This document shows, one piece after another, positions 1 through 51,420 of a stretch of DNA of 51,420 bases (positions are counted from its first letter, which is position 1; each line of letters opens with the position of its first letter). Both the position numbers and the translations under genes were made by a program. Where the stretch lies: NCBI GenBank assembly GCA_016793535.1, contig JAEUHA010000140.1:1-51420 (forward strand), written 5' to 3'. This DNA is from Opitutaceae bacterium (lineage in GTDB: Bacteria > Verrucomicrobiota > Verrucomicrobiia > Opitutales > Opitutaceae). The notes under the pieces were generated by a model that was not told where the DNA came from, did not search any database, and saw only the letters and a list, made by a program, of their open reading frames with translations.

Positions 1-1
1 T

Positions 2-361
2 CACCGGCAGGTGGAGTCGCTCACGATGGACCGCGAGGTCATGCACCTGCGGGACTCGCTGATTCCGAAGTATGCCGAGCTGGTGTACTACGGGTTCTGG
101 TTCGCCCCCGAGCGCGAGGCGCTGCAGGCCCTCGTCGACGAAAGCCAGCGCTACGTTTCAGGCACCGTTCGCCTGAAGCTCTACAAGGGCAATATCATCA
201 CCTGCGGCCGCAAGTCGAAGTACTCGCTCTACGACATGAACGTCGCCTCGATGGAAGGCGTGAAGAGCTGGTACAACCAGAGCGACGCGACCGGCTTCAT
301 CCGGCTGAACGGTCTCCGGCTCCGCGCGCGCAATTTGGCCCAGGGCGGACCGAAGGTCTGA
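2..361 (+). CDS. argG: Argininosuccinate synthase, C-terminal part (5' truncated by window)
   Basis: Argininosuccinate synthase joins citrulline and aspartate with ATP hydrolysis in the penultimate step of arginine synthesis, in the cytoplasm. Only the last 119 residues are visible; the reading frame is open from base 2, so the gene starts outside the window. Recognisable C-terminal stretches are [12 protein letters not shown], the tetramer-tail region with [24 protein letters not shown] and SKYSLYD. The stop is TGA at 359-361. A GTG at 11 is an internal valine codon, not a start. The gene converges on the minus-strand MCE operon, with the inverted repeat at 384-478 between them. Identification is from family sequence memory and is strong. 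Confidence 0.95.
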
Positions 362-383
362 TGAGGCGGCGGTGCCGCCCCTG

Positions 384-478
384 CAGTTGAGAGTTCGAAG
401 CTGAGCGTTGAGAGACGAACCCTTCCGACGACTTCCGAGGCTTGGGTCTCTCAACTCCAGACTCTCCACTCTCCACTG
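384..478. repeat. Imperfect inverted repeat, GTTGA-rich family, copy 1
   Basis: Two 33-nt arms (384-416 and 446-478) are imperfect reverse complements, ending in CAGTTGAGAG on the left and CTCTCCACTG on the right, around a 29-nt loop. It lies between the convergent ends of argG and mlaD. The same arm core, CAGTTGA..GTT.GAAGCTGA..., recurs at 49003-49166, so this is a dispersed element rather than a one-off hairpin. It could serve as a bidirectional transcription end, but there is no T-run. Confidence 0.7.
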
Positions 479-499
479 CCCGGCCCGCCGGGCCGGGCC

Positions 500-1495
500 T
501 CAGAACAACCCGCCGTACACCACGCCGACCGCGGTGATCGGGCCGGTGTCGTCGAGGCCGTCCAGGGCGCGGTCGGCCTTCTTCATGATCGACTGCGCGT
601 CGCGGAACAGGCTTTCGTCGCTCAGCAGCTTGCCGAGCGAACCTTCACCCCGTGCGATCTTTTCGGATACGCTGCGGAGGTTGGCGATCGAGACCTTGAT
701 GTCGTCGCCGGCCTTCTGATCGAACACCAGCGCGCCGATTGCGCCCTGGCCGGACTTTACCTGGTCCACGATCTTCTGGGCGTTCGCGATGAAGGTCTTG
801 GCCTCGCTGGCGCCGTTCTTGATCTCGGCAATCGTCGAGACGAGCTCGTCGTACATCTTCGGGTCGCTGATCAGCCGCCCGAGCGTGCCCTCGCCCTTGT
901 TCACCTTCGTGGTGATCTCCTGCAGGTTCGCGGTGGCCTTGCTGATGTTCTCGCGGTTCTCGGTGATGAGCTGGTCGACCTTCTTGATGATGCCGGTCTC
1001 GTTCTTGCCGTCACCGCTGAGGGCGGAACTGAGGTCGCCGATGGCGGTTTCGAGCTTTTTGCCGAGTTCGCCCATCTGGGTCATGACGGAGTTCAGGTCG
1101 GGCGTCGTCTTGGTGGTGATCTCGGCGCCGTCCGGCAGGTCCGGGGCGGCTTCCGTGCCGAGGGTGACGCTGAGGTAGTTGGTGCCGATGAGTCCGGCCA
1201 TCACGATCATGGCGCTCGCGTCGCTCTTGATCTTCACCTGGTGGCTGATGCGCAGGACGGCCTCGGCGCGGCGGCCCGCCAGGCGGGTCTTTTCGACCTC
1301 GCCGATCTTCACGCCCGCCATGCGCACCTCGTCGCCTTCCTTGAGTTCCTTGAGGCTCTCGAAGCCGGCGATCAGGTTGTACCCCTGATCCTTGAACACC
1401 TTGCCGCCCCGGAGGGTTTCGAAGGTCACCCAGGTGAGCGCCAAGCCGAGGATGAAGAAGAGCCCGACGCGGGCCGTCTGTTGGAAGTTATTCAT
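500..1495 (-). CDS. mlaD: MCE-family lipid transport substrate-binding protein (MlaD-like)
   Basis: Periplasmic, membrane-anchored MCE protein of an ABC-type phospholipid transporter; 331 aa. An N-terminal membrane anchor (VGLFFILGLALTWVTF, about residues 9-24) is followed by one MCE domain (about 38-120, with EGDEVRMAGVKIGEV and GLIGTNYLSVTLG). The long C-terminal part is probably helical and contains three LGxLxxD-like segments (GTLGRLISDPK, GAIGALVFDQK, GSLGKLLSDES), typical of MCE proteins with extended tails. I chose the ATG at 1495, giving MNNFQQTARVG; the open frame continues upstream to 1615 but that part overlaps mlaF and lacks sense. It is the last gene of the operon, 4 bp after mlaF. 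Confidence 0.9.
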   Translation of the reverse strand: MNNFQQTARVGLFFILGLALTWVTFETLRGGKVFKDQGYNLIAGFESLKELKEGDEVRMAGVKIGEVEKTRLAGRRAEAVLRISHQVKIKSDASAMIVMAGLIGTNYLSVTLGTEAAPDLPDGAEITTKTTPDLNSVMTQMGELGKKLETAIGDLSSALSGDGKNETGIIKKVDQLITENRENISKATANLQEITTKVNKGEGTLGRLISDPKMYDELVSTIAEIKNGASEAKTFIANAQKIVDQVKSGQGAIGALVFDQKAGDDIKVSIANLRSVSEKIARGEGSLGKLLSDESLFRDAQSIMKKADRALDGLDDTGPITAVGVVYGGLF

Positions 1496-1499
1496 GGCA

Positions 1500-2315
1500 T
1501 CAAGTCTCCAGTTGTTTGAAACGGGGATTCTGCAAATCGATCTTCGGGTGAAGGAAATCGGCGACCTTGGGATCCTTGGGCTCGTGCAGCTCTGACGGCG
1601 GACCGAGGAAAACAAGGCGGCCGCCCATGAGGATGCCGACGCGGTCGGCGATGTTCAGCGCGAGGTCCCGGTCGTGGGACACGACGATGGTGGTGACATG
1701 GTACTGGTCCTTCAGGGTCGCGATGATCTCGCTGATCGTCGCGCCCATCACCGGGTCGAGCTCGCTGGTCGGCTCGTCGTAGAGCATCAGCTGCGGCTCC
1801 ATCACCAGGGCGCGGGCGATCGCGACCCGCTTCTTCATGCCGCCGGAGAGTTCGGATGGGAATTTCTGCGCCGCGTTCTCGAGCGAGAGGATCTGCAGCG
1901 CGTGCATCACCTTTTCCCGGATGCTGGCCTCGTTGCCGATCCGGTGCTCGCGCGGGTAGAGCGCGAGGTTGTCGTAGACCGAGATCGAGTTGAACAGCGC
2001 GCCCGCCTGGAAAACGAGCGCCATGCGGACGTGTTCACGTGTCTCCTCGGCGGCGGCGTCCCGGCGGTCGACCGTGACCTTGCCGGCAGTCGGCATTTCG
2101 AGGCCGACGATGTGCTTGAGCAAAACGCTCTTGCCCGAGCCGCTCGGGCCCATGAGGACGAAGATCTCGCCCGGTTTCACCGCGAACGAGATGTCCTTCA
2201 GGACCTCGAAGGTGCCGAACGACTTGGACAAATTCTCGATCGTAACGCCGACCGCCGGGGACTCGGTCTGGGTGAAAGGATTGCGGGTGACGTCGGGTGC
2301 GGTCGCCATGTTCAC
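1500..2315 (-). CDS. mlaF: MCE transporter ATP-binding protein (MlaF-like)
   Basis: Cytoplasmic ABC ATPase that powers the MlaE permease. Walker A is GPSGSGKSVLLKHI, the signature is LSGGMKKRVAIARAL, and Walker B is LMLYDEPTSELDP, all intact; the switch histidine is in TTIVVSHDRDLA. Length 271 aa, usual for the family. The GTG at 2315 overlaps the mlaE stop (GTGA), which suggests translational coupling; an ATG two codons later (2309) is an equally reasonable start. It sits between mlaE and mlaD, the standard ATPase/permease/MCE order. Confidence 0.93.
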   Translation of the reverse strand: MNMATAPDVTRNPFTQTESPAVGVTIENLSKSFGTFEVLKDISFAVKPGEIFVLMGPSGSGKSVLLKHIVGLEMPTAGKVTVDRRDAAAEETREHVRMALVFQAGALFNSISVYDNLALYPREHRIGNEASIREKVMHALQILSLENAAQKFPSELSGGMKKRVAIARALVMEPQLMLYDEPTSELDPVMGATISEIIATLKDQYHVTTIVVSHDRDLALNIADRVGILMGGRLVFLGPPSELHEPKDPKVADFLHPKIDLQNPRFKQLET

Positions 2316-3064
2316 ATGAGGGCTTTCGTGACGAAGTAATCGAGCACGAGGATGAGGATGAGCGACGTGACGACGGCGCGGGTGACGGACGCGCCGATCT
2401 CGCGCGGACCGCCGCGGGTGTTGAGCCCGATGTTGCAGCAGACGAGGACGACGCCGAGGCCGAACACCTCCGCCTTGATCAGGCCGTTGGCGACGTCCTT
2501 GAATTCCATGAAGCGGCGCAGCGCCGCGAAATACGCCGGAGGGTCGATCGAGATGAAGTTGGTGTATTTCGAGACGATCGCCCCGCCGAACCAGCCCACG
2601 AGGTTGGCGATGATGGCGAGCACCGGCACCATCACGACGGCGGCCGCGAGGCGGGGCATGACCAGCATCCGGACCGGCGGAATGTTCATGGTCACCAGCG
2701 CGTCGATCTCCTGGTAGACCTTCATCGATGCGAGCTCGGCGGTGATGGCGGAACCGACGCGGCCGGCCAGCAGGATGGCGACCATCACCGGGCCGAGTTC
2801 GCGCGCCATCGACAGGCCGACCAGGCTACCGATGAACTGCTTCGCCCCGAAGTTCTGCATCGAGTAGCCGGCCTGCAGCGCGAGCACGCTGCCGATGAAG
2901 AAGCTCAGGATCGCGACGATCGGCAGCGTGGTGTAGCCGATGAGGTAGCACTGTTCGACGAACCGGCCGAACTGCCGCGGGAGCGAGGGCAGGTAGCCGA
3001 TGCTCCGGAACAGGAGCAGGATCGTGCTGCCGAAACCCTCGAGGATGTTGTTGAGTTGTCTCAT
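2312..3064 (-). CDS. mlaE: MCE transporter permease (MlaE-like)
   Basis: Integral inner-membrane permease of the MCE phospholipid transporter, 250 aa, with about five hydrophobic segments. Characteristic stretches are LPIVAILSFFIGSVLALQ, the SMARELGPVMVAILLAGRVGSAITAELASMKV core and the MNIPPVRMLVMPRL loop. Start ATG at 3064 lies one base downstream of the stop codon of the WPF-repeat gene, and the 3' end overlaps mlaF, so the four genes are almost certainly one transcript. No mlaB (STAS) or mlaC gene accompanies it here. Confidence 0.93.
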   Translation of the reverse strand: MRQLNNILEGFGSTILLLFRSIGYLPSLPRQFGRFVEQCYLIGYTTLPIVAILSFFIGSVLALQAGYSMQNFGAKQFIGSLVGLSMARELGPVMVAILLAGRVGSAITAELASMKVYQEIDALVTMNIPPVRMLVMPRLAAAVVMVPVLAIIANLVGWFGGAIVSKYTNFISIDPPAYFAALRRFMEFKDVANGLIKAEVFGLGVVLVCCNIGLNTRGGPREIGASVTRAVVTSLILILVLDYFVTKALM

Positions 3065-3065
3065 G

Positions 3066-4580
3066 TCAGCGCGGCTCGGTCGCAGTGGTAACGGGTTTCG
3101 CCGGGAAATCTAACCAGAACATCCGCCATCCGTCGTTCGGCCCACGGCGGAACCCGAAAAGGCCGTTGCCGATCGACACCCGCCGGGCCTGCGCCTGGCG
3201 CGTGACGCCGAGCAGCGGCCCGAGGTGAAACTCGCTGCGCTCCTGCGCGGGCCGGCGTTCCCACGTGATGGCATTCCACAGGAACGACGTGCGCTCGTCG
3301 CCCGAGGGCAGCCGCTCGTACCGTCCGAGGGCCAGGAGCGGCGACCACGCGTGCTTGATCTTCTCGTTGCGCGGGAAAAACACGTCGAGCGGACTCAAGA
3401 GCTGCCACTGGCGGCGGCCGGCGCCGTTGTCCCATTCGCTGAGGATCGGCCAGATGTGCGTGAGCTCGGCGGCCGGTGCGTTCGGGCGCCCCACGGCGCG
3501 CTGCACTTCGTTCCAATAAAGAAAATACAGGAACTGGGTCCGCGTGCGTTCAACGCGGTCGTCGTCGGACCAGCGGGCCTGGCGCACGAGCGGCCACGGC
3601 ATCCACCGCTTGTCGTAGCCCTTGACGACCGAGTGGGAGTAGAACGGGGCCCAGCGGTTGACATACCGGCCCTCGCCCCGGCCCTGCATGAAGAGCGGCC
3701 AGAAGTAACGACGTTCCTGATACGCCTTGGGCGCGGTGATGTTCGTGTAGCCGAAGAACGGCCAGAGGAAGTCCTCGTTGATGTGGTTCGGCCCGGTGCT
3801 CTTCGTGTAGAACGGCAGGACCCCCACGTCCCGCCGCGGCGGCGTGCCGGGGGGGGCGTCGGCGGCGGGCTGCTTCACCGCCTTGAAGCCGAAGGGCCAG
3901 AGATAGGTGTCGTGCCGCGAGCCGTCCGGTCGCGCGACGTAGCCGTAGAACGGCCAGAACGCCCAGCCGGTGGCGGCGCCGCGCGTCACCCGGAGGAACG
4001 GCCACGGTGTCCAGGTCGACACCACGCCACGCCGCTCGTTGCGCACGTAGAACGGGAACAGCGTCCACGACAGGTGTTCGAGCGTGAGCTTGTTCTTCAC
4101 CGTGCCGTGGATCGGGAAGAGCGCGCGGTAACTCAGCTCGGGATCACCCGATTCCCGGGAGAACCAGAACGGGAAAACCTCAAACTCCCGCCGGCGGTCG
4201 TAGGCGGTCGTGGGCGGGCTGGCGTTCGCGTGCCGGCCCCAGCGCCGGACCAGCTCGAAGACGCTCCACCGGTACGTGGTGGCATCCGTGCTGTAGCTGA
4301 AAAGTGGATATAGCACGTACCCGGCGCGAAATCCCTCCTGCGGATGATCGAGCCGCACCCAGAAGGGGCGGAAACCGCTCGCGGTGTGGCCCGCGGCGTC
4401 CGCGGCGGGCTTGCGGAAGAGAAAGGGTCCCGCCGCGCTCCACGCGTCGACCCGGGCCGCGGGGTCGTGGTGCGACACGACGAACGGCCAGCCGTTGCGC
4501 TCATACTCGACCGGCTCGCTGCGCACCGCGAGTGCGGTGGCGGCGAGGCCGAGCCAGGCGAGGAGTGGACGGACGGTCAT
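3066..4580 (-). CDS. Exported aromatic WPF-repeat protein, first gene of the MCE operon; function unknown
   Basis: Protein of 504 aa from the ATG at 4580 (MTVRPLLAWLG...), which begins a plausible signal peptide ending near AVRSEP. The mature part is full of short aromatic-proline motifs spaced some 15-30 residues apart: NGWPFVV, RPFWVRL, VFPFWFS, LFPFYVR, PWPFLRV, FWPFYGY, LWPFGFK, VLPFYTK, LWPFFGY, FWPLFMQ, RWAPFYS, PWPLVRQ. This alternation of aromatic strands and polar turns suggests a beta-rich repeat or an outer-membrane barrel, but I recognise no named family. Its stop is one base before mlaE, so it probably works with the lipid transporter. The open frame continues to 4883 without a signal-like N terminus; that extension is less likely. 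Confidence 0.75.
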   Translation of the reverse strand: MTVRPLLAWLGLAATALAVRSEPVEYERNGWPFVVSHHDPAARVDAWSAAGPFLFRKPAADAAGHTASGFRPFWVRLDHPQEGFRAGYVLYPLFSYSTDATTYRWSVFELVRRWGRHANASPPTTAYDRRREFEVFPFWFSRESGDPELSYRALFPIHGTVKNKLTLEHLSWTLFPFYVRNERRGVVSTWTPWPFLRVTRGAATGWAFWPFYGYVARPDGSRHDTYLWPFGFKAVKQPAADAPPGTPPRRDVGVLPFYTKSTGPNHINEDFLWPFFGYTNITAPKAYQERRYFWPLFMQGRGEGRYVNRWAPFYSHSVVKGYDKRWMPWPLVRQARWSDDDRVERTRTQFLYFLYWNEVQRAVGRPNAPAAELTHIWPILSEWDNGAGRRQWQLLSPLDVFFPRNEKIKHAWSPLLALGRYERLPSGDERTSFLWNAITWERRPAQERSEFHLGPLLGVTRQAQARRVSIGNGLFGFRRGPNDGWRMFWLDFPAKPVTTATEPR

Positions 4581-4965
4581 GGTCGAGAGTTCGGCGCCCC
4601 GATTCCCTGCATGGCACCGCCGGAGCTTGGTAATCAACGTGAGGCGCGAACGTAAGGTGCGGACATTGTCGAGGAGGCGCGCGGGCGCAAATGCTATGTT
4701 GCCGGTTTGTGAACGGCAGATGCGCCTGCGGTTCCCGGCTTGAAATCCGGCGAGGCGAACTTCGTCCGGGCGCCGGACCGGCGCTGCCGGCCTTTTCTGT
4801 GTCATAGGTCCGCCCGCACGGTGCCGGAGTGGCAACGCGGGCGAATCCGCCGCCCGGAGGCGCGGGTTTTCCCGTTGCGGCACCCGGCCGCCGCCTTGTC
4901 ATGATCGTTCCCGCCATGCTCCCGTCCTTCCCGTTTCGCCTCCATCCGCGCCCCGCGCGGCGGCC
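4581..4965. other. Divergent intergenic region between the MCE operon and rsmD
   Basis: 385 bp without a convincing gene. It must hold the promoters of the minus-strand operon and of rsmD, but I see no clear -35/-10 pair. A GC hairpin near 4778-4793 is followed by CTTTTCTG, and a broken inverted repeat pairs GTGCC..GCAACGCGGG (4821-4841) with CCCGTTGCGGCAC (4871-4883). Short open frames on both strands here look like high-GC noise. Confidence 0.5.
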
Positions 4966-5535
4966 ATGCGCATAAGCGGCGGCATCGCGCGCGGCATTCC
5001 GCTCGACGTGCCCAAGGGCGACGCCGTGCGGCCGGCGACCGATGGCATGCGGCAGGCCGTGTTTTCCAGCCTCGGTGCCGCCGTGGCGGACGCCCGGTTC
5101 CTCGACCTCTTCGCCGGCAGCGGCGCCTACGGCCTCGAGGCGCTCAGCCGCGGCGCGGCCGGCGGCACGTTCGTCGAACAGAACGCGAAGGCGGCCGGTT
5201 GCATCCGGCGAAATCTCGCGGCCGTGGGCAAGAGTCTGGGGCGCGACCTGCGCGAAGTGACCGTGCTCGCCGCCGATGCCCGCACGGTGCCGCTCGGCGG
5301 CGGCGCGGTGCCGGATCTCGTGTTCATCGATCCGCCGTATGAGCTCATCGCCGACGTGGCGCCCGGAGTGTTCGAGCGGCTGGCGACGGTGCTGGCCACG
5401 AAGCCGGAGGCGCTCGTCGTGTTCGAACTGCCCGGCGAGCTCGAGCTGGCCCCGCCGGGCTGGAGGCTGCTCAAGCGACTCGGCAAGGGCGCGCGCCAGC
5501 CGACGGTGGCGTTCTTCCGGCGGGACCCGGCTTGA
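4966..5535 (+). CDS. rsmD: 16S rRNA (guanine966-N2)-methyltransferase RsmD
   Basis: Methylates G966 of 16S rRNA using S-adenosylmethionine, during 30S assembly. 189 aa, the usual size. It opens with MRISGGIARG, close to the family's typical start, then VRPATDGMRQAVFSSL, the SAM-binding motif LDLFAGSGAYGLEALSRGA (about 46-64), and the catalytic FIDPPYE motif with DPPY at residues 122-125. No Shine-Dalgarno is visible before the ATG. It is followed directly by the 60-bp palindromic element and convergent rsmE. Confidence 0.92.
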   Translation: MRISGGIARGIPLDVPKGDAVRPATDGMRQAVFSSLGAAVADARFLDLFAGSGAYGLEALSRGAAGGTFVEQNAKAAGCIRRNLAAVGKSLGRDLREVTVLAADARTVPLGGGAVPDLVFIDPPYELIADVAPGVFERLATVLATKPEALVVFELPGELELAPPGWRLLKRLGKGARQPTVAFFRRDPA

Positions 5536-5536
5536 C

Positions 5537-5596
5537 GGGAGCGCGGCCGGAGACGGCCGCTTTCCCTTTCGGGCGGACGCGGACGTCCGCGCTCCC
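5537..5596. repeat. 60-bp palindromic element, copy 1
   Basis: Exactly 60 bp bounded by perfect 10-bp inverted ends GGGAGCGCGG (5537-5546) and CCGCGCTCCC (5587-5596), with further internal pairing. A second 60-bp copy with identical ends lies at 15026-15085. Here it starts 2 bp after the rsmD stop, between the convergent rsmD and rsmE genes. It resembles REP-type palindromes in size and placement. Confidence 0.8.
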
Positions 5597-5610
5597 GGGA
5601 GACCCTTCGC

Positions 5611-6345
5611 TCACATCAACCCGAGCCGCGCGCGCAGCAGCGTGAGCGCGGCGACCACCGCCGTCTCCGTGCGCAGGATACGCGGCCCGAGGTGAACGAG
5701 CTGGAATCCGCCCTGCCGCAGGGCGTCGCGGTCGGGGCCGGACCAGCCGCGCTCACCCCCGAGGGCGAGGACGTGGGGCGTCGCGGCGGCACCCGTGTAT
5801 CCGCTGAGCGGTGACGGGGACTCGTAGTGGTCGAGCGCCAGGCGGGCGGAAGCGGCGGGCAGGGTGGCGAGCACGTCGGCGAGGCGGCGGCCGGACGTCA
5901 CCTCGGGAATGCGCGTGTCGAACGCCTGCTCCGCGCCGGTCCACAGGTGGCGGCGCCATTCGCCCGAGGTCCAGAGGGTGCTTTGCGCGTAGCTGGCCTC
6001 GGTCTTTTCGGTCCGCACGAAATGAAGCGCGCTCACGCCGAGCGTCGTGGCATCGCGCAGGATGTCGCGGGCGGTCTGGGGCCGCGGCAGGCCGACGAGC
6101 AGGGTGATCGGGTCGGGTGGGGCGGGGGGCGGCCCCCACGCAAAGGTCAGGTGCAACCCAGCGGGATCGATGGCGCCGAGCGTGGCCTTGCCGCGCGGAC
6201 CGTTGACCTGGCCGGCGTCGAAGGTCCCGCCGCTTTGGCGACGCAGGACCTCGAGAATGTGCCGCGCGCGCGGATCGGTGCGCGGGAGCGGGCGGGCAAG
6301 CTCGGCGGGTTCGAAGAGAATCAGGTTCACGCGCAAGAGTCTCAT
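5611..6345 (-). CDS. rsmE: 16S rRNA (uracil1498-N3)-methyltransferase RsmE
   Basis: SPOUT-class enzyme methylating U1498 of 16S rRNA. From the ATG at 6345 it is 244 aa (MRLLRVNLILFEPAEL...), the standard length; the longer upstream open frame overlaps the divergent gene and is rejected. The N-terminal PUA-like part includes DPRARHILEVLRRQSG; the C-terminal trefoil-knot SAM site shows LALGGERGWSGPDRD and the RsmE hallmark LGPRILRTETAVVAAL. The IGPEGG motif of many family members is here LGGERG, a mild variation. The convergent neighbour is also an rRNA methyltransferase. Confidence 0.92.
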   Translation of the reverse strand: MRLLRVNLILFEPAELARPLPRTDPRARHILEVLRRQSGGTFDAGQVNGPRGKATLGAIDPAGLHLTFAWGPPPAPPDPITLLVGLPRPQTARDILRDATTLGVSALHFVRTEKTEASYAQSTLWTSGEWRRHLWTGAEQAFDTRIPEVTSGRRLADVLATLPAASARLALDHYESPSPLSGYTGAAATPHVLALGGERGWSGPDRDALRQGGFQLVHLGPRILRTETAVVAALTLLRARLGLM

Positions 6346-6381
6346 TGCGGACCGGCGGCGCCTGGTGCAACCCTGCGCCGC

Positions 6382-6789
6382 GTGACTCCGCTCGATCTCA
6401 CGACTGTCACGACCCGGCTGGCGGCCTGGTCGTTTCCCGCCGGAATCGACGGAGTCGTCGGCATCGCCAGCGGTGGCGTCGTGCCGGCCGCGCTGGTGGC
6501 GCAACGCCTCGGCGTCGGAATGAAGGTCATGGCGCTCAACTACCGCGACGAGGCCAACGAACCGCGGTTCACCGCGCCGAAGCTGCTTTCCGCGGTGCCC
6601 GATCTCGGCGCGTGGCGCCGCGTGCTGCTCGTCGATGACGTTTACGTGAGCGGCCGGAGCTGGCACGCCGCACGCGCGTTGTTGCCCGCGTCGGTCGAGG
6701 TGCTGCCGTTCGTCCTGAAAGGAAAGGTGGACTTCGCGCTGATCCGCGAGATCGACGGCTGCGTGCAGTGGCCGTGGAAGGTGCAGTGA
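6382..6789 (+). CDS. Small phosphoribosyltransferase-domain protein
   Basis: 135 aa from a GTG at 6382, divergent from rsmE with only 36 bp between starts. The PRPP-binding motif VLLVDDVYVSGRSW is clear, with the two acidic residues at D85-D86; an upstream GIASGGVVPAALVAQRLG provides the PPi loop region. Such short type I PRTases include xanthine-guanine-type and ComF-like enzymes, and some regulatory relatives. The acceptor base cannot be read from the sequence. The open frame extends far upstream but that part is antisense to rsmE. No other ATG would give the complete domain. Confidence 0.8.
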   Translation: MTPLDLTTVTTRLAAWSFPAGIDGVVGIASGGVVPAALVAQRLGVGMKVMALNYRDEANEPRFTAPKLLSAVPDLGAWRRVLLVDDVYVSGRSWHAARALLPASVEVLPFVLKGKVDFALIREIDGCVQWPWKVQ

Positions 6790-6971
6790 GGCCGGACGAA
6801 GCAGGTGAGCGAGGAGAGGGGCGGGTCGAGCGCCGAACCCTGCGGGGTCGTGGCACCTCGCCGAAGTTGACAGGTACGCCGGCGCGGAACGTCGGCCGCT
6901 TTACGCTCAGCGTCGAACCCCTCGGGCGTTGAGGTGAGGACCGGCCCGCCCGCCTTTGGCTCGGCGGAGGC

Positions 6972-7045
6972 TGGTGCGGGCGGACGGAATCGAACCGACG
7001 AGGCCTGCTTGGAAGGCAGGAGTTTTACCACTAAACTACGCCCGC
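6972..7045 (-). tRNA. tRNA-Gly (anticodon TCC)
   Basis: Read on the minus strand, a 7-bp acceptor stem GCGGGCG/CGCCCGC, a D arm with AGTGGTA, an anticodon stem CCTGC/GCAGG around CTTCCAA (anticodon TCC, reading GGA), and a T arm with TTCGATT fold normally. The T stem has one T-T mismatch. The 3' CCA is encoded (6974-6972). It stands alone between two plus-strand genes. Confidence 0.93.
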
Positions 7046-7061
7046 AGGGCGCCGGATCGGA

Positions 7062-7104
7062 GCTTCGGGTCGCCACCGTGTCGCGGTCAAGCCCGCATGC
7101 GGGC
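7062..7104 (-). promoter_or_regulatory. Candidate tRNA-Gly promoter with adjacent palindrome
   Basis: On the minus strand a TTGACC hexamer (7090-7085) lies 40 nt before the tRNA 5' end, a normal -35 position; the matching -10 is weak (CGAAGC). Immediately upstream is a perfect 14-bp palindrome GCCCGCATGCGGGC (7091-7104), possibly a protein site. tRNA-Pro has a TTGACA at nearly the same distance. Confidence 0.4.
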
Positions 7105-7216
7105 CGCCTCGTCACGGGGCGAAAAGTGCGGAAGTGATTCAGTCAGATTGTTTCTCACCGGATTTTTACCCGGTCCCGCATTGCGGGAGCGTATCCTGTG
7201 CCGTTGTCTGAAATCT

Positions 7217-8392
7217 ATGGCACTTCTCACGTCTTCGGCTCCGACCGGGATCGGCTCCCGCACCGCCCCCCAGAAAAAAGCCACGCAGGTGAAGGTCGCC
7301 CAGGCGCTGGCCAAGCAAAAGTCACTGGAGAAAAAGGCGAAGTCCTACCGGCTTCCCCTCGGTGAACTGGCGATCTTCACGCAGCAACTCGCGTCCCTGC
7401 TGACCGCCGGCCTCCCGCTGGTGCAATGTCTCGAAGCATTGCAGGACCAGACGGAAGACGAGGTTTTCCGGATCGTGATCCGCGACGTGCGTTCCGACAT
7501 CTCCCAGGGTAACTCCTTCTCCTCGGCGGTGAAGAAGTTCCCCAACGCGTTCAACACCCTCTTCGTTTCCATGGTGGAGGCGGGTGAAGCCAGCGGTGGC
7601 CTCGCGGAGATTCTCGGCAAGGTCGCGTCCTATTTTGAGTCGACGGTCAAGCTGACCAAGAAGGTGAAGTCCGCGATGACCTACCCGATCGCGGTCATCG
7701 GTCTCGCGGTCGCACTCGTGAATGTGCTGCTGATCTTCGTCATCCCGGTCTTCGCCGCGATGTTCGCCGATTTCGGCGCGAAGCTGCCGGCGCCGACGCA
7801 ATTCCTGATCGACCTGTCCAATTTCCTGAAGGCCTGGTGGTGGGCGATCGCGATCTTCTCCTATGGCGCCTGGTGGGGCCTGGGGAAGTTCACTGCGACG
7901 CCGAACGGCCGCCGGGCGCGCGACAAGTTCCTCGTGCGGGCGCCGATCTTCGGCAATCTGATCCACAAGATCGCGCTCTCCCGGTTCTGCCGCACCTATG
8001 CGACGCTGATCCGTTCAGGCGTGCCGATCCTGCGCACGCTCGAGATCGTGTCCGCGGCGAGCGGCAAGGTGCAGATCGAGGACGCGTGCGAGGAGATCGC
8101 CAAGCACGTCAGCCAGGGTGGCCAGGTCTCCGAAGTGCTGGCCGCGAACGAATTTTTCCCGCCCATGATGAAACACATGGTGAAGGCGGGCGAAGCCACC
8201 GGTAATGTCGACGGCATGATGAACAAGGTCGCCGACTTCTACGATGTGGAGTGCGAGGCGACGGTCGCCGCACTCACCTCGCTGATCGAGCCCATGCTGA
8301 TCGTGTTCCTGGGCGTGGTCGTCGGTGGCATCGTGATGGCGATGTTCCTTCCGATCTTCCAGCTGGGCGCCGTGGCCGGCGGGTTGAACTGA
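7217..8392 (+). CDS. Type II secretion/type IV pilus inner-membrane platform protein (GspF/PilC family)
   Basis: 391 aa polytopic platform protein that couples the cytoplasmic motor ATPase to pilus or pseudopilus assembly. Two homologous T2SSF domains are visible: the first with FTQQLASLLTAGLPLVQCLEAL and FVSMVEAGEASGGL (about 50-175), the second with FCRTYATLIRSGVPILRTLEIV and MVKAGEATGNVDGMM (about 255-375). Hydrophobic segments are near 152-180, 200-220 and the C terminus (LIEPMLIVFLGVVVGGIVMAMFLPIF, written here in part). The ATG at 7217 was chosen because the upstream frame runs through the tRNA. No other T2SS or pilus gene is nearby except the regulator-like gene that follows, so the exact system is not decidable. 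Confidence 0.92.
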   Translation: MALLTSSAPTGIGSRTAPQKKATQVKVAQALAKQKSLEKKAKSYRLPLGELAIFTQQLASLLTAGLPLVQCLEALQDQTEDEVFRIVIRDVRSDISQGNSFSSAVKKFPNAFNTLFVSMVEAGEASGGLAEILGKVASYFESTVKLTKKVKSAMTYPIAVIGLAVALVNVLLIFVIPVFAAMFADFGAKLPAPTQFLIDLSNFLKAWWWAIAIFSYGAWWGLGKFTATPNGRRARDKFLVRAPIFGNLIHKIALSRFCRTYATLIRSGVPILRTLEIVSAASGKVQIEDACEEIAKHVSQGGQVSEVLAANEFFPPMMKHMVKAGEATGNVDGMMNKVADFYDVECEATVAALTSLIEPMLIVFLGVVVGGIVMAMFLPIFQLGAVAGGLN

Positions 8393-8466
8393 TCGCGCCG
8401 CGACGCGGCGCGATTTGACTTCGCGCATCGACTTCCGGAACGTCGCCAGTTCCGTTTCCACGCGCC

Positions 8467-10080
8467 ATGCCTTCCGTCCTCATCGTCGACGACCTCGTCG
8501 CGATCCACGAGATGCTCGAGGCGGTCATTCAACCGACCGGCTTCGCCACCACGTTTGCGACCGACGGGGAGAAGGCTTTGGTGCGGTACAAGGCCGAGAA
8601 GTACGATCTCGTGCTGGCGGACATCGACATGAAGCCGATGGACGGGATCACGCTGCTGAGGCAGCTGAAGCACTACGATCCCAGCTGCGTGGTCATCATC
8701 ATGACCGCCTACGCCTCGACGGAGAGTGCCATCCAGGCGCTCAAGTACGGGGCGTTCGACTACCTGCAGAAGCCGTTTCGGGTGGACGACTTGCTGGCCG
8801 CTTTGCGCCGCGGAATGGAGTTCCGGAAATTCCAGCAGGAGCGGGCGGCGGACGGCCATGGGACCGGGGTCAAGACCGAGGAGGTGGAGGCCCGGCTGAT
8901 CGGTCGGAGCGCGGCGCGCGCCAAGCTTGTCGCCCAGGTGCGGAAGCTCGCCACGGTGCGGACCCCCGTGCTGCTGATCGGCGAGAACGGCACGGGGAGA
9001 ACGGCGGTGGCCGAGGTCCTCCACGGCGCCACCGGTGCGCCCGAGGCGGCCTTTGTCCGCGTCGACTGCGCCCGGTGCACGGAAGCCGACTTGCGTGAAG
9101 GGCTGCTGGGGCAGAGCGGCGAGGGAGGGACCTGGGTGCAGCAGGCCACGGGAGGCACGCTCTACCTGCAGAACCTCGAGTGTCTCCCCGATTCGGTGCA
9201 GCGCGAATTGGTGAGCGTGCTGCGCAACTCCGCGTCCGGTTTCCGGCTGATCGGGGCGACCAGCGTCGACCTCGAGCGCCTCGTGGACGAGGGGAAGTTT
9301 CACGACGACCTCTTCTACCGCGTCGCGTCGCTGCCGGTGAATCTGCCGCCGCTCCGGGCCCGGTCCGACGACATTCCGCTGCTCGTGAAGCATTTCTCGG
9401 CCCAGGCGACGAATCCTCAGTTCGACGCGAACCTGATCGAGTTCACCGACGAGGCGGTGGGCGTGCTCACGGCGCACTACTGGCCGGGCAACCTCACCGA
9501 GCTGGCGCAGGTCGTTTCCCAGCTCGTGTCCACCACCGAGACGCGGGTGATCACGTCGCATCAACTGCCGGCGCGCCTGCGCGATCTGAAGCACTGGCCC
9601 AGCCTCGGCGACTATCTGGCCGGGCAGGAGAAACAGTACGTTGACTGCGTGCTCCAGGCCTGCCGGGGCAACACCGCCGCCGCTGCCCGCGTGCTCGGGG
9701 TCGACGAGGCGTGGCTCGCGGCGGACGAACAGGCGTCGGCGGGAACCCGTTCGCCCGCGGCGGGACGCGCCTTGTCGCCGGACGAGCGCGCCGCCCTCGA
9801 CAAGTTGAAGGCCGAACTCGAACGGCAGGAGGCGAGCCTGCAGGATGCGAAGCAGGTGGTGCGCGACCGCGAGGCGTTTCTCAACGAATCGGAGGCGCGA
9901 CTCTTCGAAAAGGTGCAGGCGCAGCAGGAAAAGGAAAACGAGCTCGAGCAGCGCGAGGAGGACCTGCAGAAGCGGCTCCGGCTCGCGCTCGAACTCGAGG
10001 CGAAGTACGACCCGGTCGCCGCGGCCACGCTGAAGTCCGAGGTCGAGGCCTCCCGGCGGCGGGACGAGTTCAACGAGTAA
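8467..10080 (+). CDS. NtrC-like response regulator with degenerate AAA+ domain and coiled-coil tail
   Basis: 537 aa. Residues 1-120 are a receiver domain with acidic pocket D8-D9, phosphoacceptor D52 (LADIDMKPMDG) and the conserved YLQKPF lysine, so it is likely phosphorylated. Residues 150-370 follow the sigma-54 activator AAA+ layout, but key sites are changed: Walker A GENGTGRT (172-179, Arg for Lys), no GAFTGA loop, Walker B region GGTLYLQNLE (229-238, acidic pair lost), KFHDDLFYR (277 on, Arg of FRxDL lost), WPGNLTEL (339-346, sensor II Arg lost). A weak Fis-like stretch (CRGNTAAAARVLGV) precedes a charged heptad-like coiled coil to the end. It follows the GspF/PilC gene by 74 bp. It probably acts as a phospho-controlled scaffold rather than a sigma-54 activator. 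Confidence 0.85.
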   Translation: MPSVLIVDDLVAIHEMLEAVIQPTGFATTFATDGEKALVRYKAEKYDLVLADIDMKPMDGITLLRQLKHYDPSCVVIIMTAYASTESAIQALKYGAFDYLQKPFRVDDLLAALRRGMEFRKFQQERAADGHGTGVKTEEVEARLIGRSAARAKLVAQVRKLATVRTPVLLIGENGTGRTAVAEVLHGATGAPEAAFVRVDCARCTEADLREGLLGQSGEGGTWVQQATGGTLYLQNLECLPDSVQRELVSVLRNSASGFRLIGATSVDLERLVDEGKFHDDLFYRVASLPVNLPPLRARSDDIPLLVKHFSAQATNPQFDANLIEFTDEAVGVLTAHYWPGNLTELAQVVSQLVSTTETRVITSHQLPARLRDLKHWPSLGDYLAGQEKQYVDCVLQACRGNTAAAARVLGVDEAWLAADEQASAGTRSPAAGRALSPDERAALDKLKAELERQEASLQDAKQVVRDREAFLNESEARLFEKVQAQQEKENELEQREEDLQKRLRLALELEAKYDPVAAATLKSEVEASRRRDEFNE

Positions 10081-10230
10081 GTTGCCGCGCGCCCAACCGG
10101 GGTGGCGTGCGATTCCACGCCGGACGTCGGGTTCGTTCCCGCAACGGCCGTGAGACGCGGCGTGGTCAGGGGGCGCTTTCCCGCTTGCCGCGCGTTTCGG
10201 CGCGCTCAACTGTCGCCGAAATCTACGTTC

Positions 10231-13473
<3,243 letters not shown>

Positions 13474-13504
13474 CCCCGGCCGCGCTCCGCGTGTGAGAGG
13501 ACTG

Positions 13505-13553
13505 TCAACCGTCCGGCAATTCCCGCCGGCGGTTGAACTTCCGGCCGGATTTT
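13505..13553 (+). terminator. Hairpin pair after carB, possible terminator
   Basis: A strong hairpin pairs TCAACCG (13505-13511) with CGGTTGA (13530-13536), extended by CCGGC/GCCGG inside. It is followed by the palindrome TCCGGCCGGA and then TTTT. The distance to the T-run is short only for the second hairpin, so the exact end point is uncertain. Confidence 0.45.
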
Positions 13554-13582
13554 GTGTCATTCGCCGTGAACGCTCCCTGTCC

Positions 13583-13978
13583 ATGACCCCTTCCCTCCCC
13601 GCCGTCCGCCGTTTCCTTGGCCTGCTGCTGCTTGCCGGCGCGTTGTGCGGCGCCGTGGGCTGCACGCAGGTGATGCTCTCGCCGGAAACCCGGGGCGAAT
13701 ACCGGTTCGGCGAGCTGCAGGTGTTCGCCGACCGGGATTTCGCCGCCACGTATGCGGCCGCGAAGTATGGCCTGCAGGACAAGGGGCTCTTTCTCGTGAA
13801 GGACGAACGCCTCGTGGTCGAGGCCGAGCTGAACGGCCGCGATGCCACCGACACGCTGGTGGTGGTCAAGATCAAGGAACTCGCGAAGAACCGGACGAGC
13901 ATCAAGATTCGCTACGGCCTCAAGGGCGACCTGGCCTCCGCGCAGGCCGTTTACGCGGCGATCGAGCGCCGGTTGTAG
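13583..13978 (+). CDS. DUF3568-type lipoprotein
   Basis: 131 aa from the ATG at 13583. A lysine-poor, arginine-bearing signal sequence (MTPSLPAVRRFLGLLLLAGALC) leads to a lipobox-like AVGC, with C27 the probable lipidated residue. The rest, with YRFGELQVFADRDFAATYAAAKYGL and IKIRYGLKGDLASAQAVY, matches the small DUF3568 lipoprotein style of about 130 residues (length and pattern from memory). Function is unknown; such proteins are periplasmic or outer-membrane anchored. It precedes the quinone oxidoreductase by 55 bp and may be co-transcribed. The upstream in-frame extension overlaps carB and is not credible. Confidence 0.7.
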   Translation: MTPSLPAVRRFLGLLLLAGALCGAVGCTQVMLSPETRGEYRFGELQVFADRDFAATYAAAKYGLQDKGLFLVKDERLVVEAELNGRDATDTLVVVKIKELAKNRTSIKIRYGLKGDLASAQAVYAAIERRL

Positions 13979-14033
13979 GTACGATTCGGTTTCGGGGATT
14001 TCCTTTTTCCCCCTTTCCCGTTTCGTGGGTCGC

Positions 14034-15002
14034 ATGCACGCGATTCGCATCCACGAGACCGGCGGGCCGGAGAAACTGTGCGTCGAAGACATTCCGGTCC
14101 CGGCGCCGAAGCCGGGCGAGGTGCGCTTCCGCGTCGAGGCGGCGGGCGTCAATTTCATCGATACGTACCACCGGAGCGGACTCTACAAGGTCGACCTGCC
14201 GCACACGCTCGGTGCCGAGGCGGCGGGAGTCGTGACGGCGGTGGGTGAGGGCGTGACGACACTCGCCGTCGGCGACCGGATTGGCTCGGCCCGGGTCACG
14301 GGCGCGTATGCCGGCGAAGCCATCGTGGCGGCCGCGCATGCGGTGAGAATCCCCGACGGAGTCAGCGCGGCCACGACCGCGGCGCTGCTGCTGCAGGGCA
14401 TGACCGCGCACTACCTCGCGTGCGACACGTTTCCGCTCCAGCCGGGAGCCACGGCGCTGGTCCACGCGGGCGCGGGCGGAGTGGGGCTGCTGCTGATCCA
14501 GATCGCGAAACGGCGCGGTGCGCGGGTCATCACGACGGTCGGCACGGACGCCAAGGCCGAACTGGCCCGCGCCGCGGGCGCCGATGCCGTGTGCGTGTAC
14601 ACCCGCGAGGATTTCACGGCGGCGGCGCGGGCCTTCAGTGGCGGCCGCGGAGTGGATGTCGCCTACGATGCCGTGGGCAGGAGCACGTTCGAAGGCACGC
14701 TGCGCAGCCTGCGGCCCCGCGGCATGTTCGTTTCCTTCGGCAACGCCAGCGGCGCCGTGGCGCCCTTCGCCCCGCTGCTGCTCTCGCAGCAGGGCTCGCT
14801 CTATTTCACGCGGCCGACGCTGACCCACTACACGCAGACGGCGGAGGAGCTCAACGCCCGGGCCGGCGACCTGTTCCGCTGGGTGCGGGCGGGTGAACTC
14901 AACGTGCGGATCGGCGCGACCTATCCGCTGGCCGCCGCCGCCGAGGCGCATCGGGCGCTCGAGGGCCGGGCGACGACGGGCAAGGTGCTGCTGCTGCCCT
15001 GA
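14034..15002 (+). CDS. Zinc-independent quinone oxidoreductase (QorA-like MDR family)
   Basis: 322 aa NADPH-dependent quinone reductase of the medium-chain dehydrogenase/reductase family, cytoplasmic. Typical signatures are MHAIRIHETGGPE, GVNFIDTYHRSGLY, LGAEAAGVV, LLLQGMTAHYL and the nucleotide-binding VHAGAGGVGLLLIQIAK (around residue 144-160), followed by VGTDAKAELARAAGAD. The zinc-binding cysteines of alcohol dehydrogenases are absent, which fits the quinone reductase branch. The C terminus ends EGRATTGKVLLLP as in the family. The ATG at 14034 gives the canonical N terminus. Confidence 0.92.
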   Translation: MHAIRIHETGGPEKLCVEDIPVPAPKPGEVRFRVEAAGVNFIDTYHRSGLYKVDLPHTLGAEAAGVVTAVGEGVTTLAVGDRIGSARVTGAYAGEAIVAAAHAVRIPDGVSAATTAALLLQGMTAHYLACDTFPLQPGATALVHAGAGGVGLLLIQIAKRRGARVITTVGTDAKAELARAAGADAVCVYTREDFTAAARAFSGGRGVDVAYDAVGRSTFEGTLRSLRPRGMFVSFGNASGAVAPFAPLLLSQQGSLYFTRPTLTHYTQTAEELNARAGDLFRWVRAGELNVRIGATYPLAAAAEAHRALEGRATTGKVLLLP

Positions 15003-15025
15003 GATTCGTGGCGGGACACTGCCCT

Positions 15026-15085
15026 GGGAGCGCGGTCGTCCCCGGCCGCTGGGGCCGAAAGGCGACCGGGGACGGCCGCGCTCCC
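15026..15085. repeat. 60-bp palindromic element, copy 2
   Basis: Same length and identical terminal decamers GGGAGCGCGG (15026-15035) and CCGCGCTCCC (15076-15085) as the copy at 5537-5596; the inner CGGCCGCT and GGCG...GGACG blocks also align. It lies 24 bp after the quinone oxidoreductase stop and before purU, where it could form a long hairpin in the transcript. Confidence 0.8.
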
Positions 15086-15128
15086 AACGTGACAACGGGT
15101 GCCCGGTGCCTCAACGTCGCGACCTCTC

Positions 15129-16064
15129 ATGTCCGAGACTCCCGCCACCCTCATCGCTCTGTTGCATGGTCCCGACCAGCCCGGCCTCGTCGCCCGCGTC
15201 GCCGGCTGGATCTTCGCCCGCGGCGGCAACATCCTGCACGCCGACCAGCATCGCGACACAGAGGCAGGCGTGTTCTTTCAGCGGATCGAGTGGGAGCCCG
15301 CCAGCGCTGACGTTGCGGGGGACAGGCCCGCGAGCGCTGAGGTTAAGGGGAGCGGGCCCGTCGGCTCTGAGGCGGCGCGGAGCGGCACGGCGGCGATTGA
15401 GGGGGAGTTTGCCCGGTTTGCGGGCGAGTCGCTGGGGATGAAAGTCCGGCTGCTGTCGTCGGCGGCCCGGCCGCGGGTGGCGATCTTCGTGTCGAAGGCG
15501 GACCACTGCTTTCACGACCTGGTCCTGCGCTGGAAGGCGGGGGACTTTCCGTGCGACGTGGTGGCGGTCGTGGGCAATCACCCGGACCTCGCCGCCGTGG
15601 CCGGAGGGTACGGCCTGCGTTTCGTGCATATCCCGGTCTCGGCGGCCACCAAGGCCGAGGCGGAGGCGCGGCAGCTGGCGCTGTTGCGCGAACTGCGGGT
15701 GGAACTGGTCGTGCTGGCGAGGTACATGCAGGTGCTCTCGGCCGACTTCCTGGAGCAGTTCGGAGCGCCGGTGATCAACATTCACCACTCGTTCCTGCCC
15801 GCGTTTGCCGGCGGCCGGCCCTATCACCAGGCCCATGCGCGCGGCGTGAAACTCATCGGTGCCACCGCGCACTACGCGACGCGCGATCTCGACGAGGGGC
15901 CGATCATTCACCAGGACGTCGCGCGCGTGACGCATCGGCACGGCGTCGACGACTTGGTCCGCAAGGGTCGCGACCTCGAACGCTCCGTGCTGGCGCAGGC
16001 CGTGCGCTGGCATCTCGAAGGACGCGTGCTGGTGTACGGGAACAAGACCGTGGTGTTTGATTGA
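15129..16064 (+). CDS. purU: Formyltetrahydrofolate deformylase
   Basis: Hydrolyses 10-formyltetrahydrofolate to formate and tetrahydrofolate, balancing one-carbon pools and supplying formate to PurT. 311 aa. An N-terminal ACT domain (LIALLHGPDQPGLVARVAGW, about 1-95) precedes the formyltransferase-fold hydrolase domain, where VINIHHSFLPAFAGGRPYHQA, IGATAHYATRDLDEGPII hold the Asn-His-Asp active-site set. Within the ACT domain, residues about 58-87 are an inserted Ala/Gly/Ser/Glu-rich stretch made by three 30-bp units (15300-15389), which the family normally lacks. The ATG at 15129 was preferred to one at 15099 because the family begins close to the ACT domain. Confidence 0.93.
   Translation: MSETPATLIALLHGPDQPGLVARVAGWIFARGGNILHADQHRDTEAGVFFQRIEWEPASADVAGDRPASAEVKGSGPVGSEAARSGTAAIEGEFARFAGESLGMKVRLLSSAARPRVAIFVSKADHCFHDLVLRWKAGDFPCDVVAVVGNHPDLAAVAGGYGLRFVHIPVSAATKAEAEARQLALLRELRVELVVLARYMQVLSADFLEQFGAPVINIHHSFLPAFAGGRPYHQAHARGVKLIGATAHYATRDLDEGPIIHQDVARVTHRHGVDDLVRKGRDLERSVLAQAVRWHLEGRVLVYGNKTVVFD
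15300..15389 (+). repeat. Three 30-bp tandem units inside purU
   Basis: Units at 15300-15329, 15330-15359 and 15360-15389 encode ASADVAGDRP, ASAEVKGSGP and the more diverged VGSEAARSGT. Unit length is a multiple of three, so the frame is kept. The first two units share 22 or so of 30 bases by eye; the third is weaker. Confidence 0.7.
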
Positions 16065-16132
16065 CCGCCCGCCGGCGGGGCGGAGTGGGCCGTTCGACCC
16101 CCGGGGCGGATCCGTCGTTCGACGAATGGCTG

Positions 16133-16155
16133 CCGCGGGCGGCGGTTGCTATAAG
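16133..16155 (+). promoter_or_regulatory. Candidate extended -10 promoter for the TPR protein gene
   Basis: TTGCTATAAG places an extended TG motif before a TATAAG -10 box (16150-16155), about 100 bp before the start codon at 16257. No good -35 is present at 17-18 bp. Such an AT-rich hexamer is rare in this GC-rich region. Confidence 0.35.
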
Positions 16156-16256
16156 GTGGCCCGCCTGTCGTCCCGTTCGCCGTCTGCGAGCGCGGAGCGG
16201 CCGGCCTCACCACAGAGTCCAACCTCGGCGGCCGGTTCCGGTCCGCCCTTTCACGC

Positions 16257-17927
16257 ATGAAATTGCACCACTCCGCCTTGTCGGCATTCCGCGGGACGAT
16301 CGTCGCCGCCGCCGTGCTCTCCGCCACGTTTTCCTCCGCCGCCACCGCCTCATCGGACCGGCCGGCTGCGCCGCTCTTCGACGACATCGGACATCATCAC
16401 CATCCGGTGACGACGCACTCGGCGCAGGCCCAGCGCTATTTCGACCAGGGAATGATGCTGCTCTTCAACTTCAACCACAAGGAGGCGGTCCGCTCGTTTC
16501 GCGCCGCCGCGGCCCTCGATCCCGACTGCGCGATGGCGCGCTGGGGCGAGGCGTTCGCGCACGGGCCGCATATCAACGGACCGATGTCCGACGAGGCCAT
16601 GCCGCTCGCCTGGGAGGCCCTGCGACAGGCGCAGGCGCTGCAGCCAAAGGCGAACGCCCGCGAACGCGCCTACATCGACGCCCTGGCGACGCGCTACGTG
16701 GCGCCCGGGACGAAGCCGGACCGGCCGGCCCTGGACCGGGCCTTTGCGGCGGCGATGCGCCGGGTGGCGGACGCGTATCCGGATGACCATGACGCCGCGG
16801 TTTTCTGGGTCGATGCCTGGATGAACACGACGCCGTGGGACTACTGGCAGGCGGACAAGCGCACGCCCAAGCCCGCGACGGTCGAGGCGCTGCGGGCGAT
16901 CGAGCGGGTGATGGCCCGCTACCCGGAGCACCCCGGGGCGAACCACCTTTACATCCACCTCGTGGAAGCCGGACCCGAACCCGAGCGCGGGCTGCCGAGC
17001 GCGGGTCGCCTGCGGCGTTATGCGCCCGCGGCCGGACACCTGGTGCACATGCCGTCGCATATCTACATTCGCGTCGGCCAGTACCAGGACGCCGTCGAGG
17101 CGAACGAGGAGGCTGCCCGGGCCGATCGCAGCTACATCGCGGCCTGCCAGGTGCAGGGCTTTTATCCGGGGATCTACTACCCGCACAACATGCACTTTCT
17201 CTGGTACGCGCTGATGTTCCAGGGCCGGGCCGAGCGCGGGCTCGAGGCGGCGAAGCAGGTGGCCTCCTATGCGTTGTCGCCGTTGTGCGGTACCAACGTC
17301 CTGGAGAAGCCCCGCCTCACCTGGCTGCCGATCGTGACGCAGTTGCGCTTCGGGCAGTGGGACAAGGTGATCGCCCAGCCTGAACCCGCGGCGGACTTGC
17401 CCATGGACCGCGCCATCTGGCGCTTCGCCCGGGCGCGCGCCTACGCCGCCAAGGGCAACGCGAACGCCGCGGCCCGGGAGGCGCAGTTGCTCGACGAGCT
17501 GGCGGCTTCTCCCGCGGTCAAGGCGGTCGACAGTCCTTACTTCCCGGCGAACCAGGTCCTTGTCGTCGCTCGCCGCCTTGCCCACGCGGGAGTGGCGGGT
17601 GCGCGCGGGAACAAGGCGGACATGATCACGAAGCTGCGTGAAGCGGTCGATGCCGAGCACGCGCTGCCCTACATGGAGCCGGCCTTCTGGATGTACCCGA
17701 CGCGGCCGACGCTCGCCGCCGCGTTGCTCAAGGCCGGTCGCCCCGTCGAGGCCGAGGCCGAGTTTCGGTCCGACCTCGTGGAATTCCCGCGCAACGGCTG
17801 GTCGTTGTTCGGGCTGGCGGAATCCCTGCGCAGACAGGGCAAGACCGACGCCGCCGCCATGGTCGAACGCGAGTTTGCCGCGGCCTGGAGCAAGTCTGAC
17901 GTAAAGCTGCACTTGGACTGGCTGTAA
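16257..17927 (+). CDS. Exported tetratricopeptide-repeat protein
   Basis: 556 aa. An N-terminal signal peptide (FRGTIVAAAVLSATFSSAATA, in part) suggests export to the periplasm. TPR-like helical pairs are visible in QRYFDQGMMLLFNFNHKEAVRSF and AAALDPDCAMARWGEA, and again in VGQYQDAVEANEEAAR and LLKAGRPVEAEAEFRSDL near the C terminus. A conserved-looking middle portion (HPGANHLYIHLVEAG, HMPSHIYIRVGQY, YPHNMHFLWYALMFQG) is rich in histidines, and the N terminus has a DDIGHHHHPV stretch, so metal binding is possible. I do not know a specific function. It stands alone, after purU and before a palindrome at 17951. Confidence 0.75.
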   Translation: MKLHHSALSAFRGTIVAAAVLSATFSSAATASSDRPAAPLFDDIGHHHHPVTTHSAQAQRYFDQGMMLLFNFNHKEAVRSFRAAAALDPDCAMARWGEAFAHGPHINGPMSDEAMPLAWEALRQAQALQPKANARERAYIDALATRYVAPGTKPDRPALDRAFAAAMRRVADAYPDDHDAAVFWVDAWMNTTPWDYWQADKRTPKPATVEALRAIERVMARYPEHPGANHLYIHLVEAGPEPERGLPSAGRLRRYAPAAGHLVHMPSHIYIRVGQYQDAVEANEEAARADRSYIAACQVQGFYPGIYYPHNMHFLWYALMFQGRAERGLEAAKQVASYALSPLCGTNVLEKPRLTWLPIVTQLRFGQWDKVIAQPEPAADLPMDRAIWRFARARAYAAKGNANAAAREAQLLDELAASPAVKAVDSPYFPANQVLVVARRLAHAGVAGARGNKADMITKLREAVDAEHALPYMEPAFWMYPTRPTLAAALLKAGRPVEAEAEFRSDLVEFPRNGWSLFGLAESLRRQGKTDAAAMVEREFAAAWSKSDVKLHLDWL

Positions 17928-17950
17928 GGCCGCCAAGTCCGAGCCAGGGG

Positions 17951-18020
17951 CCCACGGAAGGCACGGAACACGCGGAACCTAGGGGCGTTGGCGTTCCGTG
18001 TCCTCCGGGTGTTTCGTGGG
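17951..18020. repeat. Imperfect inverted repeat, CCACGGA-type, copy 1
   Basis: Arms of 28 nt (17951-17978 and 17993-18020) begin CCCACGGAAGGCACGGAACA and end GTGTTTCGTGGG, pairing with few mismatches around a 14-nt loop containing CCTAGGGG. It follows the TPR gene by 23 bp. A similarly built element (CCACGGAT...ATCCGCGG) lies at 50421-50531. Confidence 0.7.
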
Positions 18021-18164
18021 CCGGCGGAGGTGGTGGAAGTGGGTTCCACGGCCCCCAGCCGCGCGGGCCGGGCGCAAGTCCCGGGTAATGGATTGATTTC
18101 CTGCATTTACAGGGGTGCCGGCATTTGCTCTCGTCACCGTTTCAACGCTGTCCAACCCGCCCGC

Positions 18165-18938
18165 ATGAGCACGCCCGCCACTCCTTCCCGCCCCAGCCCC
18201 GGTCCTGCCGGCGACGACCGCAATCTCGTCGCGGTCGATGCGACCACCGCGCTCACGTTCGAGGACAAGATGGAGATCTTCTGGACGAAGTACCGCACGG
18301 CCGTCTACGGCGTTTGCGTTCTGATCCTCCTCGTCATCGTCGGCAAGGGCGGCTGGGAGTACATGGCGCGCAAGAAGGAACTTTCCGTGCAGGCTGCGTA
18401 CGCCGCCGCCTCGTCCAGCGAGCAGCTCAAGGCGTTCAGCGCGGCCCATCGCGGCCACACGCTCGGAGCGATCGCCGAACTGCGGCTGGCGGATGAAGCG
18501 TATGCCGCGGGCAAGGCCGCCGACGCGGTGACCGGCTACGACAAGGCGCTCGAGGTGCTGAAGGACGGTCCGCTGGCCGCCCGCGCCAAAGTGGGTCGCG
18601 CGGTGGCGAAGGCGCAATCCGGCAAGGCCGCCGAGGCGATGAAGGATCTCAAGCAGCTCGCGGACGACGCCAAGCTGCCCAAGGCGGTGCGCTCCGAGGC
18701 CGCCTATCACGTGACGAGTCTGGCGGTGGAAGCTGCCGACGCCACGGAAGCCCAGAAGATGGTGGATCTGCTCAACCAGATTGACCCGATGGGCGCCTGG
18801 TCGCAGCGCGCGGTCATGCTGCGCGCGACGCTGCCGGCCACGCCGGCTCCGGCGGCCGCTCCTGCTCCCGCCGCGGGCGCGGAGAAAAAGGACGCGCCGG
18901 CCGTGAAGCTGAACCTGCCGAGCGAAAAGAAGAACTGA
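18165..18938 (+). CDS. Membrane-anchored TPR-like protein (YfgM-like)
   Basis: 257 aa from the ATG at 18165. A 40-residue cytoplasmic N terminus (with LTFEDKMEIFWTKYRTAVYG) precedes one membrane helix (VCVLILLVIVGKGGWEYMA, about 49-67), then an Ala-rich helical periplasmic part with TPR-like units (AELRLADEAYAAGKAADAVTGYDKAL, in part) and a proline/alanine then lysine-rich C terminus. Architecture resembles YfgM/DUF2133-type proteins that interact with the Sec translocon or chaperones, but sequence identity to those cannot be judged here. The longer upstream open frame covers the inverted repeat and is not a gene. Confidence 0.65.
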   Translation: MSTPATPSRPSPGPAGDDRNLVAVDATTALTFEDKMEIFWTKYRTAVYGVCVLILLVIVGKGGWEYMARKKELSVQAAYAAASSSEQLKAFSAAHRGHTLGAIAELRLADEAYAAGKAADAVTGYDKALEVLKDGPLAARAKVGRAVAKAQSGKAAEAMKDLKQLADDAKLPKAVRSEAAYHVTSLAVEAADATEAQKMVDLLNQIDPMGAWSQRAVMLRATLPATPAPAAAPAPAAGAEKKDAPAVKLNLPSEKKN

Positions 18939-18998
18939 GGGACGGTCGGGCGTTTTCCCCAGGGTGAAGCGGCTGGTCGCCAGTCCGCTGCAGCTCGA

Positions 18999-21521
18999 TT
19001 ACGGGGCCGACTCGTACACTTCGATCAGGACGAGGCCGGTTGAATTGGCCGCGTTGGCGTTGGCCGGTGGACTGACCTGAACCGTGTACGCTCCGGGCTC
19101 CAGATAGAGGAGCATCGCGGCGTCGAGACTGGCGTTGCCCAGGGCAAAGGCGCCGGCGCGAACACTCGCCTCGCGAATCAACGCCGCCTCCGGATCCCGG
19201 AACCAGTCATCGTTCGATTTCACGACCGTGGCGCCGCGGAAAAGGGCGAGTTGCGGATTCGGCAGCGCACCGGCGACGTTGAAGGGCGCGCCGGCGAGCG
19301 TCGGACCGATCCCGCGGATCAACACTCGCTGCGGCCCCGGGCCGCTGATCACGAAACCGGAAATGAAGGGAGCCGCGGGCGACACCACTCCGCGGGCCGA
19401 AACGTTGACGAGGCGACGCGCCCCGGGCGCCTCGTTGTTTTGCAGCACTTCATAGATTTCTGCGAGGACGTTGCCGGTGCCGCCGGCCACCACCACCGTG
19501 TACGCGCCGGGGGTCAGGGTGGAAAGGATCGCGGCATCGGCGCTGCCGGCGCGGAAGGGAAACGCCCCGGCGCGGGTCGCCGCCGCCGTGATCGCCGCCG
19601 CATTCGCCGCGGGCGCTCCCCAGTCGTCGTTCTGGCCGACGACTGTCGTGCCGCGGAAAACCTGGATCGTCGGATCATCGAGCGCGCCCGCGACGTTGAA
19701 CGGCGCGCCGGCGAGCGCCGGACCCGCGGCCCGGATCAGCACTTGTTTCGCCGCGGTGCCGGCGACCACGAAACCGGTGATCAGCGTGCCCGCGCCCGGC
19801 GATGTCGTGGTGCGAATCGAAAGATTGGCGAGGTGTTCGGTCCCGGCCAGCGCGTCGATCACGCCGGCGACCGTGCCGGTCGTCCCGGTCGGAGTCCGCA
19901 CGGTGCCGCGCACGGTGCCGCCCGCGAACACGAAATCCAGGGCCGCCTGAGTCGACGTCGTGGCGATGAGCCGGCCGGCGGCGTCCAGGACACCGCGGGC
20001 GGAGTCCGGCGCGGTGCCGGCCGCCGTGAGCACGAAGACCTGGCCGTTGGGGGCCACGACGGCCAGCCCGTTGCCCGCCGCGCTGCCGAGAAGGGCGAGC
20101 GGGTAGGAGCCGGCCAGGGTCGTCGCGGTTCCGGTGCGCTCGGAACGGGTGCCGGCCAGGGTGACGCCGAGTTCCGCCAGCGTGCCGCTCAGCGCGCCGG
20201 TCGCTTCGTCCAGCGTGCCGCGCAGGGTCACGGCCTGCGGAGTCGCGCCGCCGAGCGTGGTGGTGGCGAGGGAGAATCCGCCGGCGAGATCCACCCGCAG
20301 GTTGGTCACCGCCAGCCCTGTTTGCCGGGCCGGCAGGGTGCCGAGGAAGACCGCAGTGCGGTCGGCACGCACGAGGAGCACGAACTCGCCGTCGGTGCCG
20401 CCGAACTGGCCGAAGTACACGCCGCTGAAATCGCGGAGCGTGACGGAGAGGGTGGCCGGCTCGCTGGTCACGGTGCCGAGGGCGTTCGTCACGGTGACGG
20501 TGTAGTCGCCGGCGTCGGTCGCCGTCGCGCTCGGCAAGGTCAGCGTCGCGCCCGTCGCCCCCGCCACGACCGTGCCGTTCCGGCGCCACTGGTACGTCGG
20601 CGCGGGGAAACCGGAGACCGCGACGGTGAGCGAAACCCGGTCACCGGCGAAGACGGCCTGGCTCGCGGGTCCGGTGGTGATGACGGGGGCGGCGCGGACG
20701 GTCAGCGTGGCCGAAGCGGTGGCCGTGCCGGAGGCGTTGGTCGCGGTCAGGGTGTAGCGGCCGGCATCGGCCAGCGTCGTGGCGGCAAGGGTGAGGGTCG
20801 GGCTGGTGGCTCCCGGGATGGCCACTCCGTCCTTCTGCCACAGATAGGTCGGCGCCGGATTGCCGATCGCGGTGCCCCGAAACGTGGCGCTGCCCCCCGC
20901 GGTGACGGTCTGGTCGATCGGGGGACTCGTGATAAAGGGCGAGAGGCTGCCGGAAACGAAATTGAACGTGACCTCCACGGACGTGGCGGCCGCGATGGTG
21001 GTGTTGCCGGCTTGGGCGGCCCTGACGACCACGTTGCCGCCGGAGCCCGTAAGAACGTTGCCGTTGAGCGTGGCCGCGCCAGAAACCAGGGTATAGGTGA
21101 CCGTCAGGCCGGACGAGGCGGTCGCGTTGAGCACCACCCCCGAGCCGGCCACCACGGTCGTCGTGGCGGGGGCAAACGTGATCGTCTGTGGGCGCTTGGT
21201 GACGAAGATTGCGACCGGCTGAGACGTGGCGGTGCCGAAGGCGTTCGTTGCGACAAGGTAATAGACTCCGGCATCTCCCTCGGCGGCGGCCGTCACCGTA
21301 AACGTGGGGGTGGTGGCGCCGCCGATCGCGACGGTATTCTTGTACCACTGCACACTGATTGGCGCGGTGCCGTCGAGGACAGTGGTCAACGTGGCCGGCT
21401 CACCGACGTAGGCGGTGACGCCGGTCGGTTCGGTCACGATGACCGGGGGCAGGGCTCCCTGGCCAAGAAGCAGAGAGGGGAGGGCGACAAGGCTGCACAG
21501 CGCAAGAAAGCCGGAACGCAT
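18999..21521 (-). CDS. Secreted immunoglobulin-like domain protein
   Basis: 840 aa from the ATG at 21521, which begins the signal peptide MRSGFLALCSLVALPSLLLG; an upstream ATG at 21557 is possible but spoils the signal. Three Ig-like domains are visible, each ending in a typical DAGxYxxxxTNAxGTxTS motif (DAGVYYLVATNAFGTATS, DAGRYTLTATNASGTATA, DAGDYTVTVTNALGTVTS), with a different beta-rich segment (TITFAPATTTVVAGSG) between the first two. A central domain (FSGVYFGQFGGTDGEFVLLV) is followed by two similar C-terminal modules, each with GFV(V/I)xGxxxxxVLIRxxGPxLAGAPFNVAGAL, NDDW and PGAYTV. It is probably a cell-surface or secreted binding protein. It diverges from the cytochrome gene at 21725. 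Confidence 0.85.
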   Translation of the reverse strand: MRSGFLALCSLVALPSLLLGQGALPPVIVTEPTGVTAYVGEPATLTTVLDGTAPISVQWYKNTVAIGGATTPTFTVTAAAEGDAGVYYLVATNAFGTATSQPVAIFVTKRPQTITFAPATTTVVAGSGVVLNATASSGLTVTYTLVSGAATLNGNVLTGSGGNVVVRAAQAGNTTIAAATSVEVTFNFVSGSLSPFITSPPIDQTVTAGGSATFRGTAIGNPAPTYLWQKDGVAIPGATSPTLTLAATTLADAGRYTLTATNASGTATASATLTVRAAPVITTGPASQAVFAGDRVSLTVAVSGFPAPTYQWRRNGTVVAGATGATLTLPSATATDAGDYTVTVTNALGTVTSEPATLSVTLRDFSGVYFGQFGGTDGEFVLLVRADRTAVFLGTLPARQTGLAVTNLRVDLAGGFSLATTTLGGATPQAVTLRGTLDEATGALSGTLAELGVTLAGTRSERTGTATTLAGSYPLALLGSAAGNGLAVVAPNGQVFVLTAAGTAPDSARGVLDAAGRLIATTSTQAALDFVFAGGTVRGTVRTPTGTTGTVAGVIDALAGTEHLANLSIRTTTSPGAGTLITGFVVAGTAAKQVLIRAAGPALAGAPFNVAGALDDPTIQVFRGTTVVGQNDDWGAPAANAAAITAAATRAGAFPFRAGSADAAILSTLTPGAYTVVVAGGTGNVLAEIYEVLQNNEAPGARRLVNVSARGVVSPAAPFISGFVISGPGPQRVLIRGIGPTLAGAPFNVAGALPNPQLALFRGATVVKSNDDWFRDPEAALIREASVRAGAFALGNASLDAAMLLYLEPGAYTVQVSPPANANAANSTGLVLIEVYESAP

Positions 21522-21724
21522 GATCGGGTTCAACCAAGGCCAAGACGCGATGTCCATGCCGTGGTTGCGACAATCGCGGGGGCCGGCTCCCGGTTTGCGC
21601 GCCGTAGACGTGGGTCCCCGTCCGAGCTCGGCAAAATCTGTTCGCGCCGACCGGCCTGGTACCGGCACAAACACGTCGTGTCGCATCGGGTGGCCCCGTG
21701 GCCAACGGATCGACCATCCGCCCC

Positions 21725-24439
21725 ATGCCCTTCTCCGTCCGCCGCTCCGTCCTGTCCGCCTGCGTGCTCCTGCCGGCGTGCGTCGTTGCCCTCCGTGCCG
21801 CAGAGCCTCCACCGGGCGAACTGCTGCTGCCGGAGTCGGCCCTCCCGGACTACGAACGCACGCTCGACCACGCGGGCCTGATCCGCGGGTGGAACAACGC
21901 CTCGCTGCAGCGCGGGGAGAAGATCTTCCAGCTGGTCTGCCACAGCTGCCACGGTGACGTCAGTCTGCCGGGTTCGATGCCCAACGCGCTGCGCTTCGCG
22001 GAGGGGAAATTTCAGCACGGCGCCGATCCGCTCGCGATGTACCGGACGATCACCCGCGGCTGGCGCATGATGCCGCCGCAGGCGCAGCTCGTGCCGCGGG
22101 AGAAGTACGATGTCATCCATTACATCCGGCAGACGTTTCTCGCCGGCCGCAACCCGACGCAGTACGTGCCCGTGACCGACGCGTACCTGGCGGGCCTGCC
22201 GGCGGGCACTGCGCGAGGCCCGGCGCCGGCGAAACGCGAGCCGTGGCGCGAGATGGATTACGGCCGGTTCCTGATCGGCACGTTCGAGGTGGCCGACGCG
22301 GCGAATCGCGCTGCCGCCGCGCAGCGCACCACCGAACCGGCCGACGTGGTGCCGCCGGGGGCCAATCTTGCCTACAAGGGCATCGCCGTGCGGCTGGACT
22401 CCGGCCCCGGTGGGGTCGCGGCGGGCAAGGCGTGGGTCGTCTTCGAGCATGACACCGGCCGGCTCGCGGGGGGCTGGACGGGAGACGGCTTCATCGACTG
22501 GGAAGGCATCAATTTCAACACGCGGCACGTGGTGCGGCCGCGGACGATCGGCGACCTGCAGTTCGCGCTCGCCGATGGCCCCGGGTGGGCGAATCCCGCC
22601 ACCGGCACCTTCTACGACGCCCGCGTCGTCGGCGCCGACGGCCGGCGTTTCGGGCCACTGCCCCGCGAGTGGCTGCGTTATCGCGGATTGTACCGGAGCG
22701 GGGAACGCGTCGTGGTTTCCTACACCGTGGGTGACGCGGCGGTCCTCGAGACGCACGACCTCGAGCGGCTCCCGGAGTCGAACGCGCCCGTGTTCGTGCG
22801 CACGCTGAACATCGGCCGTTCCGCCCGCGACCTGATCCTGCGCGTGGCGAATGCCGGGACTGTCGTCGGCCTCACGGGCGCACCCGGCCTCGCCGCCGTC
22901 GACGATGGCCGGTTCATCACCCTGCGTATCCAGGCTTCGCGTACGCCGCTGCGGCTGGCGGTGCGGCTCGCTGCGGCGGGCACGGCGGACCTGGGGGCAG
23001 CGGCGGCACGGGCGGCGGCACCGGGCGACCTGGCGGTGTTCACGCGGGGCGGACCGGCCGCTTGGCCGGAAACGCTCGAGACGCCGGTCGTGCGCAGCGA
23101 CGACGGGGGCCCGCTGGCCTGGGAGCGGTTCACGCTGCCGCTGGCCAATCCCTGGCGGGCCCGCGTGCGAACGAGCGGCGTGGACTTTCTGCCCGGCGGC
23201 AAACAGGCCGTCGTCTGCACCTGGGACGGCGACGTGTGGCGCGTGGACGGCATCGACACCGACGGCGCGAGCGTGACCTGGCGGCGGATCGCGTCCGGCT
23301 TGTTTCAGCCGCTCGGCATCAAGGTCCGCGGCGCGGACATCTTTGTCACCTGCCGCGACCAGCTCGTGGCGTTGCGCGACCTGAACGGCGATGGTGAGAC
23401 GGATTTCTACGCGGCGGTGAACAGCGACCATCAGGTGTCGGAGCACTTCCACGAATTTGCGATGGGCCTGCAGATGGATGCGGCGGGCAATTTCTACTAC
23501 GCGAAGAGCGCCCGCCACGCGCGCACCGCGCTGGTGCCGCAGCACGGGACCTTGCTCAAGGTCAGTGCGGACGGGACGACGACCGAGATTCTCGCGCGCG
23601 GCTTCCGGGCGGCGAACGGCGTGTGCCTCAATCCGGACGGGTCGTTTTTCGTCACCGACCAGGAGGGCCACTGGATGCCGATGAACCGGATCAACCGCGT
23701 CACGCCGGGAAAATTCTTCGGCAACATGTGGGGCGGGGGCGCGCCGGCCGATGCGGCGGATTCGGCGATGGCGCCGCCGCTGGCATGGGTCGACAAGGCC
23801 TTTGACCGTTCGCCGGCCGAACTCGTCTGGCTGAACAGCCCGGTGTGGGGCAGTCTGGAAGGCTCGCTGTTGAACCTTTCGTATGGCCGCGGCCGCCTCG
23901 AGTTGGTGTTTTTCGAACGCGTGGGCGACGAGTATCAGGGCGCGCTCTGCCAGCTGCCGATGCCGGATTTTCCGACGGGCATCATGCGCGGGCGCATCCA
24001 CCCCGGGAACGGCCAGCTCTACCTGTGCGGCCTCTCCGCGTGGGCCACGGCGCAGACCCAGCAGGAGGGCGGGTTCTATCGGCTGCGTCCCACCGGCAAA
24101 CCGGCGCGCCTGCCGGTCGGATGGCACGTGCGCGCGGGCGCGCTGGAGCTGACGTTCAGCGAACCCCTCGATCGCGCGAGTGCGGGCGAGGCGGCGCGCT
24201 ACGCCGTGAAGGCCTGGGACCTGAAGCGCTCAGCCAACTACGGCAGCCCGCGCATCGGCGAACGCGCGCTCGCCGTCGCGGGAGCGGAGCTGCTCGCCGA
24301 CGCGCGCACCGTGCGGCTGTCGATTCCGTCGCTGGGCCCGACGCAGGTGATTGAAATCGTCTGCCGTCTGCGGGGAGCCGACGGGCGCGACGTCGAGCGC
24401 GTGATCTCCGGCACCCTGCATCGCGTGCCGGGAAGCTGA
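21725..24439 (+). CDS. Exported c-type cytochrome/DUF6797/beta-propeller protein
   Basis: 904 aa from the ATG at 21725, with signal peptide MPFSVRRSVLSACVLLPACV. One haem c site, CHSCH at residues 72-76, lies in a short cytochrome domain; a distal Met is available in RMMPPQ. A DUF6797-like region follows (MDYGRFLIGTFEV, NLAYKGIAVRLDSG, WTGDGFIDWEGINF), then a sorbosone/glucose-dehydrogenase-like propeller (FLPGGKQAVVCTWDGDVW, GLFQPLGIKVRG, DLNGDGETDFY, GFRAANGVCLNPDG, FVTDQEGHWMP). Such fusions are common in Verrucomicrobiota and Planctomycetota and are thought to be periplasmic oxidoreductases for sugars, but the substrate is unknown. The in-frame codons to 21698 would precede the signal peptide and are disfavoured. 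Confidence 0.85.
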   Translation: MPFSVRRSVLSACVLLPACVVALRAAEPPPGELLLPESALPDYERTLDHAGLIRGWNNASLQRGEKIFQLVCHSCHGDVSLPGSMPNALRFAEGKFQHGADPLAMYRTITRGWRMMPPQAQLVPREKYDVIHYIRQTFLAGRNPTQYVPVTDAYLAGLPAGTARGPAPAKREPWREMDYGRFLIGTFEVADAANRAAAAQRTTEPADVVPPGANLAYKGIAVRLDSGPGGVAAGKAWVVFEHDTGRLAGGWTGDGFIDWEGINFNTRHVVRPRTIGDLQFALADGPGWANPATGTFYDARVVGADGRRFGPLPREWLRYRGLYRSGERVVVSYTVGDAAVLETHDLERLPESNAPVFVRTLNIGRSARDLILRVANAGTVVGLTGAPGLAAVDDGRFITLRIQASRTPLRLAVRLAAAGTADLGAAAARAAAPGDLAVFTRGGPAAWPETLETPVVRSDDGGPLAWERFTLPLANPWRARVRTSGVDFLPGGKQAVVCTWDGDVWRVDGIDTDGASVTWRRIASGLFQPLGIKVRGADIFVTCRDQLVALRDLNGDGETDFYAAVNSDHQVSEHFHEFAMGLQMDAAGNFYYAKSARHARTALVPQHGTLLKVSADGTTTEILARGFRAANGVCLNPDGSFFVTDQEGHWMPMNRINRVTPGKFFGNMWGGGAPADAADSAMAPPLAWVDKAFDRSPAELVWLNSPVWGSLEGSLLNLSYGRGRLELVFFERVGDEYQGALCQLPMPDFPTGIMRGRIHPGNGQLYLCGLSAWATAQTQQEGGFYRLRPTGKPARLPVGWHVRAGALELTFSEPLDRASAGEAARYAVKAWDLKRSANYGSPRIGERALAVAGAELLADARTVRLSIPSLGPTQVIEIVCRLRGADGRDVERVISGTLHRVPGS

Positions 24440-24597
24440 GTGTGAGTGTGCCGTCGGGTGCGGAGCATCCGGCTCACGCGAAGGCGGCGATCGACGCGGG
24501 GACTTTCTCCTCGATGAACTGGGCAGGCGGCCGGCCGGCCCGGTTTTTGGGTATACCGCTGCCTTGTCGCCAGGAGGGTGCAGCCGACACTTCGGGC

Positions 24598-25137
24598 ATG
24601 GCTGATGACCCGGGAGGAGGAAGTGAACTGAGGTACGGGCGAGGAAGCGACGACCGCGACGAGGCCGGACGGCGCTTGCGTCCGCTGGAGGCGGTGGCGT
24701 CCGTCGTGGTCGATGCCGCGTACCGGCTGCATCGCGATCCGGGGCCCGGGTTGCTGGAGTCGGTTTATCAGGCGATCTTCGCGCACGAACTGGAGCGGCG
24801 CGGCATGGTTGTGGCGCGGCAGGTGCGGGTCCCGGTGGAGTTTGCAGGGCAGTTCTTCGACGAGGGATTTCGCGCCGATCTCATCGTGGACGGACGATTG
24901 CTCGTTGAGCTCAAGTCCGTGGAGCAGCTCGCTCCGGTTCACGCCAAGCAACTGCTGACGTATCTCCGCTTGATGAAACTGCCCCTCGGATTGTTGATCA
25001 ACTTTGGGGCCGCTCGATTCCAGGAGGGAATCCGGCGCGTGGTGAACGGCCATGTCGATGTCGACGCGGGCCGGCTGCGCATTCACCAGCGATCACCGCG
25101 GCCACCGCCCACCGCTTTGGGCGGCTCCTCCGCGTGA
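24598..25137 (+). CDS. GxxExxY protein (PD-(D/E)XK-like fold)
   Basis: 179 aa from the ATG at 24598. The naming motif is G51-L-L-E54-S-V-Y57 in GPGLLESVYQ; a nuclease-type D...ExK arrangement follows with D94 (FRADLIVDG) and E104-L-K106 (LLVELKSVEQL), and QLLTYLRLMKLPLGLLINFG is the usual family segment. The family is classed with PDDEXK-like nucleases, but the biological role is not established. The start is uncertain: the frame stays open to 24442, and a CAGGAGG lies 20 bp before 24598, rather far. The stop is at the edge of the 171-bp tandem repeat. Confidence 0.85.
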   Translation: MADDPGGGSELRYGRGSDDRDEAGRRLRPLEAVASVVVDAAYRLHRDPGPGLLESVYQAIFAHELERRGMVVARQVRVPVEFAGQFFDEGFRADLIVDGRLLVELKSVEQLAPVHAKQLLTYLRLMKLPLGLLINFGAARFQEGIRRVVNGHVDVDAGRLRIHQRSPRPPPTALGGSSA

Positions 25138-25139
25138 GT

Positions 25140-25670
25140 TCGCGGCTTCGCGTGAGAAAGTGAGGGGCGCACGCGAAGGCGCGAAGCGCGCGAAGGAGTC
25201 GATCAAGGGGCGTCAACCGAGAGGGAGCGAGGAGGCGTGGGTGCCGTAAGTTCGGGAGGGAAGCGGGCCACGGCCCGGGTGGGCGGGTGCATTGCCTGAT
25301 TTCGCGTCCTTCGCGGCTTCGCGTGAGAAAGTGAGGGGCTCACGCGAAGGCGCGAAGCGCGCGAAGGAGACGATGAAGGGGCGTGAACCGAGAGGGAGCG
25401 AGTAGGAGTGGATGCCGGAGGTTCGGGAGGAAAGCGGGCCACGGCCCGGGTGGGCGGGTGCATTGCCTGGTTTCGCGTCCTTCGCGGCTTCGCGTGAGAA
25501 AGTGAGGGGCGCACGCGAAGGCGCGAAGTGCGCGAAGGAGACGATGAAGGGGCGTCAACCGAGAGGGAGCGAGGAGGCGTGGATGCCGTAGGTTCGGGAG
25601 GGCAGCGGGTCACGGCCCGGGTGGGCGGATGCATTGCCTGGTTTCGCGTCCTTCGCGCCTTCGCGTGAAA
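25140..25670. repeat. 171-bp tandem repeat, three copies plus a partial fourth
   Basis: Units start at about 25140, 25311 and 25482, with a truncated fourth from 25653; the period is exactly 171 bp each time (anchor TCGCGGCTTCGCGTGAG, last copy TCGCGCCTTCGCGTGAA). Each unit holds a CACGCGAAGGCGCGAAG block, AACCGAGAGGGAGCGAG, CCACGGCCCGGGTGGGCGG and TGCATTGCCTG. Copies differ at scattered bases. Because 171 is 57 codons, a minus-strand frame stays open across all copies, but I see no sign it is a gene. The array fills the gap between the GxxExxY gene and the esterase; nothing else is seen there. Confidence 0.9.
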
Positions 25671-25699
25671 CCGTCCGCCTCCGGCGCGCCCGCCACTGT

Positions 25700-27013
25700 T
25701 TACCGCGCGTTCGCGTGCCGGAATTGCCGGTCGGCGAAATCCATGAACTGCACCCAGTCGTAGAGCGTGATGTCGTGTCCGCCGGAGCGGACGTGGTACG
25801 CGACGCCGTCGCCGTGGGCGGGTTGGTCGACGGCAGGCATGGTGGCGACGCCGAGTCCTTTCCGTCCGAGCAGGCGGAAAACGGGGTCGGCGTGTCGGAC
25901 GCTCAGGAACTCTCCCAAGGGGTCCGCGCCCCGATCCTGGGCCGAACTGGCGACGTAGAGGGCGCGCGGGGCGATGAGCGCGAGCAGCTGGTGCTGGTCG
26001 ACGGGAAGCGCCGGCTCGTTGTCGTTGTACTTGCGATAATTGAGCGCGTACCACGGGGTGCTGTGCCGGGTGTTCGAGAGCGCCACGGTTTCCCCGAAGA
26101 TCCGCTTCGCGAGCGCGGCGCCGCCCGCGCCCGAGTTGTTGGAGATCACGAGCGCGAATCGCTCGTCCTGGGCGCCGGCCCAAAGCGCGGCCTTGCCGAG
26201 ACGGGAGTGGCCGTGCAGCGCGACGCGCCGGGCGTCCAACTCCGGATCCTGCTCGAGGCAGTCGAGCGCCCGGCTCAGGCCCCACGCCCAGATGCCGATC
26301 GAGCCCCAGGCGTCGGGAGCGCGCCGGTCGACGCTGCCGGTGCGATAATGGGCGCCGACCGATTCCTCGATGCCTTGATCGTGGTCGGGACAGAGGTCGC
26401 CGTAGTAGACCGTGGCGGTCGCGTAGCCGCGCGCGATCACGGCCTCGATGTTCCAGCGGTACGAATGAACTCCCCGCGTCGCCGCGGTGGCGCGGTGGTC
26501 GACGATGCCAAACTCGGGGCTCGCGCGCATCCAGGCGCGCGAGAGCGTAATGCCCGGGTCGGGATTGACGCAGTGGTTGCCGAAGTAATTCAGCCCGAGA
26601 AAAACCGGCCAGGGTCCGCCGACTCCATTCGGCTGATACACGAGCAGGTGCATCTTCGGACCGTCCTTGCGGTGAGTGAACCAGACTGTGATTTCCTTGC
26701 GCGTCGCTTTTCCGCCGAGGGCCTGGCGGTCCACGGACGTCGTTTCCCACTGCAGGCCCGGTGGGCGCCCCTCCGGGGTGCGGCCGTAGACCTCCCGGGT
26801 GAACAGGGCCAGCAGCTCGGGTCGCCGCCGCTCGCGCCAGTCCGCCGCGGTGCGCACGGGCGTGCCATCGGCGTGGATGAGCGGGTCGGGCAATGTGTAG
26901 GGCGGCACCTTGTTCTCGTCGTAGTTGGCGCGGGCCACCTCGGCGCCCCGGGTGAGCGACGGAACGAGGGCGACGCCGATCAGCAGCAGCAGGTGGGGCG
27001 GGGGAAAGCGCAT
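25700..27013 (-). CDS. Secreted CE15-type glucuronoyl esterase
   Basis: 437 aa from the ATG at 27013 (signal peptide MRFPPPHLLLLIGVALVPSL). It has the features of carbohydrate esterase family 15, which cleaves ester links between lignin and glucuronic acid side chains of xylan: VPPYTLPDPL near the mature N terminus, the nucleophile motif GHSRLGKAALWAGAQD with Ser270, SNNSGAGGAAL after it, a YALNYRKYNDNEPALPVDQHQLLAL segment (given here in two pieces: YALNYRKYNDNE and LPVDQHQLLALIAPR), and the catalytic His in AYHVRSGGHDI. The serine sits in GHSRLGK rather than the fungal GCSRxGK. Opitutaceae are known to carry several such enzymes. Upstream open sequence to 28156 is antisense to the next gene. 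Confidence 0.88.
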   Translation of the reverse strand: MRFPPPHLLLLIGVALVPSLTRGAEVARANYDENKVPPYTLPDPLIHADGTPVRTAADWRERRRPELLALFTREVYGRTPEGRPPGLQWETTSVDRQALGGKATRKEITVWFTHRKDGPKMHLLVYQPNGVGGPWPVFLGLNYFGNHCVNPDPGITLSRAWMRASPEFGIVDHRATAATRGVHSYRWNIEAVIARGYATATVYYGDLCPDHDQGIEESVGAHYRTGSVDRRAPDAWGSIGIWAWGLSRALDCLEQDPELDARRVALHGHSRLGKAALWAGAQDERFALVISNNSGAGGAALAKRIFGETVALSNTRHSTPWYALNYRKYNDNEPALPVDQHQLLALIAPRALYVASSAQDRGADPLGEFLSVRHADPVFRLLGRKGLGVATMPAVDQPAHGDGVAYHVRSGGHDITLYDWVQFMDFADRQFRHANAR

Positions 27014-27148
27014 GAGACGGCGAAATAGACTCCCGCCCCCGGAAACAATGAAAATGAGAGTGGCCTGCGGCCGCGGGATCTGAAAGTTCAGAGCGGCTTC
27101 GCGGCCGATCGGTGGATCGCCGCGACTCGCCCCGCCCCTCCTCAATCC

Positions 27149-28027
27149 ATGACGCGTCTTCCTCTCCTTCCCACCAGTCTGGTCGCCTTGTCCGCGCTCG
27201 CCGTCGCGCTCCACGCCGAGCCGCGCATCCTGCACGAAAAGAAGTCGATGTTCGGGATGGTGATCGTGACCGAGAATGACGGCATGCGGACACTGCAGTT
27301 CGAGCGGGGCGGCGCGCGCCAGACTGTGGTGAAATACGGCGACCCCGCGCACCTGGAACTGCCTTACGCGCCCGCGGCGTTCACCGGCCTGGCGCTCTGC
27401 CGGGAACCGCGGCGGGTGCTCATCGTCGGCCTCGGCGGCGGCACGCTGCCGATGTTCCTCCGGCATTATTACCCCGAGGCGACCATCGACGCCGTCGACA
27501 TCGATCCTGATGTCGTGCGGGTCGCCCGCGAGTACTTCGGCTTCAAGGAAGACAGCCGGATGCGCGGCATCGTGGCGGACGGGCGCGCCTTCATCGAACA
27601 GGCGCGGGAGCCGTATGACCTGATCTTCCTCGACGCCTTCGGCAGCGACTTCGTGCCGCCGACGCTGACGACGCAGGAGTTTCTCCGCGCGGTGCGGCGG
27701 GCGGTGCGGCCGGACGGCGTCGTGGTCGGCAACATCTGGGGCCGCGAGTCGAACCGGCTCTACGACTCGATGGTGCGCACGTATCAGGAAGTCTTCGACG
27801 ACCTCTACATCCTCACCGTCCGCGGGGCGGGCAACATGATCGTCCTCGCCCTCCCGCGGCGGCTGAATCTCAGCCGCGAGGACCTGGCGGCCCAGGCGCG
27901 CCGCATCTCGACGGCGAAGGGCTTCCGCTACGATCTCGGCGAGCGGGTCGAGTTCGGGTACTCGCACGCCATGGAAAAGAACGCGGACGGCCGGGTCCTG
28001 AAGGACGCCGACCTGCCCAAGCCCTGA
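27149..28027 (+). CDS. Exported spermidine-synthase-like protein
   Basis: 292 aa. The N terminus (MTRLPLLPTSLVALSALAVALHA) looks like a cleavable signal peptide, unusual for this fold. The spermidine-synthase-like Rossmann core is clear: VLIVGLGGGTLPMFLRHYYP, IDAVDIDPDVVRVAREYF, VADGRAFIEQ and DLIFLDAFGSDFVPP. The polyamine synthase motif GGGDG is GGGTL here, and the acidic residues that bind putrescine are not in their usual setting, so it probably does not make spermidine. It could use a SAM-like ligand in the periplasm or have a structural role. It is divergent from the esterase with 135 bp between starts, and ends at a good terminator. Confidence 0.75.
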   Translation: MTRLPLLPTSLVALSALAVALHAEPRILHEKKSMFGMVIVTENDGMRTLQFERGGARQTVVKYGDPAHLELPYAPAAFTGLALCREPRRVLIVGLGGGTLPMFLRHYYPEATIDAVDIDPDVVRVAREYFGFKEDSRMRGIVADGRAFIEQAREPYDLIFLDAFGSDFVPPTLTTQEFLRAVRRAVRPDGVVVGNIWGRESNRLYDSMVRTYQEVFDDLYILTVRGAGNMIVLALPRRLNLSREDLAAQARRISTAKGFRYDLGERVEFGYSHAMEKNADGRVLKDADLPKP

Positions 28028-28031
28028 CGGC

Positions 28032-28060
28032 GTCCCGGGCCGGCCCGGGGACGGATTTTT
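28032..28060 (+). terminator. Intrinsic terminator after the spermidine-synthase-like gene
   Basis: GTCCCGGG (28032-28039) pairs with CCCGGGGAC (one bulged G) around CCGG, followed closely by GGATTTTT. It begins 5 bp after the stop codon. Confidence 0.65.
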
Positions 28061-28121
28061 AACATCCCGTTCGCAAGGACAGGCGGGATGATCGCTACAC
28101 CCGGATTTGAAACATCCGTTG
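28052..28121. promoter_or_regulatory. Two 20-bp direct repeats before the UDP-sugar dehydrogenase, possible operator
   Basis: CGGATTTTTAACATCCCGTT (28052-28071) and CGGATTTGAAACATCCGTTG (28102-28121) match at most positions and start 50 bp apart. Each is itself a small inverted repeat (CGGAT...ATCCG). A further inverted repeat CATCCCG/CGGGATG (28063-28069, 28084-28090) links them. They end 43 bp before the start codon at 28165. The first copy overlaps the terminator T-run. Confidence 0.45.
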
Positions 28122-28164
28122 TGTTTGTTGCTCCGCGAAGTGCGGCTGCCATTCATCCCAACAT

Positions 28165-29451
28165 ATGAACATCGCGATCATTGGCCTAGGTTACGTCGGT
28201 CTGCCGCTTTCGCTGCAGTTTGCCCGATCCGGGGCGAAAGTCCTCGGGCTCGACATCGACCCGGCCAAGGTGGAGGCGCTCAACGCGGGTCGCAGCTACA
28301 TCAAGCACATCGCGCCGGAGAGCATCAAGGCGGCCGTCGACAACCGCTCCTTCGTGGCCTCCGCGGATTTCGCGCGGGTCCGGGAGGTCGATGCGATCAT
28401 CATCTGCGTGCCGACGCCGTTGAACAAGAACCGCGAGCCGGACATCTCGTACATCACCGACACCGGCCGGGCCTTCGCGCCGCACCTGCGCAAGGGCACG
28501 CTGGTCGTGCTGGAATCCACGACGTATCCAGGAACCACGGACGAGGATCTGCGGGGCGTGATCGAGTCGGTGTCGGGCCTCAAGGCGGGGACCGATTTTC
28601 ACCTGGCGTTTTCCCCTGAGCGCGAGGATCCGGGCAATCCGAGCAGCGTGGTGGCGACGATTCCCAAGGTCGTGGGCGGCTACACGCCGGCGTGCCTCAA
28701 GCGCGCGATGGAACTCTATTCGCTCGCGATCAAGACACTCGTCCCCGTGTCCTCCTGTCGCGTGGCCGAGGCCACCAAGCTGCTCGAAAACACCTTCCGC
28801 GGCGTGAACATCGCCCTCGTGAACGAACTCAAGGTCGTCTACTCGGCCATGGGCATCGACGTCTGGGAGGTGATCAACGCGGCGAAGACGAAGCCCTTCG
28901 GCTTCATGGCGTTTTATCCGGGCCCCGGGCTCGGCGGACACTGCATCCCGATCGATCCGTTTTATCTCACGTGGAAGGCCCGGGAGTACGGCCAGCACAC
29001 CCGCTTCATCGAGCTCGCCGGCGAGATCAACACGGCGATGCCCGACTACGTGATCCATCGCGTGGCCGACGCCTTGAACGACCGGGCAAAGTCGATCAAG
29101 GGCAGCCGCATCCTGGTGGTGGGACTCGCCTACAAGCCGAACGTCGACGACGAGCGCGAATCGCCGAGTTATGTGCTCATGGAGCGCCTGCAGCAGCGCG
29201 GCGCGAGCGTCGCCTATTACGACCCCTACGTTCCGGTGATCAAACCGACGCGCGAGCACGCGCACTGGGCCGGCGTGCGGTCGGTCGCCTGGACGCGCGA
29301 CGTGATCGGCGCCTACGATGTCGCGCTCATCGCGACGAACCACGCCAACGTGAACTACCAGGAGCTCGCCGACTGGGCGCCCGTGATCGTCGACACGCGC
29401 AATGCGATGGCGACGGTCAAAACGAAACCCGGCCAGGTCTTGAAGGCCTGA
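28165..29451 (+). CDS. Nucleotide-sugar dehydrogenase (UDP-GlcNAc/UDP-glucose 6-dehydrogenase family, WbpA-like)
   Basis: 428 aa enzyme that oxidises C6 of a UDP-sugar to the acid with two NAD+, supplying surface polysaccharide synthesis. The N-terminal NAD site is MNIAIIGLGYVGLPLSLQFA; ICVPTPLNKNREPD, VLESTTYPGTT and FSPEREDPGN follow; the catalytic cysteine is C260 in GGHCIPIDPFYL; the C-terminal UDP-binding domain has VGLAYKPNVDDERESPSYVLM. ExxxPGN and CIPIDPFY resemble WbpA/WecC-type UDP-N-acetyl-hexosamine dehydrogenases more than UDP-glucose enzymes, but the substrate is an inference. No glycosyltransferase genes are adjacent. The start matches the family exactly. Confidence 0.92.
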   Translation: MNIAIIGLGYVGLPLSLQFARSGAKVLGLDIDPAKVEALNAGRSYIKHIAPESIKAAVDNRSFVASADFARVREVDAIIICVPTPLNKNREPDISYITDTGRAFAPHLRKGTLVVLESTTYPGTTDEDLRGVIESVSGLKAGTDFHLAFSPEREDPGNPSSVVATIPKVVGGYTPACLKRAMELYSLAIKTLVPVSSCRVAEATKLLENTFRGVNIALVNELKVVYSAMGIDVWEVINAAKTKPFGFMAFYPGPGLGGHCIPIDPFYLTWKAREYGQHTRFIELAGEINTAMPDYVIHRVADALNDRAKSIKGSRILVVGLAYKPNVDDERESPSYVLMERLQQRGASVAYYDPYVPVIKPTREHAHWAGVRSVAWTRDVIGAYDVALIATNHANVNYQELADWAPVIVDTRNAMATVKTKPGQVLKA

Positions 29452-29491
29452 AGCCGGGTTCGGTGGAGCAAACGATGCCCGCGGTTCGACG

Positions 29492-29511
29492 GGCGCCGCT
29501 TTGTCGGCGCC
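29492..29511. terminator. Hairpin between convergent genes, possible bidirectional terminator
   Basis: GGCGCCG (29492-29498), loop CTTTGT, CGGCGCC (29505-29511): a perfect 7-bp stem in the 63-bp gap between the convergent dehydrogenase and TonB receptor genes. There is no T-run on either strand. Confidence 0.35.
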
Positions 29512-29514
29512 GGG

Positions 29515-32514
29515 TCAGAACCGTCCGTTTACGCCCGCGGTAATCGTCACGAAGTTCATCAGCAGGCGCTGCGTGCGGCCCTTGAACCCGCGATAAAAGA
29601 CCTGCGGTTCGTTAAGGATGTTGGCCACGTCGAGGCTGAAGCTGAGCGAAGGCTTCACCTGGTAGCCGACGCCGACGTTCAGGGTCTTGAACGATTCGCG
29701 GTAGAGCCGGAGCGCGGCATTCGCGTTGTAGGACGTGATGTATTCGCCGGTGAAGTTGTACAGGAGGCGGGTGTTGAACTTTCGGTACGACCACGACAGC
29801 GAGGCGTTGGCGGCGTACGGAATGAAGCCGGCGACGTCCTTGCGGGTGAGGTAGGTGTTGCCGCCAAACTGGCCGTGCGTGTCGATCCACGTGTAGTTGA
29901 ACGAACCCGCGAGCCCGCGCAGCGCACCCGGCAGGAAGGTGAACTGCTGGCGGTAGGCGAACTCCCAGCCTTGGGCGATGGCCGAGCTGGCGTTGACCGA
30001 ACTGTACTCCGCCCAGCCCTCGTAGTTGCCGTCATAGCCGTTGTTCGGTCCGGTGCCGATCGTGCCGATTTCCTGGTCGTTGATGATGTAGTCCTTGATA
30101 TCCTTGTGGAACCAACTGATGGAGAGCTGGCCGACCGGTTCGAAGTAGTACTCGAGTGACGCGTCCCAATTGCGCGCGGTCTGCGGCTTCAGTGCGGGAT
30201 TGCTGATCGTGACGCGCTGCAGCGACTCGTTGGGAGTTTCAGCGGGCAGGAAGTTGCCCAGCGGGGCACGCCCGAAACTCGTCGAGTAACTGACGCGCGC
30301 CTTCAGGTTCTGCGTAATGTCGTGGTAGGCATGTATGCTCGGGAACGCCTTGCGGTAGTCGCCGCTGAGTTCGCGGAAGTTGTTCGCATAGTCTCGCTGG
30401 GCGGAACCGACGGGGTCGGCCTGTTGCTGCGCGGCGGTGCTGAGCGTGCGGGCGCGGACCCAGCCCCAACTGTCGACCGTGGTGTCCTCGACGCGGACAC
30501 CGCCGAGGAAGCCGGTGCGGGCGGCCCAGCCCTCGCGGCCCAGCCGGCCCTGGGCCATGATATAGGCGGCCTGGGCGACCTCGGTGAGACCGCGGGTGCC
30601 GGTGTATTTCTGCGTCTCGTGGTAGTAGAGATCCTCGCGCCAGAGCGTCGGATCCTTGGGCCGGCGCTTGTCCATGTACGCGTTCGAGTACCAGCGCGGA
30701 AAGCGCACGCCGGTTTCACGAGCGTGGTAGGTGTTGATGGTGGGATCGGGCGCCAGCGGCCCGGTGCCGGTGTAAAGATAGCGGTGATTGTCCTTACCCC
30801 AGATGTCGACGACCTGTTCGCGATAGGACAAACCGGCTTTCAGGTAGAGGGGGGCTGCGGTCGGCAACTGATAGCGGGCGTTGAAACGGTACTGCCGGAG
30901 CGTCTGGTCGTTTTGATTGTTGCCGTTGGTCAGGCCGTTCGTGGTCGGACGGTACAGCGTGGAGTCCAGGAAGTCGGGGCCCCCGTTCTGGGTAAACTTC
31001 GGGAAGAGATCCGAGCCCGAGCGATCGATGATCCACCCGGCGCCGGCGAGGCGCATCGTCAGGGAGCCGGACGTGCCGTCGCCGTTGTTCAAGTGCGTGT
31101 ACCCGACGCTCGCGGCGTAATCGATCTGCCAGTTGCGATAGTCGTGTTCGCCCGTGAAATCGAGCCGGCGGGTGCGCACGTAGTAGTTGCGCGGGCCGTC
31201 GATCAGGATGTCGATGTTGTTGGCCGTGACCGGACGGACCACCGTGATCGAATCCGATGAAGCGGGGCCGACGACGCCGGTCGTGTTGCTGGGCACGGTC
31301 GTGGCACTGCCGGTGAAGGCGCGCACCTCCATGCGGCGGCGGAAGCGCTCAAAGTTATTGTTGCCGAGGGCGGTCAGCGAAAACCGCGTCGATGGGGACC
31401 AGCGGTAGTCGGTGCGCAAGCTCAGGCTGGCCTGCTTGCGATTGTTGTAGTTATCCCAGACACGGTAGTCCCAGATGTACGCGGAGCGATCGAGGACGCT
31501 CTGGTAGTCGAAGGTCGTGCTCGTGCCGCCGACGGCGTTCTCGCTGTAGAAGGCGTTGACCGCGATGGCGAGGTTGCGCTGGCCGCCGAAGACGTCGAAC
31601 AACTCCTGGTGCGCCATCGTGGCCAGCGGGTGGGCACGGTGCTGTTCGCGGATCGGAATCTGATCGAGGAACGACGGGGCCCAGCGCGTGGTGAAGCTGT
31701 ACGTCGTACGGCGCTTTTCGCGCATGCTGAGCGGGGAGCGGGTCTTCAGATTGACCGTGCCGCCAAGGGAATCGGCGCCCTTGTCGGGCGTGTGGCCTTT
31801 GATGAGTTCGACTGCCTCGAACATCGTGCCCGTGATGCTCTGCATCTCAAACGCGCGGCTGGTTCCGAGGCTGGGCAGCAGGCCGCCGTCCACGGTGACC
31901 GTGTTCAACGCCGGCGCCATGCCGCGCATGTTGAACTGGTAGTTCAGGCCTTCGTCGGTGGGACTGCCGGCCACGCCAGGCAGGCGGGCCACGACCTCAC
32001 CGGCACTCATGTTCGGCAGGTTGCCGAAGGAGTCCATCGCGACGACGTTCTTCACGTTCTCCGCATTGCGCTGCGCCGTGAGCGCGGCGGCGTCACCCTC
32101 GCGTTCGCCGGTGACCTTGAAGGCCTCCAGTTTGTAGATGCCGGTCGTCAGGTCGAAGTTGCGCTCGGCCCGGCCTCCCGCCGCGATCGTCACCTGGGCC
32201 TGCACGGTATCGAGACCGATGTACGAGACCTCCAATTCATGCGTGCCGGCGGGAATGCCGGTGAGGACGTAGCGGCCGGTGCTGTCGGCGAAGCCACTAA
32301 CGCCAAGCCCCTTGACCGTCACCTTCGCGCCTTCGAGCAGGTTGCCGGTGGCGGCGTTGCTGACGGTGCCGGCGATCGCGCCGGTCTCGGCCGCCGAGAG
32401 CGAACCGGTGAAACTTGCCCCGAGCGCGAGGAGACAAAGCGCGAGCGAGCGGGCAGGGCAGCGCAGCGGGCGAATACAGGCTTGGACAAGCCTTCGGACT
32501 TGGAGTGACAACAT
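29515..32514 (-). CDS. TonB-dependent receptor with N-terminal carboxypeptidase-like domain
   Basis: 999 aa outer-membrane receptor. After a long signal region (hydrophobic part LALCLLALGASFTGSLSA) comes a carboxypeptidase-regulatory-like domain (GAIAGTVSNAATGNLLEGAKV, in part; about 46-125), then the plug (MSAGEVVARLPGV, YQFNMRGMAPALNTVTVDG, GGTVNLKTRSPL; about 145-265) and a 22-strand-type barrel. The C terminus ends in phenylalanine (AGVNGRF), as barrel-assembly signals require. Residues ITGTMFEAVELIKGHTPDKGADS fit the TonB-Xanth-Caul type used for oligosaccharides, but the ligand is unknown. The start ATG at 32514 is preceded by a 275-bp non-coding region with no clear promoter. Confidence 0.92.
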   Translation of the reverse strand: MLSLQVRRLVQACIRPLRCPARSLALCLLALGASFTGSLSAAETGAIAGTVSNAATGNLLEGAKVTVKGLGVSGFADSTGRYVLTGIPAGTHELEVSYIGLDTVQAQVTIAAGGRAERNFDLTTGIYKLEAFKVTGEREGDAAALTAQRNAENVKNVVAMDSFGNLPNMSAGEVVARLPGVAGSPTDEGLNYQFNMRGMAPALNTVTVDGGLLPSLGTSRAFEMQSITGTMFEAVELIKGHTPDKGADSLGGTVNLKTRSPLSMREKRRTTYSFTTRWAPSFLDQIPIREQHRAHPLATMAHQELFDVFGGQRNLAIAVNAFYSENAVGGTSTTFDYQSVLDRSAYIWDYRVWDNYNNRKQASLSLRTDYRWSPSTRFSLTALGNNNFERFRRRMEVRAFTGSATTVPSNTTGVVGPASSDSITVVRPVTANNIDILIDGPRNYYVRTRRLDFTGEHDYRNWQIDYAASVGYTHLNNGDGTSGSLTMRLAGAGWIIDRSGSDLFPKFTQNGGPDFLDSTLYRPTTNGLTNGNNQNDQTLRQYRFNARYQLPTAAPLYLKAGLSYREQVVDIWGKDNHRYLYTGTGPLAPDPTINTYHARETGVRFPRWYSNAYMDKRRPKDPTLWREDLYYHETQKYTGTRGLTEVAQAAYIMAQGRLGREGWAARTGFLGGVRVEDTTVDSWGWVRARTLSTAAQQQADPVGSAQRDYANNFRELSGDYRKAFPSIHAYHDITQNLKARVSYSTSFGRAPLGNFLPAETPNESLQRVTISNPALKPQTARNWDASLEYYFEPVGQLSISWFHKDIKDYIINDQEIGTIGTGPNNGYDGNYEGWAEYSSVNASSAIAQGWEFAYRQQFTFLPGALRGLAGSFNYTWIDTHGQFGGNTYLTRKDVAGFIPYAANASLSWSYRKFNTRLLYNFTGEYITSYNANAALRLYRESFKTLNVGVGYQVKPSLSFSLDVANILNEPQVFYRGFKGRTQRLLMNFVTITAGVNGRF

Positions 32515-32789
32515 GGCTGGGTGGTTTGGGTTTTTCAGGTCAGATCCGCGGTGGCGGATAAGGGCATGGGTCGCAGAACGACGGGGGCCGGCGCGACAGG
32601 CGCGGCGGCAACCTCAGTTCTGCGGCCGGATCTAAGGGGTTGTTGGGATACGAATCCCGATTTAGCCGCCGCCCGCAACGACAATTTGTTTCTCGCTGTT
32701 TCAGACCGTCCGGTCGGGCATCCCAACGCGCATCGCGGCGGAACGCGGCGCTGCCGGTGGCCGCCATGCTCACCCGCCGGACTACGCGC

Positions 32790-33821
32790 TCAGGACGCCC
32801 CGGGGGCCGCGGTCGTTCGCGGGCGCGACAGGGCCAGCGACGCTCCGATCGACACCGCCAGGATGCCACCGATGATGGCCAGCGACCAGGTCACCGGGAA
32901 CTTGCCGCCGTACGCCTCGTTCAACCAGACCATCTTCAGGCCCACGAAGACCAGGATGAGGCCGAGCCCGTACTTCAGGAACTTGAAACGGTGCATCACC
33001 CCGGCGAGCAGGAAGAACAGCGCCCGCAGCCCGAGGATGGCGAAGACATTGGACGTGAAAACGATCAGCGGCTCCTTCGTGATGGCGAAGATCGCGGGGA
33101 CCGAGTCCACGGCGAAGACGATGTCCGTCAGCTCGATGAAAACGAGGGCAACGAAGAGGGGCGTCGCGTGCAGCACGCCGTTGCGGCGGAGGAAGAACTT
33201 CTCGCCCTCCAGGGTCGGTGTCACGGGCACCATCCGGCGCAACAGGCGAATCACCGGATTGCGCTCTGGATCGATCGGCTTTTCGGGCGCGAGGATGATC
33301 TTGAGCCCGGTGAGAATGAGAAACCCACCGAAGACCCAGATGACCCACTCCCACTTCATGAGCGCGGAGCCGAGCGCGATGAAGATGATGCGGAAAAACA
33401 ACGCGCCCAGGATGCCGTAGAACAGCACCCGGTGCTGGTAGACCGGCGGGATCGCGAAATAACTGAACACCACGACGAAGACGAAGATGTTGTCCACCGA
33501 GAGTGATTTCTCGACGACGAACCCGGTGAGAAACTCAAGCGCGGTCTGGTCCGCGAGCGCGGCGAGCTGCGGGGCCGTGAGGCCCGCGGCGATGAGCCGG
33601 GGATCCTGCGGCAGGCGCCAGTGCGCGTACTGCCAGAAGCCCCAGCAGAAAGCCAGCGCCAGCGTGATCCAGACGACGCTCCAGCCCAGCGCCTCGCGGA
33701 AGCCAACGACGTGGGCCTCGCGATGGAAGACGCCCAGGTCGAGCGCGAGAAAAGCCAGCACGCCCAACGTGAACAGCACGTAGAACCACCAATAATCAGT
33801 GAAGGGAAACAGGGTGGGCAT
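32790..33821 (-). CDS. TerC/Alx family membrane protein
   Basis: 343 aa, about eight or nine membrane helices. Family marks are FLALDLGVFHRE near the N terminus, VVEKSLSVDNIFVFVVVFSYF, GILGALFFRIIFIALG and FIELTDIVFAVDSVPAIFAITKEP; the membrane-embedded acidic residues in SVDN and TDIVFAVDS are retained. Relatives are implicated in tellurite resistance and in manganese export or metal loading of exported proteins; the role here is inferred only by family. It follows the TerB/DUF697 gene with a 4-bp gap, so the two are probably co-transcribed. No yybP-ykoY-type manganese riboswitch is evident upstream of the pair. Confidence 0.93.
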   Translation of the reverse strand: MPTLFPFTDYWWFYVLFTLGVLAFLALDLGVFHREAHVVGFREALGWSVVWITLALAFCWGFWQYAHWRLPQDPRLIAAGLTAPQLAALADQTALEFLTGFVVEKSLSVDNIFVFVVVFSYFAIPPVYQHRVLFYGILGALFFRIIFIALGSALMKWEWVIWVFGGFLILTGLKIILAPEKPIDPERNPVIRLLRRMVPVTPTLEGEKFFLRRNGVLHATPLFVALVFIELTDIVFAVDSVPAIFAITKEPLIVFTSNVFAILGLRALFFLLAGVMHRFKFLKYGLGLILVFVGLKMVWLNEAYGGKFPVTWSLAIIGGILAVSIGASLALSRPRTTAAPGAS

Positions 33822-33825
33822 GGGG

Positions 33826-34758
33826 TCAGGCGCCGCGAATCAACGCGGGGAGTTGCGCAAGGTTCAATCCGCGGGCCCGCTCCTGGATCTCCGGCAGCAG
33901 GCTCGCGCCCTGGGTGCGGGCCCGGGTCAGGTGCTCGTGGAAGGTCTCCTTGAGTTGGAGCGCGCTGAGGGTGCGGCCGCCGGCATAATAACGCTGCGCC
34001 AGGTGGCCCAGGGCGTAGGTAGTCGCGAAGGTCACCACGGGGCCGGTGCTCATCGACGCGACGGTGCCCGCCAGGCTGCCGCCCGCCCGCCGAATCAGTC
34101 CCCCAAGGAACTTCCGCGCCATGCCTTCCACGGCCTGGGACGCGAGGCCGAGGCCGAGCACGCCGAGAAATTCCTTCACGTGGCCGGCGTCGAGGGTGTG
34201 GCCATAGTGCCGGCCGACGCGATAGACGAGATGGGTCTGCAGCGGCAGCACCGCGAGCGTGGCCGCGGACTGCGGGAGGAGTTCGAGGGCGCCGGCGAGA
34301 ATGGCCGTCCGACGAATGCTCGCCTCCAGGGCCGGATCAACGGCGCGGGGCGCCGGTTGCGCCGGCGCCGCGGCGGCCTCCGGCAGCGCCGCGGAGGCCG
34401 AGACCGCATCGGCGACCTGAAGCGCACGGGTGGATTGCTCCGGCGGGAGCTGCAACTGTCCTGCGAGCGTCGCGAGAAACTGCGCTTCGGCGGCATTGCG
34501 GTGCCCGTCGGCTTCGACGATGCAGACTGCCATCTCGTACGCGAGCGTGCGCGCTTCCGCGCTCGTCAGGCCGGCGACCGCTTCGCCCAGGGCCGCGCGG
34601 CCGAGCAGGGCGCGGGAGACGAGTTCCGCGGCGTTGGGCAGATCGAGCTGGCCGAGCAGGCCGCGGAACTGGGCGCGCTCGGATTCGGACTTGGCGCCGT
34701 CGGCGAAGGCGGCGGACAAGGCCACGAGGCAGATGCACTCCTTTTCCTGAGTCGTCAT
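33826..34758 (-). CDS. TerB-like/DUF697-like protein
   Basis: 310 aa from the ATG at 34758 (MTTQEKECICLVALSAAFADG). The N-terminal 130 residues are helical and TerB-like, with acidic, paired segments (AFADGAKSESERAQF, CIVEADGHRNAAEAQFLATL) reminiscent of metal-binding TerB repeats. A Pro/Ala linker (about 140-160) leads to a DUF697-like part with PLQTHLVYRVGRHYGHTLD, EFLGVLGLGLASQAVEGM and GPVVTFATTYALGHLAQRYY, which may associate with the membrane. The pairing with TerC suggests a shared role in metal or envelope stress. The in-frame extension upstream to 34836 overlaps a leader hairpin and is disfavoured. Confidence 0.75.
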   Translation of the reverse strand: MTTQEKECICLVALSAAFADGAKSESERAQFRGLLGQLDLPNAAELVSRALLGRAALGEAVAGLTSAEARTLAYEMAVCIVEADGHRNAAEAQFLATLAGQLQLPPEQSTRALQVADAVSASAALPEAAAAPAQPAPRAVDPALEASIRRTAILAGALELLPQSAATLAVLPLQTHLVYRVGRHYGHTLDAGHVKEFLGVLGLGLASQAVEGMARKFLGGLIRRAGGSLAGTVASMSTGPVVTFATTYALGHLAQRYYAGGRTLSALQLKETFHEHLTRARTQGASLLPEIQERARGLNLAQLPALIRGA

Positions 34759-34811
34759 TGGGCCCGCGAAGAAGGCGGCGCGCGGGCGAATCTCAAATCG
34801 AAGCGGACGGT

Positions 34812-34836
34812 TTGGAATCGCGCCGCGGCATTCCAA
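34812..34836. promoter_or_regulatory. Inverted repeat in the leader of the TerB/TerC pair
   Basis: TTGGAAT (34812-34818) and ATTCCAA (34830-34836) are perfect reverse complements around an 11-nt GC core. It lies 54 bp upstream of the start at 34758 and could be a repressor site or a leader hairpin. A second short palindrome GCCTGATGCCTCAGGC is nearby, at about 34864-34880. Confidence 0.4.
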
Positions 34837-35020
34837 TCCCGGCGCCGTCTTCCGGGCGGGCTAGCCTGATGCCTCAGGCCCGGAGCGGGAACGCTGCGGT
34901 GAAACGTAACCGACGACGCATTAAGGAGGCGGTCGAGTCCGGTGTACCGTTGCTTCCACCTCCTGTCGGTGTCGGCTCCGTTTTCGGGACCGGATGACCG
35001 GCCGGGAGCGGAGCGGGGAT

Positions 35021-38000
35021 TCAGAACGCGCGGGTGAACTCGATCGTCCAAGTGCGCCCGGCGAGGAGGTTCTGGCTGACCGACGCGTCATAGCCGAAAC
35101 CCTCGGAAGCTGCGAGCGGCGGCTCTTCGTGGTTGAGATTGATCAGGCCGACGCGGACCTGCGTGCGCCGCAGCAACGCCGGACCCTGGTCGCTGAAGCG
35201 ATAGCCGACGGTGGCGTTGAAGCTCAGCGACGAGTCGATCACCCGGCGGTAGACGGTCTGTCCGGCGGTGAAGAACGGGGTGATGTACGCCGGACGGCCA
35301 AGCGATTCGTACACCGCGGCCGTCGTGGTGGCGCCGGCGTCGTGCGTCGTGCCCACATAGTAGGCGGCAAGGGCTGCCGACCACGCGCCCTGGCGCCACG
35401 CGAGGTTGGTCGTGCTGCGCCAGCGCGCGGCGCCGCCGGCGTAGAGGCCATCGTTCACCGTGGGCGGCAGGTTGGAGGGCGCGAACGTCGACACGGATTT
35501 CTGCAGGTACGCCCACTCGGAGTTCACGACGATCTGGCCGAGTGGCAGCCGCGGTACGACATAACGCACGCCGAAGTCCCAGCCTTCGTGCTCGCTCGTG
35601 GCGATGTTCACGAACGGTCGGTCGACCGAGAAGACTTTTCCCGCGACCGCCTGCGGGTTGCCGGGATTGGCGGCATTGTACGGCGCGAATGCCGCGCGAT
35701 CCTCCGGCGTGACGGCGAAGCGGACGACGTCGGGGTCACCTTTGTAGGCGGTCGTACCACTGCCGAGGTCGATCGACGCGACGGGCACGCCGGCGGCGAT
35801 CTGCGACCGCGTGTAGGCCTGCAGCAGCGCGACATCGCTGGCGCGAATCTGCGCCACGCTGCGCTGGCCGAGCAGATTGGTCCGGCTGATCCGCCACTTG
35901 TCCGCGGTGAAGCTGAGGCCCTTGATGAACGGCACGTCGAGCACCGCCCCGTACGTGCGGCCCTCGGATTCCTGCGCCTTGAGCTTCGGATTGCCGCCGA
36001 AATACGTGCGCTGCACGTAGGGCCCTTCGTTGGTGATGGGATTGCGGTAGGTGTCGATGTCGCCGGCGCCGGCGCTGATCGACCAGCGCGGGCTGGTGAA
36101 GAGCGCGGCGAGGCTCGGCGCCATGAAGCCTTCGTTGTACGAGCCGCGCAGCATGAGCCACGGCGCCGGCCGCCAGTTCACGCCGTACTTCGGTTTCGTC
36201 GTGCTGCCGAAATCACTGTAGCTCTCGTAGCGGGCGGAGGCCGTCACTTCGAGCGTGTGCACGAGCGGCAGGGGACGATCCGCCGGCACGAGCGGCAGCA
36301 CGAATTCGGAGTAGAAGCTGGTGATCCGGCGATCCCCGCGCACATCCGGCCGGGGCGGGTGCAGGAGGAAGTCGTTGTTGAGCGGATCGAGGCCGGAGTC
36401 CCCGGGATTCTCGCCACTGAAGGGCGGCCGCAGGTCCGCGAGATCCTCGATGCGATATTCGCCGCCCGCCGCGGCCATCAGGTCGCGGCCCCACAGGGAC
36501 AGCAGCCGGCCCGAGAAACGGAGGTCGCCGCTCGCCAGGTAGCTCGTGGCGTTGCGGGCGTAGATCTCGGAAAACGCGTCCACGACCGCCGCCGGATTGG
36601 TGTACGGGCGGTCGGCGACCACGGCGCCGTTCTCCACCTTGAACGTGTATCCGAATGGATTGTACGCGGTCGCATCCGTGCGCTGGAGCACCTGCCGGAG
36701 CTTGCTCTCGCGCACGTCGGGAAACGCCTCGTCCACGCCCTTCACCCGGTTGTAGAAGCCGGAGGTTTCCCACGTCCAGGTCTGGCCGAGCCGGCCCTTG
36801 AGTCCGCCCGCCAGCCGGATGACGTCCGCGCGCGTGTCGACGGTTTCCGCCGCCAGGCCGGCCAGCGTCATCGCCGTGAAACTGATCGTGCGCGGCTGGC
36901 CGGTGAGCCGGGCGGTGCCATCGGTAGTGGCGGCGCCGGTGGGGTGATAGAAGCGGGACCCGTACGGGTTGTAGGGATTGTCGATCGCCATCACCGCGAG
37001 CTGGTCGGAAGTCGGGGCGTTGAGCGCGAGCGGCTGCCGGCGCATCGTGGAATTCGACTTGTAGTAGCCGAAATCCGCGAAGGCGGTGATCGTCTTCGTC
37101 AGATCAAATTCTCCGGAAAGGAACGTGTTGCCGCGGCGCACCCGCGGCGACGCCATGCCGAATTGATTCAGATCCAGGAAGAACTCCGGGTTCGCGGCGC
37201 GGGTCGGCGCGGCGGTGGTGAGGGCGGGCACGCCGTTGACGGGACGGAAATAGTTGCTGGCGGTGCCGGTGCCCACGAGGAAGGTCGGCCAGTAGCCGCG
37301 GGCGGAGCGGGCGTCGAACGGCCCGCCCAGGGCGTTGAACGGCGCCGGTACGCGGCTGGTGCTGTTGGCGCTCCGGGAGAAGGCGCGCTCGGTGAGGAAG
37401 ATCGCGTCGCGATACAGCGCCTCGAGCGTGCCGAAGATCCGGCCGCGTCCGCCCGCGAAGCTCGTGCCGAACATGAACGTGCCATGGACACTCTCGCCGC
37501 CGCCTTCCTCCGGGTAACCAAAACGCACCGACGTCTCGGTCCCGTTGAACTCGCGCTTGAGCACGTAGTTGATGACGCCGCCGACGGCGTCGGAACCGTA
37601 GATCGACGAGGCGCCGTCGCGCAGGACTTCCACCCGCTCGATGCCGCGGGTGGGCAGCTGGTTGACGTTCACCGCCTGGGAAAGACCGGCTGTCATCGGG
37701 TTGATCGCCATGCGGCGCCCATTGACGAGGATGAGCGTCGCGGTGGCGCCCATGTTGCGCAGGTTGATGTTTGCGTTGTCGCCCCGGGCGCCGGACGAGC
37801 CGAGTCGCGTCTCGTTCTCGGGCAGGTTCACGACGGACGGCAGCGACGTGAGCAGGTCGACCGGCAGGACCGCGTTGCGCACGTCCATCGCCGTCTGGTC
37901 GATCACCGTCACGGGAGCGATCTTCTCCAGGTCGGCGCGCCGGATGTTCGAACCGGTCACGACGAAGTTCTGCAGGGCGACGATTTCCTCCCGCAGCGGG

Positions 38001-38113
38001 CCGCTCGCCGCGGGCGTGGGACCCGCGGCCGCGAACGCCGCGGCGACGGCAGCAAGGGAGAAGGCGGACACGAGCGCGGCGCGCGCGCGAAACGGAAGGG
38101 CGGGAGGGTGCAT
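35021..38113 (-). CDS. TonB-dependent receptor (plug-first type)
   Basis: 1030 aa outer-membrane receptor from the ATG at 38113, with signal peptide ending near AAVAAAFAAAG. No carboxypeptidase-like domain; the TonB-box/plug begins directly with EEIVALQNFVVTGSNIRR, then NINLRNMGATATLILVNGRR, RGIERVEVLRDGASSIYGSDA and GGVINYVLKREFNG. The barrel continues to the final phenylalanine (IEFTRAF). The type VTGSNI/GxSSIYGxDAVGGVIN is frequent in Xanthomonas/Opitutus-like receptors for plant-derived compounds; ligand not known. Divergent from the methyltransferase gene with 170 bp between starts; the leader before its ATG is C/T-rich (CCCATCCTCACCTCGC). Confidence 0.93.
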   Translation of the reverse strand: MHPPALPFRARAALVSAFSLAAVAAAFAAAGPTPAASGPLREEIVALQNFVVTGSNIRRADLEKIAPVTVIDQTAMDVRNAVLPVDLLTSLPSVVNLPENETRLGSSGARGDNANINLRNMGATATLILVNGRRMAINPMTAGLSQAVNVNQLPTRGIERVEVLRDGASSIYGSDAVGGVINYVLKREFNGTETSVRFGYPEEGGGESVHGTFMFGTSFAGGRGRIFGTLEALYRDAIFLTERAFSRSANSTSRVPAPFNALGGPFDARSARGYWPTFLVGTGTASNYFRPVNGVPALTTAAPTRAANPEFFLDLNQFGMASPRVRRGNTFLSGEFDLTKTITAFADFGYYKSNSTMRRQPLALNAPTSDQLAVMAIDNPYNPYGSRFYHPTGAATTDGTARLTGQPRTISFTAMTLAGLAAETVDTRADVIRLAGGLKGRLGQTWTWETSGFYNRVKGVDEAFPDVRESKLRQVLQRTDATAYNPFGYTFKVENGAVVADRPYTNPAAVVDAFSEIYARNATSYLASGDLRFSGRLLSLWGRDLMAAAGGEYRIEDLADLRPPFSGENPGDSGLDPLNNDFLLHPPRPDVRGDRRITSFYSEFVLPLVPADRPLPLVHTLEVTASARYESYSDFGSTTKPKYGVNWRPAPWLMLRGSYNEGFMAPSLAALFTSPRWSISAGAGDIDTYRNPITNEGPYVQRTYFGGNPKLKAQESEGRTYGAVLDVPFIKGLSFTADKWRISRTNLLGQRSVAQIRASDVALLQAYTRSQIAAGVPVASIDLGSGTTAYKGDPDVVRFAVTPEDRAAFAPYNAANPGNPQAVAGKVFSVDRPFVNIATSEHEGWDFGVRYVVPRLPLGQIVVNSEWAYLQKSVSTFAPSNLPPTVNDGLYAGGAARWRSTTNLAWRQGAWSAALAAYYVGTTHDAGATTTAAVYESLGRPAYITPFFTAGQTVYRRVIDSSLSFNATVGYRFSDQGPALLRRTQVRVGLINLNHEEPPLAASEGFGYDASVSQNLLAGRTWTIEFTRAF

Positions 38114-38283
38114 GCGAGGTGAGGATGGGTCAAACGGTCGGTCATCCAGTCTTCATGAGCCGTGTGGCGGAGCAGCGACTCCGGCGTGACGTTCCTGCAA
38201 CGACCGGCGTCATCCGCTTTCGCCGCAACGTTGCCGGAGCGCCGCGCAACCGTAACCCGGGCGGTGCAGGATGCGGCACGCAC

Positions 38284-39117
38284 ATGGACTCCGCCTCCTT
38301 CTCCCTGGCCGCCGCGGCGGCGCCGACCGAAGCCGTCAACTACTTCGACTCGCCGCTGGCGGCCCGGCGCTACGCGGCCCACCGGCCCCGGGCGCATGCG
38401 CAGGTCCTGGAAGTACTCCGCCGCGAAATTGCGGGCTTGCTGCCGGTGGAGCGCGCCGCCGACGTGGGCTGTGGCACGGGCCATTCCTCGATCGCGCTGC
38501 TCCCGTACGCGGGGGCGGTGGTGGGCATCGACCCCTCGTCCGAAATGTTGAAGCAGGCGGAGCGGCATCCCCGGATCGAATACCGCAAGGGTTACGCGGA
38601 GGCGCTGCCGGTGCGCGCCGGTGAGTTCGACCTGGTGAGCGTGAGTTCGGCCTACCACTGGTTCGACCAGGAACGCTTCGTGGCCGAGGCCGCGCGGGTG
38701 CTCCGGCCGGGCGGCTGGCTCGTGCTGTACAAGACCGGTTCGATCGGCTCGATCGCCGATCAGCCCCGGTTCACGACCTGGCGGCGCGAGGTGTTGAAGG
38801 TCCGCTATCCCAAGATCGCGCGCCACGGGGAACGGCTGACGGCGGAACTCGCGGCCGCGTGCGGGTTCACCGAATGTGCGGGTGAGACTTTTGCCGACGT
38901 CCGGCGCTACACCCTCGAAGAGTATGTGGAAAGCCTGCTCACGCACAGCAGCGTGATCCGCGTGGTCGAACGCGGCCCGGAACCGGTCGACGCCGTCCGG
39001 GCCTGGCTCCGCGACGAGCTCGGCGGTTACTTCCCCGGCGGCACCGCGCAGTTCACGCACGAATCCTGGATCCAGGTGTTCCGGCTCGACCCGCGACGCA
39101 CGGCGCCGGCCCCGTGA
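38284..39117 (+). CDS. Class I SAM-dependent methyltransferase
   Basis: 277 aa from the ATG at 38284. Motif I is AADVGCGTGHSSIALLPYAG (about 60-79), motif II VVGIDPSSEMLKQAERHP, and FDLVSVSSAYHWFDQERFVAEA with RVLRPGGWLVLY completes the methyltransf_11 pattern. The SSAYHWFD segment is typical of the small-molecule methyltransferases related to Tam/BioC; the substrate is unknown. It ends 20 bp before the minus-strand tRNA-Pro and diverges from a TonB receptor. Confidence 0.88.
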   Translation: MDSASFSLAAAAAPTEAVNYFDSPLAARRYAAHRPRAHAQVLEVLRREIAGLLPVERAADVGCGTGHSSIALLPYAGAVVGIDPSSEMLKQAERHPRIEYRKGYAEALPVRAGEFDLVSVSSAYHWFDQERFVAEAARVLRPGGWLVLYKTGSIGSIADQPRFTTWRREVLKVRYPKIARHGERLTAELAAACGFTECAGETFADVRRYTLEEYVESLLTHSSVIRVVERGPEPVDAVRAWLRDELGGYFPGGTAQFTHESWIQVFRLDPRRTAPAP

Positions 39118-39137
39118 GTCGCGGCGGGGCGGAATCG

Positions 39138-39214
39138 TGGTCGGGGCGACAGGATTCGAACCTGCGACCTCCTGGTCCCAAACCAGGCGCTCTACCAGGC
39201 TAAGCTACACCCCG
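39138..39214 (-). tRNA. tRNA-Pro (anticodon TGG)
   Basis: Minus strand: acceptor stem CGGGGTG/CGCCCCG with one G-T pair, D arm with AGCCTGGTAGAGC, anticodon stem CCTGG/CCAGG around TTTGGGA (anticodon TGG, reading CCA), T arm GGTTCGAATCC, and an encoded CCA end (39140-39138). Confidence 0.96.
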
Positions 39215-39228
39215 GACATCGAACGACG

Positions 39229-39257
39229 AACCGTTGGCGAAGGCGGGGTGGTGTCAA
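39229..39257 (-). promoter_or_regulatory. Candidate tRNA-Pro promoter
   Basis: A perfect -35 hexamer TTGACA on the minus strand (39257-39252) lies 38 nt before the tRNA 5' end. The hexamer 17 bp further on (ACGGTT) is a poor -10. The spacing agrees with the TTGACC before tRNA-Gly. Confidence 0.45.
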
Positions 39258-39424
39258 TGGCGGTCTCGGCTGGACCGCGCGGCGTCGGATGCGCCCTTTC
39301 CCCGCCGCGGAATTGTGCAGAATTCGCGAATGACGGCGGGTGCGTTCTTTCCCCGCGCTCCCGGGACAATCTCTTCTTGCGTCGCCCCGCAAACCGTTTT
39401 CTCCTGCGACACCTTCCTCCCTCC

Positions 39425-39964
39425 ATGGATACTATTTCTCGCGAAAACAATAGCATGCTGCCGGTAGGCGCCATCATTGTGGGCGTCATCGCCCTGCTGC
39501 TGGGCGGCTACTCGGCCATCACCTTGTCCAAGGTGAACAAGACCGTGGCGGAGCAGGAGGCCAAGCTCGCGAAAATCGACACGGTCGAGGCCGCGGTGAA
39601 TCAGGCCGCCGCGTCGTCCGATCGGCTCGCGAAGCAATACAACGATCTGCGCGCGCAGACCCAGGCGGGTTTCGACCAGGTCGGTCCGCTCCTCGGCAAG
39701 CTCCAGGAGTCGGTCACGAAGCTCGAGGAAGCGGCGAAGAAGCCGGCGCCGGCTCCGGTCGCGGGCAAGAAGGGTGCCGACGGCAAGAAGGGCGGAGAGC
39801 CGGCCGTCGCGGGCCCGGGCGAGTACGTCGTGAAGCCCGGTGACAGCGGCATGAAGATCGCGAACGCCAACGGTGTCTCGATCGGCGCGCTCCAGGCCGT
39901 CAATCCCGGCGTCAACTGGAACGGCCTCAAGGTCGGCCAGAAGATCAAACTGCCGAAGAAATAA
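39425..39964 (+). CDS. Membrane-anchored coiled-coil protein with C-terminal LysM domain
   Basis: 179 aa. Residues 11-30 form one membrane helix (MLPVGAIIVGVIALLLGGYS), then a charged helical stretch with heptad character (VNKTVAEQEAKLAKIDTVEA and KLQESVTKLEEAAKK), a Lys/Gly/Pro-rich linker (about 105-128), and a LysM domain (YVVKPGDSGMKIANANGV ... LQAVNPGVNWNGLKVGQKIKLP) that should bind peptidoglycan. It probably sits in the inner membrane and reaches the wall. The ATG at 39425 follows a purely C/T leader (CTTCCTCCCTCC). The gene ends in the terminator at 39994. Confidence 0.85.
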   Translation: MDTISRENNSMLPVGAIIVGVIALLLGGYSAITLSKVNKTVAEQEAKLAKIDTVEAAVNQAAASSDRLAKQYNDLRAQTQAGFDQVGPLLGKLQESVTKLEEAAKKPAPAPVAGKKGADGKKGGEPAVAGPGEYVVKPGDSGMKIANANGVSIGALQAVNPGVNWNGLKVGQKIKLPKK

Positions 39965-39993
39965 GCCGGACCGGCCGCGCATTCATTTTCAGA

Positions 39994-40028
39994 TGCCTCT
40001 CGCCCTGTGGGCGGGAGGCATTTTTTTT
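39994..40028 (+). terminator. Intrinsic terminator after the LysM gene
   Basis: A 12-bp stem TGCCTCTCGCCC/GGGCGGGAGGCA (39994-40005, 40009-40020; one T-G pair) with a TGT loop is followed directly by eight T residues. It ends 6 bp before the NUDIX start codon. Confidence 0.92.
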
Positions 40029-40034
40029 GTCGGC

Positions 40035-40607
40035 ATGAATCCCGCCCCCTCCGGTCCGCAACGCTGGCAGGTCCTCGGCCAGCGGTCGCAGCTGCAGACC
40101 CGTGTATTCGAAGTTCTTGGACGCACCTTCCGCCACCCGGTGCGGCATACCGAGCGCGAGTTCGTCGTGATCGACGCGCCCGACTGGGTGAACGTCGTCG
40201 CGCTTACCGCCGACCAGCGGCTCGTGCTCGTGCGGCAGTTCCGCTACGGGATCGACGAGTTCTCGCTCGAGGTGCCCGGCGGCGTGATGGAGCGGGGCGA
40301 GGACCCGGTCGCGGCCGGCCTGCGCGAACTGCGCGAGGAGACCGGCTTCGCCGGCGCCTCGGCGCGGCTGCTCGGCAGCGTGCGGCCGAATCCCGCCATC
40401 CAGGCCAACCGGTGCCACATCGTCCTCGTCGAGGGCGCGGTGAAGGTGCACGCGCTCGAGTGGGATCCCGACGAGGAGATCGAAGTGTCGACCGCGGCCG
40501 TCGAGGACGTGCTCGCCCTCGCGCATTCCGGCGGGATCGTGCACGCGCTGGCGTTGAACGCGCTGATGCTGTTCGAGCCGCACTGGCGGGCGGGCCGGCG
40601 CAGTTGA
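40035..40607 (+). CDS. NUDIX hydrolase (ADP-sugar pyrophosphatase-like)
   Basis: 190 aa from the ATG at 40035; an earlier in-frame ATG (39993) would put the terminator inside the gene and is rejected. The NUDIX box runs from GGVMERGEDPVAAGL through RELREETGFAG, with the metal-binding REEx EE glutamates intact. The preceding RLVLVRQFRYGIDEFSLEVPGG is typical of ADP-ribose/ADP-sugar pyrophosphatases, which cleave nucleoside diphosphate sugars. A start codon this close to the T-run suggests a very short leader or expression through read-through. Confidence 0.9.
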   Translation: MNPAPSGPQRWQVLGQRSQLQTRVFEVLGRTFRHPVRHTEREFVVIDAPDWVNVVALTADQRLVLVRQFRYGIDEFSLEVPGGVMERGEDPVAAGLRELREETGFAGASARLLGSVRPNPAIQANRCHIVLVEGAVKVHALEWDPDEEIEVSTAAVEDVLALAHSGGIVHALALNALMLFEPHWRAGRRS

Positions 40608-40705
40608 GTGCGCGCCTGGAGTCGCCGGGGCCGCCTGCCCCGAGGCCGGGTCGTCCGGTGCCGCGTTTGACTTCGGGTCAGGGAGGCGTTTCCTGCCATC
40701 CCTTG

Positions 40706-41968
40706 ATGTCTGTCCCCACTTTCGCCAATCCTCCCGAGACGCTCGGCGTCGCGACGAACGGCCATGTCCCGCCGGCGCTCGAGCAGGAAGTGCGGCGGAT
40801 CTACGCGCGGAGCCCGCTTTACGGGCAGCGCTTCCCACTGCACGCGGAGCCGCTGCAGTGGTCGTGTTACCGGGAGATTCCGGCCCTTTCGAAAAAGGAA
40901 ATCGTCGAACGCGGGCACCAGGCCTTTTTCGCCGACTACGCGCAGATCGAGCGCGGGCTCGCCGCCAAGCGCTTCGAGTACGAGAGCACCGGGGGCACCA
41001 CGCAGTCGCCGATGACGGTGATCATGGAGGAGGGCTGGTGGAACGCGCAGACCGAGCGGGCGTACCGCGCGTCGCCGATTCTCCGGCCGTTCGCGGGCCG
41101 GTCGTACCGCAAGTGCGTCCTCGCGCCGGTCGGGTGTTCCAGCAATCTCTGTCCGTACGAGGACCATCCGTTTCCCCACCGCTATTTCGACGGCGTGGTG
41201 TACCTCAACCTGTCGAGCGACCCGTTCGCGTTTCCGGAAACCGAGTGGGACCGGATCGTGGTCGAGCTGCAGGCGACGCAACCGGAGGTGCTCGAGGGCG
41301 AGCCCGTCTACCTGTCGCTGCTCGCGCGGGCGGCGAAGAAGCGCGGCGTGAGCGTCCCGAGCCTGAAGGCGGTCATTCTCACGTACGGCAAGGCGAGCGC
41401 CCAGCACGGCGCGCGGATCGCGGAGGTCTTCCCGGCGGCGCAGGTCGACTTGTACGGCTCGACCGAGGCCGGGTACCTGTTCGTCGGCGAGGCGTTCAAG
41501 GACAACTCCCAGGTGATCGACGCCAACGCGTTCATCGAGCTCGTGCCCTGGCGGGCGGATCTGCCGGACGTGTTTCAGATCTACGTGACGACGCGCGACC
41601 GCGAGGCCATGCCCCTGCTGCGCTACCACACGGGTGACATCGTGCAGCGATTTCCGACCGGCTTCCGGCTGCTGGGCCGGGAGGGTGGGCTGTATTTCCG
41701 GCCAGACGGATCCCTGGTGTCGCCGACGGACATCGATGCCGCGTTGCCGGCCGGCTTCGCGTGCTGGCACTATTCCCTGGTGCAGACCGGGGAGTCGCGC
41801 TGGGACTTTCACTACGTGGCCGACCACGGCGCCGATCATCCGGCGGTGGAAGCGGCGCTCGCGACGATGCTCGGCGCCGGTGTCCGGGTGAACGCGTTCC
41901 GCCGCAAGTTCATTGCGCCGGCCGCGAGCGGGAAGTTCGCGCTCCTGAAACCGCTCGCGCGCGGCTAA
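40706..41968 (+). CDS. PaaK-like adenylate-forming ligase (phenylacetate-CoA ligase/F390-synthetase family)
   Basis: 420 aa, shorter side of the PaaK family. AMP-binding signatures are FEYESTGGTTQSPM (S94-T99 phosphate loop), VDLYGSTEAGYLFV and LRYHTGDIVQRF; the C-terminal subdomain is small (about residues 345-420). A cysteine pair around CSSNLCPYED is not a standard feature. The acyl substrate cannot be inferred; no CoA-catabolic genes are nearby. The start at 40706 (MSVPTFANPPE) follows a region without family similarity. It follows NUDIX by 98 bp. Confidence 0.82.
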   Translation: MSVPTFANPPETLGVATNGHVPPALEQEVRRIYARSPLYGQRFPLHAEPLQWSCYREIPALSKKEIVERGHQAFFADYAQIERGLAAKRFEYESTGGTTQSPMTVIMEEGWWNAQTERAYRASPILRPFAGRSYRKCVLAPVGCSSNLCPYEDHPFPHRYFDGVVYLNLSSDPFAFPETEWDRIVVELQATQPEVLEGEPVYLSLLARAAKKRGVSVPSLKAVILTYGKASAQHGARIAEVFPAAQVDLYGSTEAGYLFVGEAFKDNSQVIDANAFIELVPWRADLPDVFQIYVTTRDREAMPLLRYHTGDIVQRFPTGFRLLGREGGLYFRPDGSLVSPTDIDAALPAGFACWHYSLVQTGESRWDFHYVADHGADHPAVEAALATMLGAGVRVNAFRRKFIAPAASGKFALLKPLARG

Positions 41969-41995
41969 GGCCGCGGCGGAGTCCGTCTACCTGTC

Positions 41996-42064
41996 GGCGG
42001 GGTGTCCTCGGCCCGCGGGATAGGAATTGCGACACGGATTGTCGCGGGGTGAGGGCACCCCGCC
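41996..42064. repeat. Nested inverted repeat upstream of sdhC
   Basis: Outer arms GGCGGGGTGTCCTC (41996-42009) and GAGGGCACCCCGCC (42051-42064) pair with one mismatch; inside, GCGACA (42029-42034) pairs with TGTCGC (42040-42045). The two stems give a branched or stacked hairpin. It ends 55 bp before the predicted sdh promoter and 28 bp after the PaaK-like stop. Confidence 0.65.
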
Positions 42065-42118
42065 TACAAGTGGATGGACGCGGTCAGCTGCTTCCCGGCT
42101 TCGTGAACCCGCTGCTGC

Positions 42119-42147
42119 TTCTCCAAAAGGTTAGGGAGGCTTATAAG
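42119..42147 (+). promoter_or_regulatory. Candidate sdhCAB promoter
   Basis: TATAAG (42142-42147, 5 of 6 to the -10 consensus) is 17 bp downstream of TTCTCC (42119-42124, a partial -35). Transcription from here gives an 85-90 nt leader before the sdhC ATG at 42240. Confidence 0.5.
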
Positions 42148-42239
42148 CTCACCGGCCCAAGCCCGCGCCTTTACATCCCGGGTGGGGTGCCCGACTTTGT
42201 CGCGGCTTTGCGCTTCCACCCCGACAGCGAATTCCCGCG

Positions 42240-43010
42240 ATGAATCTTGTTGGCTCCCTCTTCCGCTCTTCGATCGGTCGGAAAATCCTGATGGCCGTTT
42301 CCGGCCTGGTGCTGGTCGCGTTCGTCGTCGGCCACCTCGTGGGCAACCTGCAGGTCTTCGCACACCCGGACAAGATCAACGGCTACGCGCAGTTCCTCCA
42401 CAACCTCGGGCCGCTCCTGTGGGTCGTGCGGATCGGCCTGCTCGTCGCCGTGGTGGTCCACATCTGGGCCGCGACCGTGCTGACCCTCGAGAACCGCAAG
42501 GCCCGCGGCAGCGCGTATGGTTTCAAGCATACCATCCAGGCGACGCTCGCTTCGCGCACGATGCGGCTGACCGGCTACGTGGTGCTGGCTTTCCTCCTCT
42601 ACCACCTCGCGCACTTCACGATCGGCGCGGCGCAGGCGGCGACCTTCAAGGACAACCTCAAGGCGTACACGATGCAGGATCAGTACAGCGTCGCCGGTTT
42701 CCCGGTGGTGGCGGCGGGAACGAAGGTCGCCGATGTCCACAGCATGGTGATCCTGGGTTTCCAGAGTCCGATCGTCGCGCTCTTCTACATCGTGGCGGTC
42801 GGCCTGCTCAGCTTCCACCTGCTGCACGGCATCGACAGCCTGTTCCAGACGCTCGGCTGGCGGACCAGCAAATGGGCCAAGGGGCTCCGCACGTTCGCCG
42901 TCCTGTTCTGCCTCGCCTACTTCGCGGGCAATCTCGCGATTCCCGGCGCCGTGCTCGCCGGCCAGTTGCAGCCGCGCACGACGACCGTCGCCGCTCCCGC
43001 CGCCCGCTGA
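42240..43010 (+). CDS. sdhC: Succinate dehydrogenase/fumarate reductase cytochrome b subunit
   Basis: 256 aa membrane anchor with five helices, of the single-subunit di-haem b type found in Bacteroidetes and related phyla; there is no sdhD. It starts MNLVGSLFRSSIGRKILMAVSG. Candidate haem-ligand histidines lie in VVGHLVGNLQVF, VVVHIWAATVL, YHLAHFTIGA and SFHLLHGIDSLFQ. It transfers electrons between the FeS subunit and (mena)quinone. First gene of sdhCAB, 75 bp before sdhA. The ATG is preceded by GAATTCCCGCG, with no Shine-Dalgarno. Confidence 0.94.
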   Translation: MNLVGSLFRSSIGRKILMAVSGLVLVAFVVGHLVGNLQVFAHPDKINGYAQFLHNLGPLLWVVRIGLLVAVVVHIWAATVLTLENRKARGSAYGFKHTIQATLASRTMRLTGYVVLAFLLYHLAHFTIGAAQAATFKDNLKAYTMQDQYSVAGFPVVAAGTKVADVHSMVILGFQSPIVALFYIVAVGLLSFHLLHGIDSLFQTLGWRTSKWAKGLRTFAVLFCLAYFAGNLAIPGAVLAGQLQPRTTTVAAPAAR

Positions 43011-43085
43011 CGCGCGTCCTCCCGGCCCTTTCTCCCCTTAGACCTTAAACGTCAGACCTCCCAACCCTCTCTGCGCGCCGCGCCT

Positions 43086-45008
<1,923 letters not shown>

Positions 45009-45066
45009 GCACCCGTCACCGAGGATCGAAATCCGCCGTCCGCAATCGCCAATCCGCCACCTGACC

Positions 45067-45882
45067 ATGGTCGCCGCCCAAACGTCCTCCCAGCCTTTCT
45101 CCATCACCCTTCGCGTCTGGCGCCAGGCCGGACCGAAGCAGCCGGGCAAGTTCGTCGACTACCGGTCGGCGAACCTGAGTCCGAACATGTCGTTCCTCGA
45201 GATGCTCGACGTGGTGAACGACGAGCTCACCGCGAAGGGCGAGGAGCCGATCGCGTTCGCCCACGACTGCCGGGAGGGCATCTGCGGCACCTGCTCCTGC
45301 ACGATCAACGGCAAGCCGCACGGCCCGGGCCGCGGCGTCGCCACCTGCCAGGTCTACATGCGCAGCTTCCGCGACGGCGACGTCGTCACGGTGGAGCCGT
45401 TCCGCGCCGAGGCGTTCCCGATCGTCAAGGACCTGATCACCGATCGCAGCGCGTTCGACCGGATCCAGCAGGCCGGCGGTTTCATCACCGCGCGCGCCGG
45501 CTCGGCGCCGGATGCGAATGCGATTCCGGTGCCGAAGCCGGATGCCGACCTCGCGATGGACGCCGCGACGTGCATCGGCTGCGGCGCGTGCGTCGCCGCC
45601 TGCAAGAACGCCAGCGCGATGCTGTTCGTCGCCGCCAAGGTCAGCCACCTCGGCCTGCTGCCGCAGGGCCAGGCGGAGCGCGACAAGCGCGTGCTCGCCA
45701 TGGTGCAGACGATGGACGAGCTCGGCTTCGGCAACTGCACCAACCAGTACGAGTGCAGCGCCGCGTGTCCGAAGCTCATCTCGCACGACTTCATCGCGCG
45801 CATGAACCGCGACTACTTCAAGGCGAGCCTGCGCGCCTCCTTCCGGCCCGAGTCGATCGGCGCCAGCGGCGGCGCGGGTTGA
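45067..45882 (+). CDS. sdhB: Succinate dehydrogenase/fumarate reductase iron-sulfur subunit
   Basis: 271 aa. The [2Fe-2S] cluster cysteines are in [19 protein letters not shown], followed by a fourth at GVATC; the [4Fe-4S] motif is [15 protein letters not shown]; the [3Fe-4S] region is [15 protein letters not shown]. The N terminus ([20 protein letters not shown]) is that of the B. subtilis/Bacteroides type. It passes electrons from FAD to the haems of SdhC and closes the operon. Confidence 0.96.
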
Positions 45883-46182
45883 GTTGGCCTGCTTGTCGTC
45901 ATCCGCGGGCCGCGACCCCGCGGACGGGATCGCGTTCAGTCGCGGCGTAACGCCGCCCTTGCCACTGTACGATCTGCACCCGGAGGCGGCGCCAAACCAC
46001 GCTGTAGCACGCGCCGGTCGTCGGAATGCGAAACGGGACGCAGGATCCTGCTTCGTTGCCTGTCGCCGGTGCGCGGCTCCCGTCATCCGATCGTCACCCA
46101 GATCGGCATCGACTCCACGGGAGTCGCTGGTAGCAGGAAAGGGCGCGTCCACCCTGACGCGCCTCGAAACCCCCTCCTCGTC
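45883..46182. other. Intergenic region between sdhB and a TonB receptor
   Basis: 300 bp. A perfect 7-bp hairpin CCGCGGG/CCCGCGG (45903-45909, 45917-45923) near the sdhB stop may help end the operon, though no T-run follows. The remainder should hold the promoter of the receptor at 46183; I see no convincing hexamers. No gene is evident. Confidence 0.5.
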
Positions 46183-48990
46183 ATGCGCCTGACCCTGCGC
46201 CTGCTGGTCGTGAGCGTTGCCGCGCTCGCCGTCTGCCACCTTTCCGCCGCCGCGAGTCTCTCCGGCCGCGTTCGCGATGCCAACACCAACGCCTTCCTGC
46301 TCGGTGCCACCGTCTCCCTCCGGGAATTGAATCGCGAGGCCGCGACCGATCGCGAGGGCGGCTTCGTCTTCTCCGACGTGCCCGCCGGCACCTACACGCT
46401 CGCGACGTCGTATCTCGGTTACACCGACGCCACCCAGTCCGTCACGTTGCCCGCCGACGCGGCGCGGCCGCTCGACATCGCGATCGGTGCCGAAGTCGTC
46501 AGGCTCAAGAGCTTCGTGGTCGAGGGGGCCCGCGAAGGCCAGGCGCGCGCGCTCCAGCAGAAGCGTTCGGCGAACATGATCATGGATGCGGTCTCCGCCG
46601 ACGCCGTGGGCAAGTTTCCCGACGGCAACGCCGCCGAAGCCCTGCGGCGCGTGCCCGGAGTTTCGCTCGAGATCGACCAGAGCGAAGGCCGCTTCGTCGT
46701 CATCCGCGGCGTCGATGCCGCCCTGAACAACGTGACCCTCAACGGCCAGAACGTCGGCTCGCCCGCCGAGCAGGGCCGCCGCGGCCTGGCGATGGACTCC
46801 GTGCCGGCCGACCTCATCTCACGCCTCGAAGTCGTGAAAGCCGTCACGCCCGACCGCGACCACAACGCCATCGGCGGCTCCGTGAACATCGTCACGCAAA
46901 GCGCCTTCGACCGCGCCGAACCGTTCGCCTTCGGATCGCTGAGCGCGGGCTACAACGACTTCGCCGGCGAATGGGGCTGGCAGGCGGGCAGCGTGACCCT
47001 CGGCCGGGTGTTCGGCCCCCAGCGGAAGTGGGGTGTCATCGGCGGAGTCAGCTACTCGCGCCGCGAATACGCCTCGCAGACCTCCGATGCCATCGACTGG
47101 TCGCAGGCCGGCGCCTACTTCCGTCCCGCCACGCAGGAGTCGTTCGACTATGAGATCGAGCGCACGCGCCTCGGCGCCAACGCGGCGATCGAGTATCGTC
47201 CGCAGGACGCCCACCAGTTTTACCTCCGGTACAACTACAACGAGTTCACCGACGAGGAAGGCCGGCAGAAGACGGGTTTCAATTTCGCGCTCGGCACGCT
47301 CACCAGCCAGACCGCGACGAGCGGCGCGTACAGCCAGGGCCGGGCCACGAAGGAGTTTCGCGACTACAAGCAGAACCACCTGATCGACGCCCTCGCGCTC
47401 GGCGGCCGCAGCGAGTTTGCCGACGGCTACGTGCTCGAGTGGCAGGCCGGCAACTCGAAGGCGGAACGTGAGACGCCGCGGCGGGTGGACTGGGAGTTCC
47501 GCTCCGCGGCCAATGCCTTCCCCAACGCGTACGTCCTCGGCGGGACGATCCCGATCATCACGCCCAACGCCGCCTACTTCAACCCGGCGAGCTTTCCGTT
47601 CCGGCGCGCACGGTTCCGCACCGACATCGAGGATGAGGAGGTCTTCTCGCTCCAGGCCGACGTGCGCCGCGACGCCCGGCTCGGGGCGCTGAGTGGATTC
47701 TGGAAGGTCGGCGGCAAGCTCGTGACGAGCGAGAAGAACCAGGACCGCACCAACGCCAACTACAACCTCGCCGCCGGGGCGGCCAATCTCTTCACCCTGG
47801 GCGATTCGGGGCTCGCGGGCGCCGAGCCGGCGGGCTTCATGCGCGGTCGTTACCGGTTCGGACCCACCCTCAACCTGCCCGCGTTGCAGTCGTATTTCCG
47901 CTCGAACCCCGGGCGCTTCACCTATGACGCCGCGGGCTCGCTGGATAACTCCATCACCGCGGATTTCGATGCGACCGAGCAGGTGCGCGCCGCGTACGGC
48001 ATGGCGAGCCTCAACGTCTCGCCCACGCTCACCGTGGTCGGCGGCGTGCGCGTCGAGCACACCGAGGCGCGCTATGCCGCCAACGAGATCAACACCCGCG
48101 CCGGCGCGTTCACCGGCTACAGCCGGGTCGAGCTCACCAAGGACTACACCCAGGTGCTGCCCGGGCTGCACCTCAACTGGCGCCCCACGCGCCAGGTGGC
48201 GGTCCGCGGCGCGTGGACCAACACGTATGGGAGAACCAACTACACCGATCTCGCGCCTCGCAACGTGCTCGAGAGCGTCGATCTCGGCGGCGGAGTGTTC
48301 GAGGGCGGGCTGTCGTCGGGCAACCCGGGCCTGAAGCCCTTCGAGTCGATGAATCTCGACGTGACGGCCGAGTACTACCTGAAGTCCGCCGGCATCGTCT
48401 CCGTCGGCCTGTTCCGCAAGCGGATCGAGAATCCCGTCTACCGCCGGTCGTACACGCTGTTCAACACCACCTACGGCGGGCGCAGCTTTTCCCGTCTCGG
48501 CATCACCCGGCCGGAAAACGCCGGCACCGGCCGGATCAACGGACTGGAGCTGAACTACCAGCAGTTCTTCAACGCGCTGCCCGGGGCGTTGAGCGGCTTC
48601 GGCGTGAACTTCAACTACACGGTCACGGATTCGTCGGTCACCGTCTTCGGCCGCAGCGACGAGCTGCCGTTCTTCAAGCAATCCGACGAGATCGGCAACG
48701 TCGCGCTGCTGTATGAGAAATATGGATTCGAGGCCCGTGTCGCGCTGTCGTTCAACGCCGCCTACCTCGAGAGCGTCGGCAACTCCCGGGACAGCGACGA
48801 GTACACCGACCGGCGGCGGCCGATCGACGTCAAGCTGAGCTACCGCATCAACCCGCGGCTCCGCGTGTTCATCGACGCCCTCAACGTCAACAAGGAGCCG
48901 CTCCGCACGTACTCCGGCGAGCCGGGCCGCTCCAGCGGCTACGAGATCTACTCGTGGAACGCCAACGTCGGCGTTAACTGGCGGCTCTGA
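46183..48990 (+). CDS. TonB-dependent receptor with carboxypeptidase-like domain (TonB-Xanth-Caul type)
   Basis: 935 aa from the ATG at 46183, which starts the signal peptide MRLTLRLLVVSVAALAVCHL; the open frame to 46069 adds a non-signal extension. A carboxypeptidase-regulatory domain (SLSGRVRDANTNAFLLGATV; about 24-100) precedes the plug: SANMIMDAVSADAVGKFPDG, AAEALRRVPGVSLEIDQSEG, FVVIRGVDAALNNVTLNGQN and GGSVNIVTQSAFD. Those plug sequences are diagnostic of the TIGR01782-type receptors that import oligosaccharides in Xanthomonas and Caulobacter. The last residues are NVGVNWRL, ending in Leu rather than Phe. The secreted propeller gene at 49290 follows and could be a functional partner. 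Confidence 0.93.
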   Translation: MRLTLRLLVVSVAALAVCHLSAAASLSGRVRDANTNAFLLGATVSLRELNREAATDREGGFVFSDVPAGTYTLATSYLGYTDATQSVTLPADAARPLDIAIGAEVVRLKSFVVEGAREGQARALQQKRSANMIMDAVSADAVGKFPDGNAAEALRRVPGVSLEIDQSEGRFVVIRGVDAALNNVTLNGQNVGSPAEQGRRGLAMDSVPADLISRLEVVKAVTPDRDHNAIGGSVNIVTQSAFDRAEPFAFGSLSAGYNDFAGEWGWQAGSVTLGRVFGPQRKWGVIGGVSYSRREYASQTSDAIDWSQAGAYFRPATQESFDYEIERTRLGANAAIEYRPQDAHQFYLRYNYNEFTDEEGRQKTGFNFALGTLTSQTATSGAYSQGRATKEFRDYKQNHLIDALALGGRSEFADGYVLEWQAGNSKAERETPRRVDWEFRSAANAFPNAYVLGGTIPIITPNAAYFNPASFPFRRARFRTDIEDEEVFSLQADVRRDARLGALSGFWKVGGKLVTSEKNQDRTNANYNLAAGAANLFTLGDSGLAGAEPAGFMRGRYRFGPTLNLPALQSYFRSNPGRFTYDAAGSLDNSITADFDATEQVRAAYGMASLNVSPTLTVVGGVRVEHTEARYAANEINTRAGAFTGYSRVELTKDYTQVLPGLHLNWRPTRQVAVRGAWTNTYGRTNYTDLAPRNVLESVDLGGGVFEGGLSSGNPGLKPFESMNLDVTAEYYLKSAGIVSVGLFRKRIENPVYRRSYTLFNTTYGGRSFSRLGITRPENAGTGRINGLELNYQQFFNALPGALSGFGVNFNYTVTDSSVTVFGRSDELPFFKQSDEIGNVALLYEKYGFEARVALSFNAAYLESVGNSRDSDEYTDRRRPIDVKLSYRINPRLRVFIDALNVNKEPLRTYSGEPGRSSGYEIYSWNANVGVNWRL

Positions 48991-49002
48991 GTCGGAGGCA
49001 TG

Positions 49003-49166
49003 CAGTTGAAGGTTGAAAGCTGAAAGACCCGAACCTGACGGGACGAACAACCGGTTGGCAGATGGAAGCCACATACACCTTTCGGTGCGGGTTGCCGGTT
49101 GGCAACGGTTCCAGCCCGCGTCCGCGGCGGCACGTCTTTCAACTCTGATCTTTCAACTTTCAACTG
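49003..49166. repeat. GTTGA-rich inverted repeat, copy 2
   Basis: Left arm 49003-49028 (CAGTTGAAGGTTGAAAGCTG...) and right arm 49134-49166 (GTCTTTCAACTC...TTTCAACTG) are reverse complements, with a 7-nt gap needed on the left. Arms share the same core as 384-416/446-478. The 105-nt interior contains CCGGTTGGCA twice (49051, about 49095) and a GTTGCC/GGCAAC hairpin. It fills most of the 299-bp gap between the receptor and the propeller gene. Confidence 0.7.
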
Positions 49167-49289
49167 CATGAGTCCGGCTGAGTCCAATCGTTGTACCGGA
49201 GGCCGCAGAGAGCGTGGAGATTCCAATTCGCCGCGTTTGTCATCCGCGGGCTCTGCGCCCTCCTGTGCAATGTCTGCCCCTTCCTGCCC

Positions 49290-50150
49290 ATGAATCGTCT
49301 TTCCGTTCTTCTCCTGCTCCTGTGTCCCGCCTTTGCCGCGGAGACCCCGACCCCGCCGATCGGCCAGCTCACGACGCCCGGCTGGCGTTACGAGGAGCTG
49401 CGCCGTTACAAGGCCCCCGAGGCCGGGCAGGGCGTGGCCGTCGACCGCGAGTTCTTCTACGCGATCAACAACCACACGATCGGCAAATATCGGAAGGCGA
49501 CCGGCGAGCGCGTCGCCCAGTGGGAGGGCGGGGCGGGGGGCGAGATCATCCATCTCAACGCCGGCTTCATCCGCGACGGCCGGCTGTACGCGATCCACTC
49601 GAACTATCCCGGCGTGCCGATGCTCAGTTCGCTGGAGCTTTTCGACCCCGCGACGCTGAAGCACACGGGCTCGCATAGCTTCGGCCGGATGGACGGCTCG
49701 TTCACCTGGCTCGACCGGACGACGGTGCTCGCGGCCGGCCGCCGGGAGGAGCGCTGGATCGCGTGCTTCGTCCATTACGGCAACCGCGGCGCCGAGCCCA
49801 GTCGGGACGCGACCTGGACGCAGATCATCGCCTTCGACGACGCGTGGCGCCGCACGGGCGGCTGGGCGCTGCCGCCGGCGCTGATCGAACGCTTCGGCGG
49901 CCGCGGGTACAGCGCCTCCGGCGGCGGCTTCGGTCCGGGCGGACACCTGTATCTGACCGGCCATGACAACACCGAGCTGTACGTCGTGACCTTTCCGCAG
50001 GCGGGCTCCGTGCTGCGCTGGATCGCCACGATTCCGTTTCCGTCGGAAGGCCAGGCCTTCTGCTGGGATCCGCACGAGCCGGGCGTCCTCTATTCCATCA
50101 TCAAGAAAACCAAGGAAGTGATCGTGGGCCGGGTGACGATACCCAGGTAG
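49290..50150 (+). CDS. Secreted protein of probable beta-propeller fold, partner candidate of the TonB receptor
   Basis: 286 aa with signal peptide MNRLSVLLLLLCPAFAAE from the ATG at 49290. The mature protein is aromatic- and glycine-rich, with repeated strand patterns: GVAVDREFFYAINNHTIGKY, GRLYAIHSNYPGVPMLSSLE, GSFTWLDRTTVLAAG, GGHLYLTGHDNTELYVV and GQAFCWDPHEPGVLYSI. These blade-like repeats suggest a six- or seven-bladed propeller, a fold used by some lyases and cyclases, but I cannot assign an enzyme. Position directly after a sugar-type TonB receptor and before another suggests a periplasmic role in handling an imported compound. Confidence 0.7.
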   Translation: MNRLSVLLLLLCPAFAAETPTPPIGQLTTPGWRYEELRRYKAPEAGQGVAVDREFFYAINNHTIGKYRKATGERVAQWEGGAGGEIIHLNAGFIRDGRLYAIHSNYPGVPMLSSLELFDPATLKHTGSHSFGRMDGSFTWLDRTTVLAAGRREERWIACFVHYGNRGAEPSRDATWTQIIAFDDAWRRTGGWALPPALIERFGGRGYSASGGGFGPGGHLYLTGHDNTELYVVTFPQAGSVLRWIATIPFPSEGQAFCWDPHEPGVLYSIIKKTKEVIVGRVTIPR

Positions 50151-50686
50151 AGCTCGCGCGCGAAGGCGCAAAGGGTGCTCGAGCAGGGGTGGTTGGGAGC
50201 TGAGGCCGCGGCGGCCGCGCTGAAGTACACGGCCGTCCGACATAGCCCCCATCGCCGCTTAGCGTGAGCAACCACCGGTCTCGCGCGAAACCGCGAAGGG
50301 CGCGAAGCCGGCCGGCGCCGGGCCAATTGGCCGGCGCGGATGATCGGGGAGTATCCGCGTGATTCGCTCAGCTATGCCCAAGACTGCACGCGGGCCGCGG
50401 GGACTCTGTCGCAATTCTGCCAAACCGTTGACCACGGATTTCGCGGATAACACCGCTGAAAACAGCAAGACCGGCCGCGTTGACTGGCTTGTATCCGTGC
50501 CATCCGTGCTATCCGCGGTCAAAGCGGTTTGACAGTGGGGGGCTTGGTTGCGGCTGCGTCGCCCCAGGAAAGCCGCGGTCAAGAACTACGTGCTGGGCGC
50601 ATCGTCCATGGGCGATTTCCCCGCTTGTCGTGTGACGCGATCGTGCAATCCTGCGCGCCGACCTCCCTTCGCAACCCCGTGACCCC
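50151..50686. other. Gene-free region with repeat fragments before the fourth TonB receptor
   Basis: 536 bp. Two short blocks CGCGCGAAGGCGCAAAG (50157 on) and CGCGAAACCGCGAAGGGCGCGAAG (50282 on, in part) resemble the core of the 171-bp repeat. GGTGGTTG (50188-50195) and CAACCACC (50269-50276) form an inverted pair that frames a GC-rich segment. The inverted repeat at 50421-50531 follows. The promoter of the receptor must lie in the last 150 bp but is not recognisable. Confidence 0.55.
50421..50531. repeat. Inverted repeat, CCACGGA-type, copy 2
   Basis: CAAACCG (50421-50427) pairs with CGGTTTG (50525-50531), and TTGACCACGGAT (50428-50439) with ATCCGCGGTCAA (50511-50522; 11 of 12). Further in, GGATAACAC and GTATCC add pairs. 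The CCACGGAT/GCCATCCGTGCTATCCG composition is like the repeat at 17951-18020 in style, although not a direct copy. Confidence 0.65.
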
Positions 50687-51420
50687 ATGAACCTCCGCCG
50701 CATTCTTGCCGTGGCGGCCGCTGTCGCCCTCGACACCGCCGTCGCTTCCGCCGCCCAAACCCCGGGCACATCCACGACCGAAGAGGTCGTATCGCTCTCT
50801 CCGTTCACCGTCTCCGACACCGACGACAAGTCCTGGCAGGCCACGACCACACTCATCGGCAGCCGGACCAACCAGGAGCTGATCAAGGTCCCGGTGAACG
50901 TCGACGTGATCACCTCCGAGTTCATGCGCGACCTCGGCGCCTTCAGCTTGGATGATGCGGCGCGGTTCGTTGCCGGCGTCGACGTCACACCGCGGCTCGA
51001 GTCGCGCAACGACGAGCGCATCAACTACCGCGGCCTCAGCACCGGCGGCATGTCGCGCAATTTCTTCACGTGGTATGTCCCGTCCGACGCCTACAACGTC
51101 GAGCGCTACGACTTCGCGAAGGGGTCGAATTCACTCATGTTCGGCGACTCGTCGCCCGGCGGCCAGGCGACGATCTACACGAAGCGCGCGCGTTCGCGGA
51201 ACGCGACCGAGTTCTTCGCGAGCGTGGGTTCCTACGACACGTTCCGCTTCCAGTTGGATGCGAACCGCCGGCTGCACGACAAGTTCTTCATGCGGGTGAA
51301 CCTCGCGAACCGCCGCAACCGGACCTACGTCAAGGGCACCAACGACGTCTTTCGCGGCGGCCACATCGCCTTCACCTACGAGCCGTTCAAGACGACGACC
51401 ATCCGCGTCGAGGGCGAGCG
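50687..51420 (+). CDS. TonB-dependent receptor, N-terminal part (3' truncated by window)
   Basis: The frame is open from the ATG at 50687 to the window edge, 244 complete codons. It has a short signal peptide (MNLRRILAVAAAVALDTAVA), then the motif VVSLSPFTVSDTDDKSWQA typical of one Opitutaceae receptor class, and the plug domain (PVNVDVITSEFMRDLGAFSL, ERINYRGLSTGGMSRNF, VERYDFAKGSNSLMFGDSSP, GGQATIYTKRA). The FGDSSPGGQATIYTK ending is the usual plug close before the first barrel strands. No carboxypeptidase-like domain is present. It may be FpvA/ferrichrome-like (this class resembles siderophore-type plugs), but the ligand is not known. Confidence 0.9.
   Translation, partial: MNLRRILAVAAAVALDTAVASAAQTPGTSTTEEVVSLSPFTVSDTDDKSWQATTTLIGSRTNQELIKVPVNVDVITSEFMRDLGAFSLDDAARFVAGVDVTPRLESRNDERINYRGLSTGGMSRNFFTWYVPSDAYNVERYDFAKGSNSLMFGDSSPGGQATIYTKRARSRNATEFFASVGSYDTFRFQLDANRRLHDKFFMRVNLANRRNRTYVKGTNDVFRGGHIAFTYEPFKTTTIRVEGE

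Follow-up and report, generated by a model that had tools for sequence, protein, structure and literature searches.

A degenerate sigma-54 activator with an intact receiver domain encoded beside pilC in Opitutia

Organization of the locus and architecture of the protein

We analyzed the gene at positions 8467 to 10080 of a 51,420-nucleotide stretch of Opitutaceae DNA, hereafter the window, which lies on contig C343 of a 6.6-Mb draft genome that is 86% complete. The gene follows pilC and precedes carB on the same strand. Domains were assigned with Pfam profiles and the two deletion sites by alignment with canonical bEBPs, as listed below with amino acid positions in the 537-aa product.

7262–8392, + strand: conserved part of pilC (type IV pilus/type II secretion protein F, PF00482; Pfam 3e-62); the listed open reading frame opens at 6956
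8467–10080, + strand: degenerate bEBP gene, 537 aa (receiver, degenerate AAA+, truncated HTH, coiled-coil tail)
8476–8808, + strand: receiver domain, aa 4–114 (Pfam E 1.5e-28), with acidic pair D8 D9, D52, T80 and K102
8899–9354, + strand: degenerate sigma-54 AAA+ core, aa 145–296 (Pfam Sigma54_activ_2, 7.5e-23)
8980–9003, + strand: Walker A, GENGTGRT, with Arg178 (codon AGA) in place of Lys
9112–9135, + strand: site of the missing GAFTGA loop, an 8-residue gap after about aa 222
9160–9180, + strand: former Walker B, LYLQNLE, with both acids gone (QN in the window)
9229–9240, + strand: position at which the insertion preceding sensor I is missing (11 residues deleted)
9298–9321, + strand: FHDDLFYR at the FRxDLxxR site, the first Arg replaced by H279 and the second, R285, retained
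9355–9585, + strand: AAA lid, aa 297–373 (Pfam 1.6e-16), with sensor II Arg replaced by T344 (GNLTE for GNVRE)
9604–9720, + strand: C-terminal helix pair, a Fis-type HTH remnant without recognition helix, where orthologues stop
9739–10077, + strand: coiled-coil tail, aa 425–537, a second copy of the COIL protein's C-terminal half
10228–13473, + strand: carB, assigned by synteny; the downstream neighbor in many relatives, not considered functionally involved

Every motif named in a preliminary description of this gene, which had been made from the sequence and had called the protein an NtrC-like regulator with a dead AAA+ domain, was found in the 537-aa protein as stated. The proposed descent from a sigma-54 activator was likewise borne out by Pfam, by PDB profile and fold matches, and by the tree described below. 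The protein scored 79.9 bits against the AAA+ sigma-54 interaction domain PF00158 (cut-off, 20.2), and the HTH_8 remnant at aa 388 to 412 scored 19.0 bits, under the cut-off of 22. With this subthreshold match, and with the recognition helix absent in relatives, the protein does not contain a complete Fis-type HTH. An AlphaFold2 model built with 31 orthologues had a mean pLDDT of 88.5, with values mostly around 90 in the AAA+ core, and the tail was modeled as a single long helix spanning residues 438 to 514. The closest solved structures by PDB profile and fold matches were NtrX, NtrC1, NtrC4, LuxO, VpsR, and FleQ, and the modeled AAA+ domain matched those of FleQ, PspF, and NtrC1 with a target-normalized TM score of ∼0.8. 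Binding of c-di-GMP in the manner of FleQ was considered and set aside, as the segment preceding Walker A, judged by eye, did not resemble the FleQ arginine motif. No publication on this gene was found in the literature searched, which was covered in part.

Conserved defects and continuing erosion

We then asked which of these features are shared among relatives, counting residues and neighboring genes in 80 named genomes of Opitutaceae/Opitutia; the genomes compared were mostly drafts. The five active-site residues of the receiver (D, D, D, T, and K) were invariant in 80/80 relatives, and the window protein has the acidic pair, phosphoacceptor Asp, Thr/Ser, and Lys of a phosphorylation-competent receiver (D8 D9, D52, T80, and K102), which agrees with the intact receiver described earlier from D52. 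Because all five residues are invariant, control of the protein by receiver phosphorylation is likely.

The AAA+ domain presented the opposite picture. No relative had GAFTGA (0/80), which was removed by a clean 8-residue deletion, and alignment with canonical bEBPs revealed the second deletion, of 11 residues, that takes out the insertion before sensor I. The GAFTGA loop and the pre-sensor I insertion are the two loops that set bEBPs apart from the plain AAA+ core; with these two deletions, both are gone. The Walker B acidic pair was essentially gone across the 80 relatives, the sensor II Arg was found in 0/80, and of the two Arg residues in FRxDLxxR the first was present in 0/80 and the second in 80/80. 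The losses of GAFTGA, the Walker B acids, the first FRxDLxxR Arg, and the sensor II Arg had been noted in the preliminary description, and all proved to be conserved in relatives. The exception was the change of the Walker A Lys to Arg, which was correctly read in the window but is not a family trait, since Lys occupies the position in 72/80 relatives and Arg in 8/80, with a few His elsewhere.

The C terminus also departs from what had been described as a coiled coil replacing the DNA-binding end. The tail is present, but it was added behind a truncated Fis-type HTH, and it is absent from the orthologues that stop at ∼418 aa, within the HTH and short of the recognition helix. The protein is shorter still in family f8 and part of f24, where it stops at 374 to 377 aa and the HTH is wholly missing. 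The losses of GAFTGA, the Walker B acids, the FRxDL Arg, the sensor II Arg, and the DNA-recognition helix span five families of Opitutales. By these comparisons, the coiled coil and the Arg in Walker A are local, and the remaining defects are old and maintained. As the motif losses are conserved, loss of ATP hydrolysis, of sigma-54 contact, and of DNA binding is strongly implied.

GAFTGA is also absent from Caulobacter NtrC, Rhodobacter capsulatus NtrC, and VspR, and the known bEBPs of this kind behave as sigma-70-type regulators, having kept DNA binding and the control of ordinary promoters; a comparable loop deletion, also of 8 residues, is present in Caulobacter NtrC (PMC10274813). The protein studied here could work in the same way, and two helices of the Fis-type domain are still present. 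However, the known sigma-70 examples bind promoters, whereas in this family the loss of GAFTGA is accompanied by loss of the recognition helix, before which the orthologues stop, or of the whole C terminus, as in f8 and part of f24. Because the DNA-recognition helix is missing, this explanation is weakened, and we regard it as rather unlikely.

The gene is under strong purifying selection, the dead AAA+ domain included: dN/dS among orthologues was ∼0.04 to 0.1 overall and ∼0.05 within the AAA+ domain itself. Found in every orthologue examined, and with a dN/dS of ∼0.05, the pattern of defects is far beyond chance.

In some lineages the erosion has gone further. Walker A itself is gone in G269 and G318, where it reads GDAGGQKT and GATGIQKS (L308:3555-4781 and L309:2905-4131). 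In G033, a 177-aa form beside pilC (L295:5320-5853) has lost the AAA+ domain by deletion and consists of a receiver, 50% identical over aa 1 to 116, and a C-terminal helix pair matching aa 369 to 418; family f8 lost the C terminus instead. The pilC-adjacent copy in G292 (L305:2764-3519) is broken by stops and an internal deletion. The stages can therefore be read in order, from a canonical protein to one without GAFTGA, Walker B, and DNA-recognition helix, then to one without Walker A, and finally to one without the AAA+ domain. Such stepwise loss of motifs, with Walker A being lost in several lineages and the L305 copy disrupted, would also be expected of a decaying relic retained only by cotranscription with pilC, and often with carB. 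We consider this highly improbable, as the frames are open in nearly all relatives, the dN/dS in the AAA+ domain is as low as given above, and the receiver residues of a relic would not stay invariant in 80/80 genomes.

Because G033 lost the AAA+ domain and f8 the C terminus, a receiver beside pilC is the sole constant part, which argues for the receiver as the working end. The complete deletion in G033 also indicates that the dead AAA+ domain is not indispensable. The earlier proposal of a phosphorylation-controlled scaffold therefore holds in part, as does the earlier interpretation as a whole: the AAA+ domain can be dispensed with, and the coiled coil was found only in the window species and f5.

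Linkage to pilC and origin from a PilR-type activator

The preliminary description had suggested that the regulator was perhaps tied to its PilC neighbor, and gene order now makes this link strong. In 80/80 named Opitutia loci, pilC lies immediately upstream on the same strand, with a median gap of 72 nt, and the adjacency spans families f1, f5, f8, f9, and f24. In the synteny comparison, it was seen in nearly every relative whose gene neighborhood could be read. Four f1 relatives (G007, G028, G031, and G036) have no regulator in any form and no orthologous pilC either. In the sister families f11, f20, f21, and f22, pilC is ∼60 to 63% identical and is not followed by the regulator. The gene next downstream is often carB, though not in every family. 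Two copies not adjacent to pilC were found, a second copy in G077 (L169) and one in G120 (L171); the receiver of the G077 copy (L169:7473-8783) has lost its active site, which now reads N, D, R, T, and I. We note that gene order with pilC can reflect coexpression only.

The window pilC product is 44 to 48% identical to the PilC proteins of pilB-pilC-pilS-pilR-type clusters in other Verrucomicrobiota, compared with 33 to 38% for the second PilC of the genome, encoded on contig C660. The latter belongs to a second type IV pilus/type II secretion cluster (locus L296) with two T2SSE ATPases and a PilT-like ATPase; no pilus ATPase adjoins the window pilC. A strong G+C-rich hairpin, a possible attenuator, lies between the pilC stop and the regulator start (8391 to 8415; fold z-score, −2.2).

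A receiver that is conserved while all output parts erode, and that tolerates deletion of the AAA+ domain in G033, could also be a phosphate sink or partner-binding decoy, draining or titrating a chemosensory or two-component kinase and leaving the pilus untouched. This would leave unexplained both the tight and lasting neighborhood with pilC and the joint loss of the two genes, and we judge it unlikely.

In other classes of the phylum, a canonical bEBP is encoded directly or shortly after pilC. It has a full HTH and the motifs GESGTGKE, LFLDE, FREDL, and GNVRE, together with GAFTGA or a close variant. At L149, a kinase with the PilS transmembrane domain (6TM_PilS) lies between pilC and the bEBP, giving the order pilB-pilC-pilS-pilR. 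Homologues retaining GAFTGA and the Walker residues were thus found only outside the order, where they represent the presumed ancestral, PilR-like form. In the tree, all degenerate proteins group in a single clade (100/100), which is placed nearest the pilC-linked canonical bEBPs and not the other bEBPs of the order, with support of 88/87 that is not decisive. A PilS-type sensor (PF25323) was found in 0/24 relatives searched, so the neighborhood has the pilC of a PilR locus but not its kinase. From the canonical bEBP after pilC elsewhere, the tree placement, and the 0/24 count, the degenerate regulator most likely originated as a PilR that was retired and has lost its PilS. Genome-wide loss of sigma-54 was rejected as an explanation, as the genome encodes several canonical bEBPs, and the end of an rpoN gene is present at a contig edge.

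The coiled-coil tail, proposed function, and known systems

The tail (aa 425 to 537) is 68% identical to the C-terminal half of a separate 231-aa protein, COIL, which this genome encodes on contig C537 (G000:C537:5882-6214). COIL is the third gene of a conserved operon, ParA-P278-COIL (locus L071:5879-8352), whose first gene encodes a ParA/MinD-type ATPase; relatives of the operon occur across Opitutales (L072 to L084 and L190 to L203). No Pfam family matched P278 or COIL, and no known fold matched the P278 model. A lone weak match of P278 to T2SSF (E 0.0036), in 1/12 homologues, was rejected as chance. An assembly chimera is an unlikely source of the tail, which has only 68 to 71% identity to the genome's own COIL and a third-position GC of 0.885 versus 0.902 in the rest of the gene, and the contig runs on into carB as in relatives.

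The pilC-linked protein of family f5 bears a homologous COIL tail. Because the window tail groups with the COIL of its own genome (93/84) and the f5 tails group with each other (90/85), the two fusions are best read as independent. The dN/dS between tail and COIL was ∼0.17. Repeated fusion suggests a functional link to the operon. A strict partnership is refuted by the mismatched distribution, as the operon occurs without the regulator in f20, f21, and f11 and the regulator without the operon in f8 and f9; the link would be optional at best. The fusions do draw attention to an undescribed operon.

We propose, with a probability of roughly 0.6, that the protein is a phospho-switched, nontranscriptional regulator at the pilus base, derived from a pilC-linked PilR-type sigma-54 activator. 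It would no longer drive transcription via sigma-54. As an orphan response regulator, it would receive its phosphate from an unlinked kinase and bind the cytoplasmic face of the type IV pilus base at PilC or its motor ATPase. Through its receiver, it would regulate pilus assembly or positioning in either direction, and the dead AAA+ domain, together with the HTH helices that remain, may serve for oligomerization or as a surface for docking. In the window species and one other family, the COIL tail would allow the regulator to work with, or be recruited by, the ParA system. A bolder version, which is conceivable but doubtful, makes the former PilR a structural component at the base of the pilus. 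There, as a phospho-switched adaptor, it would connect PilC with a coiled-coil positioning system driven by ParA and exert spatial control over the machine whose genes it once regulated. If this were true, a transcription factor would have evolved into the spatial controller of its own former target.

The data as a whole suggest that a former transcription factor has come to control the pilus machine directly. Pseudo-enzymes are common; the staged retirement of a sigma-54 activator, with an invariant receiver held at one pilus gene, is a rare record of a change of job. On this reading, type IV pili in Verrucomicrobiota are predicted to be under direct phospho-control; no such pilus regulator was found described for this phylum in the literature searched (partial coverage). 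Automatic annotations of such genes as sigma-54-dependent regulators are probably wrong.

The nearest relatives in kind are PilR and other pilC-linked canonical bEBPs (e.g., L149:5729-7111), which share the position after pilC and the receiver-AAA+-Fis-type order and form the nearest tree group; the window family differs in lacking GAFTGA, Walker B, the FRxDL Arg, the sensor II Arg, and the recognition helix, with no PilS found. The motifs that PilR needs to activate the pilin promoter with sigma-54 are thereby absent. The GAFTGA-less NtrC proteins discussed above likewise lack the sigma-54 contact loop and have a receiver phosphorylation site, but they act on promoters, whereas the window family, without the recognition helix or the whole C terminus, is linked to a pilus gene (PMC10274813). 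FleQ of Pseudomonas shares the bEBP AAA+ fold, and its AAA+ module is bound by FleN, a ParA/MinD-type ATPase (PMC10723142; PDB 8p53 and 8pb9). FleQ, however, is an active ATPase that has kept GAFTGA and regulates transcription, while the ParA link of the window protein is only suggested, via the COIL fusion. The receiver of Myxococcus xanthus FrzS has no phosphorylation site, unlike the window receiver, where the site is intact, and FrzS is not known to have an AAA+ domain. It is similar in being a receiver protein without transcription output that is linked to pilus-dependent motility, as FrzS moves from pole to pole and is required for social motility (PMC1974792). A precedent for the proposed direct action on the type IV pilus machine is EmvR, an orphan single-domain response regulator. 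It binds PilB and represses PilB ATPase activity (PMC11973254). EmvR consists of the receiver only, whereas the window protein has a dead AAA+ domain attached, and its contact with the pilus is proposed from genomic linkage.
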